The notes under the pieces: generated by a model | What the model was told of the DNA's origin: nothing | The model's database searches: none | What the model saw: only the letters and a program-made list of their open reading frames with translations | Assembly: GCA_036489885.1 (NCBI GenBank) | Contig: DASXEW010000003.1 | Location: 434,001-498,000 of the forward strand | Source of the DNA: Candidatus Baltobacteraceae bacterium | GTDB taxonomy: Bacteria > Vulcanimicrobiota > Vulcanimicrobiia > Vulcanimicrobiales > Vulcanimicrobiaceae | Length of the DNA stretch: 64,000 bases | Direction: 5' to 3' | Shown here: piece by piece, positions 1 to 64,000 of the stretch | Layout: every line of letters starts with the position of its first letter | Position numbering within the stretch: the first letter of the stretch is position 1 | Position numbers and translations under genes: made by a program

Positions 1-850
1 CAGTGCGTGGATTCCGTTCTAGTCGGATGTCGAAACTGTAGCCCTTAGCGGGCTGCATCGGAATATCTAAGCCAACACTTCGGGCAACGAATGTGCTCCA
101 ACATCCGGCTGCGATGACGACGCGATCCGCCTCAATCAACCTCGCCTCCGTTTGAACCCCTCGGGCCCGCTTTTCTTCGAGCGCAATCCCGACTGCTCGC
201 GTCTTTATGACCTCAGTGCCGTGCTTGACGGCACGCTCGGCCAGCATTCGCACAAAATTCAAGGGTTGCAGACGTCGATCATCGGGATACCAGACGGCTC
301 CGACCACGTTACTTGAAAGTGTTGGCTCGTGGGCGCGAGCTTCGTTTCCATTGAAAACGACTGAAGAGACCCCGACCCGCTTGAGGCGGCCTGCGAGCGA
401 TACCATCCGATTCTGCGATCGACTGCTGAGAGACGCGTACATGGTCCCAAACTTCGCGAAATCGACGTCCGCCGGCGCATCGGCAAGAAGCTCATCGTAG
501 AGAGCGAGACTTCGTTGCGAGAAACCCGCCAGGATCGCGAGCCCTCTGTCGACGATCGTCTTTCGCGTTGAGAGAAGAAACCTGACGATCCACCCCAACG
601 AGCTGCTGTCGAGCGGCAGCCGCACATCGATCTGCGAGTGCAGGCGCAAAAGAGAACGGAGGCCTTCCATTGCGTTCGCAAAGTTTGCAAGCGGCAACCC
701 GTAGCTTGGGACGACGAGGCCCGCATTTCCGAATGACGCTCCGTGGCCGATCTCATTCGCGTCAAGAACGGTCACCTCCGCACCACGCCTACTAAGGGAA
801 TACGCGATCGACATGCCGATGGCTCCCCCGCCAACGACTACGACGTGCAT
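1..850 (-). CDS. FAD-dependent D-amino-acid dehydrogenase/oxidase (DAO family), partial
   Basis: Read on the minus strand from the ATG at 850, the frame stays open to the left edge, giving the first 283 residues of a longer protein. The N-terminus has a Rossmann dinucleotide motif VVVGGGAIGMS (residues 4-14) and then GNAGLVVPSYGLPL, typical of the DadA-like branch of the DAO superfamily. Such flavoenzymes oxidise D-amino acids (or D-proline/hydroxyproline) to imino acids, usually at the inner membrane. The gene starts 11 bp after the upstream TonB receptor stop, so the two look co-transcribed. The neighbouring N-acyl-D-amino-acid deacylase and ketimine-reductase-like genes support a D-amino-acid substrate. 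The C-terminal substrate domain lies outside the window, so specificity cannot be read. Confidence 0.85.
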   Translation of the reverse strand, partial: MHVVVVGGGAIGMSIAYSLSRRGAEVTVLDANEIGHGASFGNAGLVVPSYGLPLANFANAMEGLRSLLRLHSQIDVRLPLDSSSLGWIVRFLLSTRKTIVDRGLAILAGFSQRSLALYDELLADAPADVDFAKFGTMYASLSSRSQNRMVSLAGRLKRVGVSSVVFNGNEARAHEPTLSSNVVGAVWYPDDRRLQPLNFVRMLAERAVKHGTEVIKTRAVGIALEEKRARGVQTEARLIEADRVVIAAGCWSTFVARSVGLDIPMQPAKGYSFDIRLERNPRT

Positions 851-861
851 CCGTGAATCTT

Positions 862-3708
862 TTACTGACCAACTTTCAAATGGTAGTCGAGGCGAACGTT
901 CGTCGGTCCAATATTCCCGGCTTGCGTCGCCCCTTGAAGACCATTGACGAGCGGTACCGGAATCCCCGCGAAAATATTCGGCGTGATCGTACTATAGGCG
1001 CCCGTCAAGTTATATGCCGAGAGGACGAGTGAGGAACGTTGCCCGATCGGATACCGAAAGCTGGCGCTCACGACTTCGAAGGCCGGTTCGTTGTACTGGT
1101 TATTGTTCCCATAATAAGTCATGCCGACTGCGAGGTGAACTGCGTTCGAGAACGTGTAGTTGACCTCTCCATATCCCTGCGCGTAAGGGACCCTGCCGTA
1201 GGACATGCCGTTGTAGCCGTTACCGCTGGTCTGGAAATTGACGTACGGTAGGATGCCCAAGTTCGTGGTATTGGGTCCGGCGCTCGTATTATAGAAACCG
1301 GCCGGCAAGTCGTACGGATAGGCGCGAATAAGCGAGAAATTCGCTGTGAAACCAACACCTTTTGGAACCGCACGCCGCGCGGAGAATTCGATTCCCGCGT
1401 ACTGCGAGTGACCTAAGTTCGCTGTTTGCGTGTCATACAACGGAGCCGTAATGCCCGCATTTGCGCCTGACGTTGCTGTGTAGCTTCCGTTCGCTGTCGT
1501 CGCCGACAAGAACTGATTGCGAAGGACCGATTGATAGAGATCGGATGATATGACCGTGCCACCAAGGTTGGGTAACCGTTGATCGACTCCAATATCCCAG
1601 CCAAAAGCGGTTTCCGGTGCGAGCTGGCCGGAACTGACTTGTTGCGTATACAACGTCGCCGCACCGTAGTTATCGCCCACCGGTGGTCCGCTCGGAATGC
1701 TGAGTAACGAAATGTAAGGCGGTGCTATCGACGAGCCGGCCGACGCTCGCCATGAAGTGTTGAAATTCGGACGCCATGTAAACGCGATACGCGGTCCAAA
1801 GAACGTGTGCGTCGAATCTGAAAAGCTGGTGCCACCGTCAGGTGAATAATGCACGGTATAGTCGATGAAGTAGTTGCTGAGTACGCCCTGCAGCGTCGGA
1901 CTCAATTGAAAGATTCCCCGAGCCAAGATTGTCTGAAAAAGTTCGCTTGAGCCGGGGGCTATCGTGACGGCTGGAGGGTTATCAAAAAATGAATTCGCCT
2001 GTCCCGCTCCAAAAGCGTACGAGTCGTATGTATTTCGGTCGTATGAAACCGTATAGAGATTCTCCCCGCCCGGCAGGTTGAGCTCAATAGATTCCCCGCG
2101 GAAGTGATCGGAAGTTAGGTTATAAAAGGCCGTATCTGTTTGAGAAACGGTCACCGGTGTGTTGTTGAAGATCGTCGGCGTGGTGTTATTACCGAGATAA
2201 ATCCCGCCATTTGCGAGAGCGTTAAACGTGAACGTCGTGCCAAACGGATAATTGTAATTCAGGCCGTTCGATGCGCCGCTATAGAAACGCGCAAGCAACG
2301 TCGCGTTACCAATTGTCGTGCGCAGCTCAGACTGAAACAGTCCTTGATTTGACGTCTGCCAGACCGGATAGTACGTGTAGTCATTGTAGGGAATGAGGCT
2401 GCCGGCGACGGGTTGATTTCCCGAAGGCACATAGCCGGCCGGTGGATCGAAAAAACTCGTCGCGTCGATCTCTGTCGAAGCTGCATTCCAAAGCGCCTGT
2501 GCCCCTAAGTAACTCGCCGTCAGCGAGGTCGACGTCGAGAAATTGAATTTGAGTTTCGCCAGCTCGGCACGCTCGCTGAACGTGCTTGGGACCCCGGTGC
2601 AGCAGAACTCGAGTGGGAACGCACCCATGTAACTGCTCTGTACGTTGGGATTCCCCGCGCCAAATGTGTAGGGACAATTCGCACCAGCCGGAGCATTGCC
2701 GCAAATTGTTTGCCCATTAATGGTGGGCGCCGAAAGAATATCGGTTGTCCCTGCCCACTTCTGGCCTTGCACGGGTCCGGGACTGCCGCCCGTGACATAG
2801 TCGAAGGCGTAACCGAGCTTGCCGCCGAGCGTCGTTCCTGTCGCACGGTAATTTGACGTCACTCCGCCATACCGATCGGAGCCGATATCAAGCCCGAACT
2901 GCGCAAGCTTCGTCGGATCGATTGTCCGATAGTTTACGCTACCGCCAATCGCGTAATTGATCTCCGGAGCAAGTGCGCCCGGGCCCTTGATCACCTCGAC
3001 ATCTTGCAAGAAGTACGGATTGATAAAGTTCGGCGTATAGTATCCTGAGGAACCAACGTTAACAGGGTGACCATCCAGCAGCGTCTCGGTTTCGTACGGC
3101 AGAGCCCCACGAATCTGCACCGCGCTTTGCACACCCATTACCGCATTGTTTGAATTCGCCTGACAAAAACCGCACGTGGTTGTAACGACGCCGGGCGTCT
3201 CGTTTAAGACGTTCATCACTTGCATTTGGCCCTGATCGATGAACGTTTGGCTCGAGATCACGTCGACAGCCGCCGGTGACGTGTTCAGCTGAATAGCGCT
3301 TGCGCTGACGGTAACGTGCCCAATTTCACGCAACGACGAGAACGACGCGGCGGTTAGCGAAACCGTCAGTGAGACGCTAGCTCCCGAGACTACAGCGATG
3401 TCCTCTTGTGTTACCGACGTGTAGCCTGGCTGAGACGCTTCGACAGAAAAGATGCCCTGCGGCAAGTTGATGAACTGAAAATGCCCGGCGCTATCGGAGG
3501 ACGTCGTCTGGGTAACCGGCCCGCGTAACAGCAAATGCACGCCCGACATCGGCCGGCCATCGCCGGCGCTAACAGTGCCGGATATGGCACCGGTAACCGG
3601 CTGCGCATCTACCGGGCGAGCGAAGGTCACAAGGACAATTACCACGAGCAGCGCCTGCAACCAGAAAGATCGCTTCGTCGTCCGAGGGTAGCAATAATGA
3701 GAGCGCAT
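862..3708 (-). CDS. TonB-dependent receptor with N-terminal carboxypeptidase-regulatory-like domain
   Basis: 948-aa outer-membrane active transporter. A signal peptide (residues ~1-36, cleaved after VDA) is followed by a CarboxypepD_reg-like beta-sandwich (~38-125, starting TGAISGTVS), a plug domain (~135-270, with QIRGALPYETETLLDGHP and VEVIKGPGA) and a long aromatic-rich barrel. The start is ATG 3708, preceded by a GGGGGGAG stretch at good Shine-Dalgarno distance. It is transcribed away from the GntR gene at 3899 and leads into the FAD oxidoreductase 11 bp downstream, so its ligand is probably the substrate of that pathway (an inference). The receptor type resembles Oar/SusC-like proteins of Acidobacteriota and Bacteroidota. 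No TonB, ExbB or ExbD gene is in the window. Confidence 0.93.
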   Translation of the reverse strand: MRSHYCYPRTTKRSFWLQALLVVIVLVTFARPVDAQPVTGAISGTVSAGDGRPMSGVHLLLRGPVTQTTSSDSAGHFQFINLPQGIFSVEASQPGYTSVTQEDIAVVSGASVSLTVSLTAASFSSLREIGHVTVSASAIQLNTSPAAVDVISSQTFIDQGQMQVMNVLNETPGVVTTTCGFCQANSNNAVMGVQSAVQIRGALPYETETLLDGHPVNVGSSGYYTPNFINPYFLQDVEVIKGPGALAPEINYAIGGSVNYRTIDPTKLAQFGLDIGSDRYGGVTSNYRATGTTLGGKLGYAFDYVTGGSPGPVQGQKWAGTTDILSAPTINGQTICGNAPAGANCPYTFGAGNPNVQSSYMGAFPLEFCCTGVPSTFSERAELAKLKFNFSTSTSLTASYLGAQALWNAASTEIDATSFFDPPAGYVPSGNQPVAGSLIPYNDYTYYPVWQTSNQGLFQSELRTTIGNATLLARFYSGASNGLNYNYPFGTTFTFNALANGGIYLGNNTTPTIFNNTPVTVSQTDTAFYNLTSDHFRGESIELNLPGGENLYTVSYDRNTYDSYAFGAGQANSFFDNPPAVTIAPGSSELFQTILARGIFQLSPTLQGVLSNYFIDYTVHYSPDGGTSFSDSTHTFFGPRIAFTWRPNFNTSWRASAGSSIAPPYISLLSIPSGPPVGDNYGAATLYTQQVSSGQLAPETAFGWDIGVDQRLPNLGGTVISSDLYQSVLRNQFLSATTANGSYTATSGANAGITAPLYDTQTANLGHSQYAGIEFSARRAVPKGVGFTANFSLIRAYPYDLPAGFYNTSAGPNTTNLGILPYVNFQTSGNGYNGMSYGRVPYAQGYGEVNYTFSNAVHLAVGMTYYGNNNQYNEPAFEVVSASFRYPIGQRSSLVLSAYNLTGAYSTITPNIFAGIPVPLVNGLQGATQAGNIGPTNVRLDYHLKVGQ

Positions 3709-3797
3709 AGAAAAATAGCTCCCCCCGTTAAAGGGACGTTTGGTTTGGAATCGGCTTCCGCCGCGGGAAACCGGACTTATCCATGCTTGACGAGAGT

Positions 3798-3847
3798 TTT
3801 ATGTAACGTTATGCTTATGCATAATATGTTATATGTAACATAACGTC
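3798..3847. promoter_or_regulatory. AT-rich divergent promoter with palindromic candidate GntR operator
   Basis: The 190-bp gap between the TonB receptor start (3708) and the GntR start (3899) contains an AT-rich island unlike its GC-rich surroundings. It includes ATGTTA-tatg-TAACAT at 3826-3841 (perfect 6-bp arms), a TAACGTTA palindrome at 3804-3811 and CGTTATG/CATAACG flanks. FCD-type GntR proteins commonly bind short palindromes in their own divergent promoters, so this is the likely site of autoregulation and receptor control. Confidence 0.6.
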
Positions 3848-3898
3848 AATACGCTATCGACGAGTGGCCAAGGGCACCACGGAGATGAGGTACATTTG

Positions 3899-4591
3899 AT
3901 GTTGAATGCCGCCGACGGTCTTGGAAATCTGCGGATCCAAGCGGCTTCAATGATTCGCGCGTGGCTTTTGACGGGCGATCTCGAGCCCGGGAAGCTTTAT
4001 ACCGTTGCGGATTTTGCCGTGAAGCTCAAGGTCTCGGCGACTCCAATCCGTGAGGCGCTCTTTGATTTGGCCAACGAAGGTCTCGTCGAGCCGGTAAAAA
4101 ACCGGGGCTTTCGTGTGTTGACGCTGACCGAGCACGACCTTGATGAGATCTTCGAGCTCAGAACGTTGCTCGAGGTTCCCGCTGTCCGCAAGATCGCGCA
4201 AAAAGGCCTCGGCGAGAGCGCAAAGTCTCTGAAGGCGCTGATCAAGGAAGGTCAACGGTACGCTGCTGACGGCGATCTGCCACACTTCCTGGAGTCGGAT
4301 CGCCGGTTCCATCTCAGCCTCCTGGAACTCAGCGGCAATCATCGTTTATGCACGATCGTCGCGCGTTTACGCGATCAGACAAGGTTGTGGGGATTGCCCA
4401 AGCTTGCGGAAGTTGGCAATCTCGTGCCGTCCGCGCGCGAGCACCTCGAGCTTCTCAATGCTCTTGAGGAAGGCGACGGTGACGCCGCATCAGAGACGCT
4501 GATGCACCATCTGAAGCATACGCGAGGCATTTGGGCCGGGAAGCCTGAGTCTGTAAAAACTGTAAAAACGACGCTCGCGCCGCGACGCTGA
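3899..4591 (+). CDS. GntR family transcriptional regulator (FCD subfamily)
   Basis: 230-aa regulator. The N-terminal winged helix (~10-75) carries the signature SATPIREALFDLANEGLVEP, followed by the wing NRGFRVLTLT. The C-terminal all-helical FCD ligand domain (~85-215) includes FELRTLLEVPA and the metal-ligand region DRRFHLSLLELSGN. ATG 3899 is preferred over TTG 3896 because GGAGATGAGG lies just upstream. It is followed 7 bp later by the ornithine-cyclodeaminase-family gene and faces the TonB receptor divergently. FCD regulators of such catabolic clusters usually repress until an organic or amino acid ligand binds. It probably controls both directions through the palindrome at 3826-3841. 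Confidence 0.92.
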   Translation: MLNAADGLGNLRIQAASMIRAWLLTGDLEPGKLYTVADFAVKLKVSATPIREALFDLANEGLVEPVKNRGFRVLTLTEHDLDEIFELRTLLEVPAVRKIAQKGLGESAKSLKALIKEGQRYAADGDLPHFLESDRRFHLSLLELSGNHRLCTIVARLRDQTRLWGLPKLAEVGNLVPSAREHLELLNALEEGDGDAASETLMHHLKHTRGIWAGKPESVKTVKTTLAPRR

Positions 4592-4598
4592 CCGTCGA

Positions 4599-5573
4599 TT
4601 GTACATTGTAACTGCCGAACAGGTTCGACGCCTCGTTCCAATCGGCGATGCCATCAGAGTCACGAGAGAAGCCTTTATCGCGGCTTCCGAACGGCGTTTA
4701 CAACAACCTCAGCGGCTCAGCACAGACGATGGCAGCGTGCTGGCAATGGTCGCGCGCGTCGCGCCCGCGACGGATACCGTTGTCAAAATCGTTTCCGTCT
4801 ATCCGCACAACCGGACGAGTTCGCTTCCCACGATCCATTCGACCGTGTTATGGCTCAACGGCAACACCGGAGAACTGGAAGCGCTCATCGAGGGAAGCAC
4901 GCTCACGGCGATCCGAACCGGTGCCGCCTCGGGCGTTGCAGCGGACGTATTGGCGCGCCGCGATGCGACGTCCCTTACGATGATCGGCGCAGGACGGCAG
5001 GCACCAGATCAGATTCGGGCGATCTGCACCGTACGCGACATTAGAACGGTGCATGTTGTGAGCCGCTCGAACAACAGTAGCTCTCAGCTGGCGGATCAGA
5101 TGGCCATAGAGATGCCCGCGATCAGATTTGACGCGACGACCGACCTCTCGAGCGCAGTCAACGATGCGGACATTATCGCGTGCGCGACAACATCTCTCGA
5201 ACCGGTCTTTGACGCCTCCCACGTGAAACTCGGGACCCACATTATCGGCGTTGGATCGTACGCAAGAGAAATGCAAGAGCTGCCGGCGGAGATCTTCGGA
5301 AAGGCAGCTATCATCGCGGTCGATCAGCTTCACGCATCATCAATCGAAGCGGGTGATCTGATCGCCGCGATCGAGAAGGGCTATCTCACCAAAGACCGTC
5401 CGGTCGAGCTCGGGACGCTGATAAAAGAATCCTGTGTTCCGCCTCGGGATGCGATCACGATATTTAAATCTGTCGGCATCGCCGCACAGGATTGGATGCT
5501 TGCGAATCTGCTGATGGAGCGCGTGCTCGCCACGACGCGTGGACTAAGCGGCGTAACGCTGCTGGACGCATGA
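4599..5573 (+). CDS. Ornithine cyclodeaminase/mu-crystallin family protein (probable ketimine or pyrroline-2-carboxylate reductase)
   Basis: 324-aa NAD(P)-binding enzyme starting at TTG 4599 (MYIVTAEQVRRLVP, the usual family N-terminus). Family residues visible are a Lys in VVKIVSVYP (~63), an Arg in TAIRTGAASGVAA (~106) and the Rossmann loop MIGAGRQA (~128-135). The family contains ornithine cyclodeaminase, L-alanine dehydrogenase, ketimine reductases and delta1-pyrroline-2-carboxylate reductase (LhpI-like). Next to a D-amino-acid oxidoreductase, reduction of the cyclic imine from D-proline or a hydroxyproline is the most coherent role, but this is inference. The gene overlaps the deacylase by 4 bp (ATGA), indicating translational coupling. 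Confidence 0.88.
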   Translation: MYIVTAEQVRRLVPIGDAIRVTREAFIAASERRLQQPQRLSTDDGSVLAMVARVAPATDTVVKIVSVYPHNRTSSLPTIHSTVLWLNGNTGELEALIEGSTLTAIRTGAASGVAADVLARRDATSLTMIGAGRQAPDQIRAICTVRDIRTVHVVSRSNNSSSQLADQMAIEMPAIRFDATTDLSSAVNDADIIACATTSLEPVFDASHVKLGTHIIGVGSYAREMQELPAEIFGKAAIIAVDQLHASSIEAGDLIAAIEKGYLTKDRPVELGTLIKESCVPPRDAITIFKSVGIAAQDWMLANLLMERVLATTRGLSGVTLLDA

Positions 5574-7156
5574 CGAGCCGCTCCACGACAGTAATCGCCG
5601 GCGGGAAAGTGCTCGATGGACTGGGTGGCGCCGCGCAGGACTGCGACGTCTATATCCGAGACGCGCGCATTGATGATCTTCGCCCCCATTCGGACAGCCA
5701 TAGAGGCTACGACGTCATTGATGCTGCGGGGCTAACTATAACTCCAGGCTTCATCGACACCCACTCTCATGCCGATAATGCTCCGTTCGTTCATGAGAAC
5801 GACACGATGAAGATTCTCCAAGGCGTCACGACAGAAGTTGTCGGCAATTGCGGTTTCAGTCTCGCGCCGGTTTCGTTTGAATGGCGTGAAGAGCATCAGA
5901 ACATGGTTTCCGCATGGCCGCACAGTTTTGCGGGTTCTTCGTTTGCGGAGCTACTTGCAGAGACCGATAAGCTCGGCTACATGTCCAACTATGTCCCGCT
6001 CGTTGGACACGGTGCGATACGGCTGGCAGCGATGGGTATGGACAACCGGGAGCCGACTCGACAAGAGCAAATCCGGATGGAAGTGCTTTTGGAAGCAGCG
6101 CTCGATGCGGGCGCATTCGGCATGTCGACCGGCCTCGTCTATCCTCCAGGAGTCTTCTCGAAAACGGACGAGATCGTGAACCTCGCAAAACGTCTTCGAC
6201 CGCATTCGATTTATGCGTCGCATATTCGAGGCGAAGGTTCAACTCTTTTGGAAGCCGTCGCCGAAGCATTGCAGATTGGAGAGTCCTCAGCGAGGCGCCT
6301 CGTTCTCTCTCACCACAAGGCGACAGGCAAGCGGAACTGGGGCGCGACGGAGCGCTCATTACAGCTCATACAAGACGCTCGAGATCGTGGCGTCGACGTC
6401 TATCAAGACATGTATCCGTACACGGCCGGCTCAACGTTTCTATCCGCGCTAATACCGCCCGAGTTTCACGAAGGCGGCAAAAAGATGCTGCTGTCGCGTT
6501 TAACCGATCGGTCCGAGTTGCAGCGTATTCAAAAGCGTCTTGACGAATCGCCGACAAGCGGTTTTCAAAATACACTATTCGAGTCGGGCTATGAATCCGT
6601 GCTGATATCTTTGACCAACAGCAGGAAATTCGAGGGACAAACGTTAGTCGAGGCAGCTCGCAGTTTGGGTAGGTCTAACTTCGATACACTCATCCATATT
6701 TTGGTTACAGAAGATCTTTCGCCGCAGATGATCGTGTTCTTCATTGATGAGAACGACATCGAACGCGTAATGCGCAATAAACGCACCGCATTTGGGTCCG
6801 ATGGAGCGTTTCCGGGAACCATCGGAAAGTCGCATCCGCGAACGTTTGGTACTTTTCCGCGTGTCCTTTCGCGTTATGTCCGCGACAAGGCTGTCCTTAC
6901 GTTGGAGGAGGGAGTACGCAAAATGACCAGCCTGCCGGCTGAGATGTTCCATCTCGGCGAGGTCGGGCAGATTGCACCTAGTAAGCTGGCCGATCTCGTC
7001 GCGTTTGATGCCGCAACGATCTCGGACGATCTCGACTATCGGGATCCCGTACGACTGCCAAAAGGAATCGCTTGGGTCATGCAGAGCGGCCAAGTCGTTG
7101 TTAAAGACAATCAATTTTGGGGTGCGCGCCGCGGCCGTCGTTTCGAACCTAAATAG
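5570..7156 (+). CDS. N-acyl-D-amino-acid deacylase (D-aminoacylase), amidohydrolase superfamily
   Basis: 528-aa zinc amidohydrolase that hydrolyses N-acyl-D-amino acids to D-amino acid plus acid. The start is ATG 5570, overlapping the upstream stop; the open frame runs 26 codons further upstream, but that part lies inside the previous gene. Metal and catalytic residues of the D-aminoacylase clade are present: HSHAD (H65, H67), the clade-specific metal-ligand cysteine in VVGNCGFS (C94), SHIRGEG (H218), LSHHKATG (H248/249) and FGSDGAFPG (D411). Product D-amino acids would feed the FAD oxidoreductase at the window start. Its 3' end overlaps the convergent racemase gene by 8 bp. Confidence 0.92.
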   Translation: MTSRSTTVIAGGKVLDGLGGAAQDCDVYIRDARIDDLRPHSDSHRGYDVIDAAGLTITPGFIDTHSHADNAPFVHENDTMKILQGVTTEVVGNCGFSLAPVSFEWREEHQNMVSAWPHSFAGSSFAELLAETDKLGYMSNYVPLVGHGAIRLAAMGMDNREPTRQEQIRMEVLLEAALDAGAFGMSTGLVYPPGVFSKTDEIVNLAKRLRPHSIYASHIRGEGSTLLEAVAEALQIGESSARRLVLSHHKATGKRNWGATERSLQLIQDARDRGVDVYQDMYPYTAGSTFLSALIPPEFHEGGKKMLLSRLTDRSELQRIQKRLDESPTSGFQNTLFESGYESVLISLTNSRKFEGQTLVEAARSLGRSNFDTLIHILVTEDLSPQMIVFFIDENDIERVMRNKRTAFGSDGAFPGTIGKSHPRTFGTFPRVLSRYVRDKAVLTLEEGVRKMTSLPAEMFHLGEVGQIAPSKLADLVAFDAATISDDLDYRDPVRLPKGIAWVMQSGQVVVKDNQFWGARRGRRFEPK

Positions 7157-8234
7157 GTTCTCCAATACTCTCCAGTACCGTTATGCCGAGTCCCGGAGCG
7201 GTTGACGCAGCGAGACGACCGTTTTTTCGAATGGGAGCGCCATCGGCCGTCCGTAGCGTGACGTAGCTGTTGAAGTCGGTCGATGAGAACAGCAGTCGCG
7301 ACGGCGTGCTGTGGGCGAGGTGTGCGATCGCGGCAGTGATAATATCGCTGCCCCACTGATCTTCGATCGTCATCGCGATGCCGAGCGAGATGCACACATC
7401 GCGGATCTGTCGCGCCTTCGTGAGTCCGCCGACCTTAGATATCTTGAGGTTGATCGCGTCCATCGCGTGGTCTGCGTGAGCACGAAGAAGCGCAGCAATA
7501 CCGTCGATAACCTCATCGAGGATGAAGGGCCGGTCCGTCTTGCTGCGTACCGCAAGGCATTCTTCATACGTGGCGCAAGGCTGTTCAATGTAAACATCGA
7601 GTGCGCGAACCGCGTCGACCACGCGGACTGCTTCATGCTGGGTCCAACCGCCGTTGGCGTCGGCGACGAGCACATCCCCGGGAGCGAGTGCCACCGCGAC
7701 AGCGCTGATTCGCTCAATGTCGAGATCAGGCTCACCGCCAACCTTGAGTTGGAACTTGCGATACCCTTCGTTGCGGTACGACTTGACGCTGCGCACCATC
7801 GCTTCCGGCGACTCTTGCGAAATAGCTCGATAGAGTGCATAATCCTCGCCGCAGCGGCCACCGAGCAGCGTGACTATAGGCAGATCGGTTGACTTCCCGA
7901 GGATATCCCAGCAGGCGATGTCGATGGCCGACTTCGCATATCCGTGGCCGCGAAGTGCTTCGTCCATGCGGCGATTGATGTTGCCGAGTTCTCGCGGATC
8001 TGCACCGATCAGGGCCGGCGCCAATATCGCAATCGCGGCTCGCGCGCCCTCCGGAAAAGCCGGTAGATACGCCGGCAGCGGGCAGAACTCGCCGTAACCC
8101 GAGACGCCCGCGTCGGTATCGATCCGGACGATGGTAGAATCGAACGTCATCGCGACGCGGCCGCCGGAGAAACGATAGGCGCCTTCGTTAAGCGGAAGGT
8201 CGACACGATAGACTTGAATGTTACTGATGCGCAC
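7149..8234 (-). CDS. Mandelate racemase/muconate lactonizing enzyme family protein, resembling 4-hydroxyproline betaine 2-epimerase or cis-3-hydroxyproline dehydratase
   Basis: 361-aa enolase-superfamily member. GTG 8234 gives MRISNIQVYRVDLP, matching the family N-terminus; the frame is open for 78 more codons upstream, but these run through the operator and promoter. Key residues are K164 (FQLKVGG), Mg ligands D192 (VADANGG), E217 (YIEQP) and the ILDE pair at 240/241, and the opposing K264 (INLKISKVGG). Two lysines facing each other allow 1,1-proton transfer (epimerisation) or dehydration. From remembered family sequences the N-terminal 115 residues look closest to HpbD-type epimerases of proline or hydroxyproline betaine. 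N-acyl-amino-acid racemase activity would also suit the neighbouring D-aminoacylase. Convergent 8-bp overlap with the deacylase. Confidence 0.85.
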   Translation of the reverse strand: MRISNIQVYRVDLPLNEGAYRFSGGRVAMTFDSTIVRIDTDAGVSGYGEFCPLPAYLPAFPEGARAAIAILAPALIGADPRELGNINRRMDEALRGHGYAKSAIDIACWDILGKSTDLPIVTLLGGRCGEDYALYRAISQESPEAMVRSVKSYRNEGYRKFQLKVGGEPDLDIERISAVAVALAPGDVLVADANGGWTQHEAVRVVDAVRALDVYIEQPCATYEECLAVRSKTDRPFILDEVIDGIAALLRAHADHAMDAINLKISKVGGLTKARQIRDVCISLGIAMTIEDQWGSDIITAAIAHLAHSTPSRLLFSSTDFNSYVTLRTADGAPIRKNGRLAASTAPGLGITVLESIGEPI

Positions 8235-8263
8235 GCCGGGTGGCTTCGTCTGCGCTATACCAT

Positions 8264-8289
8264 ATCCTATAGGATTTTCTATAGGGTTC
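8264..8289. promoter_or_regulatory. Candidate GntR operator O1 (upstream of racemase gene)
   Basis: Contains the perfect 12-bp palindrome ATCCTATAGGAT (8264-8275), then a second CTATAG half-site (8279-8284). Essentially the same 25-bp arrangement recurs at 8501-8526, just before the GntR gene. It lies 30 bp upstream of the proposed racemase start (GTG 8234), consistent with an operator overlapping the racemase promoter. Confidence 0.65.
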
Positions 8290-8500
8290 ATGGGACCAAA
8301 AAGCGCCGCGTGGCGAGGCGCGCGACGAAGAACGTGGGCCGACGCGCCAATGACTACCATGTATGACGCCTCCGCGTCATCAAAGAGCTTGGCGAGCATC
8401 GAAAGCCAGGTTGCGAAGCTGCTCACCAGCCTACTCAGTGCTTCGGAGGCTACTCCGCGCCAGGTCATTAGGCCACGAGGTTAGCGCTTGCGGTTGTGCG

Positions 8501-8526
8501 ATCCTATAGGATTTCATATAGTAGGC
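8501..8526. promoter_or_regulatory. Candidate GntR operator O2 (upstream of gntR)
   Basis: Second copy of the ATCCTATAGGAT palindrome (8501-8512), followed by TTCATATAGTAGG. The GntR reading frame could formally start at GTG 8496, but this would place the operator inside the coding sequence, so the GTG at 8529 is preferred. The two operators are 237 bp apart in a divergent intergenic region, an arrangement compatible with autoregulation and looping. Confidence 0.65.
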
Positions 8527-8528
8527 CT

Positions 8529-9251
8529 GTGGCAAAGAAGCTTACTACTCGGAGGGTCGCGCTAAGCCCGGTTGCGTCAATTCGAAGGTCAATCGCGAGC
8601 GGCGCATTTCGCGAAGGCGAACCATTGCGTCAAGACGACCTAGCTGAACGCTACGGAACCAGCACTATCCCGGTGCGCGAGGCGCTGCGTCAGCTCGAAG
8701 GCGAGGGGCTCGTCCGCTTTCTACCCAACCGCGGCTTCGTCGTGTCGGCTTTAAGCGCAGCCGAAATTCGCGAACTGTGCGAAAACCGCGTCTTACTCGA
8801 ATCGCACGCGCTGCGCCTCGCAATTCCCTACCTCAGTCGGGTTACTCTCAGTCGCGCGGCACAGATATTGGATGCTTCGGACCAGGATACAAACTACGTA
8901 CAAACTTGGGGCGACCGCAACTGGGAATTTCACTCGACACTCTATTCCGCTTCGAAGCGCCCACTGTTGCTCGGCATGATCGAACGTATGCACGTGCACG
9001 TCGATCGTTATCTGCGTGCCCACGTTACGCTTGCGAATTATCGCGACCAGGGCCAGAGGGAGCACCGTGCCATCTTACGCGCCTGCCGCCGTAAGGACGT
9101 CGAAACCGCTCTGGCTTGTTTGCGCTCTCACATCCTCGACGTGGCAGACGTGCTGTGCCCTATCCTCGAGCAACGCGAAGCGCTACACGTTCTCACCGAT
9201 AGGCCTCGCCGGCTCACACGGCCAGCCTCGCGCGTCGCGACCCGGAGCTGA
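8529..9251 (+). CDS. GntR family transcriptional regulator (FCD subfamily)
   Basis: 240-aa regulator. The winged-helix DNA-binding domain (~15-80) has GTSTIPVREALRQLEGEGLV and the wing NRGFVVSALS. The C-terminal FCD domain (~90-215) has RVLLESHALRLAIPYL and NWEFHSTLYSASKRPLL. The start is taken as GTG 8529 so that the palindromic operator at 8501-8526 stays upstream. It is divergent from the racemase gene and is the probable binder of the paired ATCCTATAGGAT sites. It is a second, separate FCD regulator in the same amino-acid island, suggesting that the racemase responds to a different inducer from the deacylase operon (inference). Confidence 0.9.
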   Translation: MAKKLTTRRVALSPVASIRRSIASGAFREGEPLRQDDLAERYGTSTIPVREALRQLEGEGLVRFLPNRGFVVSALSAAEIRELCENRVLLESHALRLAIPYLSRVTLSRAAQILDASDQDTNYVQTWGDRNWEFHSTLYSASKRPLLLGMIERMHVHVDRYLRAHVTLANYRDQGQREHRAILRACRRKDVETALACLRSHILDVADVLCPILEQREALHVLTDRPRRLTRPASRVATRS

Positions 9252-9254
9252 CAC

Positions 9255-9290
9255 TCGACGCATTTAGGTTGGTCGGAGGGGATGCGTCGA
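9255..9290. repeat. Inverted repeat after gntR (9-bp arms)
   Basis: TCGACGCAT (9255-9263) and ATGCGTCGA (9282-9290) are perfect complements with an 18-nt loop, starting 3 bp after the GntR stop codon. There is no following T-run, so a classical intrinsic terminator is not supported, but a transcript hairpin or bidirectional end signal is plausible. The rest of the gap to 9437 shows nothing else recognisable. Confidence 0.4.
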
Positions 9291-9436
9291 AGTTCGACGG
9301 CGCCTATGAGTCGGGAATCCGGCGCGATGCACGTTTTGCCGGAGTTGCCAGCATCGCTAGCAGTTAACTAGACTCTGGCCTCGGCCCAAAGCAGCCAAAA
9401 GATCATGCAGATGAGGCTGGGATGCTAGTGGCGTGT

Positions 9437-12226
9437 CTAGTGCGCTGCTGTACTCACTTGGACGTAGACGGTACGCGGCTGGGCCCATTCATAGTTCGTC
9501 GGACCGATGCCGCTAGCGCCGAGACCCGGATAAGTGTAACCGCCGAAGTACAAGCCGCCTGCCATGCCGTTATCTTTATTAAAGACGTTCGTCGCTCCGA
9601 TGGAAAAGTTGACGCCGTGCACCGGCAGATTGATTGATCCGTCGAACAGCGTGAAGCCGGGTTGACCGTACGAGTTGTTCGCTCCGTAAGTCGTGCTGCC
9701 GAAGCGAATGCTCCTGCCATCCTGGAATGTGTACCAGACGTTGCCGCGCATTTTATTGTACGGATAACCTGGAATCTGCACACCGTTGGCCGGCAACGGT
9801 CCGAGAAAGAGGCTGCCGCCCGACGTCACCGGGGCCTGATCGTAAGAGTAGTCGCGCAGCAAATCGACCGCGGCCTGGTACCCAAAGCCGAACTTCGGCT
9901 GGTGGAGAAGGGTGATCTCGGCACCACGGTTAGCCGTTTGCCCCTGTGAGGTGGGAATGACCTCGGAGGTGTATGCACTCCCATTGAACATGCCGGTGCA
10001 CGCGGCGGTGACACACTGGTAGGTCGCGTAGCGATTGAAGATCGTCGTCGAGTAGAGATCGGCTGAGATGATGCTGTCGCGGCTGTACTTGTAATCGGCG
10101 CCGACATCGTACCCGGTCGAGGTCTCCGCTGTGAATTGTGTCGCGGGGTACAGCGTCCCATGGCTTCCGAGGTACGTAGTGGTGTTGATCAGGCCTTCGT
10201 ACGGGGTAACGAATGCGCTGCCCGCAGAGGCGCGTACGCTGACGTTCGAATTCGGCCGCCACGTCAAACCGCCGCGTGGGTCGAAGCGCGAACCGACGTA
10301 CGTCGTATTCGAGATGTAGCCGCCTAAAGCAAGTTGCAGGTTCGGCGCGATCTCGTAGGTACCGCGCAGATTCTCCGTGGTGCTCCGCACGGTTATTTGC
10401 GGTTTAGGGTAGAACCCAATCGTGTACGCGCACGAATATATCTGTGCGGCGGTTTGACCGGGGTAACCGCATCCGCCATACGGATCGGCCGGAGTCCCAC
10501 TCCCATACCAGTACCAGCCGCTGGAGTACGCCTCTGTGTAATTGTAGCTGTCGCTGTGCGAATCGAAACCGAGCGTTAGGAAGCCGCGGTTGCCGAGCGG
10601 AAGCGAGTATTGTGCGTCGACGCCATGCAGCGTGTCGGTCGTGAGCTCGTAATACGGTTCGCCCGCGTAACCGTTATCGTCTGCAAAGTTGTTGCCAGCA
10701 TCCGTTGAGAGCGCGGGACTGCTTCCGACCCAGGGACAACCCGGCGTGTAACACGGGCCGATAGCGCCTGGAGCGGGGTTCTGGATGACATCGCGTGTGA
10801 TGCTGCCGCCATAGGCACGTGCGAGGAAAGTCCCGGGACCGATGACGGTGCGCAGAGCCGCGGTGAAGATCGGCTCCCTGTCGATCTCGTATGTGTTCGG
10901 GTAGCCGGCGTAGAGATTGATCGGGACGGTTTGGCCGACACGTCCCAGATACGGCGTCGCTGTGTAATTCTCATCATACGGGTTGGTCCCAGGCGCGCAT
11001 GTCGGTCCCGCCGGTGCCGAACCCTCGGCGAGGCCGTTGGTGATGCAAGGAACGATCTTCGCGTAGACGTAGCCGACGTTATTGCCGGTCTCGTCCAGCC
11101 ACGTCTGCGTCGAGTTACTGCTCAACTCGAGCGACGTAACCGGCGAGAAGTTGTAAGCCAACTTGAAAAGCTGACCGTCGTTGGAGAAGTCCGATGTTGC
11201 GGCGTAAGCGTAGTTCAGAACACCCGTGTAGCTCGTTCCGGACGAATAGACTTGATTGTTGCCCGTGAGGGGGTATGTGGGCGAGGTATAGGGAGAGTAG
11301 AAACTCGCGCGCCCAAAACCGAAGATGTTCTGCGGTGCCATGTAGCCCGGCGTCGTTTCGCGCGCGACGGCGACAAGCAGGCCGATCTTGCCGATCGTAT
11401 CGGAGACCCGCACACCATACGTCCAGCCGCCGAACGAGTCGTATTGGGTCATCAAGTCGGTGCTCAGCGTAGGAGTGATCGGTGCGGTCTTGAGGTTGAG
11501 CGTGCCGCCGACGGCGTCAACCACCGTATTCGGCATATTGCCGGGGCCTTTGCTGACTTCGATACCGCTGAGCAGAATCGCGTTCGTAAAAGTGGCGTTG
11601 AAGCCGAAGGCGCCGCTGCCGATCGTATCGACCGGATGGCCGTCGATGAGCACCTGCGACTCGTACGGCTCGGCACCGCGAATTGAGATCGACGTGTTCG
11701 CGCCGGGCTCGTTCGAACCGCCGCCGACGCGAGCGATCTCGACGCCCGGGATCTGGTCGAGGATGTTGACGATCTGATCCTGCCCTTGGCTACGAATCGT
11801 CGCCGCGGTGAGCTGGGTCAATGCGGCCGGAGAGTCGGCGACTGAGGTCGAGCCGCCGACCGAGACGGTAGCAATCGTCGTGAGCGACGCCGGGAGCAGC
11901 GTCGTCGCAAGCGTGGAACTCTGACCGCTCAAAACCGTGACACTGTCCTGCTGCGTCGATCGGAAGCCCGGTGCCGAGATCGTCACGCTGTAGATTCCCG
12001 GCGGGAGCACGACATTGTATGTGCCGTCGGATTTCGTCGTCGTTTGCGCCGTTGTCGGTCCCGAGAAGACGATTCTGGCACTACTGACCGGCTTTCCGCC
12101 GTCGTCGTGCACTTTGCCAGTGATGGTGCCGGTCGATTGCGACGCACCAGTCTGCGCCCACACCGGCGCCGACATCGAAACACATAGCATCAGACCACAC
12201 AGCAATGCCTTGAGGTGAGACCGCAC
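9437..12226 (-). CDS. TonB-dependent receptor with N-terminal carboxypeptidase-regulatory-like domain
   Basis: 929-aa outer-membrane receptor. GTG 12226 is preferred over TTG 12250 or ATG 12232 because AAGGAG lies 6 nt upstream and the product then begins with a clean signal peptide (MRSHLKALLCGLMLCVSM to VWA). Domains in order: CarboxypepD_reg-like sandwich (~35-115, TGTITGKVHDDGG), plug (~125-250, with ISIRGAEPYESQVLIDGHPV and IEVSKGPGN) and barrel to the C-terminus. It closes the amino-acid island and lies tail-to-tail with the second GntR gene. It may import the substrate handled by the racemase, but no operon links them, so this is inference. Its architecture matches the receptors at 862 and 22372. 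Confidence 0.92.
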   Translation of the reverse strand: MRSHLKALLCGLMLCVSMSAPVWAQTGASQSTGTITGKVHDDGGKPVSSARIVFSGPTTAQTTTKSDGTYNVVLPPGIYSVTISAPGFRSTQQDSVTVLSGQSSTLATTLLPASLTTIATVSVGGSTSVADSPAALTQLTAATIRSQGQDQIVNILDQIPGVEIARVGGGSNEPGANTSISIRGAEPYESQVLIDGHPVDTIGSGAFGFNATFTNAILLSGIEVSKGPGNMPNTVVDAVGGTLNLKTAPITPTLSTDLMTQYDSFGGWTYGVRVSDTIGKIGLLVAVARETTPGYMAPQNIFGFGRASFYSPYTSPTYPLTGNNQVYSSGTSYTGVLNYAYAATSDFSNDGQLFKLAYNFSPVTSLELSSNSTQTWLDETGNNVGYVYAKIVPCITNGLAEGSAPAGPTCAPGTNPYDENYTATPYLGRVGQTVPINLYAGYPNTYEIDREPIFTAALRTVIGPGTFLARAYGGSITRDVIQNPAPGAIGPCYTPGCPWVGSSPALSTDAGNNFADDNGYAGEPYYELTTDTLHGVDAQYSLPLGNRGFLTLGFDSHSDSYNYTEAYSSGWYWYGSGTPADPYGGCGYPGQTAAQIYSCAYTIGFYPKPQITVRSTTENLRGTYEIAPNLQLALGGYISNTTYVGSRFDPRGGLTWRPNSNVSVRASAGSAFVTPYEGLINTTTYLGSHGTLYPATQFTAETSTGYDVGADYKYSRDSIISADLYSTTIFNRYATYQCVTAACTGMFNGSAYTSEVIPTSQGQTANRGAEITLLHQPKFGFGYQAAVDLLRDYSYDQAPVTSGGSLFLGPLPANGVQIPGYPYNKMRGNVWYTFQDGRSIRFGSTTYGANNSYGQPGFTLFDGSINLPVHGVNFSIGATNVFNKDNGMAGGLYFGGYTYPGLGASGIGPTNYEWAQPRTVYVQVSTAAH

Positions 12227-12500
12227 GAGCATCTCCTTGAGATCAGCCAAAAGAGAAACGTGGGCGGCTGGGAAGCAGCTGCCGACTCTGCTCAGCGTAC
12301 GAATCGAACGTCAGAACATCCTTGAGGCTCAAGAATGAATTTAGATGACGACGAACTTCCGAATCGATGCAGGAAATTTCAACGCTCACGAGTTTCCACC
12401 GAAACGATCGTCGTTCGCGGCGCTGCGTTTTTGCTATCGACCATTGTTTCGCGAGAAACGGCCTGGCGCATAGACGACCGGATTCGCCTGAGCGCCGAAG
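12227..12500. other. Intergenic region upstream of TonB receptor gene
   Basis: About 270 bp without a convincing gene. It carries the receptor ribosome-binding site (AAGGAG) at its left end and the small palindrome CTTGA-GGC-TCAAG at 12321-12333, a possible regulator site. I looked for a cobalamin-riboswitch B12 box, as often precedes TonB receptors, and did not find one. Confidence 0.4.
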
Positions 12501-13199
12501 TTACTTCGGAGCCGGCGTACCGTCCGACCAGAAACCAACCGGGATGACGATCGTCACTGGTTCGTACCGGCGAAACGTCGACGTCGCCGGTGAGAGGATG
12601 GGCGATCCTTTGAAGCTTGCGGCCCACGTGGCCACTTGGTCGAGGGCGACGAACGGCATCACGTGAGGGCGCCATGGGCCCTTAACTCCATCGTTGAGAT
12701 AGCTGTGTTTCGACAACATGAATGCGAACGACGCCGGAGCCGGGTCGGTGAACTGATGATCGGCGTAAGCGGCCTGACACTTCTTCGCAATCTCTTCGCG
12801 CGTGTCGCCGGCGAGCGCCCATTTCGTCCGGGCGAGGTACTGTGGCAGCACGCTCTTCACGGCCGGAGGGTTGAGGCAGCCGGCTCCGCGCCCTTTCGGA
12901 TTCCAAAATTCAGGATCATCGAAACCCGCCGTCCACATACGCCCGACCAAGCAGACCCAGCCGTTGCTCCCCTTCGCGGCGACCACGTAGCCGCTCTTGG
13001 TGAGTACGAGCACCTCGGCGTGGGCGGAGATCGATGCCGGTCCAGCGCTGCGCGCGATCTCAATTTCAGCGGCACGGGGCATGAGATATTGCGAGACGGG
13101 CGCCATCGTCGGATACGGATTGCTCGCCGGCACCTGGCCGTATGCGGATGCGCAACAGGCAAGCAAGACGATGAGGACCGTGCAAGCGATGTTTCGCAT
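12501..13199 (-). CDS. Secreted protein of unknown function
   Basis: 232-aa protein starting at ATG 13199, which has an ideal Shine-Dalgarno sequence (AGGAGG, 6 nt spacing); the open frame extends 28 codons further upstream but without such a site. The signal peptide MRNIACTVLIVLLACC ends near ASAYG, and the cysteines could also make it a lipoprotein. The mature part has AEVLVLTKSGYVVAAKGSNG, a WVCLVGRMW stretch and a conserved-looking C-terminal PVGFWSDG. I do not recognise the family. It is the last gene of a tight minus-strand run (gaps of 10-18 bp) from the Omp85-like gene. Confidence 0.75.
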   Translation of the reverse strand: MRNIACTVLIVLLACCASAYGQVPASNPYPTMAPVSQYLMPRAAEIEIARSAGPASISAHAEVLVLTKSGYVVAAKGSNGWVCLVGRMWTAGFDDPEFWNPKGRGAGCLNPPAVKSVLPQYLARTKWALAGDTREEIAKKCQAAYADHQFTDPAPASFAFMLSKHSYLNDGVKGPWRPHVMPFVALDQVATWAASFKGSPILSPATSTFRRYEPVTIVIPVGFWSDGTPAPK

Positions 13200-13209
13200 G
13201 GATGACCTC

Positions 13210-13428
13210 CTATTTGGGCGCTGTCGCGCTTTTGGTGTCCGTCGGAACGGCCTCGTGATTATATGGGCAGTGCCGGCATGCATTACCGCAGCACCAGCCC
13301 CGTTTGAGGTGGTAGTGCTCGGTAAGAACCATTAAACCGTTTTCCAGGTAATAATCGTCCGGGCCGAGGGGAGCCGGCTGACCATCACGTTGATTTCTTG
13401 GCAACACAGGTGGCGAGAATTTTAGCAC
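13210..13428 (-). CDS. DUF5522 domain small cysteine-rich protein
   Basis: 72-aa protein starting at GTG 13428. Its centre reads YYLENGLMVLTEHYHLKRG, followed by WCCGNACRHCPYNH, the signature of the DUF5522 family. These are short bacterial proteins whose four cysteines in a CC-x3-C-x2-C pattern probably bind a metal or Fe-S cluster (inference; no function is known to me). It is sandwiched 10 bp from both neighbours in the minus-strand operon. Confidence 0.8.
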   Translation of the reverse strand: MLKFSPPVLPRNQRDGQPAPLGPDDYYLENGLMVLTEHYHLKRGWCCGNACRHCPYNHEAVPTDTKSATAPK

Positions 13429-13438
13429 ACCTCGAGCG

Positions 13439-14179
13439 CTAACGCCGAACGGCGACGTTCAAGATCAGGACGAAGCCGGAGACAGTCAGCAGCCCAAGGA
13501 CCAGCCGACGAAACAAGACGTCGCTGAAACGTCCGTAGACCCGACCACCGATGAATGCCGGGATCACCAAAACCGGTCCTGCGATCGCAAAGACGCGCAA
13601 CAATTCGGTATTGATCACGCCCGAAACGACGTAGGCGATAAGTGTCACAATTTGCACCATGAAGTTGAACGACTGGAACGTCGCGCGTAGCGCATCGCGA
13701 TCCCAGCCACGTAACGTGCACCACAATGTCGACACCGAACCACCGAGACCGCTTAAGCCGGACATCACACCGCTGGCGACTCCCGCGCCGACGTCGGCGG
13801 TTCGACCAAGCCGGCCCAGAGCTGGAACCCGGTGCGAAAGCAAGACGACGGGACAATACACGACGAGCAGAATGCCGACGCCGAGCTTGAATGCATCGGC
13901 ATTGAGATGTCCGAGCAGCGACACGCCGATTGGAACGCCAATCAGGCCGCCGACGAGCAACGGCATTATTCGCGACATTTCGAAACCGCTGCGCGCGCGA
14001 TGTAAAGAGAACACGTTTCCGAGCAGCGACCCGAGCACGACCAAAGGTCCCGCAATTCGTGGATCGAGCACCCACGCCCAAAACGCCAGCGCCGTTAATC
14101 CGAATGCAAAGCCTGTAAGTCCCTGGACAAAACCCGCGACCGCAGCGCCGATCGCTACGATTACGATAACTTCGCTCAA
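13439..14179 (-). CDS. TauE/SafE family sulfite exporter-like permease
   Basis: 246-aa hydrophobic protein with about eight predicted membrane segments and the TauE/SafE signature GFVQGLTGFAFGLTALAFW near the N-terminus. An internal repeat (GVASGVMSGLSGLGG) mirrors it around residues 125-145. Family members move sulfite, sulfoacetate or other organic anions across the inner membrane. TTG 14179 is the only suitable start in frame. It lies 14 bp after the methyltransferase and 10 bp before DUF5522, so it is probably co-transcribed. Substrate unknown. Confidence 0.85.
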   Translation of the reverse strand: MSEVIVIVAIGAAVAGFVQGLTGFAFGLTALAFWAWVLDPRIAGPLVVLGSLLGNVFSLHRARSGFEMSRIMPLLVGGLIGVPIGVSLLGHLNADAFKLGVGILLVVYCPVVLLSHRVPALGRLGRTADVGAGVASGVMSGLSGLGGSVSTLWCTLRGWDRDALRATFQSFNFMVQIVTLIAYVVSGVINTELLRVFAIAGPVLVIPAFIGGRVYGRFSDVLFRRLVLGLLTVSGFVLILNVAVRR

Positions 14180-14193
14180 CCGGGAGTCACAGT

Positions 14194-14877
14194 CTAGTTT
14201 GGTTGAGAAAAGAGATCGATCCTCACGGGCTGGTCGAAAGGCTTGCCGCTCGCAAACACTTCGTCGAAGCGCCTGCGAACTTCCGGGGCAAGCACTGCTT
14301 CCTCGCTGTAGCCGTTAAACCGCCGGTTGGCAATCATGCGTTTCGCGTACGCATCAAAATTATCGTATGGCCGGCGATCGTAGTACGAGAGGTGACGACG
14401 ATCGCCGAAATGCGGCGCGGCGAATGTGTCGAGCGCCGAGCGAGCCGCAGCGCGCACGACGGTTTCATCGTGAAACACCGAGGAAACATAATGATTCGGT
14501 CCCTCGGCGAGCGGTTCGGCAACGTATAGACGCCCCGCCGGTTTCAGCACGCGATGCGCCTCGGCCAACGCCTTCGAAAGCTTTTCATTCGGAACGTGAT
14601 GCAGCGAGAACACGAAGAGCACGAGATCGGCTGAATGATCGTCGAGCGGCAAAGCATTGGCGGGGCCTTTTATGAGACGATATCGTCCCGGTCCCTCGAC
14701 CGTCCAATCGACGGGGTCGATGAAAGGGTCAACGCCTGTGACGTGCGCACCGTGTGCCGCCAACACACGTGCGTTTCCACCCTCACCGCTGCCGACGTCG
14801 ACCACCTCGAGTCCGGACAGCGAGCCGAGCGATGCTACAATTGCGTCGGGATGTTTTTGTAGTCCAAGATCGGTCAT
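14194..14877 (-). CDS. Class I SAM-dependent methyltransferase
   Basis: 227-aa protein with a Methyltransf_11-type fold. Motif I is VVDVGSGEGGNARVLAAHGA (~25-45), the motif II acidic residue is in VTGVDPF (~50), and motif IV/V is DLVLFVFSLHHVPN with the downstream EAHRVLKPAGRLYVAEPL. The N-terminus (MTDLGLQKHPDAIVASLGSL) suits a soluble cytoplasmic enzyme. The acceptor cannot be told from sequence. It is second in the five-gene minus-strand run, 18 bp after the Omp85-like gene. Confidence 0.85.
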   Translation of the reverse strand: MTDLGLQKHPDAIVASLGSLSGLEVVDVGSGEGGNARVLAAHGAHVTGVDPFIDPVDWTVEGPGRYRLIKGPANALPLDDHSADLVLFVFSLHHVPNEKLSKALAEAHRVLKPAGRLYVAEPLAEGPNHYVSSVFHDETVVRAAARSALDTFAAPHFGDRRHLSYYDRRPYDNFDAYAKRMIANRRFNGYSEEAVLAPEVRRRFDEVFASGKPFDQPVRIDLFSQPN

Positions 14878-14895
14878 ATTTGACCTGTTCCCTAA

Positions 14896-16215
14896 CTAGA
14901 ATAGCTGTCCCTGAAGCTCGTAGGTGAGGCGATTTCCCTCCGAGCCGTGCGCAAGATTCAATCGGACGCCGTGGTACATCACGCCGATACCAGCGTCGGC
15001 ATGCCATTGAAATGCCGGCGGCGCAAAGGCCTGCTCTCCGCCGCGCACGCGAGCCGCGGCTTCTTCGGCAAATGCGATGAGCTTGAATGGACCGGGTAGC
15101 GCATCGTTGATACGATACTCGGCCTGCAAGACGCGGGCATCGGTGCCGCAAAACGGCTTCGGATATCCGCGGATGCCGACGCCGCAGACGAGACTGCTCG
15201 TGGGTAAAACGCCACCTGTTTGCAAGACCATACCGTGCAGCGCGAGCGTCGAGTTACCGACGCGCGTGTAATGCGCCAGGTCCGCGACGTATGTTTGATA
15301 TTCGCTCGTCGCGCCCAACCCACCGATGCCGTCGAAAAATTCGACCTTGTATTGGTACGAGCAAAAGGGCGGGTACCATTGCGTCGGCGGACCCGTGCAC
15401 GCATGGGAAAGACCGGCTTCCAAGAGCGAGACCTTCGCGGCGTTATAGTACGTGTCGTAGACGGAGGGCGCATTAATATATGTCGGTACGTTGCTCGTCG
15501 CGTGACGCTCGCGCACGCCGATTTCGAATTGCGTTCCGTCAGTGCCATGTATGAGGTACGACACTCCGACGCCGGTGAAATAGCTGTGAATGTCTTGCGC
15601 CACGGGTTGACTTGCGCGAACCGTGCCGCGTGCAGCCAGCATCTCGAAGAGAACGTCTTGTTCACGTCCGGTTGTCGCATCGACCGCGACGGGCATCGTG
15701 TAAAGGATCTCTGCCAAATCGGCGCGCAGCGCGAATTGGGTGTACATGGAGAGCGTCGAACCGCGCCGGTCGAGCGGCTTCGTGCCGGCGTCAAAGCCGA
15801 CGCCTTCGATCGGAAACGCGAGCGGTTGCTGCGCGTAGACCGGATGTGTCGTCACGTCGAACTGCTTCGACATGACGATCCAGTCGAGCGTAACGTCATG
15901 CGTCGAGAGATCTTGCCGTATCGTGAGGCGTGGGATTGCGCCGGCAAGCTTGGTGAGATTTGTGAAATCCTGATCGACCGCGCTCTGCCGAAGCCGATCT
16001 CCCTCGTGCAGGGACAGATATCGCCGCACGATGGCAGGTTCGGCGATGCCGTATGTCTCGATCTTCACGGCAGTGATGCGAGCCCCGTCCTCGAGGATTG
16101 TAAGGCGCGGAGGCTTGGCCGGTTGCGCCGCACCTGCGCAAGCACCGAACAGGGTCATCGCCACGACGATAAAGAGAGCGCCGAGAAACTTCGAATGCAT
16201 TCCCAGGGCGCTCAT
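14896..16215 (-). CDS. Omp85/BamA-superfamily-like outer membrane protein with a single POTRA domain
   Basis: 439-aa protein with a signal peptide (MHSKFLGALFIVVAMTLFG to CAGA). A POTRA-like segment (~45-120: ITAVKIETYGIAEPAIVRRY, then LSLHEGDRLRQSAVDQD) precedes a beta-rich C-terminal barrel. GVGIRGYP followed by G-x-DARVLQAEYRI near the C-terminus matches the L6-loop (V/I)RG(Y/F) motif of Omp85 proteins. ATG 16215 or ATG 16200 may be the start. At this length it is much smaller than BamA and closer to TpsB/FhaC-like or patatin-barrel relatives. It heads an apparent operon with a methyltransferase and a TauE permease, so it may insert or export an outer-membrane component (inference). Confidence 0.6.
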   Translation of the reverse strand: MSALGMHSKFLGALFIVVAMTLFGACAGAAQPAKPPRLTILEDGARITAVKIETYGIAEPAIVRRYLSLHEGDRLRQSAVDQDFTNLTKLAGAIPRLTIRQDLSTHDVTLDWIVMSKQFDVTTHPVYAQQPLAFPIEGVGFDAGTKPLDRRGSTLSMYTQFALRADLAEILYTMPVAVDATTGREQDVLFEMLAARGTVRASQPVAQDIHSYFTGVGVSYLIHGTDGTQFEIGVRERHATSNVPTYINAPSVYDTYYNAAKVSLLEAGLSHACTGPPTQWYPPFCSYQYKVEFFDGIGGLGATSEYQTYVADLAHYTRVGNSTLALHGMVLQTGGVLPTSSLVCGVGIRGYPKPFCGTDARVLQAEYRINDALPGPFKLIAFAEEAAARVRGGEQAFAPPAFQWHADAGIGVMYHGVRLNLAHGSEGNRLTYELQGQLF

Positions 16216-16256
16216 TCGGTAGCGAAACTCGGCGACCCGTCGAACGTAGATGAGGC

Positions 16257-17138
16257 GTGATCTCACGAGGTTCGATCCTCGCCGCAATCGTCATTGCCGA
16301 GCTGGCGATCGTCGGCACTGCCATCGTCGCGGTCCGAGGCGACCAAATCGGGCCGTCTTTCGCGCCGCCCGCCTTCGCGCAGTTCACGCACGGATCGCAC
16401 CTCATCGAGGGCGGTCCGCATCAGCTCTTCTATATAGGCCCGCACCCATCGCTCACCGTTGATATCGGATATGCGGACCTCACGATCCAAAGCGGCAAAG
16501 CCGGCCAGATCGACGTTAGTGTCAGCCCAAGCCCCGACTTCGGAATCTTCCGCTCAAAGGAGCCGATTTCGGCAACCAAAGATAGGCAGACGGTCCGCAT
16601 TACGACGCCGTCCCAGCACGGGATTACAACCGGCGACAATCGCATGGTGACCGTCGTGGTGCCGGAGGGAACCAGCGTTTCGGTTGTACACGCGGGCGAC
16701 ATTAGAGCGAGCGGTTTGCGTGCCGAGGCCTCATTTTCGAGTCTCGGCAACGGCTTCATAAGAATCGAAGACTATGATGGGCCGGCATTGCACTTGACCG
16801 CATCGAGGGGTTCGGTCACCATGCATGCCGTCGCCGCCCAACATCTCGAGGTGAGCGCTCGGGACGATCGCATTGAGGGAACGGGATTGCGAGTCCACGA
16901 CGGCAGCATCGAAGGCGGCGATCGCGTGACGCTTGGTTTTGCGCCAGGTACAAACACCGTCGTCAACGCCGATACGGACGACGGTAGAATCACGGCGACC
17001 GGCTTGAACGCTACCGCCGCCGGCAAAAAAGGCGACGATGACGATTCGTCGTCACAGACGGTGCGCGTCGGCGCCGGAAACGGGAGCCTCGACGTTCACA
17101 CGAGCGACGGAAACATCAATCTCGTTCAGGAAAACTAA
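16257..17138 (+). CDS. DUF4097-like putative adhesin/beta-helix protein
   Basis: 293-aa protein starting at GTG 16257, divergent from the Omp85-like gene. An N-terminal membrane anchor (ILAAIVIAELAIVGTAIVAV) is followed by a regular beta-repeat pattern in which each strand ends in G-x-I/V or GDIRASG, GSVTMHAV, DDGRITATG, GNGSLDVHTSDGNINL. This is the ladder typical of DUF4097 (putative adhesin) proteins. A short acidic GDDDDSSS insert sits near residue 263. Function unknown; probably periplasmic or cell-envelope. Its stop codon overlaps the convergent DUF4239 stop by 4 bp. Confidence 0.75.
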   Translation: MISRGSILAAIVIAELAIVGTAIVAVRGDQIGPSFAPPAFAQFTHGSHLIEGGPHQLFYIGPHPSLTVDIGYADLTIQSGKAGQIDVSVSPSPDFGIFRSKEPISATKDRQTVRITTPSQHGITTGDNRMVTVVVPEGTSVSVVHAGDIRASGLRAEASFSSLGNGFIRIEDYDGPALHLTASRGSVTMHAVAAQHLEVSARDDRIEGTGLRVHDGSIEGGDRVTLGFAPGTNTVVNADTDDGRITATGLNATAAGKKGDDDDSSSQTVRVGAGNGSLDVHTSDGNINLVQEN

Positions 17139-17905
17139 GCTTCGTTCTCCAATATTTTCATACGGCTTTCGTAGAATAGCCATACGTTCGGCGTGATCGC
17201 ATTCGGCCCGCGGAAAGGCGTGTCGAATTCCTTGATGACGACGAACATGATCGTGATGAGCGCGGCGAGAATTCCGGTCATCAAGAGCTGCATGACGCGA
17301 TTCTGAACACCGAAGAAGAATGTGAAACATAGCGTCGCCGAGGCGCCCGCAATCAAGCCGAACCAGAGAATCGGCGGCACCGATGCTCTGGTCGCAAGAA
17401 CACGTTCCCGCCGTGCATCGAACGCGCGCAGCAGCTCCTGCATTGCAATCTGATGCGCATCCTGTTGCCCACGGTTTGACGGCGTAAAGGTTTCGATCTC
17501 GCGCGCGATGTTCTCGACGTCGGAAACGGCGCTGAGCGCCACTGTTCCGTCGGTCATTTCCGGCCATTCCCTGGTGACGACATCGGCGACGTATCCGCGC
17601 AAGTCCGTACGGATTCGACGCCGCAGCGGTTGCGGAAAGGCTTCAGCGGTGTGGTACAGGTCGAAGACGGCGGCAGCCTCGGCATCGACGTGGTTTTGAA
17701 CTTCGCCGTACTTCTCCCAAACGACGACCACGACGAATCCGAGCACGACCGCATACGTCACGGCGATCGCCGAATAAATGAAGCCGGCAACGTTATTTTG
17801 CTCGACGAGAATTCGTGGACCGATGCAGCGTTGCACGACGTAGTGCACGCCGGCGGCCGCGAGTGCTACAGCAACAGCTACCGCGGCCGTGACCAAGAAA
17901 ATCAT
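17135..17905 (-). CDS. DUF4239 (bestrophin-like) membrane protein
   Basis: 256-aa protein with two N-terminal hydrophobic segments (FLVTAAVAVAVALAAAG and YSAIAVTYAVVLGFVVVVVW), a cytoplasmic-type helical centre beginning EKYGEVQNHVDAEAAAVFDLY and a C-terminal hairpin of two membrane helices. This is the DUF4239 layout, distantly related to bestrophin channels; function is unproven. It is convergent with the DUF4097 gene (4-bp stop overlap) and followed upstream by the hemerythrin gene on the same strand. Confidence 0.82.
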   Translation of the reverse strand: MIFLVTAAVAVAVALAAAGVHYVVQRCIGPRILVEQNNVAGFIYSAIAVTYAVVLGFVVVVVWEKYGEVQNHVDAEAAAVFDLYHTAEAFPQPLRRRIRTDLRGYVADVVTREWPEMTDGTVALSAVSDVENIAREIETFTPSNRGQQDAHQIAMQELLRAFDARRERVLATRASVPPILWFGLIAGASATLCFTFFFGVQNRVMQLLMTGILAALITIMFVVIKEFDTPFRGPNAITPNVWLFYESRMKILENEA

Positions 17906-17960
17906 GGTCCGAACGCAGTTAAAGCGTCGTGACTAGCTAGCCTTCAGGACGCACTTGGCG

Positions 17961-18488
17961 TCATCGCGACCGAGCTGTCTTGCGTGCCGGCCGCCCGGTC
18001 GATCGCTTTTTACTAGCGGCGGCTCGTCCGTTGCCCGAAGCGCCCCGCTGTGCACGCTGTTTGGCTTTTTCCCACGCCTCGCCGATTTCGTCGAGTTCTT
18101 CCTTCTCCAGAAGCTCGCGCGCAACGCCGAAGACTTTCGACTCTTCTTCTTCGACGTGATGCTTGACGTTTTCACCGAGAACCTGAACTTCGGCCTTGAA
18201 CTGCTCGTCCGGCTTGCGGCCACTGCTTATCATCTGCATAAGACTCTTTGCAGCCGCGTGTTCGGTATACGCCTCGAAGACATCGACCTTCTCTTCTTCG
18301 TCGTCGGCTCGCGCCTTGAGCTGCGCGTAGAATAGCCGCTCTTCAATGGCGAGATGTGTCGATAGCTTCGTCGCGATCTCTTTCGCGAGTTCGCGAAGCC
18401 GCTCGTCACCGGCGTCGCACTTGTTCGCCTCGTCGATCAAGGCTCCGACTTCCCGATGTTCTTGTTTGATGATGCTAAGTACGTCCAC
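17961..18488 (-). CDS. Hemerythrin (HHE) domain protein with basic C-terminal tail
   Basis: 175-aa protein. GTG 18488 with GAGG upstream is preferred; the longer frame to 18587 adds an unrelated extension. The four-helix HHE domain shows the diiron ligands H11 (KQEHREV), H45 and E49 (STHLAIEER), H77 (YTEHAAA), H111 and E115 (KHHVEEEESKVF). It could bind O2 or NO, or buffer iron. Residues ~155-175 are a Lys/Arg/Ala tail (AASKKRSTGRPARKTARSR) resembling histone-H1-like tails, unusual for this family and suggesting nucleic-acid association. Divergent from the very basic DUF6496 protein at 18660. Confidence 0.88.
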   Translation of the reverse strand: MDVLSIIKQEHREVGALIDEANKCDAGDERLRELAKEIATKLSTHLAIEERLFYAQLKARADDEEEKVDVFEAYTEHAAAKSLMQMISSGRKPDEQFKAEVQVLGENVKHHVEEEESKVFGVARELLEKEELDEIGEAWEKAKQRAQRGASGNGRAAASKKRSTGRPARKTARSR

Positions 18489-18659
18489 CCTAAGACCTCG
18501 CTTCACAGAATGTGTGCGTTTGACGCTGAGTGGAACACAGTACCCAGAAATGAGCAAACCCACCAACGCGACCCATTTCGATCGCATACCAGCCTATCCA
18601 AGCGCTTCGGCGTGTCGATAACGGCGTGGGAACGAACGAATTCGCGGTAAAAGGTTCCT

Positions 18660-18896
18660 ATGGAACGTAAGAAGACCACCCGCAAGAAGAAAACCGCCCG
18701 AAAGAAATCGAAGCGTAAGTACTCAAAGGGAGCTCAACGCAAAGTCGCGCGCGCGATGCGCAAGCGTAAAGCGGGAACCCTGAAATCCGGCCGATCCAAG
18801 AAGAAAGTAACGAGCCGCAAACAGGCGATTGCAATCGGACTGAGTGAAGCTCGTAAACGCGGCGCGAAGGTTCCGAAAAAGAAGAAATCTCGCTAG
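18660..18896 (+). CDS. DUF6496 small lysine/arginine-rich protein
   Basis: 78-aa strongly basic protein: a Lys/Arg-rich N-terminus, then VARAMRKRKAGTLKSG, VTSRKQAIAIGLSEARKRG and a lysine tail. The central TLKSGRS...SRKQAIAIGLSEAR pattern is the DUF6496 hallmark. Function is unknown; the charge suggests binding to DNA or RNA. It is divergent from the hemerythrin gene across about 170 bp that shows no other gene, and ends 1 bp before the convergent SRPBCC gene. Confidence 0.85.
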   Translation: MERKKTTRKKKTARKKSKRKYSKGAQRKVARAMRKRKAGTLKSGRSKKKVTSRKQAIAIGLSEARKRGAKVPKKKKSR

Positions 18897-18897
18897 C

Positions 18898-19443
18898 TCA
18901 TCCCCATTTGGGGAGTTCGATGCCGAACTGCTGAGCGTACTCGGCGTTCAGCCGCTGCCACCCCTCGAATTGCATTGCTGCAGAACCGGCGATCGGGCCA
19001 ATCGGCGTTCCGTTCAACTTCTGTTCCAAAACATCCAAGGCGATGTGCCAACCGGCTGCGCCCATCGAGATGTAGTTGCGATCGATTATGCTCCATAGCG
19101 TCAGACGCGTGCCGCCGCTGACGGCTTCCAGCTCCCAGCGCATGTCGTTATCGCCGCAGCTGTATTCGAGCAACTTTGGAGGCTCGGCTCGCTTCACTTT
19201 CGTTTCGATCTCGCTGGGCGCGCCGATCCACGTAAGCTGGACCGTACTCCCAACTTTGCTGAGATTTCCACTGACTTTGAAGGGCGCCCATTCGCTTAGC
19301 TCCACGGGATCGGTCAGCGCCTGCCACACTTTGTCAGCCGAGTGACGGAGTTCTTTCACGAGAATCAGCGTCCAGGTTTCTCCGTTCTTTTGAACGCGCG
19401 CCATGTTGGCGGGACCCGGCGAATACTGCTGACTGGTGCTCAT
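18898..19443 (-). CDS. SRPBCC (AHSA1/polyketide cyclase-like) family protein
   Basis: 181-aa helix-grip protein. WTLILVKELRHSADKVWQAL opens the fold and the motif PVELSEWAPFKV is typical of AHSA1/START-like SRPBCC members, with later WELEAVSGGTRLTLWS. The family binds hydrophobic ligands; in this arrangement its ligand is usually unknown. ATG 19443 directly abuts the ArsR stop (19444), so the two are translationally coupled, a common ArsR-SRPBCC pair. The ligand sensed by the regulator may be what this protein handles (inference). Confidence 0.87.
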   Translation of the reverse strand: MSTSQQYSPGPANMARVQKNGETWTLILVKELRHSADKVWQALTDPVELSEWAPFKVSGNLSKVGSTVQLTWIGAPSEIETKVKRAEPPKLLEYSCGDNDMRWELEAVSGGTRLTLWSIIDRNYISMGAAGWHIALDVLEQKLNGTPIGPIAGSAAMQFEGWQRLNAEYAQQFGIELPKWG

Positions 19444-19785
19444 CTATTTTCTCCTTTTCTTCCGCTTCGTCGGTTTTGCTGGATGCATGCGGTTGAGGTG
19501 GCGTTCGAGAGCATCGACGTGAACGGACCAGAATCGACGGAACTGAGCCAGCCAAGCATCCATTTCCGCAAACGGTTCAGGCTTTAGCCGATAGAGACGA
19601 CGCTGTGCGTCGATCGTGGATTCCACGAAACCGGCCTCGCGCAATATGCGCAGGTGCTTTGAGACGGTCGGCTGCGACATGCGCAGCCGGCGTTCGATCT
19701 CTCCAACCGTCTTCTGTGAGGATACGAGCAACCCCAATATCGCGCGCCGGTTCGGCTCCGCAATAATCTCAAACGCAGATTCCAC
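19444..19785 (-). CDS. ArsR-family winged-helix transcriptional regulator
   Basis: 113-aa repressor-type protein from GTG 19785 (MESAFEIIAEPNRRAIL, the usual family start); the frame also permits TTG 19821, but that would run through the palindrome at 19809-19828. HTH: KTVGEIERRLRMSQPTVSKHLRILREAGFV, wing DAQRRLYRL. The C-terminal segment FWSVHVDALERHL is the tail typical of ArsR proteins paired with SRPBCC genes; no arsenic-type metal cysteines are present. It probably autoregulates the two-gene operon. Confidence 0.88.
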   Translation of the reverse strand: MESAFEIIAEPNRRAILGLLVSSQKTVGEIERRLRMSQPTVSKHLRILREAGFVESTIDAQRRLYRLKPEPFAEMDAWLAQFRRFWSVHVDALERHLNRMHPAKPTKRKKRRK

Positions 19786-19808
19786 TCGTTTGATATACCT
19801 CACTCCGT

Positions 19809-19828
19809 ATATGCCTGTCAAGGCATAT
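19809..19828. promoter_or_regulatory. ArsR autoregulatory operator candidate
   Basis: Perfect inverted repeat ATATGCCT-gtca-AGGCATAT with 8-bp arms, lying 24 bp upstream of the proposed ArsR start (GTG 19785). Position and symmetry suit an ArsR operator overlapping the promoter. The 130 bp further upstream to 19960 hold no recognisable gene. Confidence 0.6.
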
Positions 19829-19960
19829 TATTATGACCCATTCGGAACGAAGCTTCGCCAACACCGCAGCCGCGAGGGTCAGGAGCGCTAGGTGCTTCGC
19901 ATAACAAGCTCGTTCAGGACGAGGAGATCGCTTCTCAACACGTTCACGGCCTGACGAACT

Positions 19961-20179
19961 CTAGGATCCGGAGTCAAAGCAATATCCCTTGGCATGCACC
20001 GTTCGAATAATGTTCGGTCGGGCGGGATCTACTTCAATTTTGGCTCGCAAGAAATTGATATAGACATGAAGGCACTTGCGTGCTCCTTTTTCACTTCGCC
20101 TCCAGATCGCTTCGAGAAGCTCATCCCCACTCACCGTACGCCCCGGCCGCGCCATAGTGAATAGTTTCCGACGGCGATG
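19961..20179 (-). pseudogene. Truncated OmpR/PhoB-type winged-helix DNA-binding domain
   Basis: Directly after, and in the same reading phase as, the S9 peptidase stop (TAG 20182-20180), the frame continues for 72 residues and reads as the C-terminal two thirds of a Trans_reg_C domain: RPGRTVSGDELLEAIW, then KCLHVYINFLRAKIEVDP and IIRTVHAKGYCFD. The receiver domain and the N-terminal beta-strands are missing. An ATG at 20155 could start a 64-aa peptide, but it would lack part of the fold. Most likely a remnant of a response regulator or wHTH protein left by deletion when the peptidase operon came to lie next to it. Confidence 0.6.
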
Positions 20180-22369
20180 CTACATGGGTCGATCATTTGA
20201 CGCCGCGGGACCCTTTGCGTGCATCAAGTGCTTGTCAAACCACACCGTCGATCGCGCGAGCAGGTCCATTTGATCCTGTGTCTCGTGGAGGACATGGCCT
20301 TCATCTTCGTACTGAATCAATTCAGACGGAACGCCTTGGTCGCGGAAGCTCGCGTATAAGAACTCGGGATCGTCGCGCGGCTCGCTTCCGAGATTCGGAT
20401 TACCACTCACGAACATCGTCGCAGTTTTAACGTTCTTTGTATGAAACACGGACGACTCACGGACGTATCTCTGCGGTACGTCCCACTGAGTACCGCCGTA
20501 AAGATAGCCGAGCTCTTCGTGGCTAAGCTTAACGATTGCCGATTCATTGTGATAAAATTCGTTCCCCCATCCTTCGTACGAGATCGCCGCCCTATAGCGG
20601 TGATCGTGAGTGATGAGGAAATTCGTATGCGTACCACCATAGCTCACGCCGAAGACACCCAATCGGTTCGGATCGGCTATTCCATGCGCGATCGCGTAAT
20701 TGACCGCACCTTCCACGTCGGCGCAATCGCGCTCGTAGTAGTCGTGGTTGGCGATTGCCTCCTGAACAGGTTTATGGCCGTATGTCCCCGTGATCCGATA
20801 ATCGGTGATCACCATCGCATAGCCGAGACTCGCCCAGTATTGCCATTCGAGCGGCCCTGCTCCATAGATGATGGTTCCGTCCAGCGTGAGTCGCGAACTG
20901 AAGCCGCCGCCGTGAATCTGGACGATCGTCGGATATCGGCGACGTGCGTCGTAATGCATCGGGTAGACAATGAGCGCCGGCAACTCGAGTCCGTCGCTCG
21001 AGCGGTAATGAATCTCCTCGATGCGGCTCATTTTCAAGCCGTCGAACTCGGGATGCAGCCGCACGAGCGCGCGCGCCGACGAGCCGTCTTCATTCGCGAC
21101 GTGCAAACGTACCTGACCGTACGGGTCAAGCCCGAGCCAGGCTATCGACGCTCGCTCTGACGAGAGCGCGAATGCTTGAACGTCCTCCGACCCGCGCGTC
21201 ACCGATTCGGGTTGCTGCCCACGACGCAGCCGGTAGATCTGCCCGTATGCGCTTCCGTGCATTCCGACTGAGAATATCGTATGCGTCCTGTTGTCCCATT
21301 GGGGATAAAATCGGTAGAGCCAGCGAAAGTCGCGCGTCCAATACGACGTCTTCTTGCCGCCGATATTGGTTACCGCGAAATCGTCGACGATATCGTATGT
21401 TGGGAACACAGGGTCGGTGAGATACAACAGCTTCGTGCCGTCGTCCACAAACGTTGGATTGAGCCATTTCTGCATTCCCGCCACGCGAACGACAGTGGAC
21501 GTTTTTCGTGTCGCCGGATCAAAAGCCACAATCGAGTGGAAGTCGTCCGCGTGAAAGAAATGCGATTCATCGAAAAATAGCCGGCCATTTGGTGACCAGC
21601 CAACCCAATTGACCCACGTGTCACGGTAGGCCTGAACGGCCAACCGATCGGCGCCGGTGTCGAGATCGATTGTTCGAATCTCAGGGGCTATTGGTTCCGA
21701 GAGAATCGACGGCGATGAGGACGGGTCGCTGCTATAAACATGAACGCGCGTGCCGCCGATGGCCGACATAGAATTGCCATAGCCGTACAAGAAGTGATGT
21801 GTCACGTAAGCGATCGATCGCGAATTGGGAGACCACGCGAACGGAGGAGCATCATAACCAAATCCTGCGCCGACGACTCCGCCTTTACGATTCGTCAACT
21901 GCTGAATTCCCGATCCATCGGCATTCATGACGTATATCTGCAGTGAGCCGCTCGTTCGCGATACGAATGCGACATGTCTGCCGTCCGACGATACAACCGG
22001 CTCGAATCCCACCGTGAGCGTGCGACACTCGCCGTCTTTGAGATCGACCGATGCGATCAACTGTGTTTCAGGCGCCTTTGTATCATTCGCGCCTCGCCAT
22101 GAGACGATCAGCTGGTCGTGATGGGGAACCCACGCAATCGATTCGGGCGCGTTCATGTGCCCGTTCCACGTGGCTTCGTTTTCCAGCAACCACTTGATTG
22201 CGTGCGCATCGACAACACGCGATCCTATTGATAACCGCGTCGGCACGCATGGCGCCAGCGATTGTCCGTCTGGCGCAGCCGGCGCCGAGGAGCATGGGGA
22301 AACTAAGGAGCTGAAGGCAATGGCGGCTCCGAGAAACGCTGCCAAGCGCGGTAAACATCGCGTGTTCAT
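20180..22369 (-). CDS. S9 family prolyl oligopeptidase-type peptidase (acylaminoacyl/dipeptidyl peptidase-like)
   Basis: 729-aa exported serine peptidase. The signal peptide is MNTRCLPRLAAFLGAAIAFS to about residue 30. The N-terminal half is a TolB/WD40-like propeller (repeats such as SSDGRHVAFVSR and SPNSRSIAYVTH). The C-terminal alpha/beta hydrolase has nucleophile S576 in GVSYGGT, D666/D667 (EPRDDPEF) and H692 (EDEGHVLHE). It would cut di- or oligopeptides in the periplasm. It starts 2 bp after the TonB receptor stop and belongs to the C26 hydrolase-receptor-peptidase operon, so imported peptides are its likely substrates. Confidence 0.92.
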   Translation of the reverse strand: MNTRCLPRLAAFLGAAIAFSSLVSPCSSAPAAPDGQSLAPCVPTRLSIGSRVVDAHAIKWLLENEATWNGHMNAPESIAWVPHHDQLIVSWRGANDTKAPETQLIASVDLKDGECRTLTVGFEPVVSSDGRHVAFVSRTSGSLQIYVMNADGSGIQQLTNRKGGVVGAGFGYDAPPFAWSPNSRSIAYVTHHFLYGYGNSMSAIGGTRVHVYSSDPSSSPSILSEPIAPEIRTIDLDTGADRLAVQAYRDTWVNWVGWSPNGRLFFDESHFFHADDFHSIVAFDPATRKTSTVVRVAGMQKWLNPTFVDDGTKLLYLTDPVFPTYDIVDDFAVTNIGGKKTSYWTRDFRWLYRFYPQWDNRTHTIFSVGMHGSAYGQIYRLRRGQQPESVTRGSEDVQAFALSSERASIAWLGLDPYGQVRLHVANEDGSSARALVRLHPEFDGLKMSRIEEIHYRSSDGLELPALIVYPMHYDARRRYPTIVQIHGGGFSSRLTLDGTIIYGAGPLEWQYWASLGYAMVITDYRITGTYGHKPVQEAIANHDYYERDCADVEGAVNYAIAHGIADPNRLGVFGVSYGGTHTNFLITHDHRYRAAISYEGWGNEFYHNESAIVKLSHEELGYLYGGTQWDVPQRYVRESSVFHTKNVKTATMFVSGNPNLGSEPRDDPEFLYASFRDQGVPSELIQYEDEGHVLHETQDQMDLLARSTVWFDKHLMHAKGPAASNDRPM

Positions 22370-22371
22370 CT

Positions 22372-25185
22372 TTATAGATGCAATTGCATCGTCAAAAGCA
22401 CTGTGCGCGGCCCATATTCTTCGCCGTTGAGCTCGGAGGGGAGACCAGCTACGACGGGTGCGCCGCTCGCGTTCGCAGCCGAAAGCACTTGCACTCCGCT
22501 ATCGTACATGCCGGTTATATTTTTGAAGGTCATCATGAGAGATAGATTTTTGCTGAGTGCGTACCTTGCATGCGCATCCAATTCGACAAAGGCCGGCCGA
22601 AAATATGTATTGTTATTTCCGAAATACGTAGGGACAAAATCAATCTCCGTTCCAGGCTTCCAACGATATCCCACGCGCCCATAGGCTTGAGCGTACGGTA
22701 CCGCCGTTCCGAACGCGCCCGTCATGTTAATGCCTGGCACAACCTGGAGGTTTTGACAGTTCGCTTGCGTTTTGAAATTGCAGGTTCCACCGCTATTGTA
22801 GAAATCGCCCGGCAGGCTGAGGACGTAGCTTCGGGTGAAACCTCCTGAGAAATTCCCGAACAAGCCGTGCGGTACGTCATGCTTAAATCCGAGCGCAATG
22901 CCTTCGAACCGCGAGCTACCAAGATTGCCGAACTGCGTCACATATAACGGTTGCCCGCCGCAGGTCGCGCACGGTGGCTCGTATTGCGATGTCTGGTATA
23001 TCTGACCGTAGAGATTCGAGCGGTACATATCGAAGGTGAAGAGATCGTTACCGTTGAGGCGCGCATCTGCGCCTGCATCGAACGAGAACGACTCCTCCGG
23101 CTTCAACGCGAGATTCGTGAGAGTCGTGAAGCAGTCTCCGACCTGACACGTTGGGGGTGCGTTCGTGCCGAGAAGATCGCTGAGGGGAGCTTCGGCGAAA
23201 CCCCCACCGGCGGAAAATCGGAAGGCATACGGCGTGCTCGGTCGCCATACGAATCCGAGCCGCGGTGCAGAATACGTGTACACTTCATCGAGATACGCAA
23301 CCGGCGGCGTGTTGGGGTTCGGGACATGATAGTGGGTTGTAACGAAGTAGTCGGCGAGTTCGAGGGTTGTCGTGCGCGAAGGATTGATACCGAGGGAGAG
23401 CCGTGACTCATCGGTGACTTCCGAAACGCTCGGCGCCACCATCGGGGGGTAGAGCGAGAAAATCTGTGTTCCTGCATAGTTCTCGCCGAACTGATCAGGC
23501 TCGTTATAATATGACTGAACAAACGAGGCTCCGAGGACCATGTTCTCACCGAGCGGCGTCGTGTAACTGACTAATCTGTCCCGATTGTTCGCAACGCCGA
23601 GATTCTGCTCACCGAACGTGCTACCCGTATAGCCGAGTTGATACTGCCCACCATTGAACGTAATTGGTTCGTATGTTCCCGTAGCACAACTAGGGCTCGT
23701 GTCTGTGCAGATTTGGCCTCCACCATAGAGCTTTTGTGTTAGTGACGAGGCGCTTTGAAACGAGTAGCTACTGAACGTCCGATTTTGCAATGCTGCGACG
23801 CGGAGCACTCCGCTGCCGATGGTCGCGGTAATCTTTTCCTCAAGCAAGCTCGCGGCGTTTTCGTAAGGCGCTGGACTCAAATACAAGCCAATTCCGGGGA
23901 AGGTATGGTTCCCCGACGGGAAACTACCCGTGTAGCCAGCCGGAGGCTCAAACGTGCCGGCAAAGCTGTAGAAGCCGTCGTCCATACGAGAAGTCTGGCC
24001 TGCATAAAAGACCTGGGCGCTCACGTTGGGTGAAATCGCGTATGCTATCGCCGCCGAACCACTGATCTGACTCCACGCTGTGCTTTGCTGGACGCAGCAC
24101 TGAACGAGGCCGGTCGTGAAATTAAGGCCGCCAAAATCGCTATACGGTTCCGGCAGAAAATTCACCGCGCACGTACCCGTACAGTTAAACGATCGACCGT
24201 TGACCGACGTCGGCGTAAACACGGCATACCCTAGCGGTCCCGAACCGCTGAGAGGACCGGGACTATCGTTTAATCCATACGTAACGACCGCAGTGAGCTT
24301 ATTTGCGCGTATTGCGCCCATGCTTCTAATGACGGTGCCGCCGTAGGGATCTGTACTAATCGAAAGGTCGAAGTGGTTCCGCGTGGCCGAACTCAGCGCA
24401 TGCAGACTCAGGGTGCCCCCGATCGAATCAACGATGCTCGCAGAGGCGCCGGGACCCCGTATCACGTCGGCGGATCCAAATGCGGTGAGTGGATAGAAAC
24501 CTAGGTCCGTTCCGTTCCCACCTTGCGATGTCGCGCTCTGCAAACCGATGAGAGGCATGTCATCAAGCAAAATGGCGGACTCATAAGGGAGCGCGCCGTC
24601 GATCGAAACCTGTATGGGCATCAACGGGCTATCGGCGAATCCGGATTGGCCGCCAAAGCTACCACTACCCAAGCCCGCTTGAGCCACCCCTGGAATTTGC
24701 TCGAGAGTTTGCCGCCATGAGGTATCTCCTTCCATGGCGTTCGTTATCGGACTAATCTGTGTAATTGACGCCGGCGTCGAATTGATCTGCGCTCCGACGG
24801 TCGTCGACGTCGTCGCAATAACGCGAAGGCCCTTTTGGGCTGCCTCATACCGAACCGAAACGACAACATCCGACTGCAAGGACAGATTCTGCGGTGTAGT
24901 CGTGCCTAATTCCGCCGACTTTGCGGAGATTTTGTATAGGCCGATCGGTAGCCCGTTAAACGCAAAGGCACCGTGACTGTCCGTCTGCGTGGAGAGCTTG
25001 CGCGGGCCCGATAAGGTGACGAGTGCACCGGCGACGGGCGCGCCGCTACTGGAGGTCACCGTCCCCGTTATCGATGCACTCGTCGTCGGCGCGACCTGCG
25101 CCACACCCGGTGTAGAAACGATCAGCTGCGCAAAGATGACCGCGACGACAAATTGCGCAACGCGCGCGAGCATGCTAGTTCCCAT
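22372..25185 (-). CDS. TonB-dependent receptor with N-terminal carboxypeptidase-regulatory-like domain
   Basis: 937-aa receptor. ATG 25185 has AGGAG 9 nt upstream and gives MGTSMLARVAQFVVAVIF as signal peptide; the frame is open 83 codons further upstream through the preceding gene. Domains: CarboxypepD_reg-like (~40-120, SASITGTVTSSSG), plug (~140-270, with VSIDGALPYESAILLDDMP and ADVIRGPGAS) and barrel. It overlaps the C26 hydrolase stop by 11 bp and leads into the S9 peptidase 2 bp downstream, a uptake-and-cleavage arrangement for a peptide or gamma-glutamyl compound (inference). Confidence 0.93.
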   Translation of the reverse strand: MGTSMLARVAQFVVAVIFAQLIVSTPGVAQVAPTTSASITGTVTSSSGAPVAGALVTLSGPRKLSTQTDSHGAFAFNGLPIGLYKISAKSAELGTTTPQNLSLQSDVVVSVRYEAAQKGLRVIATTSTTVGAQINSTPASITQISPITNAMEGDTSWRQTLEQIPGVAQAGLGSGSFGGQSGFADSPLMPIQVSIDGALPYESAILLDDMPLIGLQSATSQGGNGTDLGFYPLTAFGSADVIRGPGASASIVDSIGGTLSLHALSSATRNHFDLSISTDPYGGTVIRSMGAIRANKLTAVVTYGLNDSPGPLSGSGPLGYAVFTPTSVNGRSFNCTGTCAVNFLPEPYSDFGGLNFTTGLVQCCVQQSTAWSQISGSAAIAYAISPNVSAQVFYAGQTSRMDDGFYSFAGTFEPPAGYTGSFPSGNHTFPGIGLYLSPAPYENAASLLEEKITATIGSGVLRVAALQNRTFSSYSFQSASSLTQKLYGGGQICTDTSPSCATGTYEPITFNGGQYQLGYTGSTFGEQNLGVANNRDRLVSYTTPLGENMVLGASFVQSYYNEPDQFGENYAGTQIFSLYPPMVAPSVSEVTDESRLSLGINPSRTTTLELADYFVTTHYHVPNPNTPPVAYLDEVYTYSAPRLGFVWRPSTPYAFRFSAGGGFAEAPLSDLLGTNAPPTCQVGDCFTTLTNLALKPEESFSFDAGADARLNGNDLFTFDMYRSNLYGQIYQTSQYEPPCATCGGQPLYVTQFGNLGSSRFEGIALGFKHDVPHGLFGNFSGGFTRSYVLSLPGDFYNSGGTCNFKTQANCQNLQVVPGINMTGAFGTAVPYAQAYGRVGYRWKPGTEIDFVPTYFGNNNTYFRPAFVELDAHARYALSKNLSLMMTFKNITGMYDSGVQVLSAANASGAPVVAGLPSELNGEEYGPRTVLLTMQLHL

Positions 25186-25960
25186 CGGATGTATCTCCTG
25201 ACGTGGGCGGCGTGGGGTCACAGGCGGCGATAAAGCGTCCATAAAGAACATCAGTCCAATCATCGCGAAGCGCTTCCGGATGCCACTGAACTCCAAAGAA
25301 GAACGGTCTCTCGGCTTCAAGCTCGACAGCTTCAATAGTGCCGTCGTCGGCGAGCGCGCATGCGCGTAAGCCGGGCGCGAGTTTCCGGATCGCTTGGTGA
25401 TGGAGCGAATTGACGCGGATCTCCCGGGCCCCATAGAGCGCGTGTAATCGCGTGTCGTCCACCAGTGAAACGCGGTGCGTAGGAGCAGCCGGTTGGATCC
25501 CGCTCTCTTTCACCTGGTGGTGCGCGATGATATAGCCCGTGCCAAAGTGTTCACGCAGATCCTCGATCAGCGTTCCCCCGAGAACGACGTTCGCAAGCTC
25601 CATCCCGCGGCACACCGCCAGCGTGGGGATCTCGCGTGTCAAACACTCTTGCATTAATCGAATCTCGAACTCGTCGCGTTGCTGATCGACGCGGTCGTTA
25701 GCGAGCTCTTCGCGACCACCGTAATACACTGCGCTGACATCGCCGCCGCCGCTGAAGACAATTCCGCGCAGCTCGTTCCGGCCGAGCGTCCGCGTTGCAT
25801 CGTCGTCAGGAGAAAGAACAACCGGCTCAGCTCCGGTATCGCGCAATACAGCACAATGACGTTTCACCTCATCTGATATTTGGTCGCCGCGGAATGCTGA
25901 AGTCACGCCGATTAGTACGGCCATCAACGTAATGTTAAGCGCTGGCCGGAGCTCTCGCAT
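25175..25960 (-). CDS. Class I glutamine amidotransferase-like gamma-glutamyl hydrolase (peptidase C26, PuuD-like)
   Basis: 261-aa protein (ATG 25960; ATG 25924 is an alternative that would still keep the conserved VLIGVTSAFR start). Nucleophile C117 lies in LAVCRGMELAN, and the His/Glu pair H227/E229 in GVQWHPE; GIVFSGGGDV and VNSLHHQAI are further C26 motifs. PuuD and relatives hydrolyse gamma-glutamyl amides such as gamma-glutamyl-GABA. No signal peptide is evident, so it should act in the cytoplasm. As first gene of the receptor/S9 peptidase operon it points to gamma-glutamyl peptides as the imported substrate. No glutamate-putrescine ligase (puuA) is nearby. Confidence 0.9.
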   Translation of the reverse strand: MRELRPALNITLMAVLIGVTSAFRGDQISDEVKRHCAVLRDTGAEPVVLSPDDDATRTLGRNELRGIVFSGGGDVSAVYYGGREELANDRVDQQRDEFEIRLMQECLTREIPTLAVCRGMELANVVLGGTLIEDLREHFGTGYIIAHHQVKESGIQPAAPTHRVSLVDDTRLHALYGAREIRVNSLHHQAIRKLAPGLRACALADDGTIEAVELEAERPFFFGVQWHPEALRDDWTDVLYGRFIAACDPTPPTSGDTSDGN

Positions 25961-26028
25961 CCCGGAGCCCTTAGGCTTGGACTGTTGGCCTAAAGCTCAA
26001 TTCTCTTGAGTTACTGGGCAACTCTCAT

Positions 26029-26062
26029 GCGTAACAGAAACAAAAGGGCGTTTCTGTTACGC
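26029..26062. promoter_or_regulatory. Perfect 13-bp inverted repeat between luxR-type gene and C26 operon
   Basis: GCGTAACAGAAAC (26029-26041), an 8-nt loop, then GTTTCTGTTACGC (26050-26062): 13 of 13 bases pair. It starts 5 bp after the LuxR-type stop (26067) and lies about 70 bp upstream of the C26 start (25960), both on the minus strand. There is no T-run, so it could be a factor-dependent terminator, a protection hairpin or a regulator site controlling the peptide operon. A smaller GAGTT/AACTC repeat sits beside it (26008-26024). Confidence 0.55.
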
Positions 26063-26066
26063 CTGA

Positions 26067-27866
26067 CTATCCCGGCGAATGCTCCTCGCGTACGCGATCC
26101 ATGAGCTGCCAGCGCGACCGTAGACCTAGTCTGTTAAAGATCGACGACAAGTGACTCTCGACCGTATGTTCAGTAATCGATAAGACGGTCGCGATAGCGC
26201 GGTTCGTATAGCCGCGAAGGACGAGCTCGGCGACTTGACGTTCTCTAGGCGTGAGCGACGGCTGCAGGTCGCCCAGAATGTCACGTTCCGTGCCCGGCGA
26301 CGTAGCTGCGGCTGCCGGCAGTTGGACTCGCGAAACTCCGGCGACGAACGCGCTTTGGTGGTGCCATCCAAGATCTGCGAAGGCCTTTGCCGCCGTGCGA
26401 GCCTGTTCGATTACCATTCGCGTGCCTAGGCGTCGACGAGCCGCAAGCAACTTCCAAGCCTCGAGAAATGCGGCGGCAACCTTCCCCGAAGGCGCCTTCG
26501 CACGCCGCTGCAGTATTTTGCGCGCACGTTCGGCATCCGGTGGCGTCCCCCAAGCTGCGGATGAGGCGAGTATGTCACCGGCATGATCGGCGCTTTCAAG
26601 GGCTCGGACTGCGCGCGACGTGATGGTCCTCAGCGGCGAAGACATGCGGCGGCGCGCGTACACTTTGCCAAACGCGGCCGCGATTGGGCCGATTCGTGCA
26701 GGTTCACCTGATGCAAATGCGAGCTCGAGTACGTCCTTGTCGACGACCTTCTCCAGCAGGGCTCCGTCGCTCACAGCAAGCCCGAGTTCGGTACCGACGA
26801 TGCTCAGCAAGACGCGGAGTGTCGGGGTGTCGACATCATAGGTCATTGCATCCGCGACGAATTCTCGCGCACGAGCATATTCGCCCAAGACGATCAACAA
26901 GCTGGCATAACGCAGAGTCAAGTATGGAACGCGCCATGCGATTTGTCGCTCGCGAGCAACCAGTAGAGCCCGCTCGCGGCAGACACGAGCGCTCGCAATG
27001 TCGCCGAGCGCAGTCGCCCAATTCGCGTAGTCATCCCAAATTGCTGTTACAAGATATCCGTCGGAAATCTCGCGTGCCGCTCGGAGCGCCACTTCAAAGT
27101 CAGCGTAGGCGGCTCGCGCGTCGCCCTGTGCTGCCCGTACGATCGCCCTCTGATTGAAGAGTATCGCACGCGTCTCCGGGCTCTCGAGTGGCGAGATGCG
27201 CAGAGTACGTAGATGTTGTTGAGCTTCGTCGTATCGACCGAGCAAAACAAGGTAGTGCGCGATTGCCAGATTCGCTCGTGCCACGACTTTCCTGTCGTTT
27301 GTCGCGCCAGCGAGATTGCGCGCCTCGCGGATCCGCCCAAGGCCCTGGACGGTTTCGCTTTCTAGCCACGATTGGCGCGCGAGCCGCAGCAGAATTCGAC
27401 TCGCTTCAGGCACAGTCTCGTCGTGCTTGGCGTAGATGTCGAATGCGCGCTCAAGCCACGGGCGCGCCCTCTCAGGACGTGGCCCGTAGAACAGCGCAAA
27501 GGCGACCTTTTCGCAGAGCCTCGCTTTGTCTGTCGTCGTTTGGCTCTGAGCCGTGGCGCGTTCGAAATGCGACGCCGCATCCGAATAGGCGTACTGCTCG
27601 ACGGCTAAATCGCCGGCCGCTTCGTAGTCGCGCCCGAGCGTAATGCTGCGACGTCGATCCTGCTCGCGGACGCGAGCGCGGCGGACACGCAATGACGCGG
27701 CATCCCGGCAGGGACCGCATGTCGCCTTACCGGCCGGCGGCCGTCGTGCGCAGCAGGTCGCGCAAAGACCCAGTGTACGCGCAAGTTCACGCCTGCGCTG
27801 AACGCGGTTGTTCGGTTGCGATGAGACCTTAGTGGGCATCGTCTGCGCGGAGCGTTCGTTGATCAT
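26067..27866 (-). CDS. LuxR-family regulator with N-terminal zinc-knuckle-like motif and TPR-like central region
   Basis: 599 aa from ATG 27866 (CAGGTG just upstream; ATG 27923 is less likely). The C-terminal GerE/LuxR HTH is at ~535-597 (LTPRERQVAELVLRGYTN, then EHTVESHLSSIFNRLGL). The centre is a long helical array with TPR-like pairs (YSDAASHFERA, YDEAQQHLRTL, DARAAYADFEVALRAAR), as in MalT-type regulators but without their ATPase domain. Residues 35-53 carry CATCC...CGPC, a candidate zinc ribbon rarely seen in LuxR proteins. It lies upstream of the C26/receptor/S9 operon on the same strand and may regulate it (inference). Ligand unknown. Confidence 0.85.
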   Translation of the reverse strand: MINERSAQTMPTKVSSQPNNRVQRRRELARTLGLCATCCARRPPAGKATCGPCRDAASLRVRRARVREQDRRRSITLGRDYEAAGDLAVEQYAYSDAASHFERATAQSQTTTDKARLCEKVAFALFYGPRPERARPWLERAFDIYAKHDETVPEASRILLRLARQSWLESETVQGLGRIREARNLAGATNDRKVVARANLAIAHYLVLLGRYDEAQQHLRTLRISPLESPETRAILFNQRAIVRAAQGDARAAYADFEVALRAAREISDGYLVTAIWDDYANWATALGDIASARVCRERALLVARERQIAWRVPYLTLRYASLLIVLGEYARAREFVADAMTYDVDTPTLRVLLSIVGTELGLAVSDGALLEKVVDKDVLELAFASGEPARIGPIAAAFGKVYARRRMSSPLRTITSRAVRALESADHAGDILASSAAWGTPPDAERARKILQRRAKAPSGKVAAAFLEAWKLLAARRRLGTRMVIEQARTAAKAFADLGWHHQSAFVAGVSRVQLPAAAATSPGTERDILGDLQPSLTPRERQVAELVLRGYTNRAIATVLSITEHTVESHLSSIFNRLGLRSRWQLMDRVREEHSPG

Positions 27867-27953
27867 CACCTGCGCTCCGCCATGAGAAGGCGCCGGCACG
27901 CTGCAGCGCATGCGGGCGCACAATCGATCAGGGTCTCGTTGACGTCGGGACGA

Positions 27954-28553
27954 TCAGCGGTCTTCTTTGCGCCTAAGCCATGAAAAAGCGCGTTCGACGA
28001 ATGGCTTTGCGTCTCGGTCCAGGCATTTTCCGTGTGCGATAATGAGCTTGTCGAAATCCCAGGCAAGAATTCTGCTCAGCGATTGGCGCGCGAGGTCGCG
28101 ACGCGTGAACGACAACCGCGCATCCAGTGGCACCCCTCTCCATGTGCGGTAGTTCTGGATCAAGTCCGCAAAGATCAACGTGTTCGATCTTGTGTGGAAG
28201 AACTCGAGCTCTTGGATGAAGGCGTTCCCACGGAAGAGCACCTGATCGATATCGGCCGCCCACGCGGCGCCGCTTGCCTTCGGTCCGCAGAGCTCGGCCG
28301 ACGGAAAGCACGCCTTCCATGATGCGAGTCGCCATACATGGAGCGGCGTCGGCGCAACGAGATATCGAATCGGACCCATCTGTGAGACACTCTGCATCTC
28401 TTCCGTAGACGCCTCGATCGGCGAGTTGATCCAAAGCGAGCCATCGGAGAGTTTGACGACGATCATTCGTGTCGGGAGCTTGAACGGCCCGAATACGTTG
28501 ACGGGTGGACCGTCGCCGATCCAGATGTCCGGCCCGAATTGCTGCAGATTCAA
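27954..28553 (-). CDS. DUF4336 domain protein (metallo-beta-lactamase-like fold)
   Basis: 199-aa protein matching the DUF4336 layout: an N-terminal FGPDIWIGDGPPVN, RMIVVKLSDGSLWINSPI, GPIRYLVAPTPLHVWRLASW and, near the end, DFDKLIIAHGKCLDRDA. The family is thought to be related to metallo-beta-lactamases but with reduced metal sites; no function is established. It is divergent from the ClC gene across a 55-bp gap that must hold both promoters. Confidence 0.82.
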   Translation of the reverse strand: MNLQQFGPDIWIGDGPPVNVFGPFKLPTRMIVVKLSDGSLWINSPIEASTEEMQSVSQMGPIRYLVAPTPLHVWRLASWKACFPSAELCGPKASGAAWAADIDQVLFRGNAFIQELEFFHTRSNTLIFADLIQNYRTWRGVPLDARLSFTRRDLARQSLSRILAWDFDKLIIAHGKCLDRDAKPFVERAFSWLRRKEDR

Positions 28554-28608
28554 GTTACGTCCAGATCAGACATCAGATGTCGACCAACGGGTATGCTTAG
28601 AGAGATTC

Positions 28609-30366
28609 ATGACGACAGCGGTACAGCAGCCACACATTTTCCTACCCCGGTACGTCGAGACCGACAAAGGCTATGCACTTTACTTCGGACGAGTGCAGGT
28701 CAGTCAGAGCACGTTCATGCTTTGCGCGGCCGTTCTTATCGGCATCGGCGGTGGCTATGGTGCCGTCATCTTCCGCCACATGATCGACGGCGCGGGATAT
28801 CTCGCGTTCGATCTCATCGGCGGGAGGCTGCTCGGACACCTTGGGTTCCTCGCAATCGTCATCGTGCCGATTATCGGCGGCATCGCGACCTCGGCGATCG
28901 TTGCCCGCTTCGCCTCGGAAGCACGCGGTCACGGCGTGCCCGAAGTAATGGAGGCAGTTGCACTGCGAGCCGGTCGAATGCGCCCGCGCATCATCGCCGT
29001 CAAAAGCATTGCGTCCGCGATCTGCATCGGATTCGGCGGCAGTTGCGGCCGCGAGGGACCGATCGTGCAGATCGGCTCAACGATCGGCTCCGTGCTCGGA
29101 CAGCTCGGCCGCGTTCCGGCGCCGATTGCGCGAACGCTCGTCGCATGCGGAGCTGCAAGCGGAATATCGGCGACGTTCAATGCGCCGATCGGCGGCGTGT
29201 TCTTCGCGAGCGAAGTCATCCTTGGAGAATTCGCGCCGCGCTCGTTTGCCGCAATCGTGATTGCAAGCGTCGTTTCAGCCGTAATCGGTCGCGCGTACTT
29301 CGGAAATCACCCGTCGTTCACGGCGGCAGCCTTCAACCTCGTTTCTCCGGCCGAACTGCTCTTCTATGCGGTGCTCGGTGTGATTTGCGCGTTCTGGGCT
29401 GCAGGCTTCGTCAAGCTGCTTTATGCGGTCGAAGATCGATTCGACGCGCTCAACGTGCCGGGATGGCTCAAGGCCACGATCGGCTTCGGAACACTTGGAC
29501 TCATTGGCTTATGGAAGCCGCAGATTTTCGGCGTTGGTTACGGGGCCATCGATCAAGTTCTTCGCTCGCACGTGCCGCCGTCGCAAGCGTTGCTACTCTC
29601 AGTACTCAAGCCGATCGCAACGGCACTCACACTCGGCTCAGGAGGAAGCGGCGGCGTCTTCTCTCCGTCGCTCTTCACGGGCGCGATGATCGGCGATGCG
29701 TTCGGCCGCGTGGTTCACATGTTCGCGCCGACGTGGACGGCAACGGGGGCCGCCTATGGTCTCGTTGGCATGGCGGCCGTCTTCGCGGCTGCAGCCGAAG
29801 CCCCAATCACCTCGATAATGATCGTATTCGAAATGTCGAACGATTATCTGATCGTCCTGCCGCTAATGGTTGCTACGGTAATTGCGACCATCCTGGGTCG
29901 ATGGCTCATTCGAGGCACCGTTTACGAACTCAAGCTGATTCGACGCGGAATCAATTGGGCAGCCGTCCGGCATCCGCGCTTGCTCACTCGGCGCAACGTT
30001 GCGTCCATTAAGCGCGAACTGCCGCCCGTGGGTTACGCGGGTGAACCGCTCTCGCAGATCGCGCAACGTATTTCGACGGCTGCCGAAGGCGCAATTCCCG
30101 TACTGCGGGACGGGCATTGCATCGGTATCGTTCCATTCCCGGACTTTATCGAGCATTTGCGCAGCGAGCCAAACGCATCGATCGACACCATTGCACGCAC
30201 GACGGAAACACTCGTCCCCGATGACAGCTTCGAGCGCGCGGCTACGCTCCTTGCCGACCCGGGGATCGCAGCGCTTCCCGTTGCGGACCCGGCCACGGGG
30301 AAGTTCATCGGCATGATTACGCGTCGCGACGTTCTTGAGGCGTATCGAAGCGCGGTCGAACTCTAA
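28609..30366 (+). CDS. ClC-family chloride channel or H+/Cl- antiporter with C-terminal CBS pair
   Basis: 585-aa inner-membrane protein starting at ATG 28609; the frame opens 61 codons earlier, inside the divergent gene. ClC signatures: ARGHGVPEVMEA (~105-116), the selectivity/gating motif GSCGREGPIVQIG with gating glutamate E149, and GSGGSGGVFSPSLFTGA in the second half. Because E149 is kept, proton-coupled exchange is possible. Residues ~475-585 form two CBS motifs (AIPVLRDGHCIGIVPF and IAALPVADPATGKFIGMITR), which in other ClCs bind adenine nucleotides. Confidence 0.93.
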   Translation: MTTAVQQPHIFLPRYVETDKGYALYFGRVQVSQSTFMLCAAVLIGIGGGYGAVIFRHMIDGAGYLAFDLIGGRLLGHLGFLAIVIVPIIGGIATSAIVARFASEARGHGVPEVMEAVALRAGRMRPRIIAVKSIASAICIGFGGSCGREGPIVQIGSTIGSVLGQLGRVPAPIARTLVACGAASGISATFNAPIGGVFFASEVILGEFAPRSFAAIVIASVVSAVIGRAYFGNHPSFTAAAFNLVSPAELLFYAVLGVICAFWAAGFVKLLYAVEDRFDALNVPGWLKATIGFGTLGLIGLWKPQIFGVGYGAIDQVLRSHVPPSQALLLSVLKPIATALTLGSGGSGGVFSPSLFTGAMIGDAFGRVVHMFAPTWTATGAAYGLVGMAAVFAAAAEAPITSIMIVFEMSNDYLIVLPLMVATVIATILGRWLIRGTVYELKLIRRGINWAAVRHPRLLTRRNVASIKRELPPVGYAGEPLSQIAQRISTAAEGAIPVLRDGHCIGIVPFPDFIEHLRSEPNASIDTIARTTETLVPDDSFERAATLLADPGIAALPVADPATGKFIGMITRRDVLEAYRSAVEL

Positions 30367-30415
30367 GCAGTCGCTTCCGGGAACAGACGTGCTCGAAGTA
30401 GCGTTACAGAGTAAG

Positions 30416-32677
30416 ATGCGATACCGACGTCTCGTCATTGCGTTGATCGTCGCGGGTCTCCTCGGACCGCTTGCGGCACGCGCCGATCAGGCCCAGCCTT
30501 TTGCCTTCGGAGCCAGCGTCGGCCCGGCCGCGTCGTCGCGCATTGAGGCCACCGTAACGCGCACCTTCGACGGAAAGCCCGTCACGCTACCGGCAGCTGC
30601 CGTCCCGGCGCTCGCGCCCGGCGACAAGGTCTCGGTACGATTTGTCGATTACACGCGACCGCCCGCCAAGGTGAATTATCACGTCAACGTCGCGTTCATC
30701 ACCGAGACGCCACCGGTCGGCTGGCTCTACGCCAAGAGCGGAACGGACGACCGTCTTTTTTCGAATCCGCACGGGCGTCGCAAGATAACACCAACGACCC
30801 CTACGACGCACTTCGTCTACGGAAGTGGCGACCACCGTGGAATCCCCGTCTTTTTCGTCGTCCCCGAAGACGGGAAAACGCGCGGCATGGACGGCGTGCG
30901 CGATTACGTGCAAGCCCATCCAACCGACTTCAAAGACATGTCCGTCTCCTCGAACGATGCGGTCGAACGCTACAGCTGGTTTAGCGATTTTCTCTCGTCG
31001 CTTGCGCAAGGCTCGATCGATCCCATCTCCGATCAGCAGCGCGTCGTCGGCATTGCGACCGCGCTTGGTGCATCACCCGATTCGGTCAGCGAATGCTACG
31101 AGGCAGGCGCGACGAACGCTGAAGTCGCGAATTGCGTGCAGAGTAGCCTTCTCTCGGTACAATATCAAACGAATATCGAAGCACCGACGCAGGCGCAGTT
31201 TTTCGGGGGCGTTGCAAGTGCGGCGACGCCGGTTCAGCTCGCGCTCTACATGCAGCCGCTCTTGGCGATCTGGAAAATCTTCTCGCAAGACGGCCACAAG
31301 GAATACGAATATCTTCCCACCGCGCTTCGATTGACGAAACCCGTCATGCCCGGGACGTCGCCGCAGCAGCTCTTGATGGGTCTCAAAGTTCCAACGTTGC
31401 GGCCGCCGGCCGCATACTCGAGCGTGCTGTTCTTCACCATCGGCGATCCCGATGCAATCGGGAGTCCCCCGACCGTCGTAAGCGACGATAAGGGCGGCGG
31501 CTCGTGTGCGGCCGCCTTACGCGTCGAGCTTCCGGTTCATCTGAGTAAGACGTCGCAGTATGTCAACGACACGAGCGTGACGTTGACCTCGGGAAGCGGC
31601 GCAACGATCCACGTTCCGATCGACCCGCGAACCGCAGCTGCGCCAACCATCGATCGCTCGTCGTTGCACGCCGGCCAAGGCTACGATGTCAAACTCAACG
31701 GCCGTTTCGGATTCAATCCGTTGCCGCAATCGCAGCGTGCGCTCGCGCATATTGCAGTCCCCGGCGCTGCTGCATGGAAGGTCGAAACGATCGCCTACCA
31801 TCCCGCGCTCGCGGGCGGAACGCTCGACGCCGTCGCATCCTCGGAGGCGGCACCGTGCGTGTCGGGTGCTGAATTGCAGATGGCCGGCAACACGCCGGTC
31901 TCGCTCACGATCGATCATCTTGACGATCGGCGCGTTGAGCTCAAAGGCTCGCTGGCGGCCATTCCCTCAGGTCTTGCGCACATTCACCTTTTTCAATCCG
32001 ACACGGCGCAGCATCGGCGCATCGCCGATGATACGACGCTTGCAATTGCACCGGCGCCGGCAGAGGTCGATGCGAAGAAAGGGCAAGTCGCGTACATCGG
32101 AGATCACGAAATCTTATTAACCGGTGCGGGCTTCGATGGAATAAGCGGGGCGCGCATCGGACCGAACGTCTACAAAAAGGCGCCTGCCTCGAATGCGGAC
32201 GTCGCGTGCTTCACCGGCCCGCCGATCGGTGGCGGCGATGTACGCGAAGGAAGCGTCGTGACGGCGGAGCTCATACCCTCAGCCGGCGGAAGTGGAGAAG
32301 CGTTTGCACTTCGTCTCGGCGGTATGCGTCCCGAGCTCGATACCGTCGGTGTGACGCCGTCCGCCTCCATTCATCATGCAAGCGATGCGCTGACGATCGG
32401 TCTGCGCTCGCAAACGCTGCCGCGCCGCTTTGCGGTTCGAATCCGCCAAGTGCCGCAAGCCGCAACGCCTTGCGACGCTCTGCTCGACGATGCGACCGCG
32501 GTCGCGGTACCCCCGGCCGACGTGCATCGCGATTCGGCGTCCGACGCCGACGTCAACCTTGCTGCCGCCGACCTCTTGCACGACGACGCGTTCGGGACGT
32601 TACAAGTTCAGATCGTCGACAGCGTTACGAAGCTCGCGAGCGACTGGACCGATCTTGCAGGTCAGTTCACGCAATAA
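30416..32677 (+). CDS. Large exported protein of unknown function
   Basis: 753 aa from ATG 30416 (signal peptide MRYRRLVIALIVAGLLGPLAARA); the frame opens earlier, inside the ClC gene. The N-terminal ~100 residues look like a beta domain (ASSRIEATVTRTFDG...LAPGDKVSVRF). A helical middle (~170-330) includes DAVERYSWFSDFLSSL and SDQQRVVGIATALGAS. The C-terminal half has three or so Ig-like beta segments with alternating hydrophobic strands (e.g. VYHVPIDPRT-like and LLTGAGFDGISGARIG). I recognise no family. It follows the ClC gene by 49 bp and may be co-transcribed. Probably periplasmic or surface-located. Confidence 0.75.
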   Translation: MRYRRLVIALIVAGLLGPLAARADQAQPFAFGASVGPAASSRIEATVTRTFDGKPVTLPAAAVPALAPGDKVSVRFVDYTRPPAKVNYHVNVAFITETPPVGWLYAKSGTDDRLFSNPHGRRKITPTTPTTHFVYGSGDHRGIPVFFVVPEDGKTRGMDGVRDYVQAHPTDFKDMSVSSNDAVERYSWFSDFLSSLAQGSIDPISDQQRVVGIATALGASPDSVSECYEAGATNAEVANCVQSSLLSVQYQTNIEAPTQAQFFGGVASAATPVQLALYMQPLLAIWKIFSQDGHKEYEYLPTALRLTKPVMPGTSPQQLLMGLKVPTLRPPAAYSSVLFFTIGDPDAIGSPPTVVSDDKGGGSCAAALRVELPVHLSKTSQYVNDTSVTLTSGSGATIHVPIDPRTAAAPTIDRSSLHAGQGYDVKLNGRFGFNPLPQSQRALAHIAVPGAAAWKVETIAYHPALAGGTLDAVASSEAAPCVSGAELQMAGNTPVSLTIDHLDDRRVELKGSLAAIPSGLAHIHLFQSDTAQHRRIADDTTLAIAPAPAEVDAKKGQVAYIGDHEILLTGAGFDGISGARIGPNVYKKAPASNADVACFTGPPIGGGDVREGSVVTAELIPSAGGSGEAFALRLGGMRPELDTVGVTPSASIHHASDALTIGLRSQTLPRRFAVRIRQVPQAATPCDALLDDATAVAVPPADVHRDSASDADVNLAAADLLHDDAFGTLQVQIVDSVTKLASDWTDLAGQFTQ

Positions 32678-32680
32678 GCG

Positions 32681-32950
32681 TCAACCGCCGGCTCGTTTCA
32701 CTCTTCGCTTCTGCTCTTCAAACCACGCCACGACGCGGTCGCGGTGATCGCCCTGTAGCTCGACGATTCCGTTCTTCGCGGTACCGCCGGTACCGCAGAG
32801 CTTGCGAAGCAATCCGCCGACCGAATCGATCTCGTTTGGCGCGAGGCCGTGGATCATGGTGACACTGCTCGCGCGACGCCGCTCGCGGCTGACACGAATG
32901 ACGCCGTCATCCGGGAACCCGTGTGCGCCCTGCTGCGCTCGCTTCTTCAC
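32681..32950 (-). CDS. yciH: SUI1/eIF1-like translation initiation factor homologue (YciH-type)
   Basis: 89-aa protein starting at GTG 32950. The SUI1 fold covers most of the length: IRVSRERRRASSVTMIHGL, then LLRKLCGTGGTAKNG and IVELQGDHRDRVVAWFEE, closely following eIF1/YciH. Bacterial YciH influences start-codon fidelity on the 30S subunit and acts as a translation inhibitor under stress. Codons upstream are open but hold no ATG/GTG/TTG. It is convergent with the large orphan (3-bp gap) and divergent from the MarR-GNAT gene, from which it is separated by a palindrome. Confidence 0.9.
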   Translation of the reverse strand: MKKRAQQGAHGFPDDGVIRVSRERRRASSVTMIHGLAPNEIDSVGGLLRKLCGTGGTAKNGIVELQGDHRDRVVAWFEEQKRRVKRAGG

Positions 32951-32994
32951 AGCCGTCAGTTCGTCGTCGCCGTACGGGAGGCTTGCCGGGATTA

Positions 32995-33010
32995 TCTGAC
33001 TAAGGTCAGA
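32995..33010. promoter_or_regulatory. MarR-type operator candidate
   Basis: TCTGAC-taag-GTCAGA, 6-bp perfect arms, ends 2 bp before the MarR-GNAT start codon (33013) and 45 bp upstream of the divergent YciH start. A repressor here would block translation-proximal transcription of its own gene, as is common for MarR proteins. Confidence 0.5.
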
Positions 33011-33012
33011 GA

Positions 33013-33900
33013 ATGGACCGGGCCGCTGTCGAGCGTGTGCGCAGCTTCAACCGCATCGTCGCCGAGCGTACGGGGACGGTCGCGGATCGCTTCTTGGACC
33101 GGCCCCGCCCGTACGGCGAGTCGCGCGTGCTCTGGCAAATCGGGCGGGACGGCAGCGACGTCCGCGATTTGCGCGCCAAGCTCGGCCTCGATTCGGGCTA
33201 CGTCAGTCGCGTCTTACGTTCGCTACAAAAGCATCGTCTGATCAGAGTGGTGACGAGCCAACAGGACGCACGCGTGCGTCGCGTTACGCTCACCGCTGTG
33301 GGACTCAAGGAACGCGAGGAGATCGACCGGCGCGCGAACGCTGCGGCGCGCTCGCTGCTCGAACCGCTCGACGAAAAGCAGCGCGAACGTCTCGTCACGG
33401 CAATGCACGAAGTCGAAGTTCTCCTTGGCGCCTCGCTCGTCGAATTCAACGTCGAAGACCCGAACTCGCGCGACGCGCGCTGGTGTCTCAAGCAATACTT
33501 CGCCGAGCTGGCGAAGCGCTTTCCGGGCGGATTCGATCCTGCGCAGAGCATTTTCGCAACGGCCGAACATTTCAAGCCGCCTGAGGGATACTTCATCATC
33601 GCGCGATTGCACGGCGAGCCCGTCGCGTGCGGTGCGATCCTATTTCTCGAGAAGTCACGAGCGTATTTCAAACGAATGTGGGTCTCGCGGACGGTTCGCG
33701 GCGCGGGACTCGGGCGGCGACTGCTCTGTGGACTCGAACGGCTCGCGGGCGAAGCGGGAGCCAAGATCGCCTGCCTCGAGACGCACAACGCTTTGTCCGA
33801 AGCAATCGCGATGTACCGTAGCTCCGGCTTCCGCGAAGTCCCGCCGTTCAACGACGAGCACTACGCGCACCATTGGTTCGAGAAGCGGCTTAAGGTTTAA
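33013..33900 (+). CDS. MarR-GNAT fusion: winged-helix regulator with C-terminal N-acetyltransferase domain
   Basis: 295-aa two-domain protein. Residues ~1-140 form a MarR winged helix (RVLWQIGRDGSDVRDLRAKL, GYVSRVLRSLQKHRLIRV, wing QQDARVRRVTLT). Residues ~155-295 form a GNAT domain with AcCoA-binding motif A VSRTVRGAGLGRRLLCGLE and C-terminal AIAMYRSSGFREVPPFN. Such fusions occur widely in bacteria; the acetyl acceptor is unknown. Probably autoregulated at 32995-33010. Its stop shares TTAA with the convergent MFS gene. Confidence 0.92.
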   Translation: MDRAAVERVRSFNRIVAERTGTVADRFLDRPRPYGESRVLWQIGRDGSDVRDLRAKLGLDSGYVSRVLRSLQKHRLIRVVTSQQDARVRRVTLTAVGLKEREEIDRRANAAARSLLEPLDEKQRERLVTAMHEVEVLLGASLVEFNVEDPNSRDARWCLKQYFAELAKRFPGGFDPAQSIFATAEHFKPPEGYFIIARLHGEPVACGAILFLEKSRAYFKRMWVSRTVRGAGLGRRLLCGLERLAGEAGAKIACLETHNALSEAIAMYRSSGFREVPPFNDEHYAHHWFEKRLKV

Positions 33901-35186
33901 GTCGCGGCTACCGGTTGAAGCGCCGGGCGACGGCGGCCGAAACCGATTGCGAGCGACGCGATGGCAGCCACGAGACACAAGCCGGCCGATATGTAAAACG
34001 CGTTGTCGTAGCTGCCTTGCGTCGTGCGAATGATCCCGGCAAGAAGCGCGATCGAGCTGGCCCCGAGCTGATGGCCCGCGGAGATCCAACCGAACACGAG
34101 CGGGCCTTTATCGCGGCCGAACGCATCAACGGTGAGCCGCACGGTCGGTGGAACGGTCGCGACCCAATCAAGTCCGTAGAATAACGCAAACAACGGTAAG
34201 CCGAATGGTCCGGTGATCGTGAACGCAACCGGAACGAACATCAACGAGAGTCCGCGCAAACCGTAGTACCAAAACAGCAGATACCGGCTGTTGAGCCGAT
34301 CGGTGAGAATGCCCGACAGGGTCGTGCCTACGAGATCGAACGCGCCCATCATCGCGAGATACCCCGCAGCACGAACTTCGGGGATGAAATGATCGCCGCA
34401 GGCCGGGATGAAGTGCGTACCGATGAAACCGTTCGTGCTGGCGCCGCAAATGAAGAACGTTCCAAAGAGCAGCCAAAAGTCTCGCTTCTTCGAGGCGTCC
34501 CGCAGCGTCGTGAACGCGGTGCGAAGAGGATTGCCGCTGCGCAGAAGCGGCGAATCGCCGGCTTCGCTGTCGGCCGTCGCGCCATAAGGTTTTTCACCAA
34601 CGTCTTCCGGGCGGTTGCGCATGAGAAACGCAATCGGAATTGCGGTTACAAGTGCGGCCGCTGCGACGAAAAGCCCGACGTTGCGCCAGCCGAAGTTTTG
34701 TGCAATGAGGGCGAGGACCGGTAAGAACACGAGCTGACCGGTCGCATTCGCGGCCGTCAGAATTCCCGTCACGGTTCCGCGGCGCTTCACGAACCAGCGT
34801 GTCGAAACGGTTGCGGCGAGCACGATGCCGATCATGCCGACGCCGAGTCCGACGCCGATACCCCACGTGAGCACGAGCTGCAATGGTGTGTGCACGAATG
34901 AAGTCAAGGCCGTCGAGATCGCTACGACAACAAGTCCGAGCAGTACGGTTTTGCGTACGCCGATGCTTTGCATGAGCGCCGCAGCGAAGGGACCCATAAG
35001 CCCGAACAGCGCGATGTTGATCGCAACGGCGATCGAGATCGTCGCAGCAGTCCAGCCCATTTCGTTTTCCATCGGCTGCATCAGCACGCCGGGCGTCGAA
35101 CGCGCGCCGGCTGCGACCAGCAGCACGAAGAACGTCAGGGGAACGATGATCCAACCGTAGTAAACGCGCGAAGCCGGGGCCTTCAT
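33897..35186 (-). CDS. MFS transporter (oxalate/formate antiporter or monocarboxylate-like subgroup)
   Basis: 429-aa protein with 12 predicted membrane helices. The start YYGWIIVPLTFFVLLVAAGARS is typical of the OFA/monocarboxylate MFS branch (YYGWxxV), with the loop ATVSTRWFVKRRGTVTGI between TM4 and TM5. It probably carries an organic acid or amino-acid derivative. As the last gene of the minus-strand PxpA run (with a 9-bp-arm inverted repeat in the 44-bp gap), it may export or import pyroglutamate-related acids (inference). Confidence 0.88.
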   Translation of the reverse strand: MKAPASRVYYGWIIVPLTFFVLLVAAGARSTPGVLMQPMENEMGWTAATISIAVAINIALFGLMGPFAAALMQSIGVRKTVLLGLVVVAISTALTSFVHTPLQLVLTWGIGVGLGVGMIGIVLAATVSTRWFVKRRGTVTGILTAANATGQLVFLPVLALIAQNFGWRNVGLFVAAAALVTAIPIAFLMRNRPEDVGEKPYGATADSEAGDSPLLRSGNPLRTAFTTLRDASKKRDFWLLFGTFFICGASTNGFIGTHFIPACGDHFIPEVRAAGYLAMMGAFDLVGTTLSGILTDRLNSRYLLFWYYGLRGLSLMFVPVAFTITGPFGLPLFALFYGLDWVATVPPTVRLTVDAFGRDKGPLVFGWISAGHQLGASSIALLAGIIRTTQGSYDNAFYISAGLCLVAAIASLAIGFGRRRPALQPVAAT

Positions 35187-35193
35187 ACTTCCC

Positions 35194-35216
35194 CTGTAAC
35201 TCGGCCGGAGTTACAG
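35194..35216. repeat. Inverted repeat between pxpA and MFS gene (9-bp arms)
   Basis: CTGTAACTC-ggccg-GAGTTACAG, perfect 9-bp arms around a 5-nt centre, lying 8 bp upstream of the MFS start (35186) and 14 bp after the PxpA stop. No T-run follows in either direction. It may be an operator for separate control of the transporter, or an intercistronic hairpin. Confidence 0.5.
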
Positions 35217-35230
35217 AGGCTGCGCTTGGT

Positions 35231-36007
35231 TTACCGGAACCACTCTCCCAGCGGTTTAACGACACAGCCTGCTTGCTCGAGCGCGCTACGCACGGCCCCA
35301 GCGATCTCGTCCGCACCGTCCGTATCGGCGTGGCACGCCACACTTTGTACCGATACAGAAAACTCGCTGCCGTCAATCGCGCGAACTTTTCCCTCGCGCA
35401 CCATGCGAACGGCTTGCGTGGCCGCCATTGCGGGATCGGTGATCAAGGCGCCCTTCGCCTTTCGCGAGACGAGTGTTCCATCGGCGTTGTAGCCGCGATC
35501 GGCACAGGCTTCCGTTGCAACGCGCGCACCTTTGCTCTTCGCAACCTCCGCGTAGCGGCTCGACGAGTGCGCGATGAGGATGAGATCCGATTCGATCGCC
35601 ATCTCCGCCATTGCACCAGCGAGCTCGTCCTCCATGCTCATCATGTGATAAAGGATGCCGTGCGGCTTCAGATGCTGCAGCGTTTTTCCGGCAGCCCGCG
35701 CATACTCGCGCAACGCGCCGATTTGGTATCGAACGTAATCGCGCATCTCGCTTGGGGTGACGTCCATCTTGCGACGCCCGAAACCCATGAGATCGGGCAG
35801 ACCGGGATGTGCGCCGAGTGCGACGCCGTGCTTGAGCGCGAGATTCACGGTCCGGCCCATCACCTGCGGATCGCCGGCGTGAAATCCGCATGCGATGTTT
35901 GCCGAGGTGACGTGCGGCATGATCGTCTCGTCGTAACCCATCGCGTAGGCACCGAACGATTCGCCCATGTCGCAGTTGAGATCGATGTTCACGTCTTTGT
36001 CAACCAT
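35231..36007 (-). CDS. pxpA: 5-oxoprolinase subunit A (LamB/YcsF family)
   Basis: 258-aa protein from ATG 36007 (MVDKDVNIDLNCDMGESFG); the longer frame to 36118 overlaps the upstream gene. Family motifs: DLNCDMGESFG (8-18), ANIACGFHAGDPQVM, LGAHPGLPDLMGFGRR and HGILYHMM (usually KPHGALYN). PxpA acts with PxpB and PxpC to open 5-oxoproline to glutamate using ATP. No PxpB/PxpC gene is present in the window. It overlaps the peptide-binding protein stop by 19 bp, so it belongs to the amidase/transport operon, which fits uptake of pyroglutamate or pyroglutamyl compounds. Confidence 0.93.
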   Translation of the reverse strand: MVDKDVNIDLNCDMGESFGAYAMGYDETIMPHVTSANIACGFHAGDPQVMGRTVNLALKHGVALGAHPGLPDLMGFGRRKMDVTPSEMRDYVRYQIGALREYARAAGKTLQHLKPHGILYHMMSMEDELAGAMAEMAIESDLILIAHSSSRYAEVAKSKGARVATEACADRGYNADGTLVSRKAKGALITDPAMAATQAVRMVREGKVRAIDGSEFSVSVQSVACHADTDGADEIAGAVRSALEQAGCVVKPLGEWFR

Positions 36008-37611
36008 ACCGTATCGAGCTGTTGATTGAGATAGTGACTGGGCGTGATCGTCCAGCCATGCACCTTCGCGTTGTATGGGACGATGCGGTGCCATTGGATC
36101 GTCATGATGTAATGACATTCGTCATCGATCAGCCGCTTCTCGAAGCCGCGGATCAGTTTCTTTCGTTCACCCACGTTCGAGGTGCGCGACTGCTTGATAT
36201 ACAGATCGTCGAGCGTGCGGTCCGTATAACGTCCGAAGTTGAAATCGCTGACGTCCTTGGACTGATACTTGAACAGATCGAGCGACGGATCGACGATGTA
36301 GCCGCAATTGTTGTCACTGGCGACGTCGAAGTTCCCTTTGGAAAGCTCGCCGTAGAATTTCGATGCCTCGACCACGTTCTGCGCCACGTTCAAGCCGATC
36401 TGCTTCCATTGATCGATCAGCCAAATGCCGAGCGGCTCAAGCGGCATTGGAATTCCACGGTTCATGTACGTGAACGAAAAGCCGTCCGGAACGCCGGCTT
36501 CGCGGAGCAGCCGTTTGGCCTCGGTGCGCGAGCGCTCGATGTCGTGAGAATAGCCCGCCAAACTCTGCAGCTCCGAAGCTGATGCTGCGTAAGGAGTTCC
36601 CGGAACGAGCACGCCCGCGACGTCGCGCAAAATTGCAATCTTCGAAAGCACTTCCGATCCCTGATAGCGATCCAGTGCGAGTGAGAGCGCGCGGCGCACG
36701 CGCTTATCGTCGAAGGGTTTCCTCTCGTGGTTGATCGCGAGGACGACCGAGCAATCCCACGGACTCTCTTGCACGGCAATCTTGTCATGCATCGTGCTTA
36801 CGAGCGTGTCGCGCTGTTGAGGCGTAAAGCCGCGAAACTCGATCATCGCCCGCTCACCGCGAATCGCGGCGACTTGTTCCGATGGATCGCCGACAAAAAT
36901 CGCCTGAAACCCGTCGAGGTAGGGCTTGCGCTTGTCCCAGTAGTTGGGATTCTTCTTTCCGGTCCAATGCGAGCCGCGAACGTGTTCGACAAACGTGAAC
37001 GGACCCGTCCCCATAATGTTGGTTTCGTAAAAGTGAAGGTCTTTTGCGAGCAGATCGGCCTTGTAGACCCAGTTGAAGGGTGACGCGAGCGACGAGAGCA
37101 GCGAGCTCATCGGATACTTCAGCCGAAACACGATCGTGTCCGGATCGGGCGCGTCGACCGATTGCATGCCGACGTACTCGCCTTTGCGCAGCGAGACGAC
37201 GCCCGCCGGCGGAAAGATGATCTTGTCGTAGGTTGCTTTGACGTCGCGCGACGTCATCGGCGACCCGTCATGGAACCTCACGCCGCGCCGCAGCTTGAAC
37301 GTGTACGTCTTGCCATCGTCGGAGATCGTCCAGCGCTCAGCCAGATCGCCGACGATCTTGATGCCGAGCTTGTCGAACGGATCGATCCGCAGGAGTGTGG
37401 AGTAGTGCGGCGCCGCAACATCGATCAGGGTAAACGTGCCTTCGCGATGCGCGTCGTATGTGGGCGGCCCCGTCTGCACGATATAGACGAGCTCGCCTCC
37501 GTATTGAGGCTGATCGCCGGCAGCAGCGACTCGAACGGGACCGCCAAGCATCATCGCCGTCGCGAACGGCCCCGCGATCGCACCGAACTCTGCTCGATTC
37601 ATTTTACGCAT
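35989..37611 (-). CDS. ABC transporter substrate-binding protein, family 5 (DppA/OppA-like)
   Basis: 540-aa periplasmic binding protein. An N-terminal export signal (MRKMNRAEFGAIAGPFATAMMLG to VAAAG) is followed by the SBP_bac_5 fold: GGELVYIVQTGPPTYDAH, LAERWTISDDGKTYTFKLRRGVRFHDG (split across the domain I signature) and the late RRALSLALDR. It binds peptides, opines or similar. It starts 1 bp after the amidase stop and overlaps PxpA, so it is part of one transcript. The matching permeases DppB/DppC are 2 kb away beyond the TetR gene. Confidence 0.92.
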   Translation of the reverse strand: MRKMNRAEFGAIAGPFATAMMLGGPVRVAAAGDQPQYGGELVYIVQTGPPTYDAHREGTFTLIDVAAPHYSTLLRIDPFDKLGIKIVGDLAERWTISDDGKTYTFKLRRGVRFHDGSPMTSRDVKATYDKIIFPPAGVVSLRKGEYVGMQSVDAPDPDTIVFRLKYPMSSLLSSLASPFNWVYKADLLAKDLHFYETNIMGTGPFTFVEHVRGSHWTGKKNPNYWDKRKPYLDGFQAIFVGDPSEQVAAIRGERAMIEFRGFTPQQRDTLVSTMHDKIAVQESPWDCSVVLAINHERKPFDDKRVRRALSLALDRYQGSEVLSKIAILRDVAGVLVPGTPYAASASELQSLAGYSHDIERSRTEAKRLLREAGVPDGFSFTYMNRGIPMPLEPLGIWLIDQWKQIGLNVAQNVVEASKFYGELSKGNFDVASDNNCGYIVDPSLDLFKYQSKDVSDFNFGRYTDRTLDDLYIKQSRTSNVGERKKLIRGFEKRLIDDECHYIMTIQWHRIVPYNAKVHGWTITPSHYLNQQLDTVWLTKT

Positions 37612-39015
37612 TTATAGCCTCGCAATCGTGTAGGGAGAAACGCGGTGCCACTCGGTAACGTTTTGAAAACTTGCCGCGACACGGAACAATGTGGCTTCGT
37701 CAAACGTCTTGCCGATTATTTGCAAGCCGACGGGTAAATGTTCGTTCGTGAATCCACACGGAATCGAAATCGCCGGATGACCCGACAAGCTGAACGGGCT
37801 CGTGCAAAGGTTGCGTCCGCCGAAGACGGTTCGCCAAGCCTCTTCTTTGCTGCGAATCCGCGCGGCAGTAATCGGCGGCGCGCCGCCCGTCGTCGTCGGC
37901 GAGACGAGCACGTCGACGTTTCCGAGCGTCTCATCGACTTGCTGCTGCAGAAGCTGGACGAATCTCACGGCTCGAGCCCGGAACGATGCAGGGATCAGAC
38001 TGGCCGCGAACAGACGGCACCGCGGCAAGACGTCGATGTCGCCCGGCCGCTCCATCAGATGCTGCCGATACCATGCTGCAGCCTCGGGCTCGGCGATGAC
38101 GGTCTGCGCCGTCGAGGCGAGATCGATATTCGCAATCGAAACCGCTTGGACCGAGGCTCCCAATTCTTTGAGCGTGCCGAGCGCTGCTTCGAACGCGCTG
38201 CGGGCGTCCGGTTGCAATTGATCCGTCTCGAGAAATTCGCGCACGACGCCAATGCGCATTCCTTTGATGTTCTCGTTGCAAGCGGCGAGATAGTCGGGAA
38301 CGCCGTCGCTGCTACTCTGCGGATCGTTTGCATCGAGGCCGGCAATCGCGCCGAGCACGATCGCACAATCAGACGCACTGCGTGCGAGCGGTCCGGCGCA
38401 ATCGAACCAGCCGCCGAAACTCATCAAACCGTAGCGGCTCACGCGTCCACGCGAAGGTTTCATCCCTGTGACGCCGCACAGGGCCGCAGGTAAGCGAATC
38501 GAGCCGCCCGCGTCAGCACCCAGTGTCACCGGTACGAGATCGGTAGCGATCGCCGATGCGGAGCCGCTGCTCGAGCCGCCTGGAGTGCGTGAGAGATCCC
38601 ACGGATTTCGCGGAACGCCGTACGGCGGTTCGAGCGTCGGACCGAATCCGAGCTCCATCATGTTGAGCTTGCCGACGAGAATCGCCCCGGCATGCAGCAT
38701 CCGGGCGACGACGGTCGCGTCGGCATCCGGAACGAAATCCGAATAGAGACGCGATCCGTTCGTGGTTCGAATCCCACGAGACCAAAATTGATCCTTGACC
38801 GCGAAGGGGATTCCGTGGAGCGGTCCGCGTTGCTCCCCTTTGCCGATTTCGCGATCGGCACGCTCGGCCGCCTCGAGCGCCGCGTCCGCGCACACGGTGA
38901 TGAATGCGTTCAGCTTCGGGTTTTGCTTCTCGATGTTTGCAAGGCACGCGGCAACGAGCTCTTTGCTTGCAACACGGCGCGCACGCAGCTGCGCAGAAAG
39001 ATCGAGAACGCTCAC
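37612..39015 (-). CDS. Amidase signature family enzyme (GatA/AtzE-like)
   Basis: 467-aa hydrolase with the Ser-cisSer-Lys triad K74 (GIPFAVKDQFW), S148 (RTPGGSSSGSAS) and S172 (GADAGGSIRLPAA). GTG 39015 overlaps the GatC-like stop by 4 bp. Although the nearest well-known relatives are GatA subunits of tRNA amidotransferases, no GatB is near. Together with the transporter genes, the enzyme is more likely a catabolic amidase acting on an imported amide, with the small upstream protein as partner, as AtzE-AtzG do. Substrate unproven; glutamine-, pyroglutamyl- or carboxamide-type compounds suit the PxpA context. Confidence 0.9.
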   Translation of the reverse strand: MSVLDLSAQLRARRVASKELVAACLANIEKQNPKLNAFITVCADAALEAAERADREIGKGEQRGPLHGIPFAVKDQFWSRGIRTTNGSRLYSDFVPDADATVVARMLHAGAILVGKLNMMELGFGPTLEPPYGVPRNPWDLSRTPGGSSSGSASAIATDLVPVTLGADAGGSIRLPAALCGVTGMKPSRGRVSRYGLMSFGGWFDCAGPLARSASDCAIVLGAIAGLDANDPQSSSDGVPDYLAACNENIKGMRIGVVREFLETDQLQPDARSAFEAALGTLKELGASVQAVSIANIDLASTAQTVIAEPEAAAWYRQHLMERPGDIDVLPRCRLFAASLIPASFRARAVRFVQLLQQQVDETLGNVDVLVSPTTTGGAPPITAARIRSKEEAWRTVFGGRNLCTSPFSLSGHPAISIPCGFTNEHLPVGLQIIGKTFDEATLFRVAASFQNVTEWHRVSPYTIARL

Positions 39016-39197
39016 GCGTTCCGCAGGTCCTTGTCGCTCAAGAAGTACGTTTCGTCGAGCTCGACTCGATCGAGATCCCGCACGCGTTCGAGCGTAGCGT
39101 TTATGCGAAACGCGACGTCGGCGATGTCATCTTCACCGGGCCTCAGGCCGAGTGCGGCTAAGGCATCGCGGACTTGCTCGAGCGTTAGATCCGGCAT
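39012..39197 (-). CDS. GatC/AtzG-like small amidase subunit
   Basis: 61-aa protein from ATG 39197 (MPDLTLEQVRDALAALGL...); the frame opens earlier but without plausible start context. Its helical pattern (LTLEQVRDALAALG, DDIADVAFRINATLERVRDL) and C-terminal extended segment ending DETYFLS resemble GatC, the clamp of GatA amidases. The 4-bp overlap (GTGA) with the amidase start supports a heteromeric pair. It is shorter than GatC (~95 aa) and similar in size to AtzG. Confidence 0.7.
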   Translation of the reverse strand: MPDLTLEQVRDALAALGLRPGEDDIADVAFRINATLERVRDLDRVELDETYFLSDKDLRNA

Positions 39198-39252
39198 GGG
39201 CGCACCTGTGCTTGACGATCGACGACCCGGGTGATAGGTTGGGCCTGTACTG

Positions 39253-39262
39253 ACCGAACGGT
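39253..39262. promoter_or_regulatory. TetR operator candidate
   Basis: ACCG-aa-CGGT, flanked by CTGT..ACAG-like extensions (CTGTACTG...GGTACACAG), sits in the 92-bp divergent gap between the GatC-like start (39197) and the TetR start (39290). The core matches the ACCGNNCGGT consensus bound by several TetR/AcrR proteins, including PaaR-type regulators. It probably controls both the amidase operon and tetR. Confidence 0.5.
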
Positions 39263-39289
39263 ACACAGTCCTCCCGAGAGGTCTACGGG

Positions 39290-39877
39290 TTGAATACGGC
39301 ACCCTCGAAACAGCTGCGCACGATCACCTCGATCGCGGCCAAGCTTTTCGCGAAGAGCGGTTACCACGGAACGTCCATGAGCGACATCTCCGAGGCGACG
39401 GGCCTCGGCCGCGGCGCGCTGTACTACCACATCAAGAGCAAAGAAGATCTGCTGTGGGAATGCCACAACGTCTTCATCGAGCCGATTCTTGAGTCTGCGT
39501 ACGAAATTGAACGCGGCGCCGGCACGCCCGAGGAAAAGCTGCGCGGCCTCAGCGAGACGCTGCTCAACATGCTCGATGAATACCGGCCATTCGTGCGAAT
39601 CTTTCATCGCGAGCTGAACGCACTCTCGAAAGTGCGCCTCGCAAAGCTCGTGCAACGGCGGCGCGAGTACGAAGACCTCATCGAACGCGTGATCCGCTCG
39701 GGGATCGCCGAAGGCGAGTTCGAAATCGAAGATGCGCGCATTTCCGTTCTTACATTCTTAGGCATCCACAATTGGACGTTCGAGTGGTTCAATCCGCGAG
39801 GCCGGCTTAGTGCACGCGAACTCAGCCGGCAATTCATGGATATCTTCTTGCGCGGAATTCAGCGCGGATCGAGATAG
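39290..39877 (+). CDS. TetR/AcrR family transcriptional regulator
   Basis: 195-aa regulator starting at TTG 39290, with GAGAGG 8 nt upstream. The TetR_N HTH (~10-56) reads IAAKLFAKSGYHGTSMSDIS, then GRGALYYHIKSKEDLLWE, the pattern of acyl-CoA/fatty-acid type TetR repressors. The C-terminal ligand domain (~80-190) is helical and carries the FVRIFHRELNALS stretch seen in KstR2/PaaR-like proteins. It lies between the amidase operon and the permease operon, both on the opposite strand, and overlaps the DppC 3' end by 19 bp. Confidence 0.92.
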   Translation: MNTAPSKQLRTITSIAAKLFAKSGYHGTSMSDISEATGLGRGALYYHIKSKEDLLWECHNVFIEPILESAYEIERGAGTPEEKLRGLSETLLNMLDEYRPFVRIFHRELNALSKVRLAKLVQRRREYEDLIERVIRSGIAEGEFEIEDARISVLTFLGIHNWTFEWFNPRGRLSARELSRQFMDIFLRGIQRGSR

Positions 39878-40725
39878 TCGCGCAGCGCGTCACCGAGAAC
39901 GTTGAATGCAAGCACCGCGATGCTGATCGCGAGCCCGGGGAAGACGATCATCCACGGCGCCTGCGCGTAGAAATCCGCCGCCGAGCCGGAGAGCATTAGG
40001 CCCCACGACGGCGTCGGCTCTGCGACGCCGAGTCCGAGAAACGATAGCGACGCTTCCGCGATAATCGCCTGCGCCATGAACGTCGTCAGCATGATCAAAT
40101 ACGGCGCAGCGACGTTCGGAATCATGTGCCGGAATATGATCCGCGCGTGCGAACAGCCTGTCGCCTGCGCGGCTTCGACATATGGAAGCTCGCGAATGAG
40201 AAGTGCCGCCGAGCGGACGACGCGCTGAATCGACGGAACCATCGGCAACGCGATCGCGATGACCAGATTAATGTCGAGTCCACCGACCACGTGCCGTCCG
40301 AGAATCGCGACGATGACCAGCGCGAGCACGATGACCGGAATTGCCTGCATCACATCCATCACGCGCTGCACGAGCATATCCATCTTGCCGGAGAAGTATG
40401 CGGACGACACTCCAATGATCGTTCCCAGCGTCGCAGACGTAAACGATGCAATGAAACCGACGGAAAGCGCCGTCCGCGCGCCGTAGATGATTCGCGAAAA
40501 GACGTCGCGCCCGAACGCGTCGGTGCCGAGCCAGTGGTGCGGTCCCGGCCGTGCTAACATCGCACCGTAATCGACCGCGATCGGATCGAACGGGGCTACC
40601 CATTTTGCAAAGATAGCCGCAAATGCCATGAGCAGGATGACAACTAAGCCAAGTGTTCCAAGCGGCTGACGGATGACGAAGTTCGCGACGAATCCGCTTC
40701 GTCTCTCAAGACCGATCGTCGACAT
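39859..40725 (-). CDS. ABC transporter permease (DppC/OppC-like)
   Basis: 288-aa inner-membrane permease. It has the N-terminal OppC_N helix (FVIRQPLGTLGLVVILLMAFAAIF), the family sequence HWLGTDAFGRDVFSRIIYGARTAL and the EAA-loop region YVEAAQATGCSHARIIFRHMI(P) near residue 195. With DppB it forms the channel of a peptide/opine importer. Its start overlaps the DppB stop by 1 nt. No ATPase gene (DppD/DppF) follows; instead the next gene region is the convergent TetR. Confidence 0.92.
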   Translation of the reverse strand: MSTIGLERRSGFVANFVIRQPLGTLGLVVILLMAFAAIFAKWVAPFDPIAVDYGAMLARPGPHHWLGTDAFGRDVFSRIIYGARTALSVGFIASFTSATLGTIIGVSSAYFSGKMDMLVQRVMDVMQAIPVIVLALVIVAILGRHVVGGLDINLVIAIALPMVPSIQRVVRSAALLIRELPYVEAAQATGCSHARIIFRHMIPNVAAPYLIMLTTFMAQAIIAEASLSFLGLGVAEPTPSWGLMLSGSAADFYAQAPWMIVFPGLAISIAVLAFNVLGDALRDYLDPR

Positions 40726-41672
40726 CAGTTGTACCTAATGCGCGGATCGAGCGCCGCATACATCAGATCGACGACGAAGTTCGCGATGACGAACGCCGTC
40801 GCTACCAAGAGGAGCAGCCCTTGGATCAGCGTGTAGTCGCTGTGCGCGACGGCCTGTACGAGCAGCTTTCCAACGCCGTTCAAGTTGAAGACTTGCTCTG
40901 TGACGACCATGCCGCCGATCAGGAATGCAAACTCGATGCCGATCACGGTCGTGACGGGAAGTAAGGCGTTGCGTAGTGCGTGTCGCCCAATCACCAGCAA
41001 CTCGTAGGCGCCTTTGGCGCGCGCGGTGCGAATGTAATCCTCGTGCAAAACCTCCAGCATCGATGAGCGCATCATCCGCGTCGCAACCGCCGAGTAGCGA
41101 TAGGCGACGGCAATCGCAGGCCAAATCAGCTGCTCCAGATTCGCTTTCGGATCGACCCAGAACGGCGTAAACGTGATCGGCGGCGTGTACGAGAACAACG
41201 CCAGCAGCGAAAGAATCATGATCATGCCGATCCAAAATGACGGAATGGCGAGCCCGCTGATTGCGTAGAAACGCACGCCGTAGTCGATCCAGCTGTTGCG
41301 GAAAACGGCCGCGAGCGTTCCGAGCGGCAACGCGATGACGATGGCTAAGACGGCCGCCATCACGACGACTTGCAACGAGAGCTGCAGACGAATCGCGATC
41401 TCGTGCGAAACCGGATGGCCTGTCCACATCGAGAGGCCGAGATTACCGTGAACGATTCCCCAGAGCCAATTCGCAAATTGAACGGGTACGGACTGATCGA
41501 GGCCCAAGCGCGAACGCTCCGCCGCGAGAACGTCCTTGGTTACCGCCGTTCCGCCGAACATCGTAGCAACCGGATCGCCCGGCATCAGACGCAGCATCGC
41601 AAAAACCAAGACGCTCACGCCGAAGAGCGTAGGAATCATGAGCACCAGCCGGTTGATGCAGTAGCGGACCAT
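40725..41672 (-). CDS. ABC transporter permease (DppB/OppB-like)
   Basis: 315-aa inner-membrane permease with the DppB N-terminus (YCINRLVLMIPTLFGVSVLVF, then MLRLMPGDPV), six membrane helices and the EAA loop EDYIRTARAKGAYELLVI. It is paired with DppC (1-nt overlap) and starts within the TAATG junction of the SDR gene, so the three genes are translationally coupled. Its binding protein is most likely the one at 35989-37611. Confidence 0.92.
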   Translation of the reverse strand: MVRYCINRLVLMIPTLFGVSVLVFAMLRLMPGDPVATMFGGTAVTKDVLAAERSRLGLDQSVPVQFANWLWGIVHGNLGLSMWTGHPVSHEIAIRLQLSLQVVVMAAVLAIVIALPLGTLAAVFRNSWIDYGVRFYAISGLAIPSFWIGMIMILSLLALFSYTPPITFTPFWVDPKANLEQLIWPAIAVAYRYSAVATRMMRSSMLEVLHEDYIRTARAKGAYELLVIGRHALRNALLPVTTVIGIEFAFLIGGMVVTEQVFNLNGVGKLLVQAVAHSDYTLIQGLLLLVATAFVIANFVVDLMYAALDPRIRYN

Positions 41673-42436
41673 TAGAACTTAGTGTAGCCGCCGTCGATCA
41701 AGAAAACGTCTCCGGTGTGGTACGAGCTGGCGTCGCTCGCGAGGTAGACCGCGATTCCCGCAAAGTCGTCGGGTGTTCCCCAACGGCGAACAGGCACGCG
41801 GCGCAGCACGTTCTCGGTGAATGCCTGGCCATGCAACGCATCGTGGGTCATGGCCGTATCGATCCAGCCCGGCAGAATCGCATTGGCGCGCACTTTGTAA
41901 CGCGCTAGCTCGACGGCAAGGCCTTGCATCATTGCGATTAGACCGCCCTTACTCGCAGCGTAGTGTTGGTTGCGCGGAGGTCCCGAGATAGCCGCCAGGC
42001 TCGAAGTCACCACCAGCGAGCCACCACGTTTTGTTTCCATCATATGGCGCGCAGCGGCACGCAACGTAAAGAACGCGCCGTCGAGGTTGATGCGAAGAAC
42101 GCGCCGCCATTCGTCGGCCGTAATATCGACGAATGATTTGACGTCGTGACTCCCGATGACACCGGCATTTGCGAAGACAGCGTCCACCTTTTGGAGCTGC
42201 GAAAGTGACTCGGCGAAGGCTCTTTCCACCGCAGCTTCATCGCCGATGTCGCACTGCAAGGCCACAACGCGAGTCCCATGTGCCCGCAGTTTCTCCAGTG
42301 CCTCCGCGTTTTTGCGTTCGCTCGTGCCCCAAATACAGACATCAGAGCCGGCTTTCGCCACAGCCTCCGCCATCCCGAGACCGATACCACTATTGCCGCC
42401 TGTTACGACGGCCACTTTGCCGCTTAGATCAAACAC
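41672..42436 (-). CDS. Short-chain dehydrogenase/reductase (SDR)
   Basis: 254 aa from GTG 42436 (GTG 42439 also possible); the frame extends to 42505 through the divergent promoter. Classical SDR motifs: cofactor loop TGGNSGIG (12-19), NAG motif VFANAGVIG, catalytic S in VVTSSLAA, YAASK (Tyr/Lys), and PGWIDTAM. Short glucose/gluconate-type length. First gene of the SDR-DppB-DppC transcript (TAATG overlap with DppB), so it may oxidise or reduce the transported compound. Divergent from the YXWGXW gene at 42496. Confidence 0.9.
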   Translation of the reverse strand: MFDLSGKVAVVTGGNSGIGLGMAEAVAKAGSDVCIWGTSERKNAEALEKLRAHGTRVVALQCDIGDEAAVERAFAESLSQLQKVDAVFANAGVIGSHDVKSFVDITADEWRRVLRINLDGAFFTLRAAARHMMETKRGGSLVVTSSLAAISGPPRNQHYAASKGGLIAMMQGLAVELARYKVRANAILPGWIDTAMTHDALHGQAFTENVLRRVPVRRWGTPDDFAGIAVYLASDASSYHTGDVFLIDGGYTKF

Positions 42437-42495
42437 CACGAAGATTTCACGGGCCGGGGATTGTCCGCCCCTTGTTTGGGGGACAAGGACAGTAT

Positions 42496-43572
42496 ATGAA
42501 AGCACTTCGTCTTTTTGCGGTCATGATTGCGGCGCTCGCATTCGTGGCATTTCCTCTAACGGCGCGAGCGCAAGTCTCGGTCGGGATCTCGATCGGAACG
42601 CCACCTCCGCCGATCCCGGTCTACGCCGTTCCGGGCCCACCGGGTCCCAATTACGTCTGGGAACCGGGCTATTGGGCGTGGGGCCCCGGCGGCTATTACT
42701 GGGTCCCCGGCACATGGGTGTATGCGCCCCAATACGGGCTGTACTGGACGCCCGGTTATTGGAATTGGACCGGATTCGGCTTCGCGTTCGTCGCCGGATA
42801 TTGGGGCCCGCAAGTCGGCTACTACGGCGGCGTCAACTACGGCGGCGGCTATTGGGGTAACGGCTACGTCGGCGGTTACTGGCGGCACAATTCGTTCGTC
42901 TACAACACCTATGTCGTCAACGTAAACCGCAACGCCGTCGGAGGGAACGTCTACTACCATTCGTATCCGCGCGGCGGAACGCAAGTAGGCTATGTCGGCG
43001 GAACCGGCGGGTTGCGGACGCGTCCAACCGCTCAACAAACGACGTATATGCACGCGCACCACTATGCGCCGACGTCCGCGCAGGTTCAACACGCGCAGAT
43101 CGCGTCGCAGAATCGCGCCTACTATGCGCACGTCAACAACGGACGCCCGGCGACTGCCGCAGTAGCTCGCCCCTACACGGCCGCAACGCGACCTGCGAAT
43201 TTCCGTCCGGTGACGACGCAAGATCGCACCGCGGCGCAGGCTGCCATCAGGCATGCGCCGGCCGCAGCTCCGCACGCAGCCCCAATGCAACATGCGGCTC
43301 CGGCGCACGCGGCGCCAGTGCATCATGCGGCTCCGGCGCACGCGGCCCCAATGCAACATGCGGCTCCGGCGCACGCGGCCCCAATGCAACATGCGGCTCC
43401 GGCGCACGCGGCCCCAATGCATCATGCGGCTCCGGCGCACGCGGCCCCAATGCATCATGCGGCTCCGGCGCACGCGGCCCCAATGCAACATGCGGCTCCC
43501 GCGCACGCGGCGCCTCAGCATGCTGCGCCGCAACACGCAGCCCCACCAGGCGATCACAAGGAGCAGCACTAG
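42496..43572 (+). CDS. YXWGXW-repeat secreted protein with His/Ala/Pro-rich repeat tail
   Basis: 358-aa exported protein from ATG 42496 (AAGGAC 6 nt upstream); the frame opens earlier inside the SDR gene. Signal peptide MKALRLFAVMIAALAFVAF to ARA. Residues ~50-130 are WxxGxW-type repeats (YVWEPGYWAWGPGGYYWVPG, LYWTPGYWNW, VAGYWGP), then a Gly/Tyr-rich segment. Residues ~255-345 are a tandem array of HAAPAHAAPM(Q/H), 11 residues per unit, which could bind metals. The YXWGXW family is found in envelope proteins of Proteobacteria and Acidobacteriota; function unknown. A strong terminator follows at 43591. Confidence 0.85.
   Translation: MKALRLFAVMIAALAFVAFPLTARAQVSVGISIGTPPPPIPVYAVPGPPGPNYVWEPGYWAWGPGGYYWVPGTWVYAPQYGLYWTPGYWNWTGFGFAFVAGYWGPQVGYYGGVNYGGGYWGNGYVGGYWRHNSFVYNTYVVNVNRNAVGGNVYYHSYPRGGTQVGYVGGTGGLRTRPTAQQTTYMHAHHYAPTSAQVQHAQIASQNRAYYAHVNNGRPATAAVARPYTAATRPANFRPVTTQDRTAAQAAIRHAPAAAPHAAPMQHAAPAHAAPVHHAAPAHAAPMQHAAPAHAAPMQHAAPAHAAPMHHAAPAHAAPMHHAAPAHAAPMQHAAPAHAAPQHAAPQHAAPPGDHKEQH
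43291..43521 (+). repeat. Coding tandem repeat, seven 33-bp units
   Basis: Units begin with CATGCGGCTCC at 43291, 43324, 43357, 43390, 43423, 43456 and 43489, exactly 33 bp apart. Unit differences are confined to a few bases (CAACATG versus CATCATG, GGCGCCAGTG versus GGCCCCAATG). The array lies inside the YXWGXW gene and encodes HAAPAHAAPMQ-type units. The high identity suggests recent expansion by slippage or unequal exchange. Confidence 0.9.
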
Positions 43573-43590
43573 TAGAAACTCGGACAACCG

Positions 43591-43619
43591 AAAAGCCCCG
43601 CTCCGGCGGGGCTTTTTTA
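43591..43619 (+). terminator. Rho-independent terminator
   Basis: AAAAGCCCCGC-tcc-GGCGGGGCTTTTTT: a GC-rich 8-bp stem (AGCCCCGC/GCGGGGCT with one offset base) with a short loop and a T-run, 18 bp after the YXWGXW stop. The A-run before the stem could also let it work on the other strand. It is the clearest intrinsic terminator in the window. Confidence 0.92.
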
Positions 43620-43645
43620 TTTCATCTCCGGAAATAGCATTCTCT

Positions 43646-45187
43646 ATGAGACGGCGAGATTTTGTTGCACGCGTCGCGATTGCCGGAGGTTCCGCGTACT
43701 CGGCGATGTCGGCGCTCCAGCTGCTGTCGCCCGAACGCACCGAGGCTGCGACGCTCGATATCGAAGGTTCGGGAAACGGCGCGAGCGTCATCATTCTCGG
43801 CGCGGGCGTCGCGGGGATGTGCGCGGCGTACGAGCTCGGCAAGCACGGTTACAACTGCCACATTCTGGAGGCACGTTCGCGCGCAGGCGGACGCGTGTGG
43901 ACGATCAGGGGCGGCACGACGGAAACTGAAATCGGCGGTTCTCGTCAGGCCGCGACGTTCTCGAAGGGATTGTACTTCAATCCCGGTCCGGGACGCGTCT
44001 CACACAATCACGTCACGATGGACTACTACCGTGAACTCAACATCGCAATCCAGCCGTTCGTTAACGATAACTACAACGCATACTATTACAACTCGACGAT
44101 AAACGGCGGCTTACGCGTGCGTTCGCGTCAAGCGCGCTTCGATATGCTCGGCTACACGTCGGAGCTGCTTGCAAAGGCGATATCGCAAGACGCACTCAAC
44201 GCGGAGATGACCAAAGACGACAAGGCCGCGCTCTTCGATTACTTGCGCGCGAGCGGTAATCTCGATCCGAACATGATCTACAAAGGATCCGGACAAGCCG
44301 GCTACTCCGTCCCGCAAGGCGCATGCGATGCACCCGGTATCCCACTCGATCCGCTCGGTCTGATCCCGCTTATCAGTTCGCGCTTCGGAATGAACGCCGT
44401 CTTCACGAGTGAGTACGATCAACAGCCGACGATGTTCCAACCAGTTGGCGGGATCGATGCACTTCCGATCGCGTTCGCAAAGAAGCTCGGCAACCGTATC
44501 ACCTATAAAACCGAAGTGCGTGAAATTCGGCGGACGCCGAGCGGCGTGCGCATCGTCTATCGCGATGGCGACGGCGCTGAGAAGACGGCTGAGGCGCAGT
44601 ACTGTATCTGCACGATTCCGCTCTCAGTCCTCAAGAAGATTCCCTCGGATCTCTCTACCCGCATGAAGACTGCGATCGGCGCAATCCCTTACGCGCAAAC
44701 GATAAAGATCGGCCTCGAATTCAAACGCCGATTTTGGGAAGAGGACGATCGCATCTACGGCGGCATATCGAATACGAACGACGACATCACGCAGATCTGG
44801 TATCCGAACTTCGACTTTTTCTCAAGCCGCGGCGTGCTCACAACGGCGTACGCATTTGATAAACCGGCGGGACGCCTCGGGGCACTTTCACCCGGCGACC
44901 GGATCAAAGCCGCGCTCGAACAGGGTGGCAAAATCCACACGCAATATGCCACCGAATATGCGAACGGATTTTCCGTGGCGTGGGATCGCATACCGTACAC
45001 CGAAGGCGGCTGGGGCGCCTACACGCGCGACATGCGCAAGACGTATTACCCGACGCTTTGCGAAGGCGACGGTCCGTTTTATCTTGCGGGCGAGCACATG
45101 AGTTATCTCACCGGCTGGCAAGCCGGATCGCTCGAATCAGCGCGCTCCGTCGTAACGCAGCTGCACAAACGCGTGCACGCGGCTTAA
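43646..45187 (+). CDS. Flavin monoamine oxidase/L-amino-acid oxidase-like enzyme, Tat-exported
   Basis: 513 aa from ATG 43646; the frame is open upstream through the repeat array but that part is a shadow. The N-terminus MRRRDFVARVAIAGGSAYS carries a twin-arginine motif. FAD-binding motif: VIILGAGVAGMCAAYELG (~48-65), then EARSRAGGRVWTIRGG. The C-terminal flavin region reads FYLAGEHMSYLTGWQAGSLESA. It would oxidise a primary amine or L-amino acid in the periplasm to an imine, releasing H2O2. Its stop shares TTAA with the convergent RidA gene, whose product family removes reactive imines or enamines. Confidence 0.9.
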   Translation: MRRRDFVARVAIAGGSAYSAMSALQLLSPERTEAATLDIEGSGNGASVIILGAGVAGMCAAYELGKHGYNCHILEARSRAGGRVWTIRGGTTETEIGGSRQAATFSKGLYFNPGPGRVSHNHVTMDYYRELNIAIQPFVNDNYNAYYYNSTINGGLRVRSRQARFDMLGYTSELLAKAISQDALNAEMTKDDKAALFDYLRASGNLDPNMIYKGSGQAGYSVPQGACDAPGIPLDPLGLIPLISSRFGMNAVFTSEYDQQPTMFQPVGGIDALPIAFAKKLGNRITYKTEVREIRRTPSGVRIVYRDGDGAEKTAEAQYCICTIPLSVLKKIPSDLSTRMKTAIGAIPYAQTIKIGLEFKRRFWEEDDRIYGGISNTNDDITQIWYPNFDFFSSRGVLTTAYAFDKPAGRLGALSPGDRIKAALEQGGKIHTQYATEYANGFSVAWDRIPYTEGGWGAYTRDMRKTYYPTLCEGDGPFYLAGEHMSYLTGWQAGSLESARSVVTQLHKRVHAA

Positions 45188-45576
45188 ACGGCGGCGATCG
45201 CTTCGATTTCGATCAGTAGCTCGGGTTTGACGAGCCGGCTGATCACGAGCAATGTATTGGGCGGATAGCCGCCCGACGGATAGAGCTTCGCAAAGATCTC
45301 CTTGCGCGTCTCCATGAACGTCGCCAAGTCGGAGTCGCGCGTGATGTACGTCGTGAACTTCGCAACATCGGCAAACGAACCGCCGGCTGCTTTCAAAGCG
45401 ACGCCGAGATTTTCGAACGTCTGACGCATTTGCGCCGAAAAATCACCCGGACTGACCAGACGCCCTTGCGAATCGACGCCGACTTGTCCGGCAATGTAAA
45501 TCGGAGTCCCCGATTTTACGCTACTGACGTGCGAATACAGACCAAGAGGTGCAGCAAGTTCGCCGCACTCGACCAT
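45184..45576 (-). CDS. RidA family protein (YjgF/YER057c/UK114), arginine-lacking subgroup
   Basis: 130-aa trimer-forming fold: YIAGQVGVDSQGRLVSPGDF, QMRQTFENLGVALKAAGGS, VAKFTTYITRDSD, C-terminus LIEIEAIAAV. Archetypal RidA has a catalytic arginine in a P-A-R-S-x-V motif; here the aligned stretch is YPPNTLLVISRL with Asn (~N107), so enamine/imine deamination by the classic mechanism is doubtful (Rid4-7-like subgroup). Location next to an amine/amino-acid oxidase still suggests a role with imine products (inference). Confidence 0.88.
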   Translation of the reverse strand: MVECGELAAPLGLYSHVSSVKSGTPIYIAGQVGVDSQGRLVSPGDFSAQMRQTFENLGVALKAAGGSFADVAKFTTYITRDSDLATFMETRKEIFAKLYPSGGYPPNTLLVISRLVKPELLIEIEAIAAV

Positions 45577-45593
45577 CTCGACGCGCGAGTTGC

Positions 45594-46721
45594 CTACGCG
45601 CTTACCCTTCCGAGACCGAATATATCGTGCTCATCGACAACCGGTACAGCCGGCGTGAGACCAAACAGTTCATCGGCCGGAGCGGATACGGCGGTTGTGA
45701 CCGGCATAGGCTTGCTGAATCCGAAGATGTCTTCGCTTGCAGGCGCGAGGCGAGGTGCCTGAACCGGAAGCCGCAGCCTTTGGGGTTCTTGCATGCGCTC
45801 GCGATGACGTTCGTGCTCGATTTTCGGAAGAGCCGCTGCCGCGAAGACTTCACCGACCGCTTGACGCAGCGTGATCGTTCGCGCGGCAACCGTGTATTCA
45901 CGGTGTTTCGCCGCAAGCGTCGATTGGCGTGCCGGAGTCGCGGCACGCGCAACCTTACGATGTTTCTTCGGCTCCTTTGACTTGCGCAGCTGAATCAGCT
46001 GGTGCGCATGAATCCAACGGGCAACTTCATCCTCGAGCAAGCCTGAGAGACCGACGAAACGGACACCGAACAGGGGTTGCCCGTTGCGCGCGTTGCCCAG
46101 CACCTTGATGATGCGTGCACGCGTTTGGATCTGTTCGAACGGACGAACCGGAGTCGATGTGTTGCGGCGGCGTTCACCGAAGGGCGTCACCTCGACGACT
46201 ACTTTGTTGTTCGCATCGTGCGCTTCGTGATCGAAGGGCAGATGGAAGGCGACTTCGAGCTCCGTTCCCTTTTCGAACTCTTCCGGAAGGGCGAGCATCA
46301 TGCCGCCGATCGAAAGGTCGCGCGCTTCACCACGCAGCGGAATCCACGTTTGCGCGTTCTTCTTGACTTGCACGGTGACAGGGAATTGTACGACGGTTCG
46401 ATAGGCTTTGCGGTCGGCGACGCGTTCAAACGCAAAGTCGCCCATCATCTCGGCGGTCGCGTTCATTATCTTGTCGCGCCGGCGGCGCTGGACTTCATGC
46501 AGCTCGAAGCCCAGGCGGTCGCGCACGCCGTCCGTCATCGTAAAGTCGATGTCGTACTCGGCCGTGCGCTTGTCGATCATGCGGGTATCGGAGACATGGC
46601 CATGCACGACCAGCGTGTCGCGCGACGGGCCCATCCATTTAAAAGTAAGACCGGCTTGCAAAGGCAGAACGACGCCCGTCCGGAAACGCGCGCGATTTTC
46701 TGACATGTCGACAAGGTGCAT
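45594..46721 (-). CDS. PilZ domain protein (possibly tandem PilZ)
   Basis: 375 aa from ATG 46721. The main PilZ domain (~100-240) has the c-di-GMP-binding R-x3-R (RVADRKAYR region) and DLSIGGM. A second, N-terminal PilZ/YcgR-like region begins LVDMSENRARFRTG, and its first strand (RLELNAEIVVHLHDHGRQVK) is encoded upstream of ATG 46721 in the same frame, where only CTG codons (46772, 46838) could start it. The C-terminal ~110 residues are low-complexity, with EDIFGFSKP, DELFGLTPA and EHDIFGLGR, a thrice-repeated short E/D-x-IFG motif. A c-di-GMP effector of unknown target. Confidence 0.85.
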   Translation of the reverse strand: MHLVDMSENRARFRTGVVLPLQAGLTFKWMGPSRDTLVVHGHVSDTRMIDKRTAEYDIDFTMTDGVRDRLGFELHEVQRRRRDKIMNATAEMMGDFAFERVADRKAYRTVVQFPVTVQVKKNAQTWIPLRGEARDLSIGGMMLALPEEFEKGTELEVAFHLPFDHEAHDANNKVVVEVTPFGERRRNTSTPVRPFEQIQTRARIIKVLGNARNGQPLFGVRFVGLSGLLEDEVARWIHAHQLIQLRKSKEPKKHRKVARAATPARQSTLAAKHREYTVAARTITLRQAVGEVFAAAALPKIEHERHRERMQEPQRLRLPVQAPRLAPASEDIFGFSKPMPVTTAVSAPADELFGLTPAVPVVDEHDIFGLGRVSA

Positions 46722-46933
46722 CTTGACCTGACGGCCATGATCGTGGAGATGAACAACGATCTCGGCGTTCAGTTCGAGGCGTAGTGCTTGTGGATTATCT
46801 GGGCGCTTCTCAGCTGCGAGATTACCGCAGCATTTCAGCGCACTTGCTTCTTGAGACGAACGTGAAAGAAACGTAGGACTGCCCTCCGGCCCGCTTCTTA
46901 CCTAATCGGCCTCCCGGAAAGGGGGTATTAGCT

Positions 46934-48166
46934 CTGCCCTATCGCGCCCGCGACCTTCCGCTGTTCCTGGGGGCCCGCGTCCTCTCGGAGTTGGCGACGC
47001 TGGTCCAGTCCGTCGCGGTCGGCTGGCAGCTCTACGCGATCACGCACCAGCCCCTGGCCCTCGGGCTGGCCGGCCTGGCACAATTCGTCCCGATCTTCAT
47101 TCTAACGCTCCCAGCCGGCGAGCTCTGCGATCGCGTGGGTCCCAAGCGCGTCCTCGCGGTCAGCATGGTGCTCGAGGGGGTCTGCGGCGCGATCTTCCTT
47201 TGGCTGACGCTGACCGGAATACACGCCGCGTGGCCATTTTTCACCACCCTGGCGATCTTCGGCGTCGCACGATCTCTTTACGAACCGGCGGTCCAATCGA
47301 CGCTCCCGTTCCTCGTTCCGCGCGACAAGCTCCCGAGATCGATCGCCCTTAACTCGTCGCTCATGGAGGCCGCGATCATTTCGGGGCCCGCGGTCGGCGG
47401 GATCGCCTACACGCTCTCTCCGCAGCTGCCCTACCTTATTTGCATCGTGGCCTCGCTGATCGCGGCGCTTGCTGTTCTGCCGCTCGGCGGCCGCCGCGTC
47501 GAACGTGAAGACACAGCACCCCTCGCGGGACGGATCGCGCGCGTCATCGAGGGATTGCGCTTCGTCGCGAAGCGGGAGGTGCTGCTCGGTGCGATCTCAC
47601 TCGACCTTTTCGCCGTGCTGCTCGGAGGCGCGACGGCGCTCTTGCCCGTTTACGCCCGCGACATTTTGAACATCGGCCCGATCGGACTCGGTATTTTGCG
47701 CAGCGCCCCGGCGGCCGGTGCAATCGTCACGGCGTTGTTTCTCGCGCAGCGGGGACTGACCCGACGCGTCGGTTCGAGTCTCTTCGTTGCAGTCGCAATT
47801 TTCGGCGTCGCCACGATCGTGTTCGGACTGTCGCACAGTTTCATACTTTCGCTCGTCGCGCTTGTCGTTGCGGGCGCATCCGACCAAATGAGCGTGTACA
47901 TTCGCGCTTCGCTGACGCAACTCGCGACGCCGGATTCGATGCGTGGACGCGTCAATGCCGTGTATATGGTTTTCGTAGGCGCCTCGAATGAGCTTGGAGC
48001 GTTCGAATCCGGCGCTGTCGCTGCGCTTTTTGGAACGATTCGATCCGTCGTGTTCGGCGGCGTCGGCACGATCATCGTGGCTGCACTTTGGACGAAGTTG
48101 TTTCCGGCCATCCGCAACATCGATTCGATGGATGAGGTCCAGGAATTCGCTGAACTTCCGACATAA
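46934..48166 (+). CDS. MFS transporter (EntS/MFS_3-like exporter), probable CTG start
   Basis: 410 aa if begun at CTG 46934, which has GGAAAGGGGG 8 nt upstream; the first conventional start (TTG 46991) would cut away the conserved N-terminus LPYRARDLPLFLGARVLSEL and half of the first membrane helix. About 12 helices; LALGLAGLAQFVPIFILTLPAG and AGELCDRVGPKRVLAVS match the MFS_3 (enterobactin exporter-type) family. Substrate unknown. Ends 9 bp before the M28 peptidase gene, so possibly the first gene of the MFS-M28-ThrC-RidA run. Confidence 0.88.
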   Translation: MPYRARDLPLFLGARVLSELATLVQSVAVGWQLYAITHQPLALGLAGLAQFVPIFILTLPAGELCDRVGPKRVLAVSMVLEGVCGAIFLWLTLTGIHAAWPFFTTLAIFGVARSLYEPAVQSTLPFLVPRDKLPRSIALNSSLMEAAIISGPAVGGIAYTLSPQLPYLICIVASLIAALAVLPLGGRRVEREDTAPLAGRIARVIEGLRFVAKREVLLGAISLDLFAVLLGGATALLPVYARDILNIGPIGLGILRSAPAAGAIVTALFLAQRGLTRRVGSSLFVAVAIFGVATIVFGLSHSFILSLVALVVAGASDQMSVYIRASLTQLATPDSMRGRVNAVYMVFVGASNELGAFESGAVAALFGTIRSVVFGGVGTIIVAALWTKLFPAIRNIDSMDEVQEFAELPT

Positions 48167-48175
48167 CGCTGAACG

Positions 48176-49624
48176 ATGTACGTACGTTTAGCTTCGATCG
48201 CAGCTTTTGTCTTAACAGTCGTATCATTCGGTCCGCCCGCCATCGCGCAAGCACCGTCGCCGGCGCCCCCGATGTTCTCAGCCGCCACGCTCGCAGCGTG
48301 CGCGAAAATTCGCGATGCTGCCCTCGATGACGACTATTCACTCCGACGCGTCGAGGATCTCGCTGATACGATCGGTCCTCGCTTGTCAGGCTCGCCCGGG
48401 GCAGCCGCGGCGGTAACGTACGTGCAGAAACAGTTTCAAGCACTCGGTGTGACGACGCGTTTGCAGCCGATCATGGTGCCGCATTGGGTGCGCGGTGCCG
48501 AGTTGGCGCAGCTCACGTCGTGGCCCGGCCAACCGCAAGGCCTCACGCAGAAAGTCGTCGTCACCGCGCTCGGTTCGTCACCCGCAACGCCACAAACCGG
48601 AATCGAAGCACCGGTTGTCGTCGTCCCGGATTTCGCAACGCTCGAACGTCTCGGTCAAGCCGGCGTCGCCGGTAAGATCGTCTTGTTCGAAGAGAAGTTC
48701 GACGTCCAAATGGCGCACGACGGCCTCGCAGGACAAGCGTACGGGAGCGCTGTCGCATATCGCGGCCGCGGACCCGCTGCAGCATCCAAGCTCGGTGCCG
48801 TCGCCGCGCTCGTGCGCAGCGTCGGCAGTGCCGACTTCCGCATAGCACACGCCGGCGGAACCGGCTTCCGCGATGCAAAACCGATTCCAGCAGCCGCGAT
48901 TGCCGCTGAAGATGCCGACAAGATCACACGGCTCAGCCAACGTGGCGTCGTTCGTCTGCGCTTGATTCTCACGCCACAGACAATGCCCGACGTTCCAAGC
49001 AATAATGTCATCGCGGAGATTCCCGGACGCGAACATCCCGAACAAGTCGTCACGATCGGCGGACATCTCGACTCGTGGGATCTCGGCGACGGTGCGATCG
49101 ATGACGGGGCCGGTGTCGCAATCGCGATGGAAACGGCACAGCTGCTCCAACATCTCCAGCTCCGCCCGAGACGGACTATTCGTATCGTCGCATTCATGAA
49201 CGAAGAAAACGGAACGCGCGGTGGACAGGGGTATGCCGACGCTGAGAAAGCCAAACCGCAAAACGACGTGGCTGCAATCGAAGCCGACACGGGCGCTTCG
49301 CACCCGCTCGGCGTCACGGCCTACATCACGCCGGCGAGCGAACGCGCGCTCCGGCCGCTGATGAACGTTCTTGCGCCGATCGGCGCGATCGCGATACGGC
49401 GCGCCGACGAATCACCCGAAGAAGACATCCGCCCGCTAAGCGAGCTCGGCACGCCCGCGCTCGGAATTCTGCAAGACGACCGGCACTACTTCGACTACCA
49501 TCACACGGCCGCGGACACGTTCGACAAAATCGTTCCTCGCGAGCTGGCGGAAAGCTCCGCTGTGATGGCGGTCGTGGCGTATGGCCTCGCCGAGGCCGAC
49601 ACGACGCTTGCGCGCATGAAATAA
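48176..49624 (+). CDS. M28 family zinc metallopeptidase (with PA domain)
   Basis: 482-aa exported aminopeptidase or carboxypeptidase. Signal peptide MYVRLASIAAFVLTVVSF to AIA. A protease-associated (PA) insert spans ~135-250 (VVVVPDFATLERLGQAGVAGKI...). Zinc ligands and catalytic Glu: GGHLDSWDLGDGAIDDGAG, AFMNEENGTRGG, EADTGASHPLG and the late DYHHTAADTFDK. It acts in the periplasm or outside, releasing amino acids from peptides. Its stop overlaps the threonine synthase ATG (TAATG). Confidence 0.92.
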   Translation: MYVRLASIAAFVLTVVSFGPPAIAQAPSPAPPMFSAATLAACAKIRDAALDDDYSLRRVEDLADTIGPRLSGSPGAAAAVTYVQKQFQALGVTTRLQPIMVPHWVRGAELAQLTSWPGQPQGLTQKVVVTALGSSPATPQTGIEAPVVVVPDFATLERLGQAGVAGKIVLFEEKFDVQMAHDGLAGQAYGSAVAYRGRGPAAASKLGAVAALVRSVGSADFRIAHAGGTGFRDAKPIPAAAIAAEDADKITRLSQRGVVRLRLILTPQTMPDVPSNNVIAEIPGREHPEQVVTIGGHLDSWDLGDGAIDDGAGVAIAMETAQLLQHLQLRPRRTIRIVAFMNEENGTRGGQGYADAEKAKPQNDVAAIEADTGASHPLGVTAYITPASERALRPLMNVLAPIGAIAIRRADESPEEDIRPLSELGTPALGILQDDRHYFDYHHTAADTFDKIVPRELAESSAVMAVVAYGLAEADTTLARMK

Positions 49625-50757
49625 TGCTGCGGCACCTCGAGTGCTCGCTCGTTCCCGAGCACACGCTCGACGCGGAAGCGCTCTACAATACGTGCCCGCA
49701 TGACGACGCGCCGTTGCTCGTACGTTACGACGACTTATACATCGACGTCGACGAGAGCGAACGTTCGATGTGGCGTTTTCGCGGCGTCTTGCCGATCGAT
49801 TCGGGCGAAGATCCGATAACGCTCGGCGAAGGTCTAACCCCGCTGTTGCTTCTCCAGAACGCGATGGCGTCGCTGCAGCTCGACGCGCCGCTGTACGTCA
49901 AAGACGAATCACAGAATCCGACGGGTTCGTTCAAAGCGCGCGGCATGTCGGTTGCGGTGACGGTCGCAAAGCGACTCGGCGCAACGGCGCTCGTTGCGCC
50001 CAGCGCCGGCAATGCCGGGAGCGCGCTCGCTGCTTATGGCGCAAAGGCCGGTTTGGCGGTGCACGTCTTCTTGCCCGCGGACACGCCGCGCATGATAATC
50101 GAACAAACAGAACGCTACGGTGCGCGCGTTACCAAGGTCGACGGATTGATCACCGATGCCGGAAAGCTCGCCGCGGCGCACGCGCGCGAAACCGGAGCGT
50201 TCAACGTCGCGACGCTGCGCGAGCCATATCGCGTCGAGGGTAAGAAAACGATGGCGTACGAGATCGTCGAGGAGCTCGGCGCCGTTCCGTCCGCGCTCAT
50301 CTATCCGACGGGCGGCGGCACAGGTATCGTCGGGATGTGGAAAGCCTTCGAAGAGATGGAACGTCTGGGATGGATCGGCAGCGAGCGTCCGCGTCTCTTC
50401 AGCGTTCAATCCAATTTGTGTCCCACGATCGTCAACGCATTCGCATCCGGAGCCGAAACGGCGCAGCCGACGGCATGTTCGACGAGCATTCACGGCTTGC
50501 GCGTCCCCTATCTGATCGGCGACCGCCTGGTGCTGCGTGCTTTGCGCGAATCCGGCGGTGGCGCGGTTGCGGTCAGCGAGCCGCAAATGATCCAGGACAT
50601 GCTCGTGCTGCACGCGCGCGAGGGCATCGACGCGACCGAGGAAGGCGGCGCGACGCTCAGCGCATTGCGCGCGCTGCTCGAGCGCGGCGAATCATTCGAC
50701 GGTCCGATCGTGCTTTTCAATACCGGCTCTGCATTGAAATACGGAGAACGTTCGTGA
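49624..50757 (+). CDS. thrC: Threonine synthase
   Basis: 377-aa PLP enzyme of fold type II converting O-phosphohomoserine to threonine. The PLP lysine is K104 in NPTGSFKARGM; the phosphate/PLP loop is APSAGNAGSALAAY and the Gly-rich site YPTGGGTGIVGMWKAF. The N-terminus keeps the two cysteines of the usual zinc-ribbon-like start (LECSLVPEHTL...NTCPHD). Coupled to M28 peptidase upstream (TAATG) and RidA downstream (GTGA). Homoserine kinase and dehydrogenase are not in the window. Confidence 0.93.
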   Translation: MLRHLECSLVPEHTLDAEALYNTCPHDDAPLLVRYDDLYIDVDESERSMWRFRGVLPIDSGEDPITLGEGLTPLLLLQNAMASLQLDAPLYVKDESQNPTGSFKARGMSVAVTVAKRLGATALVAPSAGNAGSALAAYGAKAGLAVHVFLPADTPRMIIEQTERYGARVTKVDGLITDAGKLAAAHARETGAFNVATLREPYRVEGKKTMAYEIVEELGAVPSALIYPTGGGTGIVGMWKAFEEMERLGWIGSERPRLFSVQSNLCPTIVNAFASGAETAQPTACSTSIHGLRVPYLIGDRLVLRALRESGGGAVAVSEPQMIQDMLVLHAREGIDATEEGGATLSALRALLERGESFDGPIVLFNTGSALKYGERS

Positions 50758-51227
50758 GCATCACCGCTGAAGCACGACTCAAGCAGCTCGGTATCGAGCT
50801 TGGTCCGCCACCGAAACCGGCGGGGAACTACGTGCCGTACGTCATTACCGGAAATCTACTGTACGTTTCCGGAAATGGTCCACGCCTACCGGATGGTCGG
50901 TTCAAATCCGGGAAAGTCGGCCGTGAGGTAACACCGGAAGATGCGTATGATGACGCGCGACTTGTCGGCATCGTTATCCTCGGCATCGTTCGTACCGCGC
51001 TAGGTTCGCTCGATCGCGTAAAGCGTGTCGTAAAACTGTTCGGTATGGTTAATGCGGTCCCAGAATTCACCGATCATCCCAACGTCATTAATGGATGTTC
51101 CGATCTTTTCGTCGAGATATTCGGTGAAAACGGACGCCATGCGCGTTCCGCAGTCGGCATGGGCAGCTTGCCGATACAGATCACCGTTGAGATCGAGGCG
51201 ATCTTCGAGATAAGTCCCGAAGTGTAA
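50754..51227 (+). CDS. RidA family protein (YjgF/YER057c/UK114), arginine-retaining
   Basis: 157 aa from GTG 50754, which overlaps the threonine synthase stop; the frame is open far upstream inside thrC. N-terminus with LGIELGPPPKPAGNYVPYV, then LYVSGNGPRLPDGR, typical of the larger Rid subgroup (Rv3704c-like). It retains the conserved Arg in HARSAVGMGSLP (R131), as needed for hydrolysing reactive enamines such as 2-aminoacrylate or 2-aminocrotonate from PLP enzymes. The coupling to a PLP-dependent threonine enzyme supports such a protective role. Confidence 0.9.
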   Translation: MSITAEARLKQLGIELGPPPKPAGNYVPYVITGNLLYVSGNGPRLPDGRFKSGKVGREVTPEDAYDDARLVGIVILGIVRTALGSLDRVKRVVKLFGMVNAVPEFTDHPNVINGCSDLFVEIFGENGRHARSAVGMGSLPIQITVEIEAIFEISPEV

Positions 51228-51271
51228 TCCCCCGCACTTATGCGGCCTCGAGAAGCTGCTAAGATGCGAAC

Positions 51272-51667
51272 ATGACCAATGGCGAGATGATTAGTCACGC
51301 GGGTGGCGACGTAGTCTCGGTAGCCAAGGACGAGACGGTCTTTCTGCACGGCTCGATTGGTGCGCACATGTACGTCGTGCTGGACGGACAAGTCGAGATT
51401 CGGATCGGCGAGCGTGTCGTTGACGTCGTGAGTCCCGGACAATTCTTTGGTGAGATGGCGCTCGTCGACGAACGTCCGCGCGCCGGTACCGCAATTGCAC
51501 GTACCAAAGGAAGCCTGCTGCGCATCGACAGCAAGCAATTTCTGAAGCTCGTTCGCGAGTCGCCGGATTTTGCACTCAAGCTGCTACGCGTGGTGGTTGG
51601 ACGCGTGCGCCGCGCCGATTCGCTCGGCGGGCTTACGGTTCCGACGAAGAGCTCAACCCAAACCTAG
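51272..51667 (+). CDS. Cyclic nucleotide-binding (Crp-like) domain protein without DNA-binding domain
   Basis: 131-aa stand-alone cNMP-binding beta-roll. Phosphate-binding cassette FFGEMALVDERPRAGTAIA (~66-84), where R78 and A79-type residues contact the cyclic phosphate; preceding LDGQVEIRIGERVVDVVSPG. No HTH follows, only a short C-terminal helix. It is convergent with the anti-sigma factor operon 6 bp away and may act as a small cAMP/cGMP sensor for an unknown partner. Confidence 0.88.
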   Translation: MTNGEMISHAGGDVVSVAKDETVFLHGSIGAHMYVVLDGQVEIRIGERVVDVVSPGQFFGEMALVDERPRAGTAIARTKGSLLRIDSKQFLKLVRESPDFALKLLRVVVGRVRRADSLGGLTVPTKSSTQT

Positions 51668-51672
51668 CGCGT

Positions 51673-52089
51673 TTACTTGACGGCGCGAATCCGGCGCCGG
51701 CGTTGATCGATATCGAACGACAGGTGCACCTGCGTTCCGCGCGAGCGATCTATTTCGACGCTACGTGCGATCGCACGGGCGATGCGCAAACCGAATCCAC
51801 GTCCGGCGCGCTCCGAGCGTTCGATATATCTCCCCGAATCTCGAACGTCGACGGCGAGTATCGCTTGACCGGCGCGAGCGTGGATTTCGACGCTCCCGGC
51901 CGCTCCATCGACATAGGCGTGCTCGACCGCGTTTGCCAGCACTTCGCCGACGGCGGTCAAAACGTCGTCGACCGTATCCGGGGCAAGCTCGAGCGCTTCA
52001 AGAAACGAGCGCAGTGCATGACGCATCGGCCGCACGTTTGCACGCGCAGCCGTCCGCGTCATACGCAGCTCGGCAACGCCGTCATCCAT
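51673..52089 (-). CDS. RsbW-like anti-sigma factor serine kinase (HATPase_c_2)
   Basis: 138-aa GHKL ATPase of the SpoIIAB/RsbW type: N-box VGEVLANAVEHAY (~47-59), G1 box DVRDSGRYI, G2 GRGFGLRIARAI. It would phosphorylate the STAS partner and hold a sigma factor or another target. It starts 8 bp inside the end of the STAS gene and is the last gene of the phosphatase-STAS-kinase operon. No sigma factor gene is nearby, so the output is unknown. Confidence 0.9.
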   Translation of the reverse strand: MDDGVAELRMTRTAARANVRPMRHALRSFLEALELAPDTVDDVLTAVGEVLANAVEHAYVDGAAGSVEIHARAGQAILAVDVRDSGRYIERSERAGRGFGLRIARAIARSVEIDRSRGTQVHLSFDIDQRRRRIRAVK

Positions 52090-52408
52090 TATTTAGGAGA
52101 TACGTCAAGGCAGCCGAACGTTCCCTGAACACCGGGAAGGCCTCGCTAAGCCCGGCGTACTCCAACAGTCGAATGAGCTGCGGCTTGACCATCAGCACGG
52201 CGATCCGCACGTTCGCTGCCGTGGCCTTTTCGCTGAAGTGAAACAACGCCGAAATCACGGTCGAATCCGCATAGGATACGTCCGAAAGGTCGAGCAACAC
52301 GGGCGTCCCGCTTCCTGAAAGCGCCAGACTGCGCGCGACTTCGTCGGCTCGGCCGACGTCGAGCTCACCCGAGAGTCCGATGACGACGACCGAAGAGTCG
52401 CCGCTCAC
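52082..52408 (-). CDS. STAS domain anti-anti-sigma factor (RsbV-like)
   Basis: 108-aa STAS protein with SGELDVGRADEV and the phosphorylatable serine in DLSDVSYADSTVISALF (~S49), followed by LLEYAGLSEAFPVF. Dephosphorylated STAS protein releases the target of RsbW. Overlaps both neighbours (4 bp with the phosphatase, 8 bp with the kinase), which supports a fixed ratio. Confidence 0.92.
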   Translation of the reverse strand: MSGDSSVVVIGLSGELDVGRADEVARSLALSGSGTPVLLDLSDVSYADSTVISALFHFSEKATAANVRIAVLMVKPQLIRLLEYAGLSEAFPVFRERSAALTYLLNNG

Positions 52409-53892
52409 GCCGCGTTCGCTCCGGTAACGGGGGTCGAGCTCGTCGAAGGCGTATGGCCGCCGCGCGACGCGCTCGTGATGATTTGTGCCTCGCGTGAGCC
52501 GTCGCCCGCATATTCTTCCCGTTGCACAAACGCGAGCGTCAGAATCGCGACGTCGTCTTCGGCTTCTCGAAATCCGAAGATATGATCGCGAATCGCTCCG
52601 GCCGGCTCCGGATTGCCATTTTCGACCGCGAGACGGATCGCTTCCAGCAGCACTTTCTCTCCCTCGATCGGGTCACGCGCGAACTCGACGGCCCCGTCCG
52701 TATAGAGCACCAACGTCGCGCCGGGCACAGTTTGAATGCTTTGCGTGCGATATTCACGTGAGGGAAGAACACCGAGCGGAACCCCGCCCACAGGAAGAAT
52801 GCGCGGCGCGCGCCCGGGCTCGACGAGAATCGGCGGCGGATGCCCGGCCGTCGCATAGATGAACGAAAACTTGTTCGCGTCGGCGATACCGCACACAGCG
52901 GTCACCATGCGTCCGCGATCGTCGATCAACTCGTCGTTGACGCGGCTAAGCATCTTGGCCGGATCGGCGTGGAGCAGCGCCGCGGAAACGATTGCCTGCC
53001 GCGCACGATTCATCGAGACCGCAGCCTCGAGTCCGTGTCCCGCGACGTCGCCGATCGCAAACATGACGCGACCGTCCTGAAGCTCGACACCTTCGTACCA
53101 ATCACCACCAACTTTGCGTTCTTCGCGTGCCGGGATGTACGTCGCGCTGAACGCAACGCCGAGCAGCGTCGGCAACGGCTTCTGTAGAAATGCGTCTTGC
53201 AGCGCATCCGAAACGCGCCGTTCTGCGGCATATGCGGCACGCAACGTCGCGGCTTCGGCCTCACGTTCTGCGAGCTGCCGTATCGAACGCGTCTGCACGA
53301 TTCCAACAACGATGCCCGTGAGCCCGAGAATGACGAGCGTGCCCACCGTCACGAGCGCGTTCTGCTCGATCGCGGTACGCGTCGCAACGTCCGTCTTGCT
53401 CTCGAGTGTGGCCAAAGCGTCTTCAATCGAGGTGATGTCGAGGCGATAGCGATCGATGAGCTTTTTTCCGTAGCGCTGGATGGCGTCGGTACCTAGCGGA
53501 CCGCCCAATACCGGCGCCGCGACGAGCTGCAGCCACTGGCTATTGACCTCGCGCGCGTCGTTGAGCGCAGCCGCGCGTCCAACATCGAGTTTTGAGAGAA
53601 GCGCTCCGAGATGGTCGAATGTTTTCGGCAAGACAGGCAACGCGGCTTGATATGGCTCTAGAAGCACGCGCGATCCCGTTGCGGCCCAACCGCGAATTCC
53701 GGTCTCCTCGTCGAGCTGGAGCGCGAGCGCATCTTCAGCGAGCTGCCGCGCGCTGCGAACTTGCGCTTCGGTCGCAAAGCTTCGTGAGATAAGGCTGTTC
53801 ACGGAAGCGCTCGCTTCCGCTAAGATCGCCATAGCGACGACCAGCAAGATAGCAAAGGCGACGATGGGCCCGTTGGCCCGCAAACGTTCCAT
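52405..53892 (-). CDS. CHASE3-containing PP2C/SpoIIE serine phosphatase (RsbU-like)
   Basis: 495-aa membrane sensor phosphatase. TM1 (IVAFAILLVVAMAILAEAS) and TM2 (~185-205, VTVGTLVILGLTGIVVGIV) enclose a CHASE3-type helical periplasmic domain with the hallmark DEETGIRGWAATG. The cytoplasmic SpoIIE domain (~255-460) has KVGGDWYEGVEL, AIGDVAGHGLEAAVSM, ATAGHPPPIL and the metal motif EDDVAILTL. It would sense an extracytoplasmic signal and dephosphorylate the RsbV-like protein. The C-terminal Ser/Thr-rich tail is probably disordered. Confidence 0.93.
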   Translation of the reverse strand: MERLRANGPIVAFAILLVVAMAILAEASASVNSLISRSFATEAQVRSARQLAEDALALQLDEETGIRGWAATGSRVLLEPYQAALPVLPKTFDHLGALLSKLDVGRAAALNDAREVNSQWLQLVAAPVLGGPLGTDAIQRYGKKLIDRYRLDITSIEDALATLESKTDVATRTAIEQNALVTVGTLVILGLTGIVVGIVQTRSIRQLAEREAEAATLRAAYAAERRVSDALQDAFLQKPLPTLLGVAFSATYIPAREERKVGGDWYEGVELQDGRVMFAIGDVAGHGLEAAVSMNRARQAIVSAALLHADPAKMLSRVNDELIDDRGRMVTAVCGIADANKFSFIYATAGHPPPILVEPGRAPRILPVGGVPLGVLPSREYRTQSIQTVPGATLVLYTDGAVEFARDPIEGEKVLLEAIRLAVENGNPEPAGAIRDHIFGFREAEDDVAILTLAFVQREEYAGDGSREAQIITSASRGGHTPSTSSTPVTGANAA

Positions 53893-53972
53893 GCGTCGGC
53901 TTATTTTGTTGACTTCCTAGGTTGATGCCTGCGATGCTTGGGTAGGTAAGCGTTCGAGCGAGGTGCGCGGAG

Positions 53973-55538
53973 CTGGAACAAAACGATCTTTGGATTCTGG
54001 TCGGACTGCTCGGCGCAGCGATACCGCTGATCGCGCTAGCGCGCCGCGCAAACATCCCTTATCCGATCGTGCTCGTGCTCGGCGGCCTCGTCCTCGGGTT
54101 CATTCCCGGCCTGCCGCAGCTCGAGCTGGATCCGAATCTCGTGCTCGTGATCTTTTTACCGCCGCTTCTGTACTGGGAAGCGGTCACCGCGCCGACCGAC
54201 GTGATGCGCCAGAATTGGTCGCAGATTTGGGTTCTCGCATTCGGTCTCGTCATCGTGACCGCGATCGTCGTCGCGGCGATCGCGCATGCTACGATCTCGC
54301 ACCTGACGTGGGCGATGGCGTTCGTGCTCGGCGCAATCGTCGCGCCGACCGACGAGCTTGCTGCCGCGCCCGTTCTCGAGCGGATGCGAATGCCGCGACA
54401 CCTGATCGCGATCGTCGTCGGTGAAAGCCTCCTCAACGACGCGTCCGCGCTGATCTTGTACAAATTTTCGATCATTGCCGTCGTGACAGGCAGCTTCATC
54501 TTCAGCGGCGCGTTGTTTCACTTCGTCGTTGCGGCTGTTGGTGGAATTGCAGTCGGACTGCTGGTGGGCCGGCTCGCGGTCGAGGGCTGGCAACGCATCA
54601 AGGATACGCAGCTACAAGGGATCATCTCGTTCGAGCTTTCGTATCTTGCGTACTTGCTCTCGGAGCACTTCTCGCTATCCGGCGTGCTCGCGGTCGTGTA
54701 CGGTGGTACGTACATCAATCGTTTCACGCCGCGTGTGGTGACGCCGGCGTCCCGATTGCAAGTCGTCGGCTACTGGGAAACGGTCGTCTTTCTCATCAAC
54801 GCCGTGCTGTTTTTGATAGTCGGCATGCAGCTGCACGAAGTTGTGCACAACGTCTCGCTCGAATATTCGTGGCAAAGTATCGCGTGGTACGCACTGGTCG
54901 TCAACGTCGCCGTTGTCGGCGTCCGGTTTGCGTGGATTCTCGGCGTCGAATACATGCCGTTCATCGGTGCATCCTCGGAGCATTCGAAGGGCGATTGGCG
55001 TCACGCCGTCATCGCAAGCTGGTCGGGATTGCGCGGCGCCGTATCGCTCGCAGCAGCGCTTGCAATTCCCGTTTCACTTCAGGGCGGCGGACCGCTGCCG
55101 CATCGTCATCTCGTTATCTTTCTCACGTTCAGCGTGATCTTCGTAACGCTGGTCTTCGGCGGATTGACCTTGCCGTGGATCGTGAAGTTACTCTCCGTTC
55201 CCGAAGACGAGAGCGAAGAGGAAGACGAGTTGCGCGACGGATTGCTCGGCATGACGAAAGCGGCGCTCGAAGAGCTGGATGCAATCGACGCCGAGGGCGG
55301 TCTCGATGCGCCGGCCGTCGCAAGGCTTCGCAAGCAGTACGAACACCGGCGCGACCACGCCGAAGGCCCGCCGCCCGAAGAGGACGCCATCCTTGATGCG
55401 GAGCGCCGCTTGCTCGCCGCCGAGCGGCGCGCATTGCTCGAGATGCGCGAGCAAGGCAGCATCGACAACACCGTTTTACGCCGGCTCCAGCGCGTGCTCG
55501 ATATCTCCGACGAGCGTCTCGACCGCGGGATTCATTAA
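53973..55538 (+). CDS. CPA1-family Na+/H+ antiporter, probable CTG start
   Basis: 521 aa if started at CTG 53973 (GAGCGAGG 9 nt upstream); the first conventional start (GTG 54069) removes the conserved first helix LWILVGLLGAAIPLIALARR. NhaP/NHE-type transporter with FLPPLLYWEAV, GAIVAPTDELAA (the ion-binding Asp), VVGESLLNDASALILYK and SWSGLRGAVSLAAALAIP. The C-terminal ~130 residues form an acidic, charged helical tail (EDESEEEDELRDGLLG...), as in NhaP2/YjcE-like proteins with regulatory tails. Divergent from the SpoIIE operon. Confidence 0.92.
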   Translation: MEQNDLWILVGLLGAAIPLIALARRANIPYPIVLVLGGLVLGFIPGLPQLELDPNLVLVIFLPPLLYWEAVTAPTDVMRQNWSQIWVLAFGLVIVTAIVVAAIAHATISHLTWAMAFVLGAIVAPTDELAAAPVLERMRMPRHLIAIVVGESLLNDASALILYKFSIIAVVTGSFIFSGALFHFVVAAVGGIAVGLLVGRLAVEGWQRIKDTQLQGIISFELSYLAYLLSEHFSLSGVLAVVYGGTYINRFTPRVVTPASRLQVVGYWETVVFLINAVLFLIVGMQLHEVVHNVSLEYSWQSIAWYALVVNVAVVGVRFAWILGVEYMPFIGASSEHSKGDWRHAVIASWSGLRGAVSLAAALAIPVSLQGGGPLPHRHLVIFLTFSVIFVTLVFGGLTLPWIVKLLSVPEDESEEEDELRDGLLGMTKAALEELDAIDAEGGLDAPAVARLRKQYEHRRDHAEGPPPEEDAILDAERRLLAAERRALLEMREQGSIDNTVLRRLQRVLDISDERLDRGIH

Positions 55539-55607
55539 ATGGGCGAACAAACGTTCGATGCGAATGGCGGTAGGCCGCCGGGCATCGAGAGCTAAGACAA
55601 GAGGCCG

Positions 55608-55796
55608 ATGGATCATCCTGAAAACGAGCCGAAGCAGGACGAAGTCGAACATCTTCAGCGCTCCGAAGAAGAAGTTGCGCTGGAAGATCTCGATATTCCG
55701 GACGACCTCAAATCCGAATTGCTTCGCGAGCTGGATGGATTTAAGGAAGGGGACGACGCACGCCGGCGCGGCGAGCGCCCTCCCGGGAGAGCTTAA
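55608..55796 (+). CDS. Small acidic protein of unknown function
   Basis: 62-aa ORF with AGAGG just upstream of ATG 55608. The sequence is rich in Glu/Asp (EEEVALEDLDIPDDLKSELL) with a single predicted amphipathic helix and a basic C-terminal tail. It fills the 320-bp space between the antiporter and the transglycosylase. No family recognised; expression is uncertain, but its composition differs from shadow ORFs. Confidence 0.45.
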   Translation: MDHPENEPKQDEVEHLQRSEEEVALEDLDIPDDLKSELLRELDGFKEGDDARRRGERPPGRA

Positions 55797-55857
55797 GCCT
55801 CTACTCATCGTGCGCAGCAGGCCGCTACGCCGCGCAGAGTCGAAGGCGGGTCCGGTC

Positions 55858-56352
55858 GTGTGCAATCACTTTCGGACAGCTTTTGCGCGGCTGGGCCCGA
55901 TCACGATCGCCGTTCTTTTATCTGCCTGCTCCGGCTCGGGGAGTTTGCCGTTCTCATCGTACTCGATGAACCCGCAGACGCTCGCGCATCTCGAGAAGAC
56001 GTATGCGCAATCGAACCGCGTCCCGGTCGCATTGGTTCGCGCCGTCGTCGACGCCGAGTCGAAGGGGAATCCTTACGCGATCAGCCGCGCCGGCGCGCAA
56101 GGGCTCATGCAGTTGATGCCCGCAACGCAAGCGCGTTACGGTGTCTGCGATCCCTACGACCCTGCCGCCAACATGGACGGCGGGACGCGTTATCTCCACG
56201 ATCTTTTGGCGAAATATCACAACGACGTCCAACTCGCGCTGGCGGCATATAACGCAGGTCCCGGCGCGGTTGCGTACTATCACGGAATTCCGCCGTTCGC
56301 CGAGACGCGGTCGTACGTCGCGCGCGTGAGCGCGGCGCTCCGAAGCCTCTAA
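55858..56352 (+). CDS. Lytic transglycosylase (SLT domain) lipoprotein
   Basis: 164 aa from GTG 55858 (AGGCGGG 7 nt upstream). Lipoprotein signal with lipobox LLSAC at ~20-24. SLT catalytic domain (~50-160): catalytic Glu in RAVVDAESKGNPYAIS, then GAQGLMQLMPATQARYG, DPAANMDGGTRYLHDLL and ALAAYNAGPGAVAYY. It cleaves peptidoglycan glycan strands from the outer- or inner-membrane-anchored position. Short for the family, close to MltE/EmtA size. It precedes the LptF/G gene by 15 bp. Confidence 0.92.
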   Translation: MCNHFRTAFARLGPITIAVLLSACSGSGSLPFSSYSMNPQTLAHLEKTYAQSNRVPVALVRAVVDAESKGNPYAISRAGAQGLMQLMPATQARYGVCDPYDPAANMDGGTRYLHDLLAKYHNDVQLALAAYNAGPGAVAYYHGIPPFAETRSYVARVSAALRSL

Positions 56353-56367
56353 GGGCCTCCGCTTTCT

Positions 56368-57528
56368 ATGGCTTCATTCCCGGGCGTCGTGAGCGCCGTG
56401 CTCACCGCATCGCCACGACGGAAATTGACGCTGCCGATTCTCGACGGATACATCTTCCGCGAGATGGCGCCGCCGTTTGCGATCGGCCTCTGCGCCTATC
56501 TGCTCTTTCAGTTCTTGAACATTTTCTTCTTAGCGGCAGACTACGTCATCAACCAGCACGCGTCGGTACTCTTGGTCTTGCGGTTTTTGATTCTGCGCGT
56601 TCCGCAAGCTGCGCCGCTGGCGTTCATTTTCGGATGTCTGTTTGGAACGATGCTCGCATTCGGCCGCTTAGTCGCGGACAACGAGATCACGGCCCTGCGC
56701 ACTTCGGGCATCTCGTTTTGGCGCATCGCTCGCGTCCCACTGCTGTTCGGGTTGGGCGCATTTTTGCTGTCGTGGTTCATCAACGAAGAGCTCGCACCGA
56801 AAGCCACGACGCTCTCGACGCGAACGTTCTATCAGATCATCTACCACACCTCAGCATTGCCGATCGAGCCGCAAATCTTCCGCAAAGATCCGACGACGGG
56901 ACGCGTCTTCTTCGTCAACACCGTAGATTCGATCACGCACGAGATGTCCGATGTGATGATCTTCGATCGCGGAACCAGCTCGCCGTTCGACTCGGTCATG
57001 ACTGCAAAGCAAGCCTACATCAAAGACGGCAAGCTGCACTTGCAACATCCGACGATCATCCGCTTCAAGCCGAGCGGCTTCGTGGACGTGGAGAATCGCA
57101 GCGAAGAGGTCATCGTCGGTTTGCCGCTCGACGTCAACGCCGATGAATTCTTCAATCAATCCGGCGGCGATCCGACCGCGCTTGATTCGAAAACGCTCTC
57201 GGCACAAATCAGAGCTCTCCAAGTAACCGGCACGGGCGGACAGGCGATCGACAATTTGAAGTTAATCCTGGCATCGCGCCGCGCGTTGCCCTTCGGTTGT
57301 TTCATTGCGATTCTCGTCTCACTGCCGTTGGCCGTCGTTTTCGGCCGGCGCGGGCGCGAGCTCGGCATGGCGCTCTCGTTAACCGTGATGTTCGTGTACT
57401 ATCTCGCAGCCTCCGCGATGGCGGCGCTCGGAAGGAACGGCGTCGTCGACGCAACGCTCGCATCGTGGACGCCGAACATCATCGTCGGAGTGGCAGGCGC
57501 CGTGCTTTTGCGCAAAGTCGAACGATAA
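56368..57528 (+). CDS. LptF/LptG-family LPS export permease
   Basis: 386-aa YjgP/YjgQ family protein: TM1 starts after LDGYIFREMAPPFAIGL, TM2-TM3 follow with VPQAAPLAFIFGCLFGTML and ADNEITALRTSGIS. A periplasmic beta-jellyroll region spans ~140-275, and three more helices end the protein. It normally works with LptB ATPase as an LptF-LptG heterodimer to extract LPS. Only one such gene is in the window and LptB is absent. It is 11 bp upstream of LptD. Confidence 0.9.
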   Translation: MASFPGVVSAVLTASPRRKLTLPILDGYIFREMAPPFAIGLCAYLLFQFLNIFFLAADYVINQHASVLLVLRFLILRVPQAAPLAFIFGCLFGTMLAFGRLVADNEITALRTSGISFWRIARVPLLFGLGAFLLSWFINEELAPKATTLSTRTFYQIIYHTSALPIEPQIFRKDPTTGRVFFVNTVDSITHEMSDVMIFDRGTSSPFDSVMTAKQAYIKDGKLHLQHPTIIRFKPSGFVDVENRSEEVIVGLPLDVNADEFFNQSGGDPTALDSKTLSAQIRALQVTGTGGQAIDNLKLILASRRALPFGCFIAILVSLPLAVVFGRRGRELGMALSLTVMFVYYLAASAMAALGRNGVVDATLASWTPNIIVGVAGAVLLRKVER

Positions 57529-57539
57529 AGCGGTACCAG

Positions 57540-60089
57540 ATGCGCGGGTGGATAGCTTGTTGCTTGGCAATCGCGGTGTTCGCGATTTATGCGCTCCCAG
57601 CTAACGGCGAAAACGCATATCAGACGCCTGAAGCCTTACAGGCGCTTGCGATTCTCGATCATTCGTGTTCGCCCGACTCCAACGTCAAAGACCGTCTACC
57701 GGACATCAAGTCGCTGCTGAAGCGCGCCGGACGCCGCAGTACATATTTCCAAGTCGCGCAAGCCGAAGAAAGCGCGTCGCCCGCGCCGGTACCGACGGGA
57801 CCGGGCAACGGAACTCCGATTCCGGGCGCCTCACCAACGCCGTTCGCTCAACAGCCGCCGATCGGTCCGGGCGTCATTCCGCCGCCGACGACGCCGCCGT
57901 CCACGTCGGCGCCTGCGCCGCCAGCCGTTCCGTCGCCATCTCCGTCGTCGACCGGAACGCTCGGACCGCTGCCGATCGTGCGTCCGACGGGCGGCGTGCC
58001 GACCGTGGCGCCGAGAAGCACATCACCAACGCCGTTTCCAACGGGTTCGCCGTTGCCCGGACCCTCGCCGACGATCGCGCCGTTACAGCCGGGACAGATT
58101 CTTTTGTTGTCCGACCGCTACGCGGGCTCAACGGACGAGAGCAAGCCGCAAGATTTCGACGGCAACGTCAACCTGTTCTACGATCAGGGCGTCATCGTCG
58201 CCGAGCACGCGCACTACGACGGCTCGCGATATCTCGATTTCACCGGACATCCGTACCTGCGCAATTATTCGGGCGACACGGTGTTCGTCGCGGATACCAT
58301 TCGCTTCGACAAGTTTACGCAGCAGGCAACGTTGGTCCATGGCAGCGGCGACACGACCGAAGGTGTTGAGAAAGGCAAACTGCATTTCTCGGCGGCCGAG
58401 ATGGTTACGCTACGCAACGGACACACGGTCGGCAAGAATGCGAGTTGGACGACGTGCGACAATCCGCACGCCGGCTATCACATGGAATCCAAGACGTTCG
58501 AAATGCGCCCTAACGACAAGATCATCGCGCGCAAAGTCACCGTCTTTCTCGGCCCGCTTGCGATCTTCTACCTTCCCGTACTCGTCATCAGTCTCGTGCA
58601 CGACAAGGGTCCGCCGCGGACTTCATTCCTGCCGCTCTTCGGATACGATCAAGCCGAAGGCTTTTGGGTCAAGACACGATTCGGCTTTGGAAACAGCCAG
58701 CAATTCTACGGATATTACCGGCTCGAGTATTATTCGAAGCTGGGCATAGGTTTCGGTGCGAACTTCGTTATCGGTACGCGCAATCACCGGCGGCAGACGA
58801 CGATTGACTTTTATCGTTCGCCGCCCAAGCCCAGCGGCGGCGCCAACAACTTCAACCTGAACGATCAAGAGAATCTGAGCTCAAAGCTCAAGGCTCAATT
58901 TCAGGTTCAGTACATCAGCAATTACGGTCCGCTCGTCACCGGTCAACCTCCATCGACGACGATCGGCGGCAGCATCGCATACACCGGCGCGCGCACGAGC
59001 GACGACTTTACGTTTCAGCGCTACCAACAAGGCTCCGAACAAGGCTCCGACAATCTCGGCTACACCGAGACGATCAATTTCCGCCAGAACCTCACCGAAG
59101 CGCTCAACATCGGCTGGACGCGTAACTTCAACTCGCTGGCCGGACAGTCGAGCAACGTCGACTCGACCACGATACAATCGTTGTTGAACTATACGACGCC
59201 TTGGGCGCTTTACAGCATGAACTTCAACAAGACGTTGTCGCTCGAGCCCAGTGGAAAAGACATCGAGCCGGAGTTCTCGATTCAGCCGCGTGCGATCTTC
59301 CCGTACGACAAAGCCATACCGATAACGGCGCAGTTCGTAACGGGCGAGTATACCGAACCCCAAACGCCGTTCTCAACGGCGGCGGGAGATCTCTCGCTCA
59401 ACTTCGGTCCGGCACTTGCGCACTTCTGGGGCAGCGATTTCTCAGCAACCATGCGCGTGCAGCAATATGCGTTTGCAACCGGCGACATGAAGGCTGAAAT
59501 CGACCAACAAGCTTCATTTACGACTCCGTTCGGCAATCATGTCCTCAACGCGATCACGTACACGGAAACGAATTCGAACGGTCCGGAAAGCGAGCCGTTC
59601 CAAACCTTCGACTTGCTTTCCGGCGGCTCGCACGGTGCGCAAGACGTCATACAGTTCTACAATCAGGACGATTGGGTGTTGCGTCTCGCAAGCGGCACCG
59701 GTTTCAACCGTCAGGCACAACCGATTTCATATTCGCTGACCGTACGGCCGTCGTTGCGCTCGTTTTTCACGATGAACGGTTCGTGGGCTCCGGGTCCCGG
59801 TCAGGGCTTCGAAACCACGCAATATCAGATCATCACGCCGTTCGGCTACAAAACCGATCTACAATTCGCAGCCACACAGAATTGGAAAGCCCGGGGACAG
59901 ATTACCGACAAAGTCGTGTATCTACGGCGTATCATCGGCGACTGTTATGACGTGCGCGTATCCTACAACCAGGACCTCAAGCTCGTCTCCGTCGGGTTCG
60001 ACTTGCTCGCATTCCCGTCGTACGGCGTCAATTTCGGTTTAGGTCAAGTCGGATCGATCGTTCCGGGCAACCTCACCGGCTCGTTCTAG
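57540..60089 (+). CDS. lptD: LPS-assembly protein LptD-like outer membrane protein with proline-rich linker
   Basis: 849 aa from ATG 57540. Signal peptide MRGWIACCLAIAVFAIYAL. Residues ~75-185 form a Pro/Ser/Thr-rich linker. The OstA/LptD beta-jellyroll (~190-400) has FDGNVNLFYDQGVIVAEHA and VFLGPLAIFYLPVLVISLV. The rest is a large barrel with LptD-type strands ending near the C-terminus. It would place LPS-like glycolipid in the outer leaflet. The linker is much longer than in E. coli LptD. Follows the LptF/G gene by 11 bp; LptE is not seen. Confidence 0.88.
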   Translation: MRGWIACCLAIAVFAIYALPANGENAYQTPEALQALAILDHSCSPDSNVKDRLPDIKSLLKRAGRRSTYFQVAQAEESASPAPVPTGPGNGTPIPGASPTPFAQQPPIGPGVIPPPTTPPSTSAPAPPAVPSPSPSSTGTLGPLPIVRPTGGVPTVAPRSTSPTPFPTGSPLPGPSPTIAPLQPGQILLLSDRYAGSTDESKPQDFDGNVNLFYDQGVIVAEHAHYDGSRYLDFTGHPYLRNYSGDTVFVADTIRFDKFTQQATLVHGSGDTTEGVEKGKLHFSAAEMVTLRNGHTVGKNASWTTCDNPHAGYHMESKTFEMRPNDKIIARKVTVFLGPLAIFYLPVLVISLVHDKGPPRTSFLPLFGYDQAEGFWVKTRFGFGNSQQFYGYYRLEYYSKLGIGFGANFVIGTRNHRRQTTIDFYRSPPKPSGGANNFNLNDQENLSSKLKAQFQVQYISNYGPLVTGQPPSTTIGGSIAYTGARTSDDFTFQRYQQGSEQGSDNLGYTETINFRQNLTEALNIGWTRNFNSLAGQSSNVDSTTIQSLLNYTTPWALYSMNFNKTLSLEPSGKDIEPEFSIQPRAIFPYDKAIPITAQFVTGEYTEPQTPFSTAAGDLSLNFGPALAHFWGSDFSATMRVQQYAFATGDMKAEIDQQASFTTPFGNHVLNAITYTETNSNGPESEPFQTFDLLSGGSHGAQDVIQFYNQDDWVLRLASGTGFNRQAQPISYSLTVRPSLRSFFTMNGSWAPGPGQGFETTQYQIITPFGYKTDLQFAATQNWKARGQITDKVVYLRRIIGDCYDVRVSYNQDLKLVSVGFDLLAFPSYGVNFGLGQVGSIVPGNLTGSF

Positions 60090-60096
60090 TCTTCTC

Positions 60097-60261
60097 CTAG
60101 CGATCGTCGCACGGCGGATGACCGCATTCGCAGAAGTCCATCTCTTCGGCTTCATCCGCAGCCTGGCAGTATTCGCTGCAAAATGCCTCGGTGTCGATCA
60201 CCTCGGTAACCATGCAATTACAGGTCGCATTCGCGCACTCAATCGTCTGCTGATTGCTCAT
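60097..60261 (-). CDS. Bacterial metallothionein (SmtA/BmtA-like)
   Basis: 54-aa cysteine-rich protein. Eight cysteines (C9, C14, C16, C28, C32, C44, C46, C51) and H48 follow the SmtA pattern: ECANATCNC, then AFCSEYC and CECGHPPC; the middle FCSEYC corresponds to YYCSEAC and CECGH to KGCGH of the cyanobacterial protein. It would sequester Zn, Cd or Cu ions in four-cluster form. Its ATG overlaps the stop of the lipoprotein gene (ATGA), so it is co-translated. It ends 7 bp from the convergent LptD stop. Confidence 0.85.
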   Translation of the reverse strand: MSNQQTIECANATCNCMVTEVIDTEAFCSEYCQAADEAEEMDFCECGHPPCDDR

Positions 60262-61088
60262 GGGAACGCGTTCTTGATCTCTCCGCCGGCGATAGTTGTA
60301 CTTGCATTACCGGTACCGACCGCGCCGGCTGGTACGGTCAGCTGGTTGACGTAGTCGAATATCGTGTTGGTCGGCAGCGGCAGCGAGAACGTCGTGTCCG
60401 TGCGGCCGTTGAGCCCCAGTGCGTCTAGTGGTACCCCGTTTTGATCGAGGACAAAGAAGTTCACGTACCACGTGTCGCAGACATAGAGAAATTGCACGCT
60501 GCACGAGTTGCTGGGCAGTGGTGAGGGTGACGGCGTCACGCCCGGAGGCAGCGGCGTCGGGCTCGGCGTCGGCGTTACGCCGGAGGGCAGCGCAGTCGGG
60601 GTAGGCGACGGCGAGGGAGTTGCGGCGCCGATCGGTGGCCGGTCGAGGAGCGTACGTGAGAAGAGCAACGTGAATTGGGTGTTCTGTCCGTTGCTGTTCA
60701 ATGTAAGCGTCGCCAAGTTGAGCGGCACGACGATTTGCTGGGTCCCGACGTTGGTCGTGCTACCGGGGGTCAGATAGTATTGCAGCAGGACGGGCGGACT
60801 TTGAACGGTTCCGAATTTTCCCCCGATGAACCAGGCAAACGAATAATTCAAGAAGCCGCCGTTGAATTGCGTATTGGCATACGGCGTACCGCCGTTAGCG
60901 CTCGTGTTGAACACGATCGCGTACGTGTAATCCGTGAAGTCGAAGGGTCCGGAAACGGTGTAGCGGATCAGCATGTTCCCGGACGGAAGACCGGCGATGG
61001 TCCCCGGCGCGGGGAACGTCACCTGGCGCCCGCACGCGGCAAGCATGATCGCGACGAGAGAGAAAGCTAAACCGATCGACCGTAACAT
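60258..61088 (-). CDS. Lipoprotein of unknown function with Pro/Ser/Thr repeats
   Basis: 276 aa from ATG 61088 (GAGGTCAGG directly upstream); the frame continues upstream through the divergent lnt gene. Lipoprotein signal MLRSIGLAFSLVAIMLAAC. The middle (~25-155) is beta-rich (GNMLIRYTVSGPFDFTDYTY), then a Pro/Ser/Thr repeat region (TPSPSPTPTALPSGVT, repeated about three times at ~160-200), then a C-terminal beta segment with one Cys pair. No family recognised. Operon with metallothionein (4-bp overlap). Confidence 0.75.
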   Translation of the reverse strand: MLRSIGLAFSLVAIMLAACGRQVTFPAPGTIAGLPSGNMLIRYTVSGPFDFTDYTYAIVFNTSANGGTPYANTQFNGGFLNYSFAWFIGGKFGTVQSPPVLLQYYLTPGSTTNVGTQQIVVPLNLATLTLNSNGQNTQFTLLFSRTLLDRPPIGAATPSPSPTPTALPSGVTPTPSPTPLPPGVTPSPSPLPSNSCSVQFLYVCDTWYVNFFVLDQNGVPLDALGLNGRTDTTFSLPLPTNTIFDYVNQLTVPAGAVGTGNASTTIAGGEIKNAFP

Positions 61089-61116
61089 CCTGACCTCAAC
61101 GCGCACACTCGCAATA

Positions 61117-62616
61117 GTGATCTCTGTGGCGTCCGCAGTTGCGTTGACGGCGGCATTCCCAAAGCTCGATTGGGCTTGGATTGCGCCGTTTGCAATGGCC
61201 GGACTTTTTTGGTCCTGGTTCGTGACTCCCGCTCGCACCGCGTTCTGGATCGGACTTCTCAACGGGGCTTTGTTTTTCACGATCATGTACTCGTGGTTTG
61301 GCGTGACCGCGGCCAGCCTGGTCGGTCCCTATGGCTTCGTGACCGTTCTGGGACCCGCGATCGGCGATGCGCTCGCCTTCGCGTTCGCCGGGTTCTTCGC
61401 GTCGCTCGTTTTCGCACGCGCTCCGGGGCTTCTGGGAGCATTTGCCGGAGCTGCGGCGTTCGCGGTCAGCGAATGGTGCCGTTCGGTCGGGGTGCTGGGC
61501 GTGCCGTTCGCGCAGATCGGCTACTCGCAAACATCGAGCCTCTTTGGGCCGCTCGCCGCGTATGGCGGATCGATCTTCGTCACATTCATAGTCGCCGCAA
61601 TCGGCGCCGTGTTCGCCTCCTATGTCATCGAGCGCACGCGCCTCATTCAAACGATTGCGGGTCTGGCCGCGATCGGGCTGTTGACCCTCGCAGCGTATGC
61701 GTTCTGGCCGGCACGTCATGCCGCGCCGGCTACGATTCCGGTTTCCGCAATTCAAGGCAACATCAAACAGCAGACAAAGTGGGATCCGCAATCATTTTTT
61801 CTCGCCTTCGAACGCTACGTCGAATTGACGCAGGCCACGCAGGCTACGCATCCGGTTTTCGTGCTCTGGCCGGAAACGGTGATCACTGCGGCGATTGGCG
61901 ACGATGATGCACTTGCACCAAGAGACGTCCCCGGCGCGCGTCAAACACGCGAACGCTTCGGGATGCTCGCGCAGAGCTTGAACACGACGATCGCGGTAGG
62001 CTCGCTCGAAGTCTCACACGACGGTTTGCACAACGCGCTCTACTTTTTCGCACCGGACGGCATGCTCGACGTCCTCTACCGGAAACGTCAGCTGGTGCCG
62101 TACGCGGAGTGGATTCCGTTTGGCAGCTCCTTGCTCAAATGGTTTCCCTATCTCGATCAGCTCGGAAGGCAAGTCCCCGGGCACGATCCGGCGGTCGTCA
62201 CGATCGGTCCGCTTGACATCGCGCCGCTCATCTGCTGGGAATCCGCATTTTCCGACGTGGTTCACGATCAGATTGCACGCGGCGCAAACCTCCTCGCAAT
62301 TTCGACCGACGACGGTTGGTTCGGCGAAAGCGCCGGACCCTACCAGCACGCGCAAATTGCGCAAATGCGCGCGATTGAAAGCGGCCGCTGGGTGCTGCGC
62401 GCGGCCGCCACGGGTGTCTCCGGGATCATTGCGCCCGACGGTCACTGGACGCAGCGCTCGGGTCTCGACGAGCAAGTCGCGATCAATGGTTTCGTCGGAC
62501 CCCCGGCCCCAACGCTGTTCGCAACGATCGGACCCTGGAACGTCGCGTACGCGCTGTTCGCATTTTATCTTCTCTCGCTCCTCATCGGTTGGCGATGGCA
62601 AAACGCCTTGCACTAA
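61117..62616 (+). CDS. lnt: Apolipoprotein N-acyltransferase
   Basis: About 499 aa; the start is uncertain between GTG 61117, GTG 61126 and CTG 61090, since no Shine-Dalgarno sequence is clear. N-terminal eight-helix region, then a C-terminal nitrilase-like domain with the Lnt triad: Glu in LWPETVITAA, Lys in YRKRQLVPYAEWIPFG and Cys in PLICWESAFSD; the EWIPFG and GPYQHAQIAQMRAIE elements are characteristic. It adds the third acyl chain to lipoproteins in the inner membrane, serving the several lipoproteins of this window. It overlaps the LptC-like gene by 22 bp. Confidence 0.92.
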   Translation: MISVASAVALTAAFPKLDWAWIAPFAMAGLFWSWFVTPARTAFWIGLLNGALFFTIMYSWFGVTAASLVGPYGFVTVLGPAIGDALAFAFAGFFASLVFARAPGLLGAFAGAAAFAVSEWCRSVGVLGVPFAQIGYSQTSSLFGPLAAYGGSIFVTFIVAAIGAVFASYVIERTRLIQTIAGLAAIGLLTLAAYAFWPARHAAPATIPVSAIQGNIKQQTKWDPQSFFLAFERYVELTQATQATHPVFVLWPETVITAAIGDDDALAPRDVPGARQTRERFGMLAQSLNTTIAVGSLEVSHDGLHNALYFFAPDGMLDVLYRKRQLVPYAEWIPFGSSLLKWFPYLDQLGRQVPGHDPAVVTIGPLDIAPLICWESAFSDVVHDQIARGANLLAISTDDGWFGESAGPYQHAQIAQMRAIESGRWVLRAAATGVSGIIAPDGHWTQRSGLDEQVAINGFVGPPAPTLFATIGPWNVAYALFAFYLLSLLIGWRWQNALH

Positions 62617-63125
62617 TCGCGACGATCGGCTTGCTTCTCGGACTCGGCTTCGCATTGTGGCGTGCCGGCGAAGAAGATCTGCCGCCGCCGACGGAAACGC
62701 AGACGATGAAAACGGGCGAGGCTCAGGGGCGCCGCGCGCAGTTCGCATCGTGGCAATTCACATACGATAGTGCAACGACGCTCCAGGACGGCGTCACCCA
62801 GGAGATCGATGGCATTCACGACGGCGTCTATTTAAAAAAAGGGAAGCCATTCGTGCGCATGCACGCCGATCGCGCCGTCTACAACTCGCTGACGCACGAT
62901 TTTACCGTAAACGGTCCCGTGCATTTCGACGTCAACGATCATGGTAAGAACCGCACGTTCGATACGGACTACGCCGTCTGGACCGAGGCTAACCAGACGC
63001 TGCGCATCCCCGGGAAGGCGACGGTCGGCAGCGGTCGCGAGCAGGTGACGGTCACCGACATCACGGTCGACCTTAGCAAAGGCCAATACACCATAGGGAA
63101 GATTCAGGGCGCCGCCCAACCGTGA
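62595..63125 (+). CDS. lptC: LptC-like LPS export periplasmic protein
   Basis: 176 aa from ATG 62595 inside the lnt 3' end. A single N-terminal membrane anchor (ALIATIGLLLGLGFALWRAG) and a beta-jellyroll-like domain: FTYDSATTLQDGVTQEIDGI, then VYLKKGKPFVRMHADRAVYN, and NGPVHFDVN...LRIPGKATVG. This is the LptC/OstA-like pattern. It would link the LptBFG complex to LptA/LptD. LptA is not seen. Its stop overlaps the next gene by 4 bp. Confidence 0.85.
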   Translation: MAKRLALIATIGLLLGLGFALWRAGEEDLPPPTETQTMKTGEAQGRRAQFASWQFTYDSATTLQDGVTQEIDGIHDGVYLKKGKPFVRMHADRAVYNSLTHDFTVNGPVHFDVNDHGKNRTFDTDYAVWTEANQTLRIPGKATVGSGREQVTVTDITVDLSKGQYTIGKIQGAAQP

Positions 63126-63649
63126 ACAGCATGCGCAGCTCCTTGATCGCGTGCTTCATTCTCGTTCTCATGGTGTCGGCATGCAGCGGAAAGGGCGGCG
63201 GTGGCGCCTCACCCGACGCGACGCCGACGAGCGATACATATCTCTCCCATCGCGGCGAGGTGATGCCGCTGCGTAGCGCGCTCGGCGGAGTCGCATTTCG
63301 CCCGTTCATTCCGGCGCGCGAGATCATCGAAACCGCTGTTCTTCCCGCTTACAACGGCGGAGACGACACGCGTGTTAATCGCGGCATCGGTTTCGAGTAC
63401 ACCTCGAAACGAGAAGCTTACGTTCTCAAAGAATGGCCGGGAAGCGGCTTGCCCGGGCCGCGCAACGTCGCTACGATCGACAATTGCCTAATCACGTCGT
63501 ACGACATCAGTGGCGGTGCGACCGGAAAGCAAGGAGCGCTATGGTCGAACGGACGAGTCGTTTCCAATCTTGTCGCGGTCGGCAACGCCTCTGACCGTGA
63601 GACGTTCGAGGAAGCGCGCCGGCTCGTTCGTCTCGGCGCGTGCCGTTAA
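63122..63649 (+). CDS. Lipoprotein of unknown function
   Basis: 175 aa from GTG 63122 (overlapping the LptC-like stop) or 172 aa from the ATG at codon 4. Lipoprotein signal RSSLIACFILVLMVSAC with a clear lipobox, then a Gly/Asp-rich linker. The folded part (~45-175) begins RGEVMPLRSALGGVAF and contains IDNCLITSYDISGGATGKQG. No family recognised. Its place at the end of the lnt-lptC run suggests an envelope role. It shares TTAA with the convergent KGG gene. Confidence 0.75.
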   Translation: MNSMRSSLIACFILVLMVSACSGKGGGGASPDATPTSDTYLSHRGEVMPLRSALGGVAFRPFIPAREIIETAVLPAYNGGDDTRVNRGIGFEYTSKREAYVLKEWPGSGLPGPRNVATIDNCLITSYDISGGATGKQGALWSNGRVVSNLVAVGNASDRETFEEARRLVRLGACR

Positions 63650-63990
63650 GTCTTTTTTCCTTCCTCGATTTCGAGAGCTTTTTTCGCGTCGGCGATCAGC
63701 TTCTTGACTTTCTGACCGCCTTTGTGACCGATCTCTTCGTAGAAGTCAGAGCCGTACTTGTTCTTGACGACCTTGCCGCCTTTTTGGCCGATCGCTTCAT
63801 AGAACTCGGCGCCGTGCCGCTCGCGGGTAACTTGACCACCCTTACGGCCGATCTTTTCGTAAAAGCCTGAACCGTAGCGATCACGCACAGTGTCGCCGCC
63901 TTTTTTGCCAGCTTCACGCACCGACATTTCGCCGCCATCGTTTTCATCTTGTGGGCGTTCGTTCACATTTTTATCCTTGTCGGTTGCCAT
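63646..63990 (-). CDS. KGG-repeat stress-induced hydrophilic protein (GsiB/ConA10-like)
   Basis: 114-aa very hydrophilic protein with four KGG motifs (GKKGGDTV, GRKGGQVT, GQKGGKVV, GHKGGQKV). Three repeats follow a YGSGFYEKIGRKGG-like 20-residue period. This resembles Bacillus general stress protein GsiB and related desiccation proteins. It is probably made under general stress. The start ATG 63990 lies 10 bp from the window end; its promoter is outside. Confidence 0.9.
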   Translation of the reverse strand: MATDKDKNVNERPQDENDGGEMSVREAGKKGGDTVRDRYGSGFYEKIGRKGGQVTRERHGAEFYEAIGQKGGKVVKNKYGSDFYEEIGHKGGQKVKKLIADAKKALEIEEGKKT

Positions 63991-64000
63991 TGATTCCCCC

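Follow-up and report, generated by a model that had tools for sequence, protein, structure and literature searches.

Two exact copies of the mirror-symmetric 12-mer ATCCTATAGGAT, spaced 237 bp from start to start, lie between a gntR-type regulator gene and a divergent dehydratase gene, and we consider it likely that these palindromes are dimer sites of the adjacent FadR/FCD-type GntR protein, acting independently, one per promoter, in a regulon that a cyclic imino acid would switch on. The operator set is real and belongs to a known kind, although its core sequence is unusual, and its binding by GntR is predicted. The original prediction had put the pair forward as putative operators of this protein, an assignment supported by the rarity of the 12-mer, by a third copy at catabolic genes, and by the same 12-mer ahead of a gntR gene in a Deinococcales MAG.

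The palindrome pair and its adjoining genes

The window analyzed here comprises 64,000 nucleotides of a Candidatus Baltobacteraceae bacterium (contig DASXEW010000003.1, positions 434,001 to 498,000), and its relevant features are collected in Table 1. The regulator scored 58 bits against the HTH model and 82.5 bits against the FCD model, both exceeding the gathering threshold, and the solved structures nearest to it were FCD regulators. Three histidines (His137, His181, and His203) were invariant among six aligned sequences and were matched to histidines of 3sxy; in the Streptomyces coelicolor HypR study (PMC6608401), FCD-domain histidines of this kind are described as metal ligands. The first in-frame gntR start located 3' of operator 2 is GTG 8529. 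A second FCD-type GntR regulator is encoded at 3896-4591, and behind it come genes for an ornithine-cyclodeaminase-family protein and an amidohydrolase.

Table 1. Features of the divergent region, in window coordinates
Feature	Position	Strand	Remarks
Dehydratase, enolase superfamily	7149..8234	-	NF043002, 570.1 bits vs cut-off of 500; start by homologs
Divergent intergenic region between both likely start codons	8235..8528		294 bp
TATAGC	8254..8259	-	4 bases past operator 1 toward dehydratase; -10-like or weak extra half-site; within inverted repeat
Operator 1 (putative), ATCCTATAGGAT	8264..8275		29 bases upstream of dehydratase start codon GTG 8234-8232 (minus strand)
TTTCTATAGGGT, degenerate operator copy, 3 mismatches	8276..8287	+	adjoins operator 1, distal to dehydratase; contains CTATAG
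Operator 2 (putative), ATCCTATAGGAT	8501..8512		16 bases upstream of gntR start codon GTG 8529-8531
TATAGT	8517..8522	+	4 bases past operator 2 toward gntR; overlaps ATATAG; -10-like or weak extra half-site
gntR-type regulator, FadR/FCD subfamily	8529..9251	+	GntR HTH (PF00392) and FCD (PF07729)

The gene on the other side, which had been labeled a racemase, proved to be an enolase-superfamily dehydratase, a hydroxyproline dehydratase, by its NF043002 score. All nine dehydratase homologs among the fetched loci had a start codon at the residue of GTG 8234 (ATG-type in eight, a Val codon in one), which places the site outside both genes, as the original prediction had implied, and shows that the longer frames running through the operator are not the gene. 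The 237 bp that had been given as the length of the divergent promoter holds for the spacing of the sites; the gap between the start codons, 8234 (minus) to 8529 (plus), is 294 bp. A small intergenic ORF at 8290-8484 (plus strand, 64 codons) is unlikely to be a gene, its G+C by codon position (0.547, 0.656, and 0.641) being unlike that of the adjoining dehydratase and gntR genes.

A scan of the 3.48-Mb genome for ATCCTATAGGAT with up to one mismatch returned four places, three of them exact and within 17.2 kb of one another, and one with a single mismatch inside an ORF that by eye has the look of a SNF2-type helicase, so that the many unrelated copies for which a genome scan had been advised were not there. 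The backward control pattern, under the same tolerance, gave two places in the whole genome. Since the expected number of exact copies in the genome, computed with the base composition of the window, is only 0.079 if bases are independent and 0.026 under a first-order Markov model, the three exact copies cannot be put down to chance. Among the 44 perfect 12-bp palindromes of the window, three sequences recurred, and ATCCTATAGGAT was the only one of these with copies less than 300 bp apart. One result would favor a chance origin: in shuffles of the window alone with two mismatches allowed, two matches were reached in 12 of 100, and the significance of ATCCTATAGGAT therefore derives from its exactness and its genome-wide count. 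Given that count, the clustering of the copies, and their intergenic placement at related genes, chance or a non-regulatory repeat is an extremely improbable explanation; identity between the two operator regions was also lost outside about 25 bp, unlike in a mobile repeat. A literature search covering few subscription papers returned no paper containing the string ATCCTATAGGAT. Elsewhere in the window, a tandem array with a 33-base period, in which 12-mers recur every 33 bases, occupies 43270-43514.

A third copy and the spaced TATA elements

The third exact copy of ATCCTATAGGAT, at C3:425306 and 17 kb before the pair in the window, is a single site in the 48-bp gap between a DapA-family gene (minus strand) and a divergent proline-racemase-family gene. 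The best match of the latter was 4-hydroxyproline epimerase, with scores below the curated cut-offs (365.7 vs 442 bits for NF010577 and 358 vs 450 bits for NF052296); these scores clearly assign it to the 4-hydroxyproline-epimerase family, though not to one exact substrate. Sixteen bases separate the site from the ATG of this gene, a distance identical to that at gntR. Downstream of the epimerase-family gene are genes for an FAD oxidoreductase, an aldehyde dehydrogenase, and an acetamidase/formamidase-family protein. The aldehyde dehydrogenase (L005:11448-12983) scored 754.1 bits, above the cut-off of 730 for L-piperidine-6-carboxylate dehydrogenase, an indication of lysine/pipecolate chemistry next to the hydroxyproline-type genes. 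The common theme of the genes with sites is the catabolism of cyclic imino acids, namely hydroxyprolines and perhaps also pipecolate.

The spaced elements described in the original prediction were present three bases beyond each 12-mer on the plus strand (CTATAG at 8279-8284 and ATATAG at 8516-8521), and the element at the third copy is CTATAT. TATA occurs on both sides of the 8264 site, the second one at 8256-8259, and in gene direction a layout of 12-mer, four bases, and TATA is common to the dehydratase, gntR, and epimerase-family genes. For the last two, the spacing is equal as far as the start codon (12-mer, four bases, TATAGT or TATATA, six bases, start codon). With both flanks of each of the three sites counted, TATA at four bases was found on four of six; the two without it are the flank facing DapA and, at operator 2, the one on the minus strand. 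At the Deinococcales locus TATA follows the 12-mer after only one base; the spaced TATA is therefore no universal part of the site. It may act as a -10 element or as an additional weak half-site, and weaker half-sites 7 to 12 nt from the centers of GntR-family palindromes are reported by Suvorova et al. 2015 (PMC4494728). If it is a -10 element, the spacer between -35 and -10 would be filled by the operator. In a promoter scan of two places, that of TATAGT at operator 2 included, no sigma-70-type promoter passed, a result that speaks against the promoter reading.

Leaderless promoters were considered as well, and a rough check of 340 ORFs, covering 483,501 bases of the genome, gave no excess of -10-like hexamers six bases before in-frame starts (4 vs 9 before control codons). 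The idea is therefore not claimed, and this outcome too speaks against the promoter reading. In that sample, such hexamers were commonest 27 to 28 bases before in-frame starts (11 cases, compared with 7 for control codons), which hints weakly at leadered mRNAs.

Occurrence in other genomes and candidate recognition residues

Exact ATCCTATAGGAT was found in only one of 80 named loci, that of the Deinococcales MAG (L041). There it precedes the gene of a 42%-identical GntR, with 32 bases between it and the likely ATG, and is the sole copy in the genome. This occurrence ahead of a homologous gntR gene offers independent support for the predicted GntR operators. The neighboring genes there belong to the 2-oxoadipate dioxygenase, aldehyde dehydrogenase, and saccharopine-dehydrogenase families, with no hydroxyproline cluster, and the pathway therefore differs from that of the present locus; both loci touch lysine/aminoadipate-type chemistry. 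Besides the Deinococcales MAG, one of 26 other genomes scanned, a Gemmatimonadetes MAG, carried one copy, which forms the core of a longer palindrome, TGTATCCTATAGGATACA (L105:1495-1520), directly ahead of a gene labeled by eye as an antitoxin-like HTH gene. This palindrome is probably an unrelated operator, and owing to its position ATCCTATAGGAT is not exclusive to GntR.

At the 80 homologous gntR loci, an epimerase-family match was present in 34 and a dehydratase match in 9 (a hand count without a random-locus baseline), and on a Pseudomonas aeruginosa plasmid a 40%-identical GntR (164 bits) immediately precedes an annotated 4-hydroxyproline epimerase. Among 99 genomes of the bacterial family and 149 of the phylum, only the present genome had the 12-mer with the spaced TATA, and no GntR homolog in the remaining genomes of the family exceeded 50% identity. 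The pattern was thus missing where no close GntR homolog is present, which favors the assignment to GntR. The 12-mer was absent from both relatives with close DapA/epimerase homologs or the nearest GntR in the family (G029 and G054); in G029, the DapA (62%) and epimerase (59%) homologs stand beside a 39%-identical GntR with Arg48. Within this sample, the pairing of site and regulator is therefore peculiar to the present genome.

Among the 121 other loci of the regulator family with sufficient upstream sequence, 16 carried a perfect 12-bp palindrome of the form AT-N8-AT at the gntR start and 105 did not; judged from stretches elsewhere in these loci, 0.79 would be expected. The 16 positives comprised ATTGGATCCAAT (n=12, 10 of them from closely related alphaproteobacteria), ATAATATATTAT (n=2), ATCCTATAGGAT (n=1), and ATGATATATCAT (n=1), and near-perfect palindromes such as ATTGTATACAAA and TTTGTCGACAAA were found in addition. 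With four sequences among 16 palindromes, besides the near-perfect ones, the geometry of the operator is shared and its core is variable. ATTGGATCCAAT stands ahead of the gntR homologs of L079, L084, L089, L092, L093, L098-L100, L102, L103, L109, and L113, which belong to alphaproteobacteria and to genomes from the phylum of the Deinococcales MAG. No paper pairing GntR with ATTGGATCCAAT turned up in the literature search, which covered few subscription papers.

Residues 38 and 48 of the HTH are taken here to correspond to Arg35 and Arg45 of Escherichia coli FadR. Of 128 proteins of the regulator family, 107 had Arg and 10 had Lys at residue 48, and the combination of Thr or His at 48 with Asn at 69 was confined to two, the present regulator and that of L041, which are the only two with ATCCTATAGGAT. 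The rows of the residue-48 pairing were R/G 14, R/T 3, R/A 1, H/A 2, K/A 2, T/C 1, and H/C 1. Tentatively, and with rather less than even confidence, we propose that these two proteins may mark a distinct class of FadR-type operator, in which Thr/His48 and Asn69 would read ATCCTATAGGAT, whereas in the usual sites Arg/Lys48 would face G at position 4 of the 12-mer. The 48/69 pairing, which reflects few independent events, may serve as a lead toward a recognition rule. The idea, drawn from PMC4494728, that Asp38 by itself accounts for the changed core was rejected, as Asp38 proteins with ATTGGATCCAAT sites exist.

Alternative readings, known systems, and proposed mechanism

The sites could also be read as bipartite, each a palindrome with a spaced half-site, with the pair cooperating by DNA looping over the 237 bp. 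In keeping with a composite site, the spaced element recurs at all three copies and on both sides of the 8264 site, it resembles a degenerate second operator unit at a 12-bp pitch, and weaker half-sites at comparable places have been published, but the element is equally well explained as a -10 box lying four bases past the 12-mer toward each of three genes. As for looping, PMC4494728 considers 100 double-site divergons of the FadR subfamily that include a regulator gene: 29 have cooperative double sites, whereas 71 have separate sites, one near each operon, which is the layout seen here. We found nothing in the present locus in favor of the looping that had been suggested: 237 bp amounts to about 22.6 helical turns at 10.5 bp per turn, and the third site of the regulon is single. 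The same order of the two sites, earlier taken as a functional feature, was likewise unsupported, since the genes are divergent and sites in the same order face them oppositely. Composite sites joined by a loop thus appear unlikely, and it is more improbable still that the 12-mers serve another regulator, whether the second FCD-type GntR, encoded 4 kb away, or an unknown factor. The Gemmatimonadetes copy, inside an operator-like palindrome near an antitoxin-like gene, would fit such a factor, but no ATCCTATAGGAT-like site with up to three mismatches was found directly ahead of the second FCD regulator gene, and the 12-mer adjoins the 8529-9251 gene and also, as an independent case, the homologous gene of the Deinococcales MAG.

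Independent sites of the adjacent GntR protein, the preferred reading, agree with the FadR-subfamily operators of Suvorova et al. 2015 (PMC4494728), which are short palindromes of even length with the regulator gene divergent from a catabolic gene, and whose double-site divergons have one site near each gene with a weaker half-site 7 to 12 nt from the center. Against it, the core TCCT-AT-AGGA lacks the GT/AC pair typical of that subfamily and departs from its TKGT/ACMA boxes, and it is also without the GT and AC that lie 2 nt apart in the HypR sites given there. As BioR and NanR are named as exceptions in the same source, the mismatch does not exclude the protein family. Also against the preferred reading are the missing 12-mer in G029 and G054, the different pathway at the Deinococcales locus, the 105 loci without a perfect palindrome, the close relationship of 10 of the 16 positives, the Gemmatimonadetes copy, and the negative sigma-70 scan.

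Proteobacterial HypR of the Sinorhizobium meliloti type resembles the system proposed here in being a GntR repressor of hydroxyproline genes with DapA-type and epimerase targets, and it is mostly autoregulated (32 of 46 genomes), according to PMC5343134. At the S. meliloti hydroxyproline locus, the 12-bp palindromes TTTGTCGACAAG and TTTGTCGACAAA lie ahead of the GntR and DapA genes. That GntR, taken as HypR from its position, differs in operator sequence and is 31% identical to the present regulator over 145 residues (58.9 bits), and other FCD proteins outscore it, for example the P. aeruginosa plasmid GntR; by sequence comparison, the present regulator is not an ortholog of the S. meliloti-type HypR. 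HypR of Streptomyces coelicolor is likewise of the FadR subfamily, with metal-site histidines in its FCD domain, and according to PMC6608401 it is an autorepressor of the hydroxyproline regulon with a site over its own -10 region, an arrangement to which the present autorepression would correspond. Its site, CTNTGC(A/C)ATGTCAC, is of unclear symmetry, whereas the present site is a palindrome.

From the sequences, their rarity and positions, the gene families, and the Deinococcales 12-mer, we infer binding, repression, the inducer, and the promoter positions as follows. A GntR dimer would sit on each palindrome and hinder RNA polymerase at the adjoining promoter, repressing its own gene and the catabolic genes. 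A cyclic imino acid or one of its products, of the hydroxyproline type and perhaps also pipecolate, would bind the FCD domain, upon which GntR would leave the DNA and the regulon would be switched on.

For a little-studied phylum, this provides a likely operator and three-site regulon for a regulator, together with a probable pathway, the use of cyclic imino acids. If the proposed operator class is true, one site would be shared by two unrelated phyla whose proteins are 42% identical and whose pathways differ, so that two or three residues would fix the operator and make it predictable from the regulator protein. Should the 48/69 pairing hold, the FadR-type recognition code would gain a case with another sequence in place of the usual GT/AC pair.

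Follow-up and report, generated by a model that had tools for sequence, protein, structure and literature searches.

The window, by which we mean the whole 64,000-nucleotide stretch of DNA analysed here, contains an LptF/LptG permease gene, a large gene in the LptD position, a short metallothionein-like gene, a lipoprotein gene and lnt, in that order (Table 1). The metallothionein-like gene encodes MSNQQTIECANATCNCMVTEVIDTEAFCSEYCQAADEAEEMDFCECGHPPCDDR. The four bases ATGA hold both its start codon and the TGA stop of the lipoprotein ORF, an overlap that the earlier note had pointed out and that can be read directly from the DNA. The gene in the LptD position converges on the metallothionein-like gene, with 7 bases between the ends of the two ORFs, and lnt diverges from the lipoprotein gene. 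The site had been described as lying between LptD and Lnt; the Lnt half of that description holds, whereas neither the Pfam and NCBIfam models nor a sequence search of the PDB supported the LptD name. A search of the genome for HTH_5 gave six matches, the closest around 40 kb away, and so placed no ArsR/SmtB-type regulator beside the metallothionein-like gene. A link between zinc and LpxC by position was rejected, as lpxC is around 178 kb distant. On the far side of lnt is a conserved gene for a KGG-repeat protein, and in many relatives two KGG genes lie close together. Elsewhere in the window, a predicted protein combines a WXXGXW repeat with a long tail of repeats rich in His, Ala, Pro and Met, and is possibly a metal binder.

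Table 1 Features of the window discussed in the text.
Feature	Position in window	Strand	Basis
Predicted WXXGXW-repeat protein	42502–43569	+	PF12779
LptF/LptG permease	56368–57528	+	PF03739, 232 bits
Large gene in the LptD position (name from the earlier note)	57543–60089	+	Gene position
Metallothionein-like gene, 54-aa product, ATG start	60097–60261	-	ORF list, family profile, Cys/His pattern
Lipoprotein gene, lipobox LAAC	60258–61088	-	Adjoins lnt
lnt, apolipoprotein N-acyltransferase (start approximate)	61117–62616	+	TIGR00546, 250 bits
KGG-repeat protein	63646–63990	-	PF10685 stress-induced motif

The 54-aa ORF is a real, conserved gene. A profile of its family matched 66 of 98 genomes at E ≤ 0.01, and a protein search with the window protein also matched 66 of the 98 at E ≤ 1, where the weakest matches (E 0.1–1) may be due to chance; both counts include the window's own genome, which holds a single metallothionein-like copy by either search. 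At E ≤ 0.01, the profile matched 50 of 61 genomes in the window's family, all four in its sister family, 12 of 14 in a third family of the class and none of 19 in the rest of the phylum. The search covered one further genome of the genus, whose copy is 68% identical to the window protein, and the better protein-search matches within the genome family share roughly 35–60% identity with it. The window gene and the same-genus copy differ at 12 first, 11 second and 32 third codon positions, the pattern seen in a protein-coding gene.

The window protein has eight Cys and one His in the arrangement C-x4-C-x-C-x11-C-x3-C-x11-C-x-C-G-H-x2-C. Ten columns (C9, C14, C16, C28, C32, C44, C46, G47, H48 and C51) are invariant in an alignment of 27 sequences, comprising the window protein and 26 chosen from 40 loci with mainly near-duplicates omitted; the linker in this alignment is acidic and variable in length. 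In a broader pattern check over 41 sequences, every one had all eight Cys and the His, and 40 had the Gly before the His (the exception is L063), in a sample that leans towards conservation because loci were picked as best matches. Related genomes were thus checked for the outcome that the earlier note had named as grounds for abandoning its proposal, a lost cysteine pattern, and it was not seen. Several metallothionein-like matches occur in single genomes of the same class: eight in G073 (on eight contigs; L117–L124), seven in G068 (among them L064, L067 and L125–L128) and five in G076 (among them L129–L130). The full Cys pattern is kept in every copy read from these genomes (eight, six and three, respectively). 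Away from the lnt site, 20 neighbouring genes from 11 of 15 loci were tested and 16 matched a family; these families include an MBL/beta-CASP nuclease, a multicopper oxidase, MetE-like and ClpB-like proteins, MsrA, an IclR regulator and a histidine kinase. This survey suggests that the multicopper oxidase (at L052) is the only one of these neighbours that plainly points to metal handling.

We compared the family with known metallothioneins by several routes. On its own, the window protein spans nearly the whole of the PF02069 (Metallothio_Pro) model with an E value of 0.28, and its 11.8 bits do not reach the curated cut-off of 33 bits; a single-sequence PDB search found no metallothionein. By contrast, the family profile searched against 177,635 PDB sequences gave three matches at E ≤ 10, every one of them named a metallothionein, with 1jjd (SmtA) at the top (E 0.0096) and the next two at E 0.42 and 1.1. 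PF02069 is also the commonest Pfam match among the family (16 of 27 members at E ≤ 1; best 6.3e-5); the zf-FLZ and DUF2116 (treble clef) models are touched by single members and DUF2256 by two. Aligned by hhalign to seven classical metallothionein sequences, the family gave a probability of 95.4 and an E value of 1.6e-8, which is for the single pair rather than for a database search. The classical set consists of SmtA and a second PDB metallothionein (both partial) and five of seven plasmid matches to SmtA, of which two are annotated as metallothionein and three are unannotated; its Nostoc and Trichormus rows are identical in the aligned region. In a rerun (probability 93.7, score 34.2), none of 200 full column shuffles reached the real score (best 20.7), and neither did any of 200 shuffles in which the Cys columns were held fixed (best 18.2), indicating that more than Cys spacing is common to the two profiles.

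Other approaches returned little. An AlphaFold model of the 54-aa protein built without an alignment is of low confidence (pLDDT 59.5) and was judged too poor for use; the 15 Foldseek matches to it include no metallothionein and none at E ≤ 0.001, and the best of them, to the zinc finger of YacG, is weak (E 0.42). Searching plasmids by tblastn with the 54-aa protein returned matches at E 8–9 only, PADLOC gave none, and a scan of genome contigs yielded one partial Streptomyces match of 9 residues, which was left unused. The profile comparisons indicate that the window protein is distantly related to the bacterial metallothioneins of the SmtA/BmtA type and that its ligand set is altered. We call it a variant of that type because its PF02069 score lies below the cut-off and part of the SmtA ligand set is absent. 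The profile comparison that the earlier note had recommended, which no shuffle of 400 could match, upholds its SmtA-like assignment as distant homology, but not as an identical set of ligands.

The lipoprotein gene is conserved beside lnt. A lipoprotein–lnt pair was found in 62 of 65 genomes (G000–G064; 61 of the window's family and 4 of the sister family), with two of the pairs, in G017 and G033, resting on contig-end fragments; the remaining three genomes had no LNT_N match either. A metallothionein is at the site in 29 of the 61 family genomes, in 20 on the lipoprotein strand and in 9 on the lnt strand, a total that combines 28 scripted finds near lnt with G033, in which the locus is split over two contigs and the metallothionein is beside the lipoprotein gene. 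None of the four sister-family genomes has a metallothionein near lnt, and 33 of the 62 pairs have none visible there, some of these absences perhaps being contig breaks. At the 26 of 29 loci that were measured, 19 metallothioneins are on the lipoprotein strand and the other 7 follow the LptD-position gene. With start codons set at those judged likely, 16 of the 19 same-strand copies overlap the lipoprotein stop or begin within 36 bases of it, and the overlap is ATGA in the window, its genus mate (L032) and L063. One flipped-strand group nests inside a same-strand group in a small, weakly resolved tree, and the place of the metallothionein seems to outlast its strand.

The lipoproteins themselves show no conserved metal ligands. 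Among 26 aligned sequences, all from loci with a metallothionein, the lipobox Cys is the sole Cys conserved in at least 85%, and no His is conserved. The window lipoprotein has three Cys and no His, and its relatives have 0–2 His in 22 of 25 cases and five His in three sequences with untrimmed starts; an AlphaFold model built without an alignment (pLDDT 33.2) was too poor for use. The lipoprotein had been called an orphan with a possible metal-handling job. It is not an orphan, as it adjoins lnt almost throughout, and the metal-handling job finds no support: more than half of the pairs (33 of 62) show no metallothionein there, 9 of the 29 metallothioneins at the site lie on the opposite strand, and conserved ligands are missing from the 26 aligned proteins. 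We conclude that the coupling between lipoprotein and metallothionein is positional and is not evidence of a metal-handling lipoprotein.

Upstream of many metallothionein genes we found a short element, GGG[TA]A (GGGWA). It occurs 9–11 bases 5' of the likely start codon in 18 of 41 genes, some of which share one genus and so are not independent; the remaining distances in the range 0–59 account for 7 occurrences. The sequence is GGGTA at 14 loci (L034, L036, L040, L041, L046, L048, L053, L057, L058, L060, L062, L065, L068 and L071) and GGGAA at four (L043, L066, L069 and L070). GGGTA-N10-ATG is uncommon ahead of ORFs of at least 40 aa, with 6 cases in 400 kb of G048 (the metallothionein included) and 3 in 464 kb of G000 (6 kb of which was counted twice). 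No -35 pattern emerged upstream of the genes with GGGWA. The position of the element suggests a start-codon-proximal promoter, with transcripts that would begin at or near the ATG. GGGWA is absent upstream of the window copy and its genus mate and was rejected as the window gene's own promoter; its absence there fits dependence on the lipoprotein gene. We also rejected the idea that the element is common to the metallothionein and the KGG stress protein gene, as the KGG upstream regions mostly lack GGGTA.

On this basis, we think it probable that the window gene encodes a small cytosolic metal–thiolate protein, related to SmtA and BmtA, that buffers or stores zinc and is read through from the lipoprotein gene. 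The four-cysteine zinc finger would probably be the core around which the protein folds, and the CxCGHxxC tail would complete a small cluster of Zn(II) or Cd(II), possibly of Cu(I). Judging from the eight Cys and one His, each protein may bind around three divalent metals; a Pseudomonas metallothionein binds three Zn (PMC7387436). The same paper reports that SmtA protects against zinc, and that a Pseudomonas protein of this kind is switched on in stationary phase, helps cells to survive starvation and is dispensable for metal resistance. Very tight Zn binding is reported for tested bacterial metallothioneins (PMC10612145). With these precedents, zinc buffering or storage would be the most likely role, and the protein could also take up excess soft metal. 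In the window's genus, it would be made by read-through and stop–start (ATGA) coupling from a presumably co-transcribed lipoprotein gene. Many relatives have the promoter-like element directly 5' of the start codon (18 of 41 genes), and it would act there instead.

A zinc finger of the SmtA kind, with one or two structural zincs, that binds a protein or nucleic acid partner and stores nothing would account for the four invariant Cys aligned with the finger region of SmtA, and the weak YacG match and the scattered contacts with zf-FLZ, DUF2116 and DUF2256 are in keeping with it. We nevertheless regard this explanation as unlikely, because four further Cys and the His are just as invariant and exceed what one finger needs, the acidic, length-variable linker offers no conserved partner surface, and the PDB sequences matched by the family profile are metallothioneins only.

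Two other possibilities carry much less weight. The notion raised by the earlier note, that metallothionein and lipoprotein form one functional unit handling metal at the envelope, draws on the three ATGA overlaps, the closeness of the same-strand copies to the lipoprotein stop and the recurrence of the metallothionein at the site in nearly half of the family genomes. Set against this are the many lipoprotein–lnt pairs in which no metallothionein is seen, the copies on the opposite strand, the flipped group nested among same-strand ones, and the 26 aligned mature lipoproteins with no conserved Cys or His beyond the lipobox Cys, and we hold such a unit to be very improbable. That the ORF arose by chance and has no product is scarcely conceivable: short length alone speaks for it, whereas the family is kept across three genome families with its Cys and His retained, and base changes are biased towards the third codon position.

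Beyond a probable zinc-buffering protein at one locus, we offer a speculative and distinctly doubtful proposal for the class as a whole. In it, one lineage of metallothioneins would span the class, its cluster rearranged by loss of the N-terminal CxC and acquisition of CxCGHxxC, with as many as eight copies in a single genome. One copy would long have kept its place at the LPS-export/lnt locus, on either strand, and would serve as a zinc reserve expressed in step with envelope building or growth arrest through start-proximal promoters, rather than as a metal-induced detoxifier. We found no paper linking metallothionein with Eremiobacterota or with Vulcanimicrobiota. A related set with different ligands in 66 of 98 genomes, a window member that falls under the Pfam cut-off and a window copy with no ArsR-type regulator beside it suggest that bacterial metallothioneins are more numerous than models derived from known members show. 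The natural variants in the family also lend themselves to the question of which ligands determine the affinity for zinc.

Among known proteins, SmtA of Synechococcus elongatus (PDB 1jjd) is similar in size to the window protein and, consistent with the profile homology, has C-x4-C-x-C, CS-x2-C and CGH-x2-C in the same order. Its C9, C14, C32 and C36 are the Cys of the zinc-finger site, and in the hhalign comparison the window's C9, C14, C28 and C32, invariant in the 27 sequences, align with the Cys of that region. The N-terminal CxC of SmtA is reduced to its first Cys in the window protein, which also has no linker His and has gained a Cys two residues before CGH (CxCGHxxC) that SmtA does not have. 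The window protein further lacks the final Cys of the longer classical sequences L072 and L075. The metal core of SmtA is Zn4Cys9His2 according to PMC10119931, a ligand set (9 Cys and 2 His) that the 8 Cys and 1 His of the window protein fall short of; SmtA itself probably has the final Cys as well, since eight Cys are printed and the paper counts nine. SmtA, of the cyanobacterial type, adjoins an SmtB-type regulator, unlike the window gene. One 46-aa protein (L121, on contig C101 of G073) has both an SmtA-like CGCxxCxC start and a CxCGHxxC end; it had no Pfam match and a weak metallothionein match in the PDB (E 0.32), and it is apparently an intermediate between classical metallothioneins and the window family.

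The two weaker matches of the family profile, at E 0.42 and 1.1, are the metallothioneins 6grv and 6gv7, which we take to be a Pseudomonas protein, that of P. fluorescens Q2-87. As printed, these chains have the full N-terminal CxCxxCxC that the window protein lacks. According to PMC7387436, Pseudomonas metallothioneins differ further in a disordered tail, and they resemble the window copy in having no metal-responsive regulator and in presumably sharing an operon with genes whose function is unknown. With SmtA-like zinc fingers, finally, the window protein has the four-Cys finger region in common, and its family differs from them in four more invariant Cys and a His.
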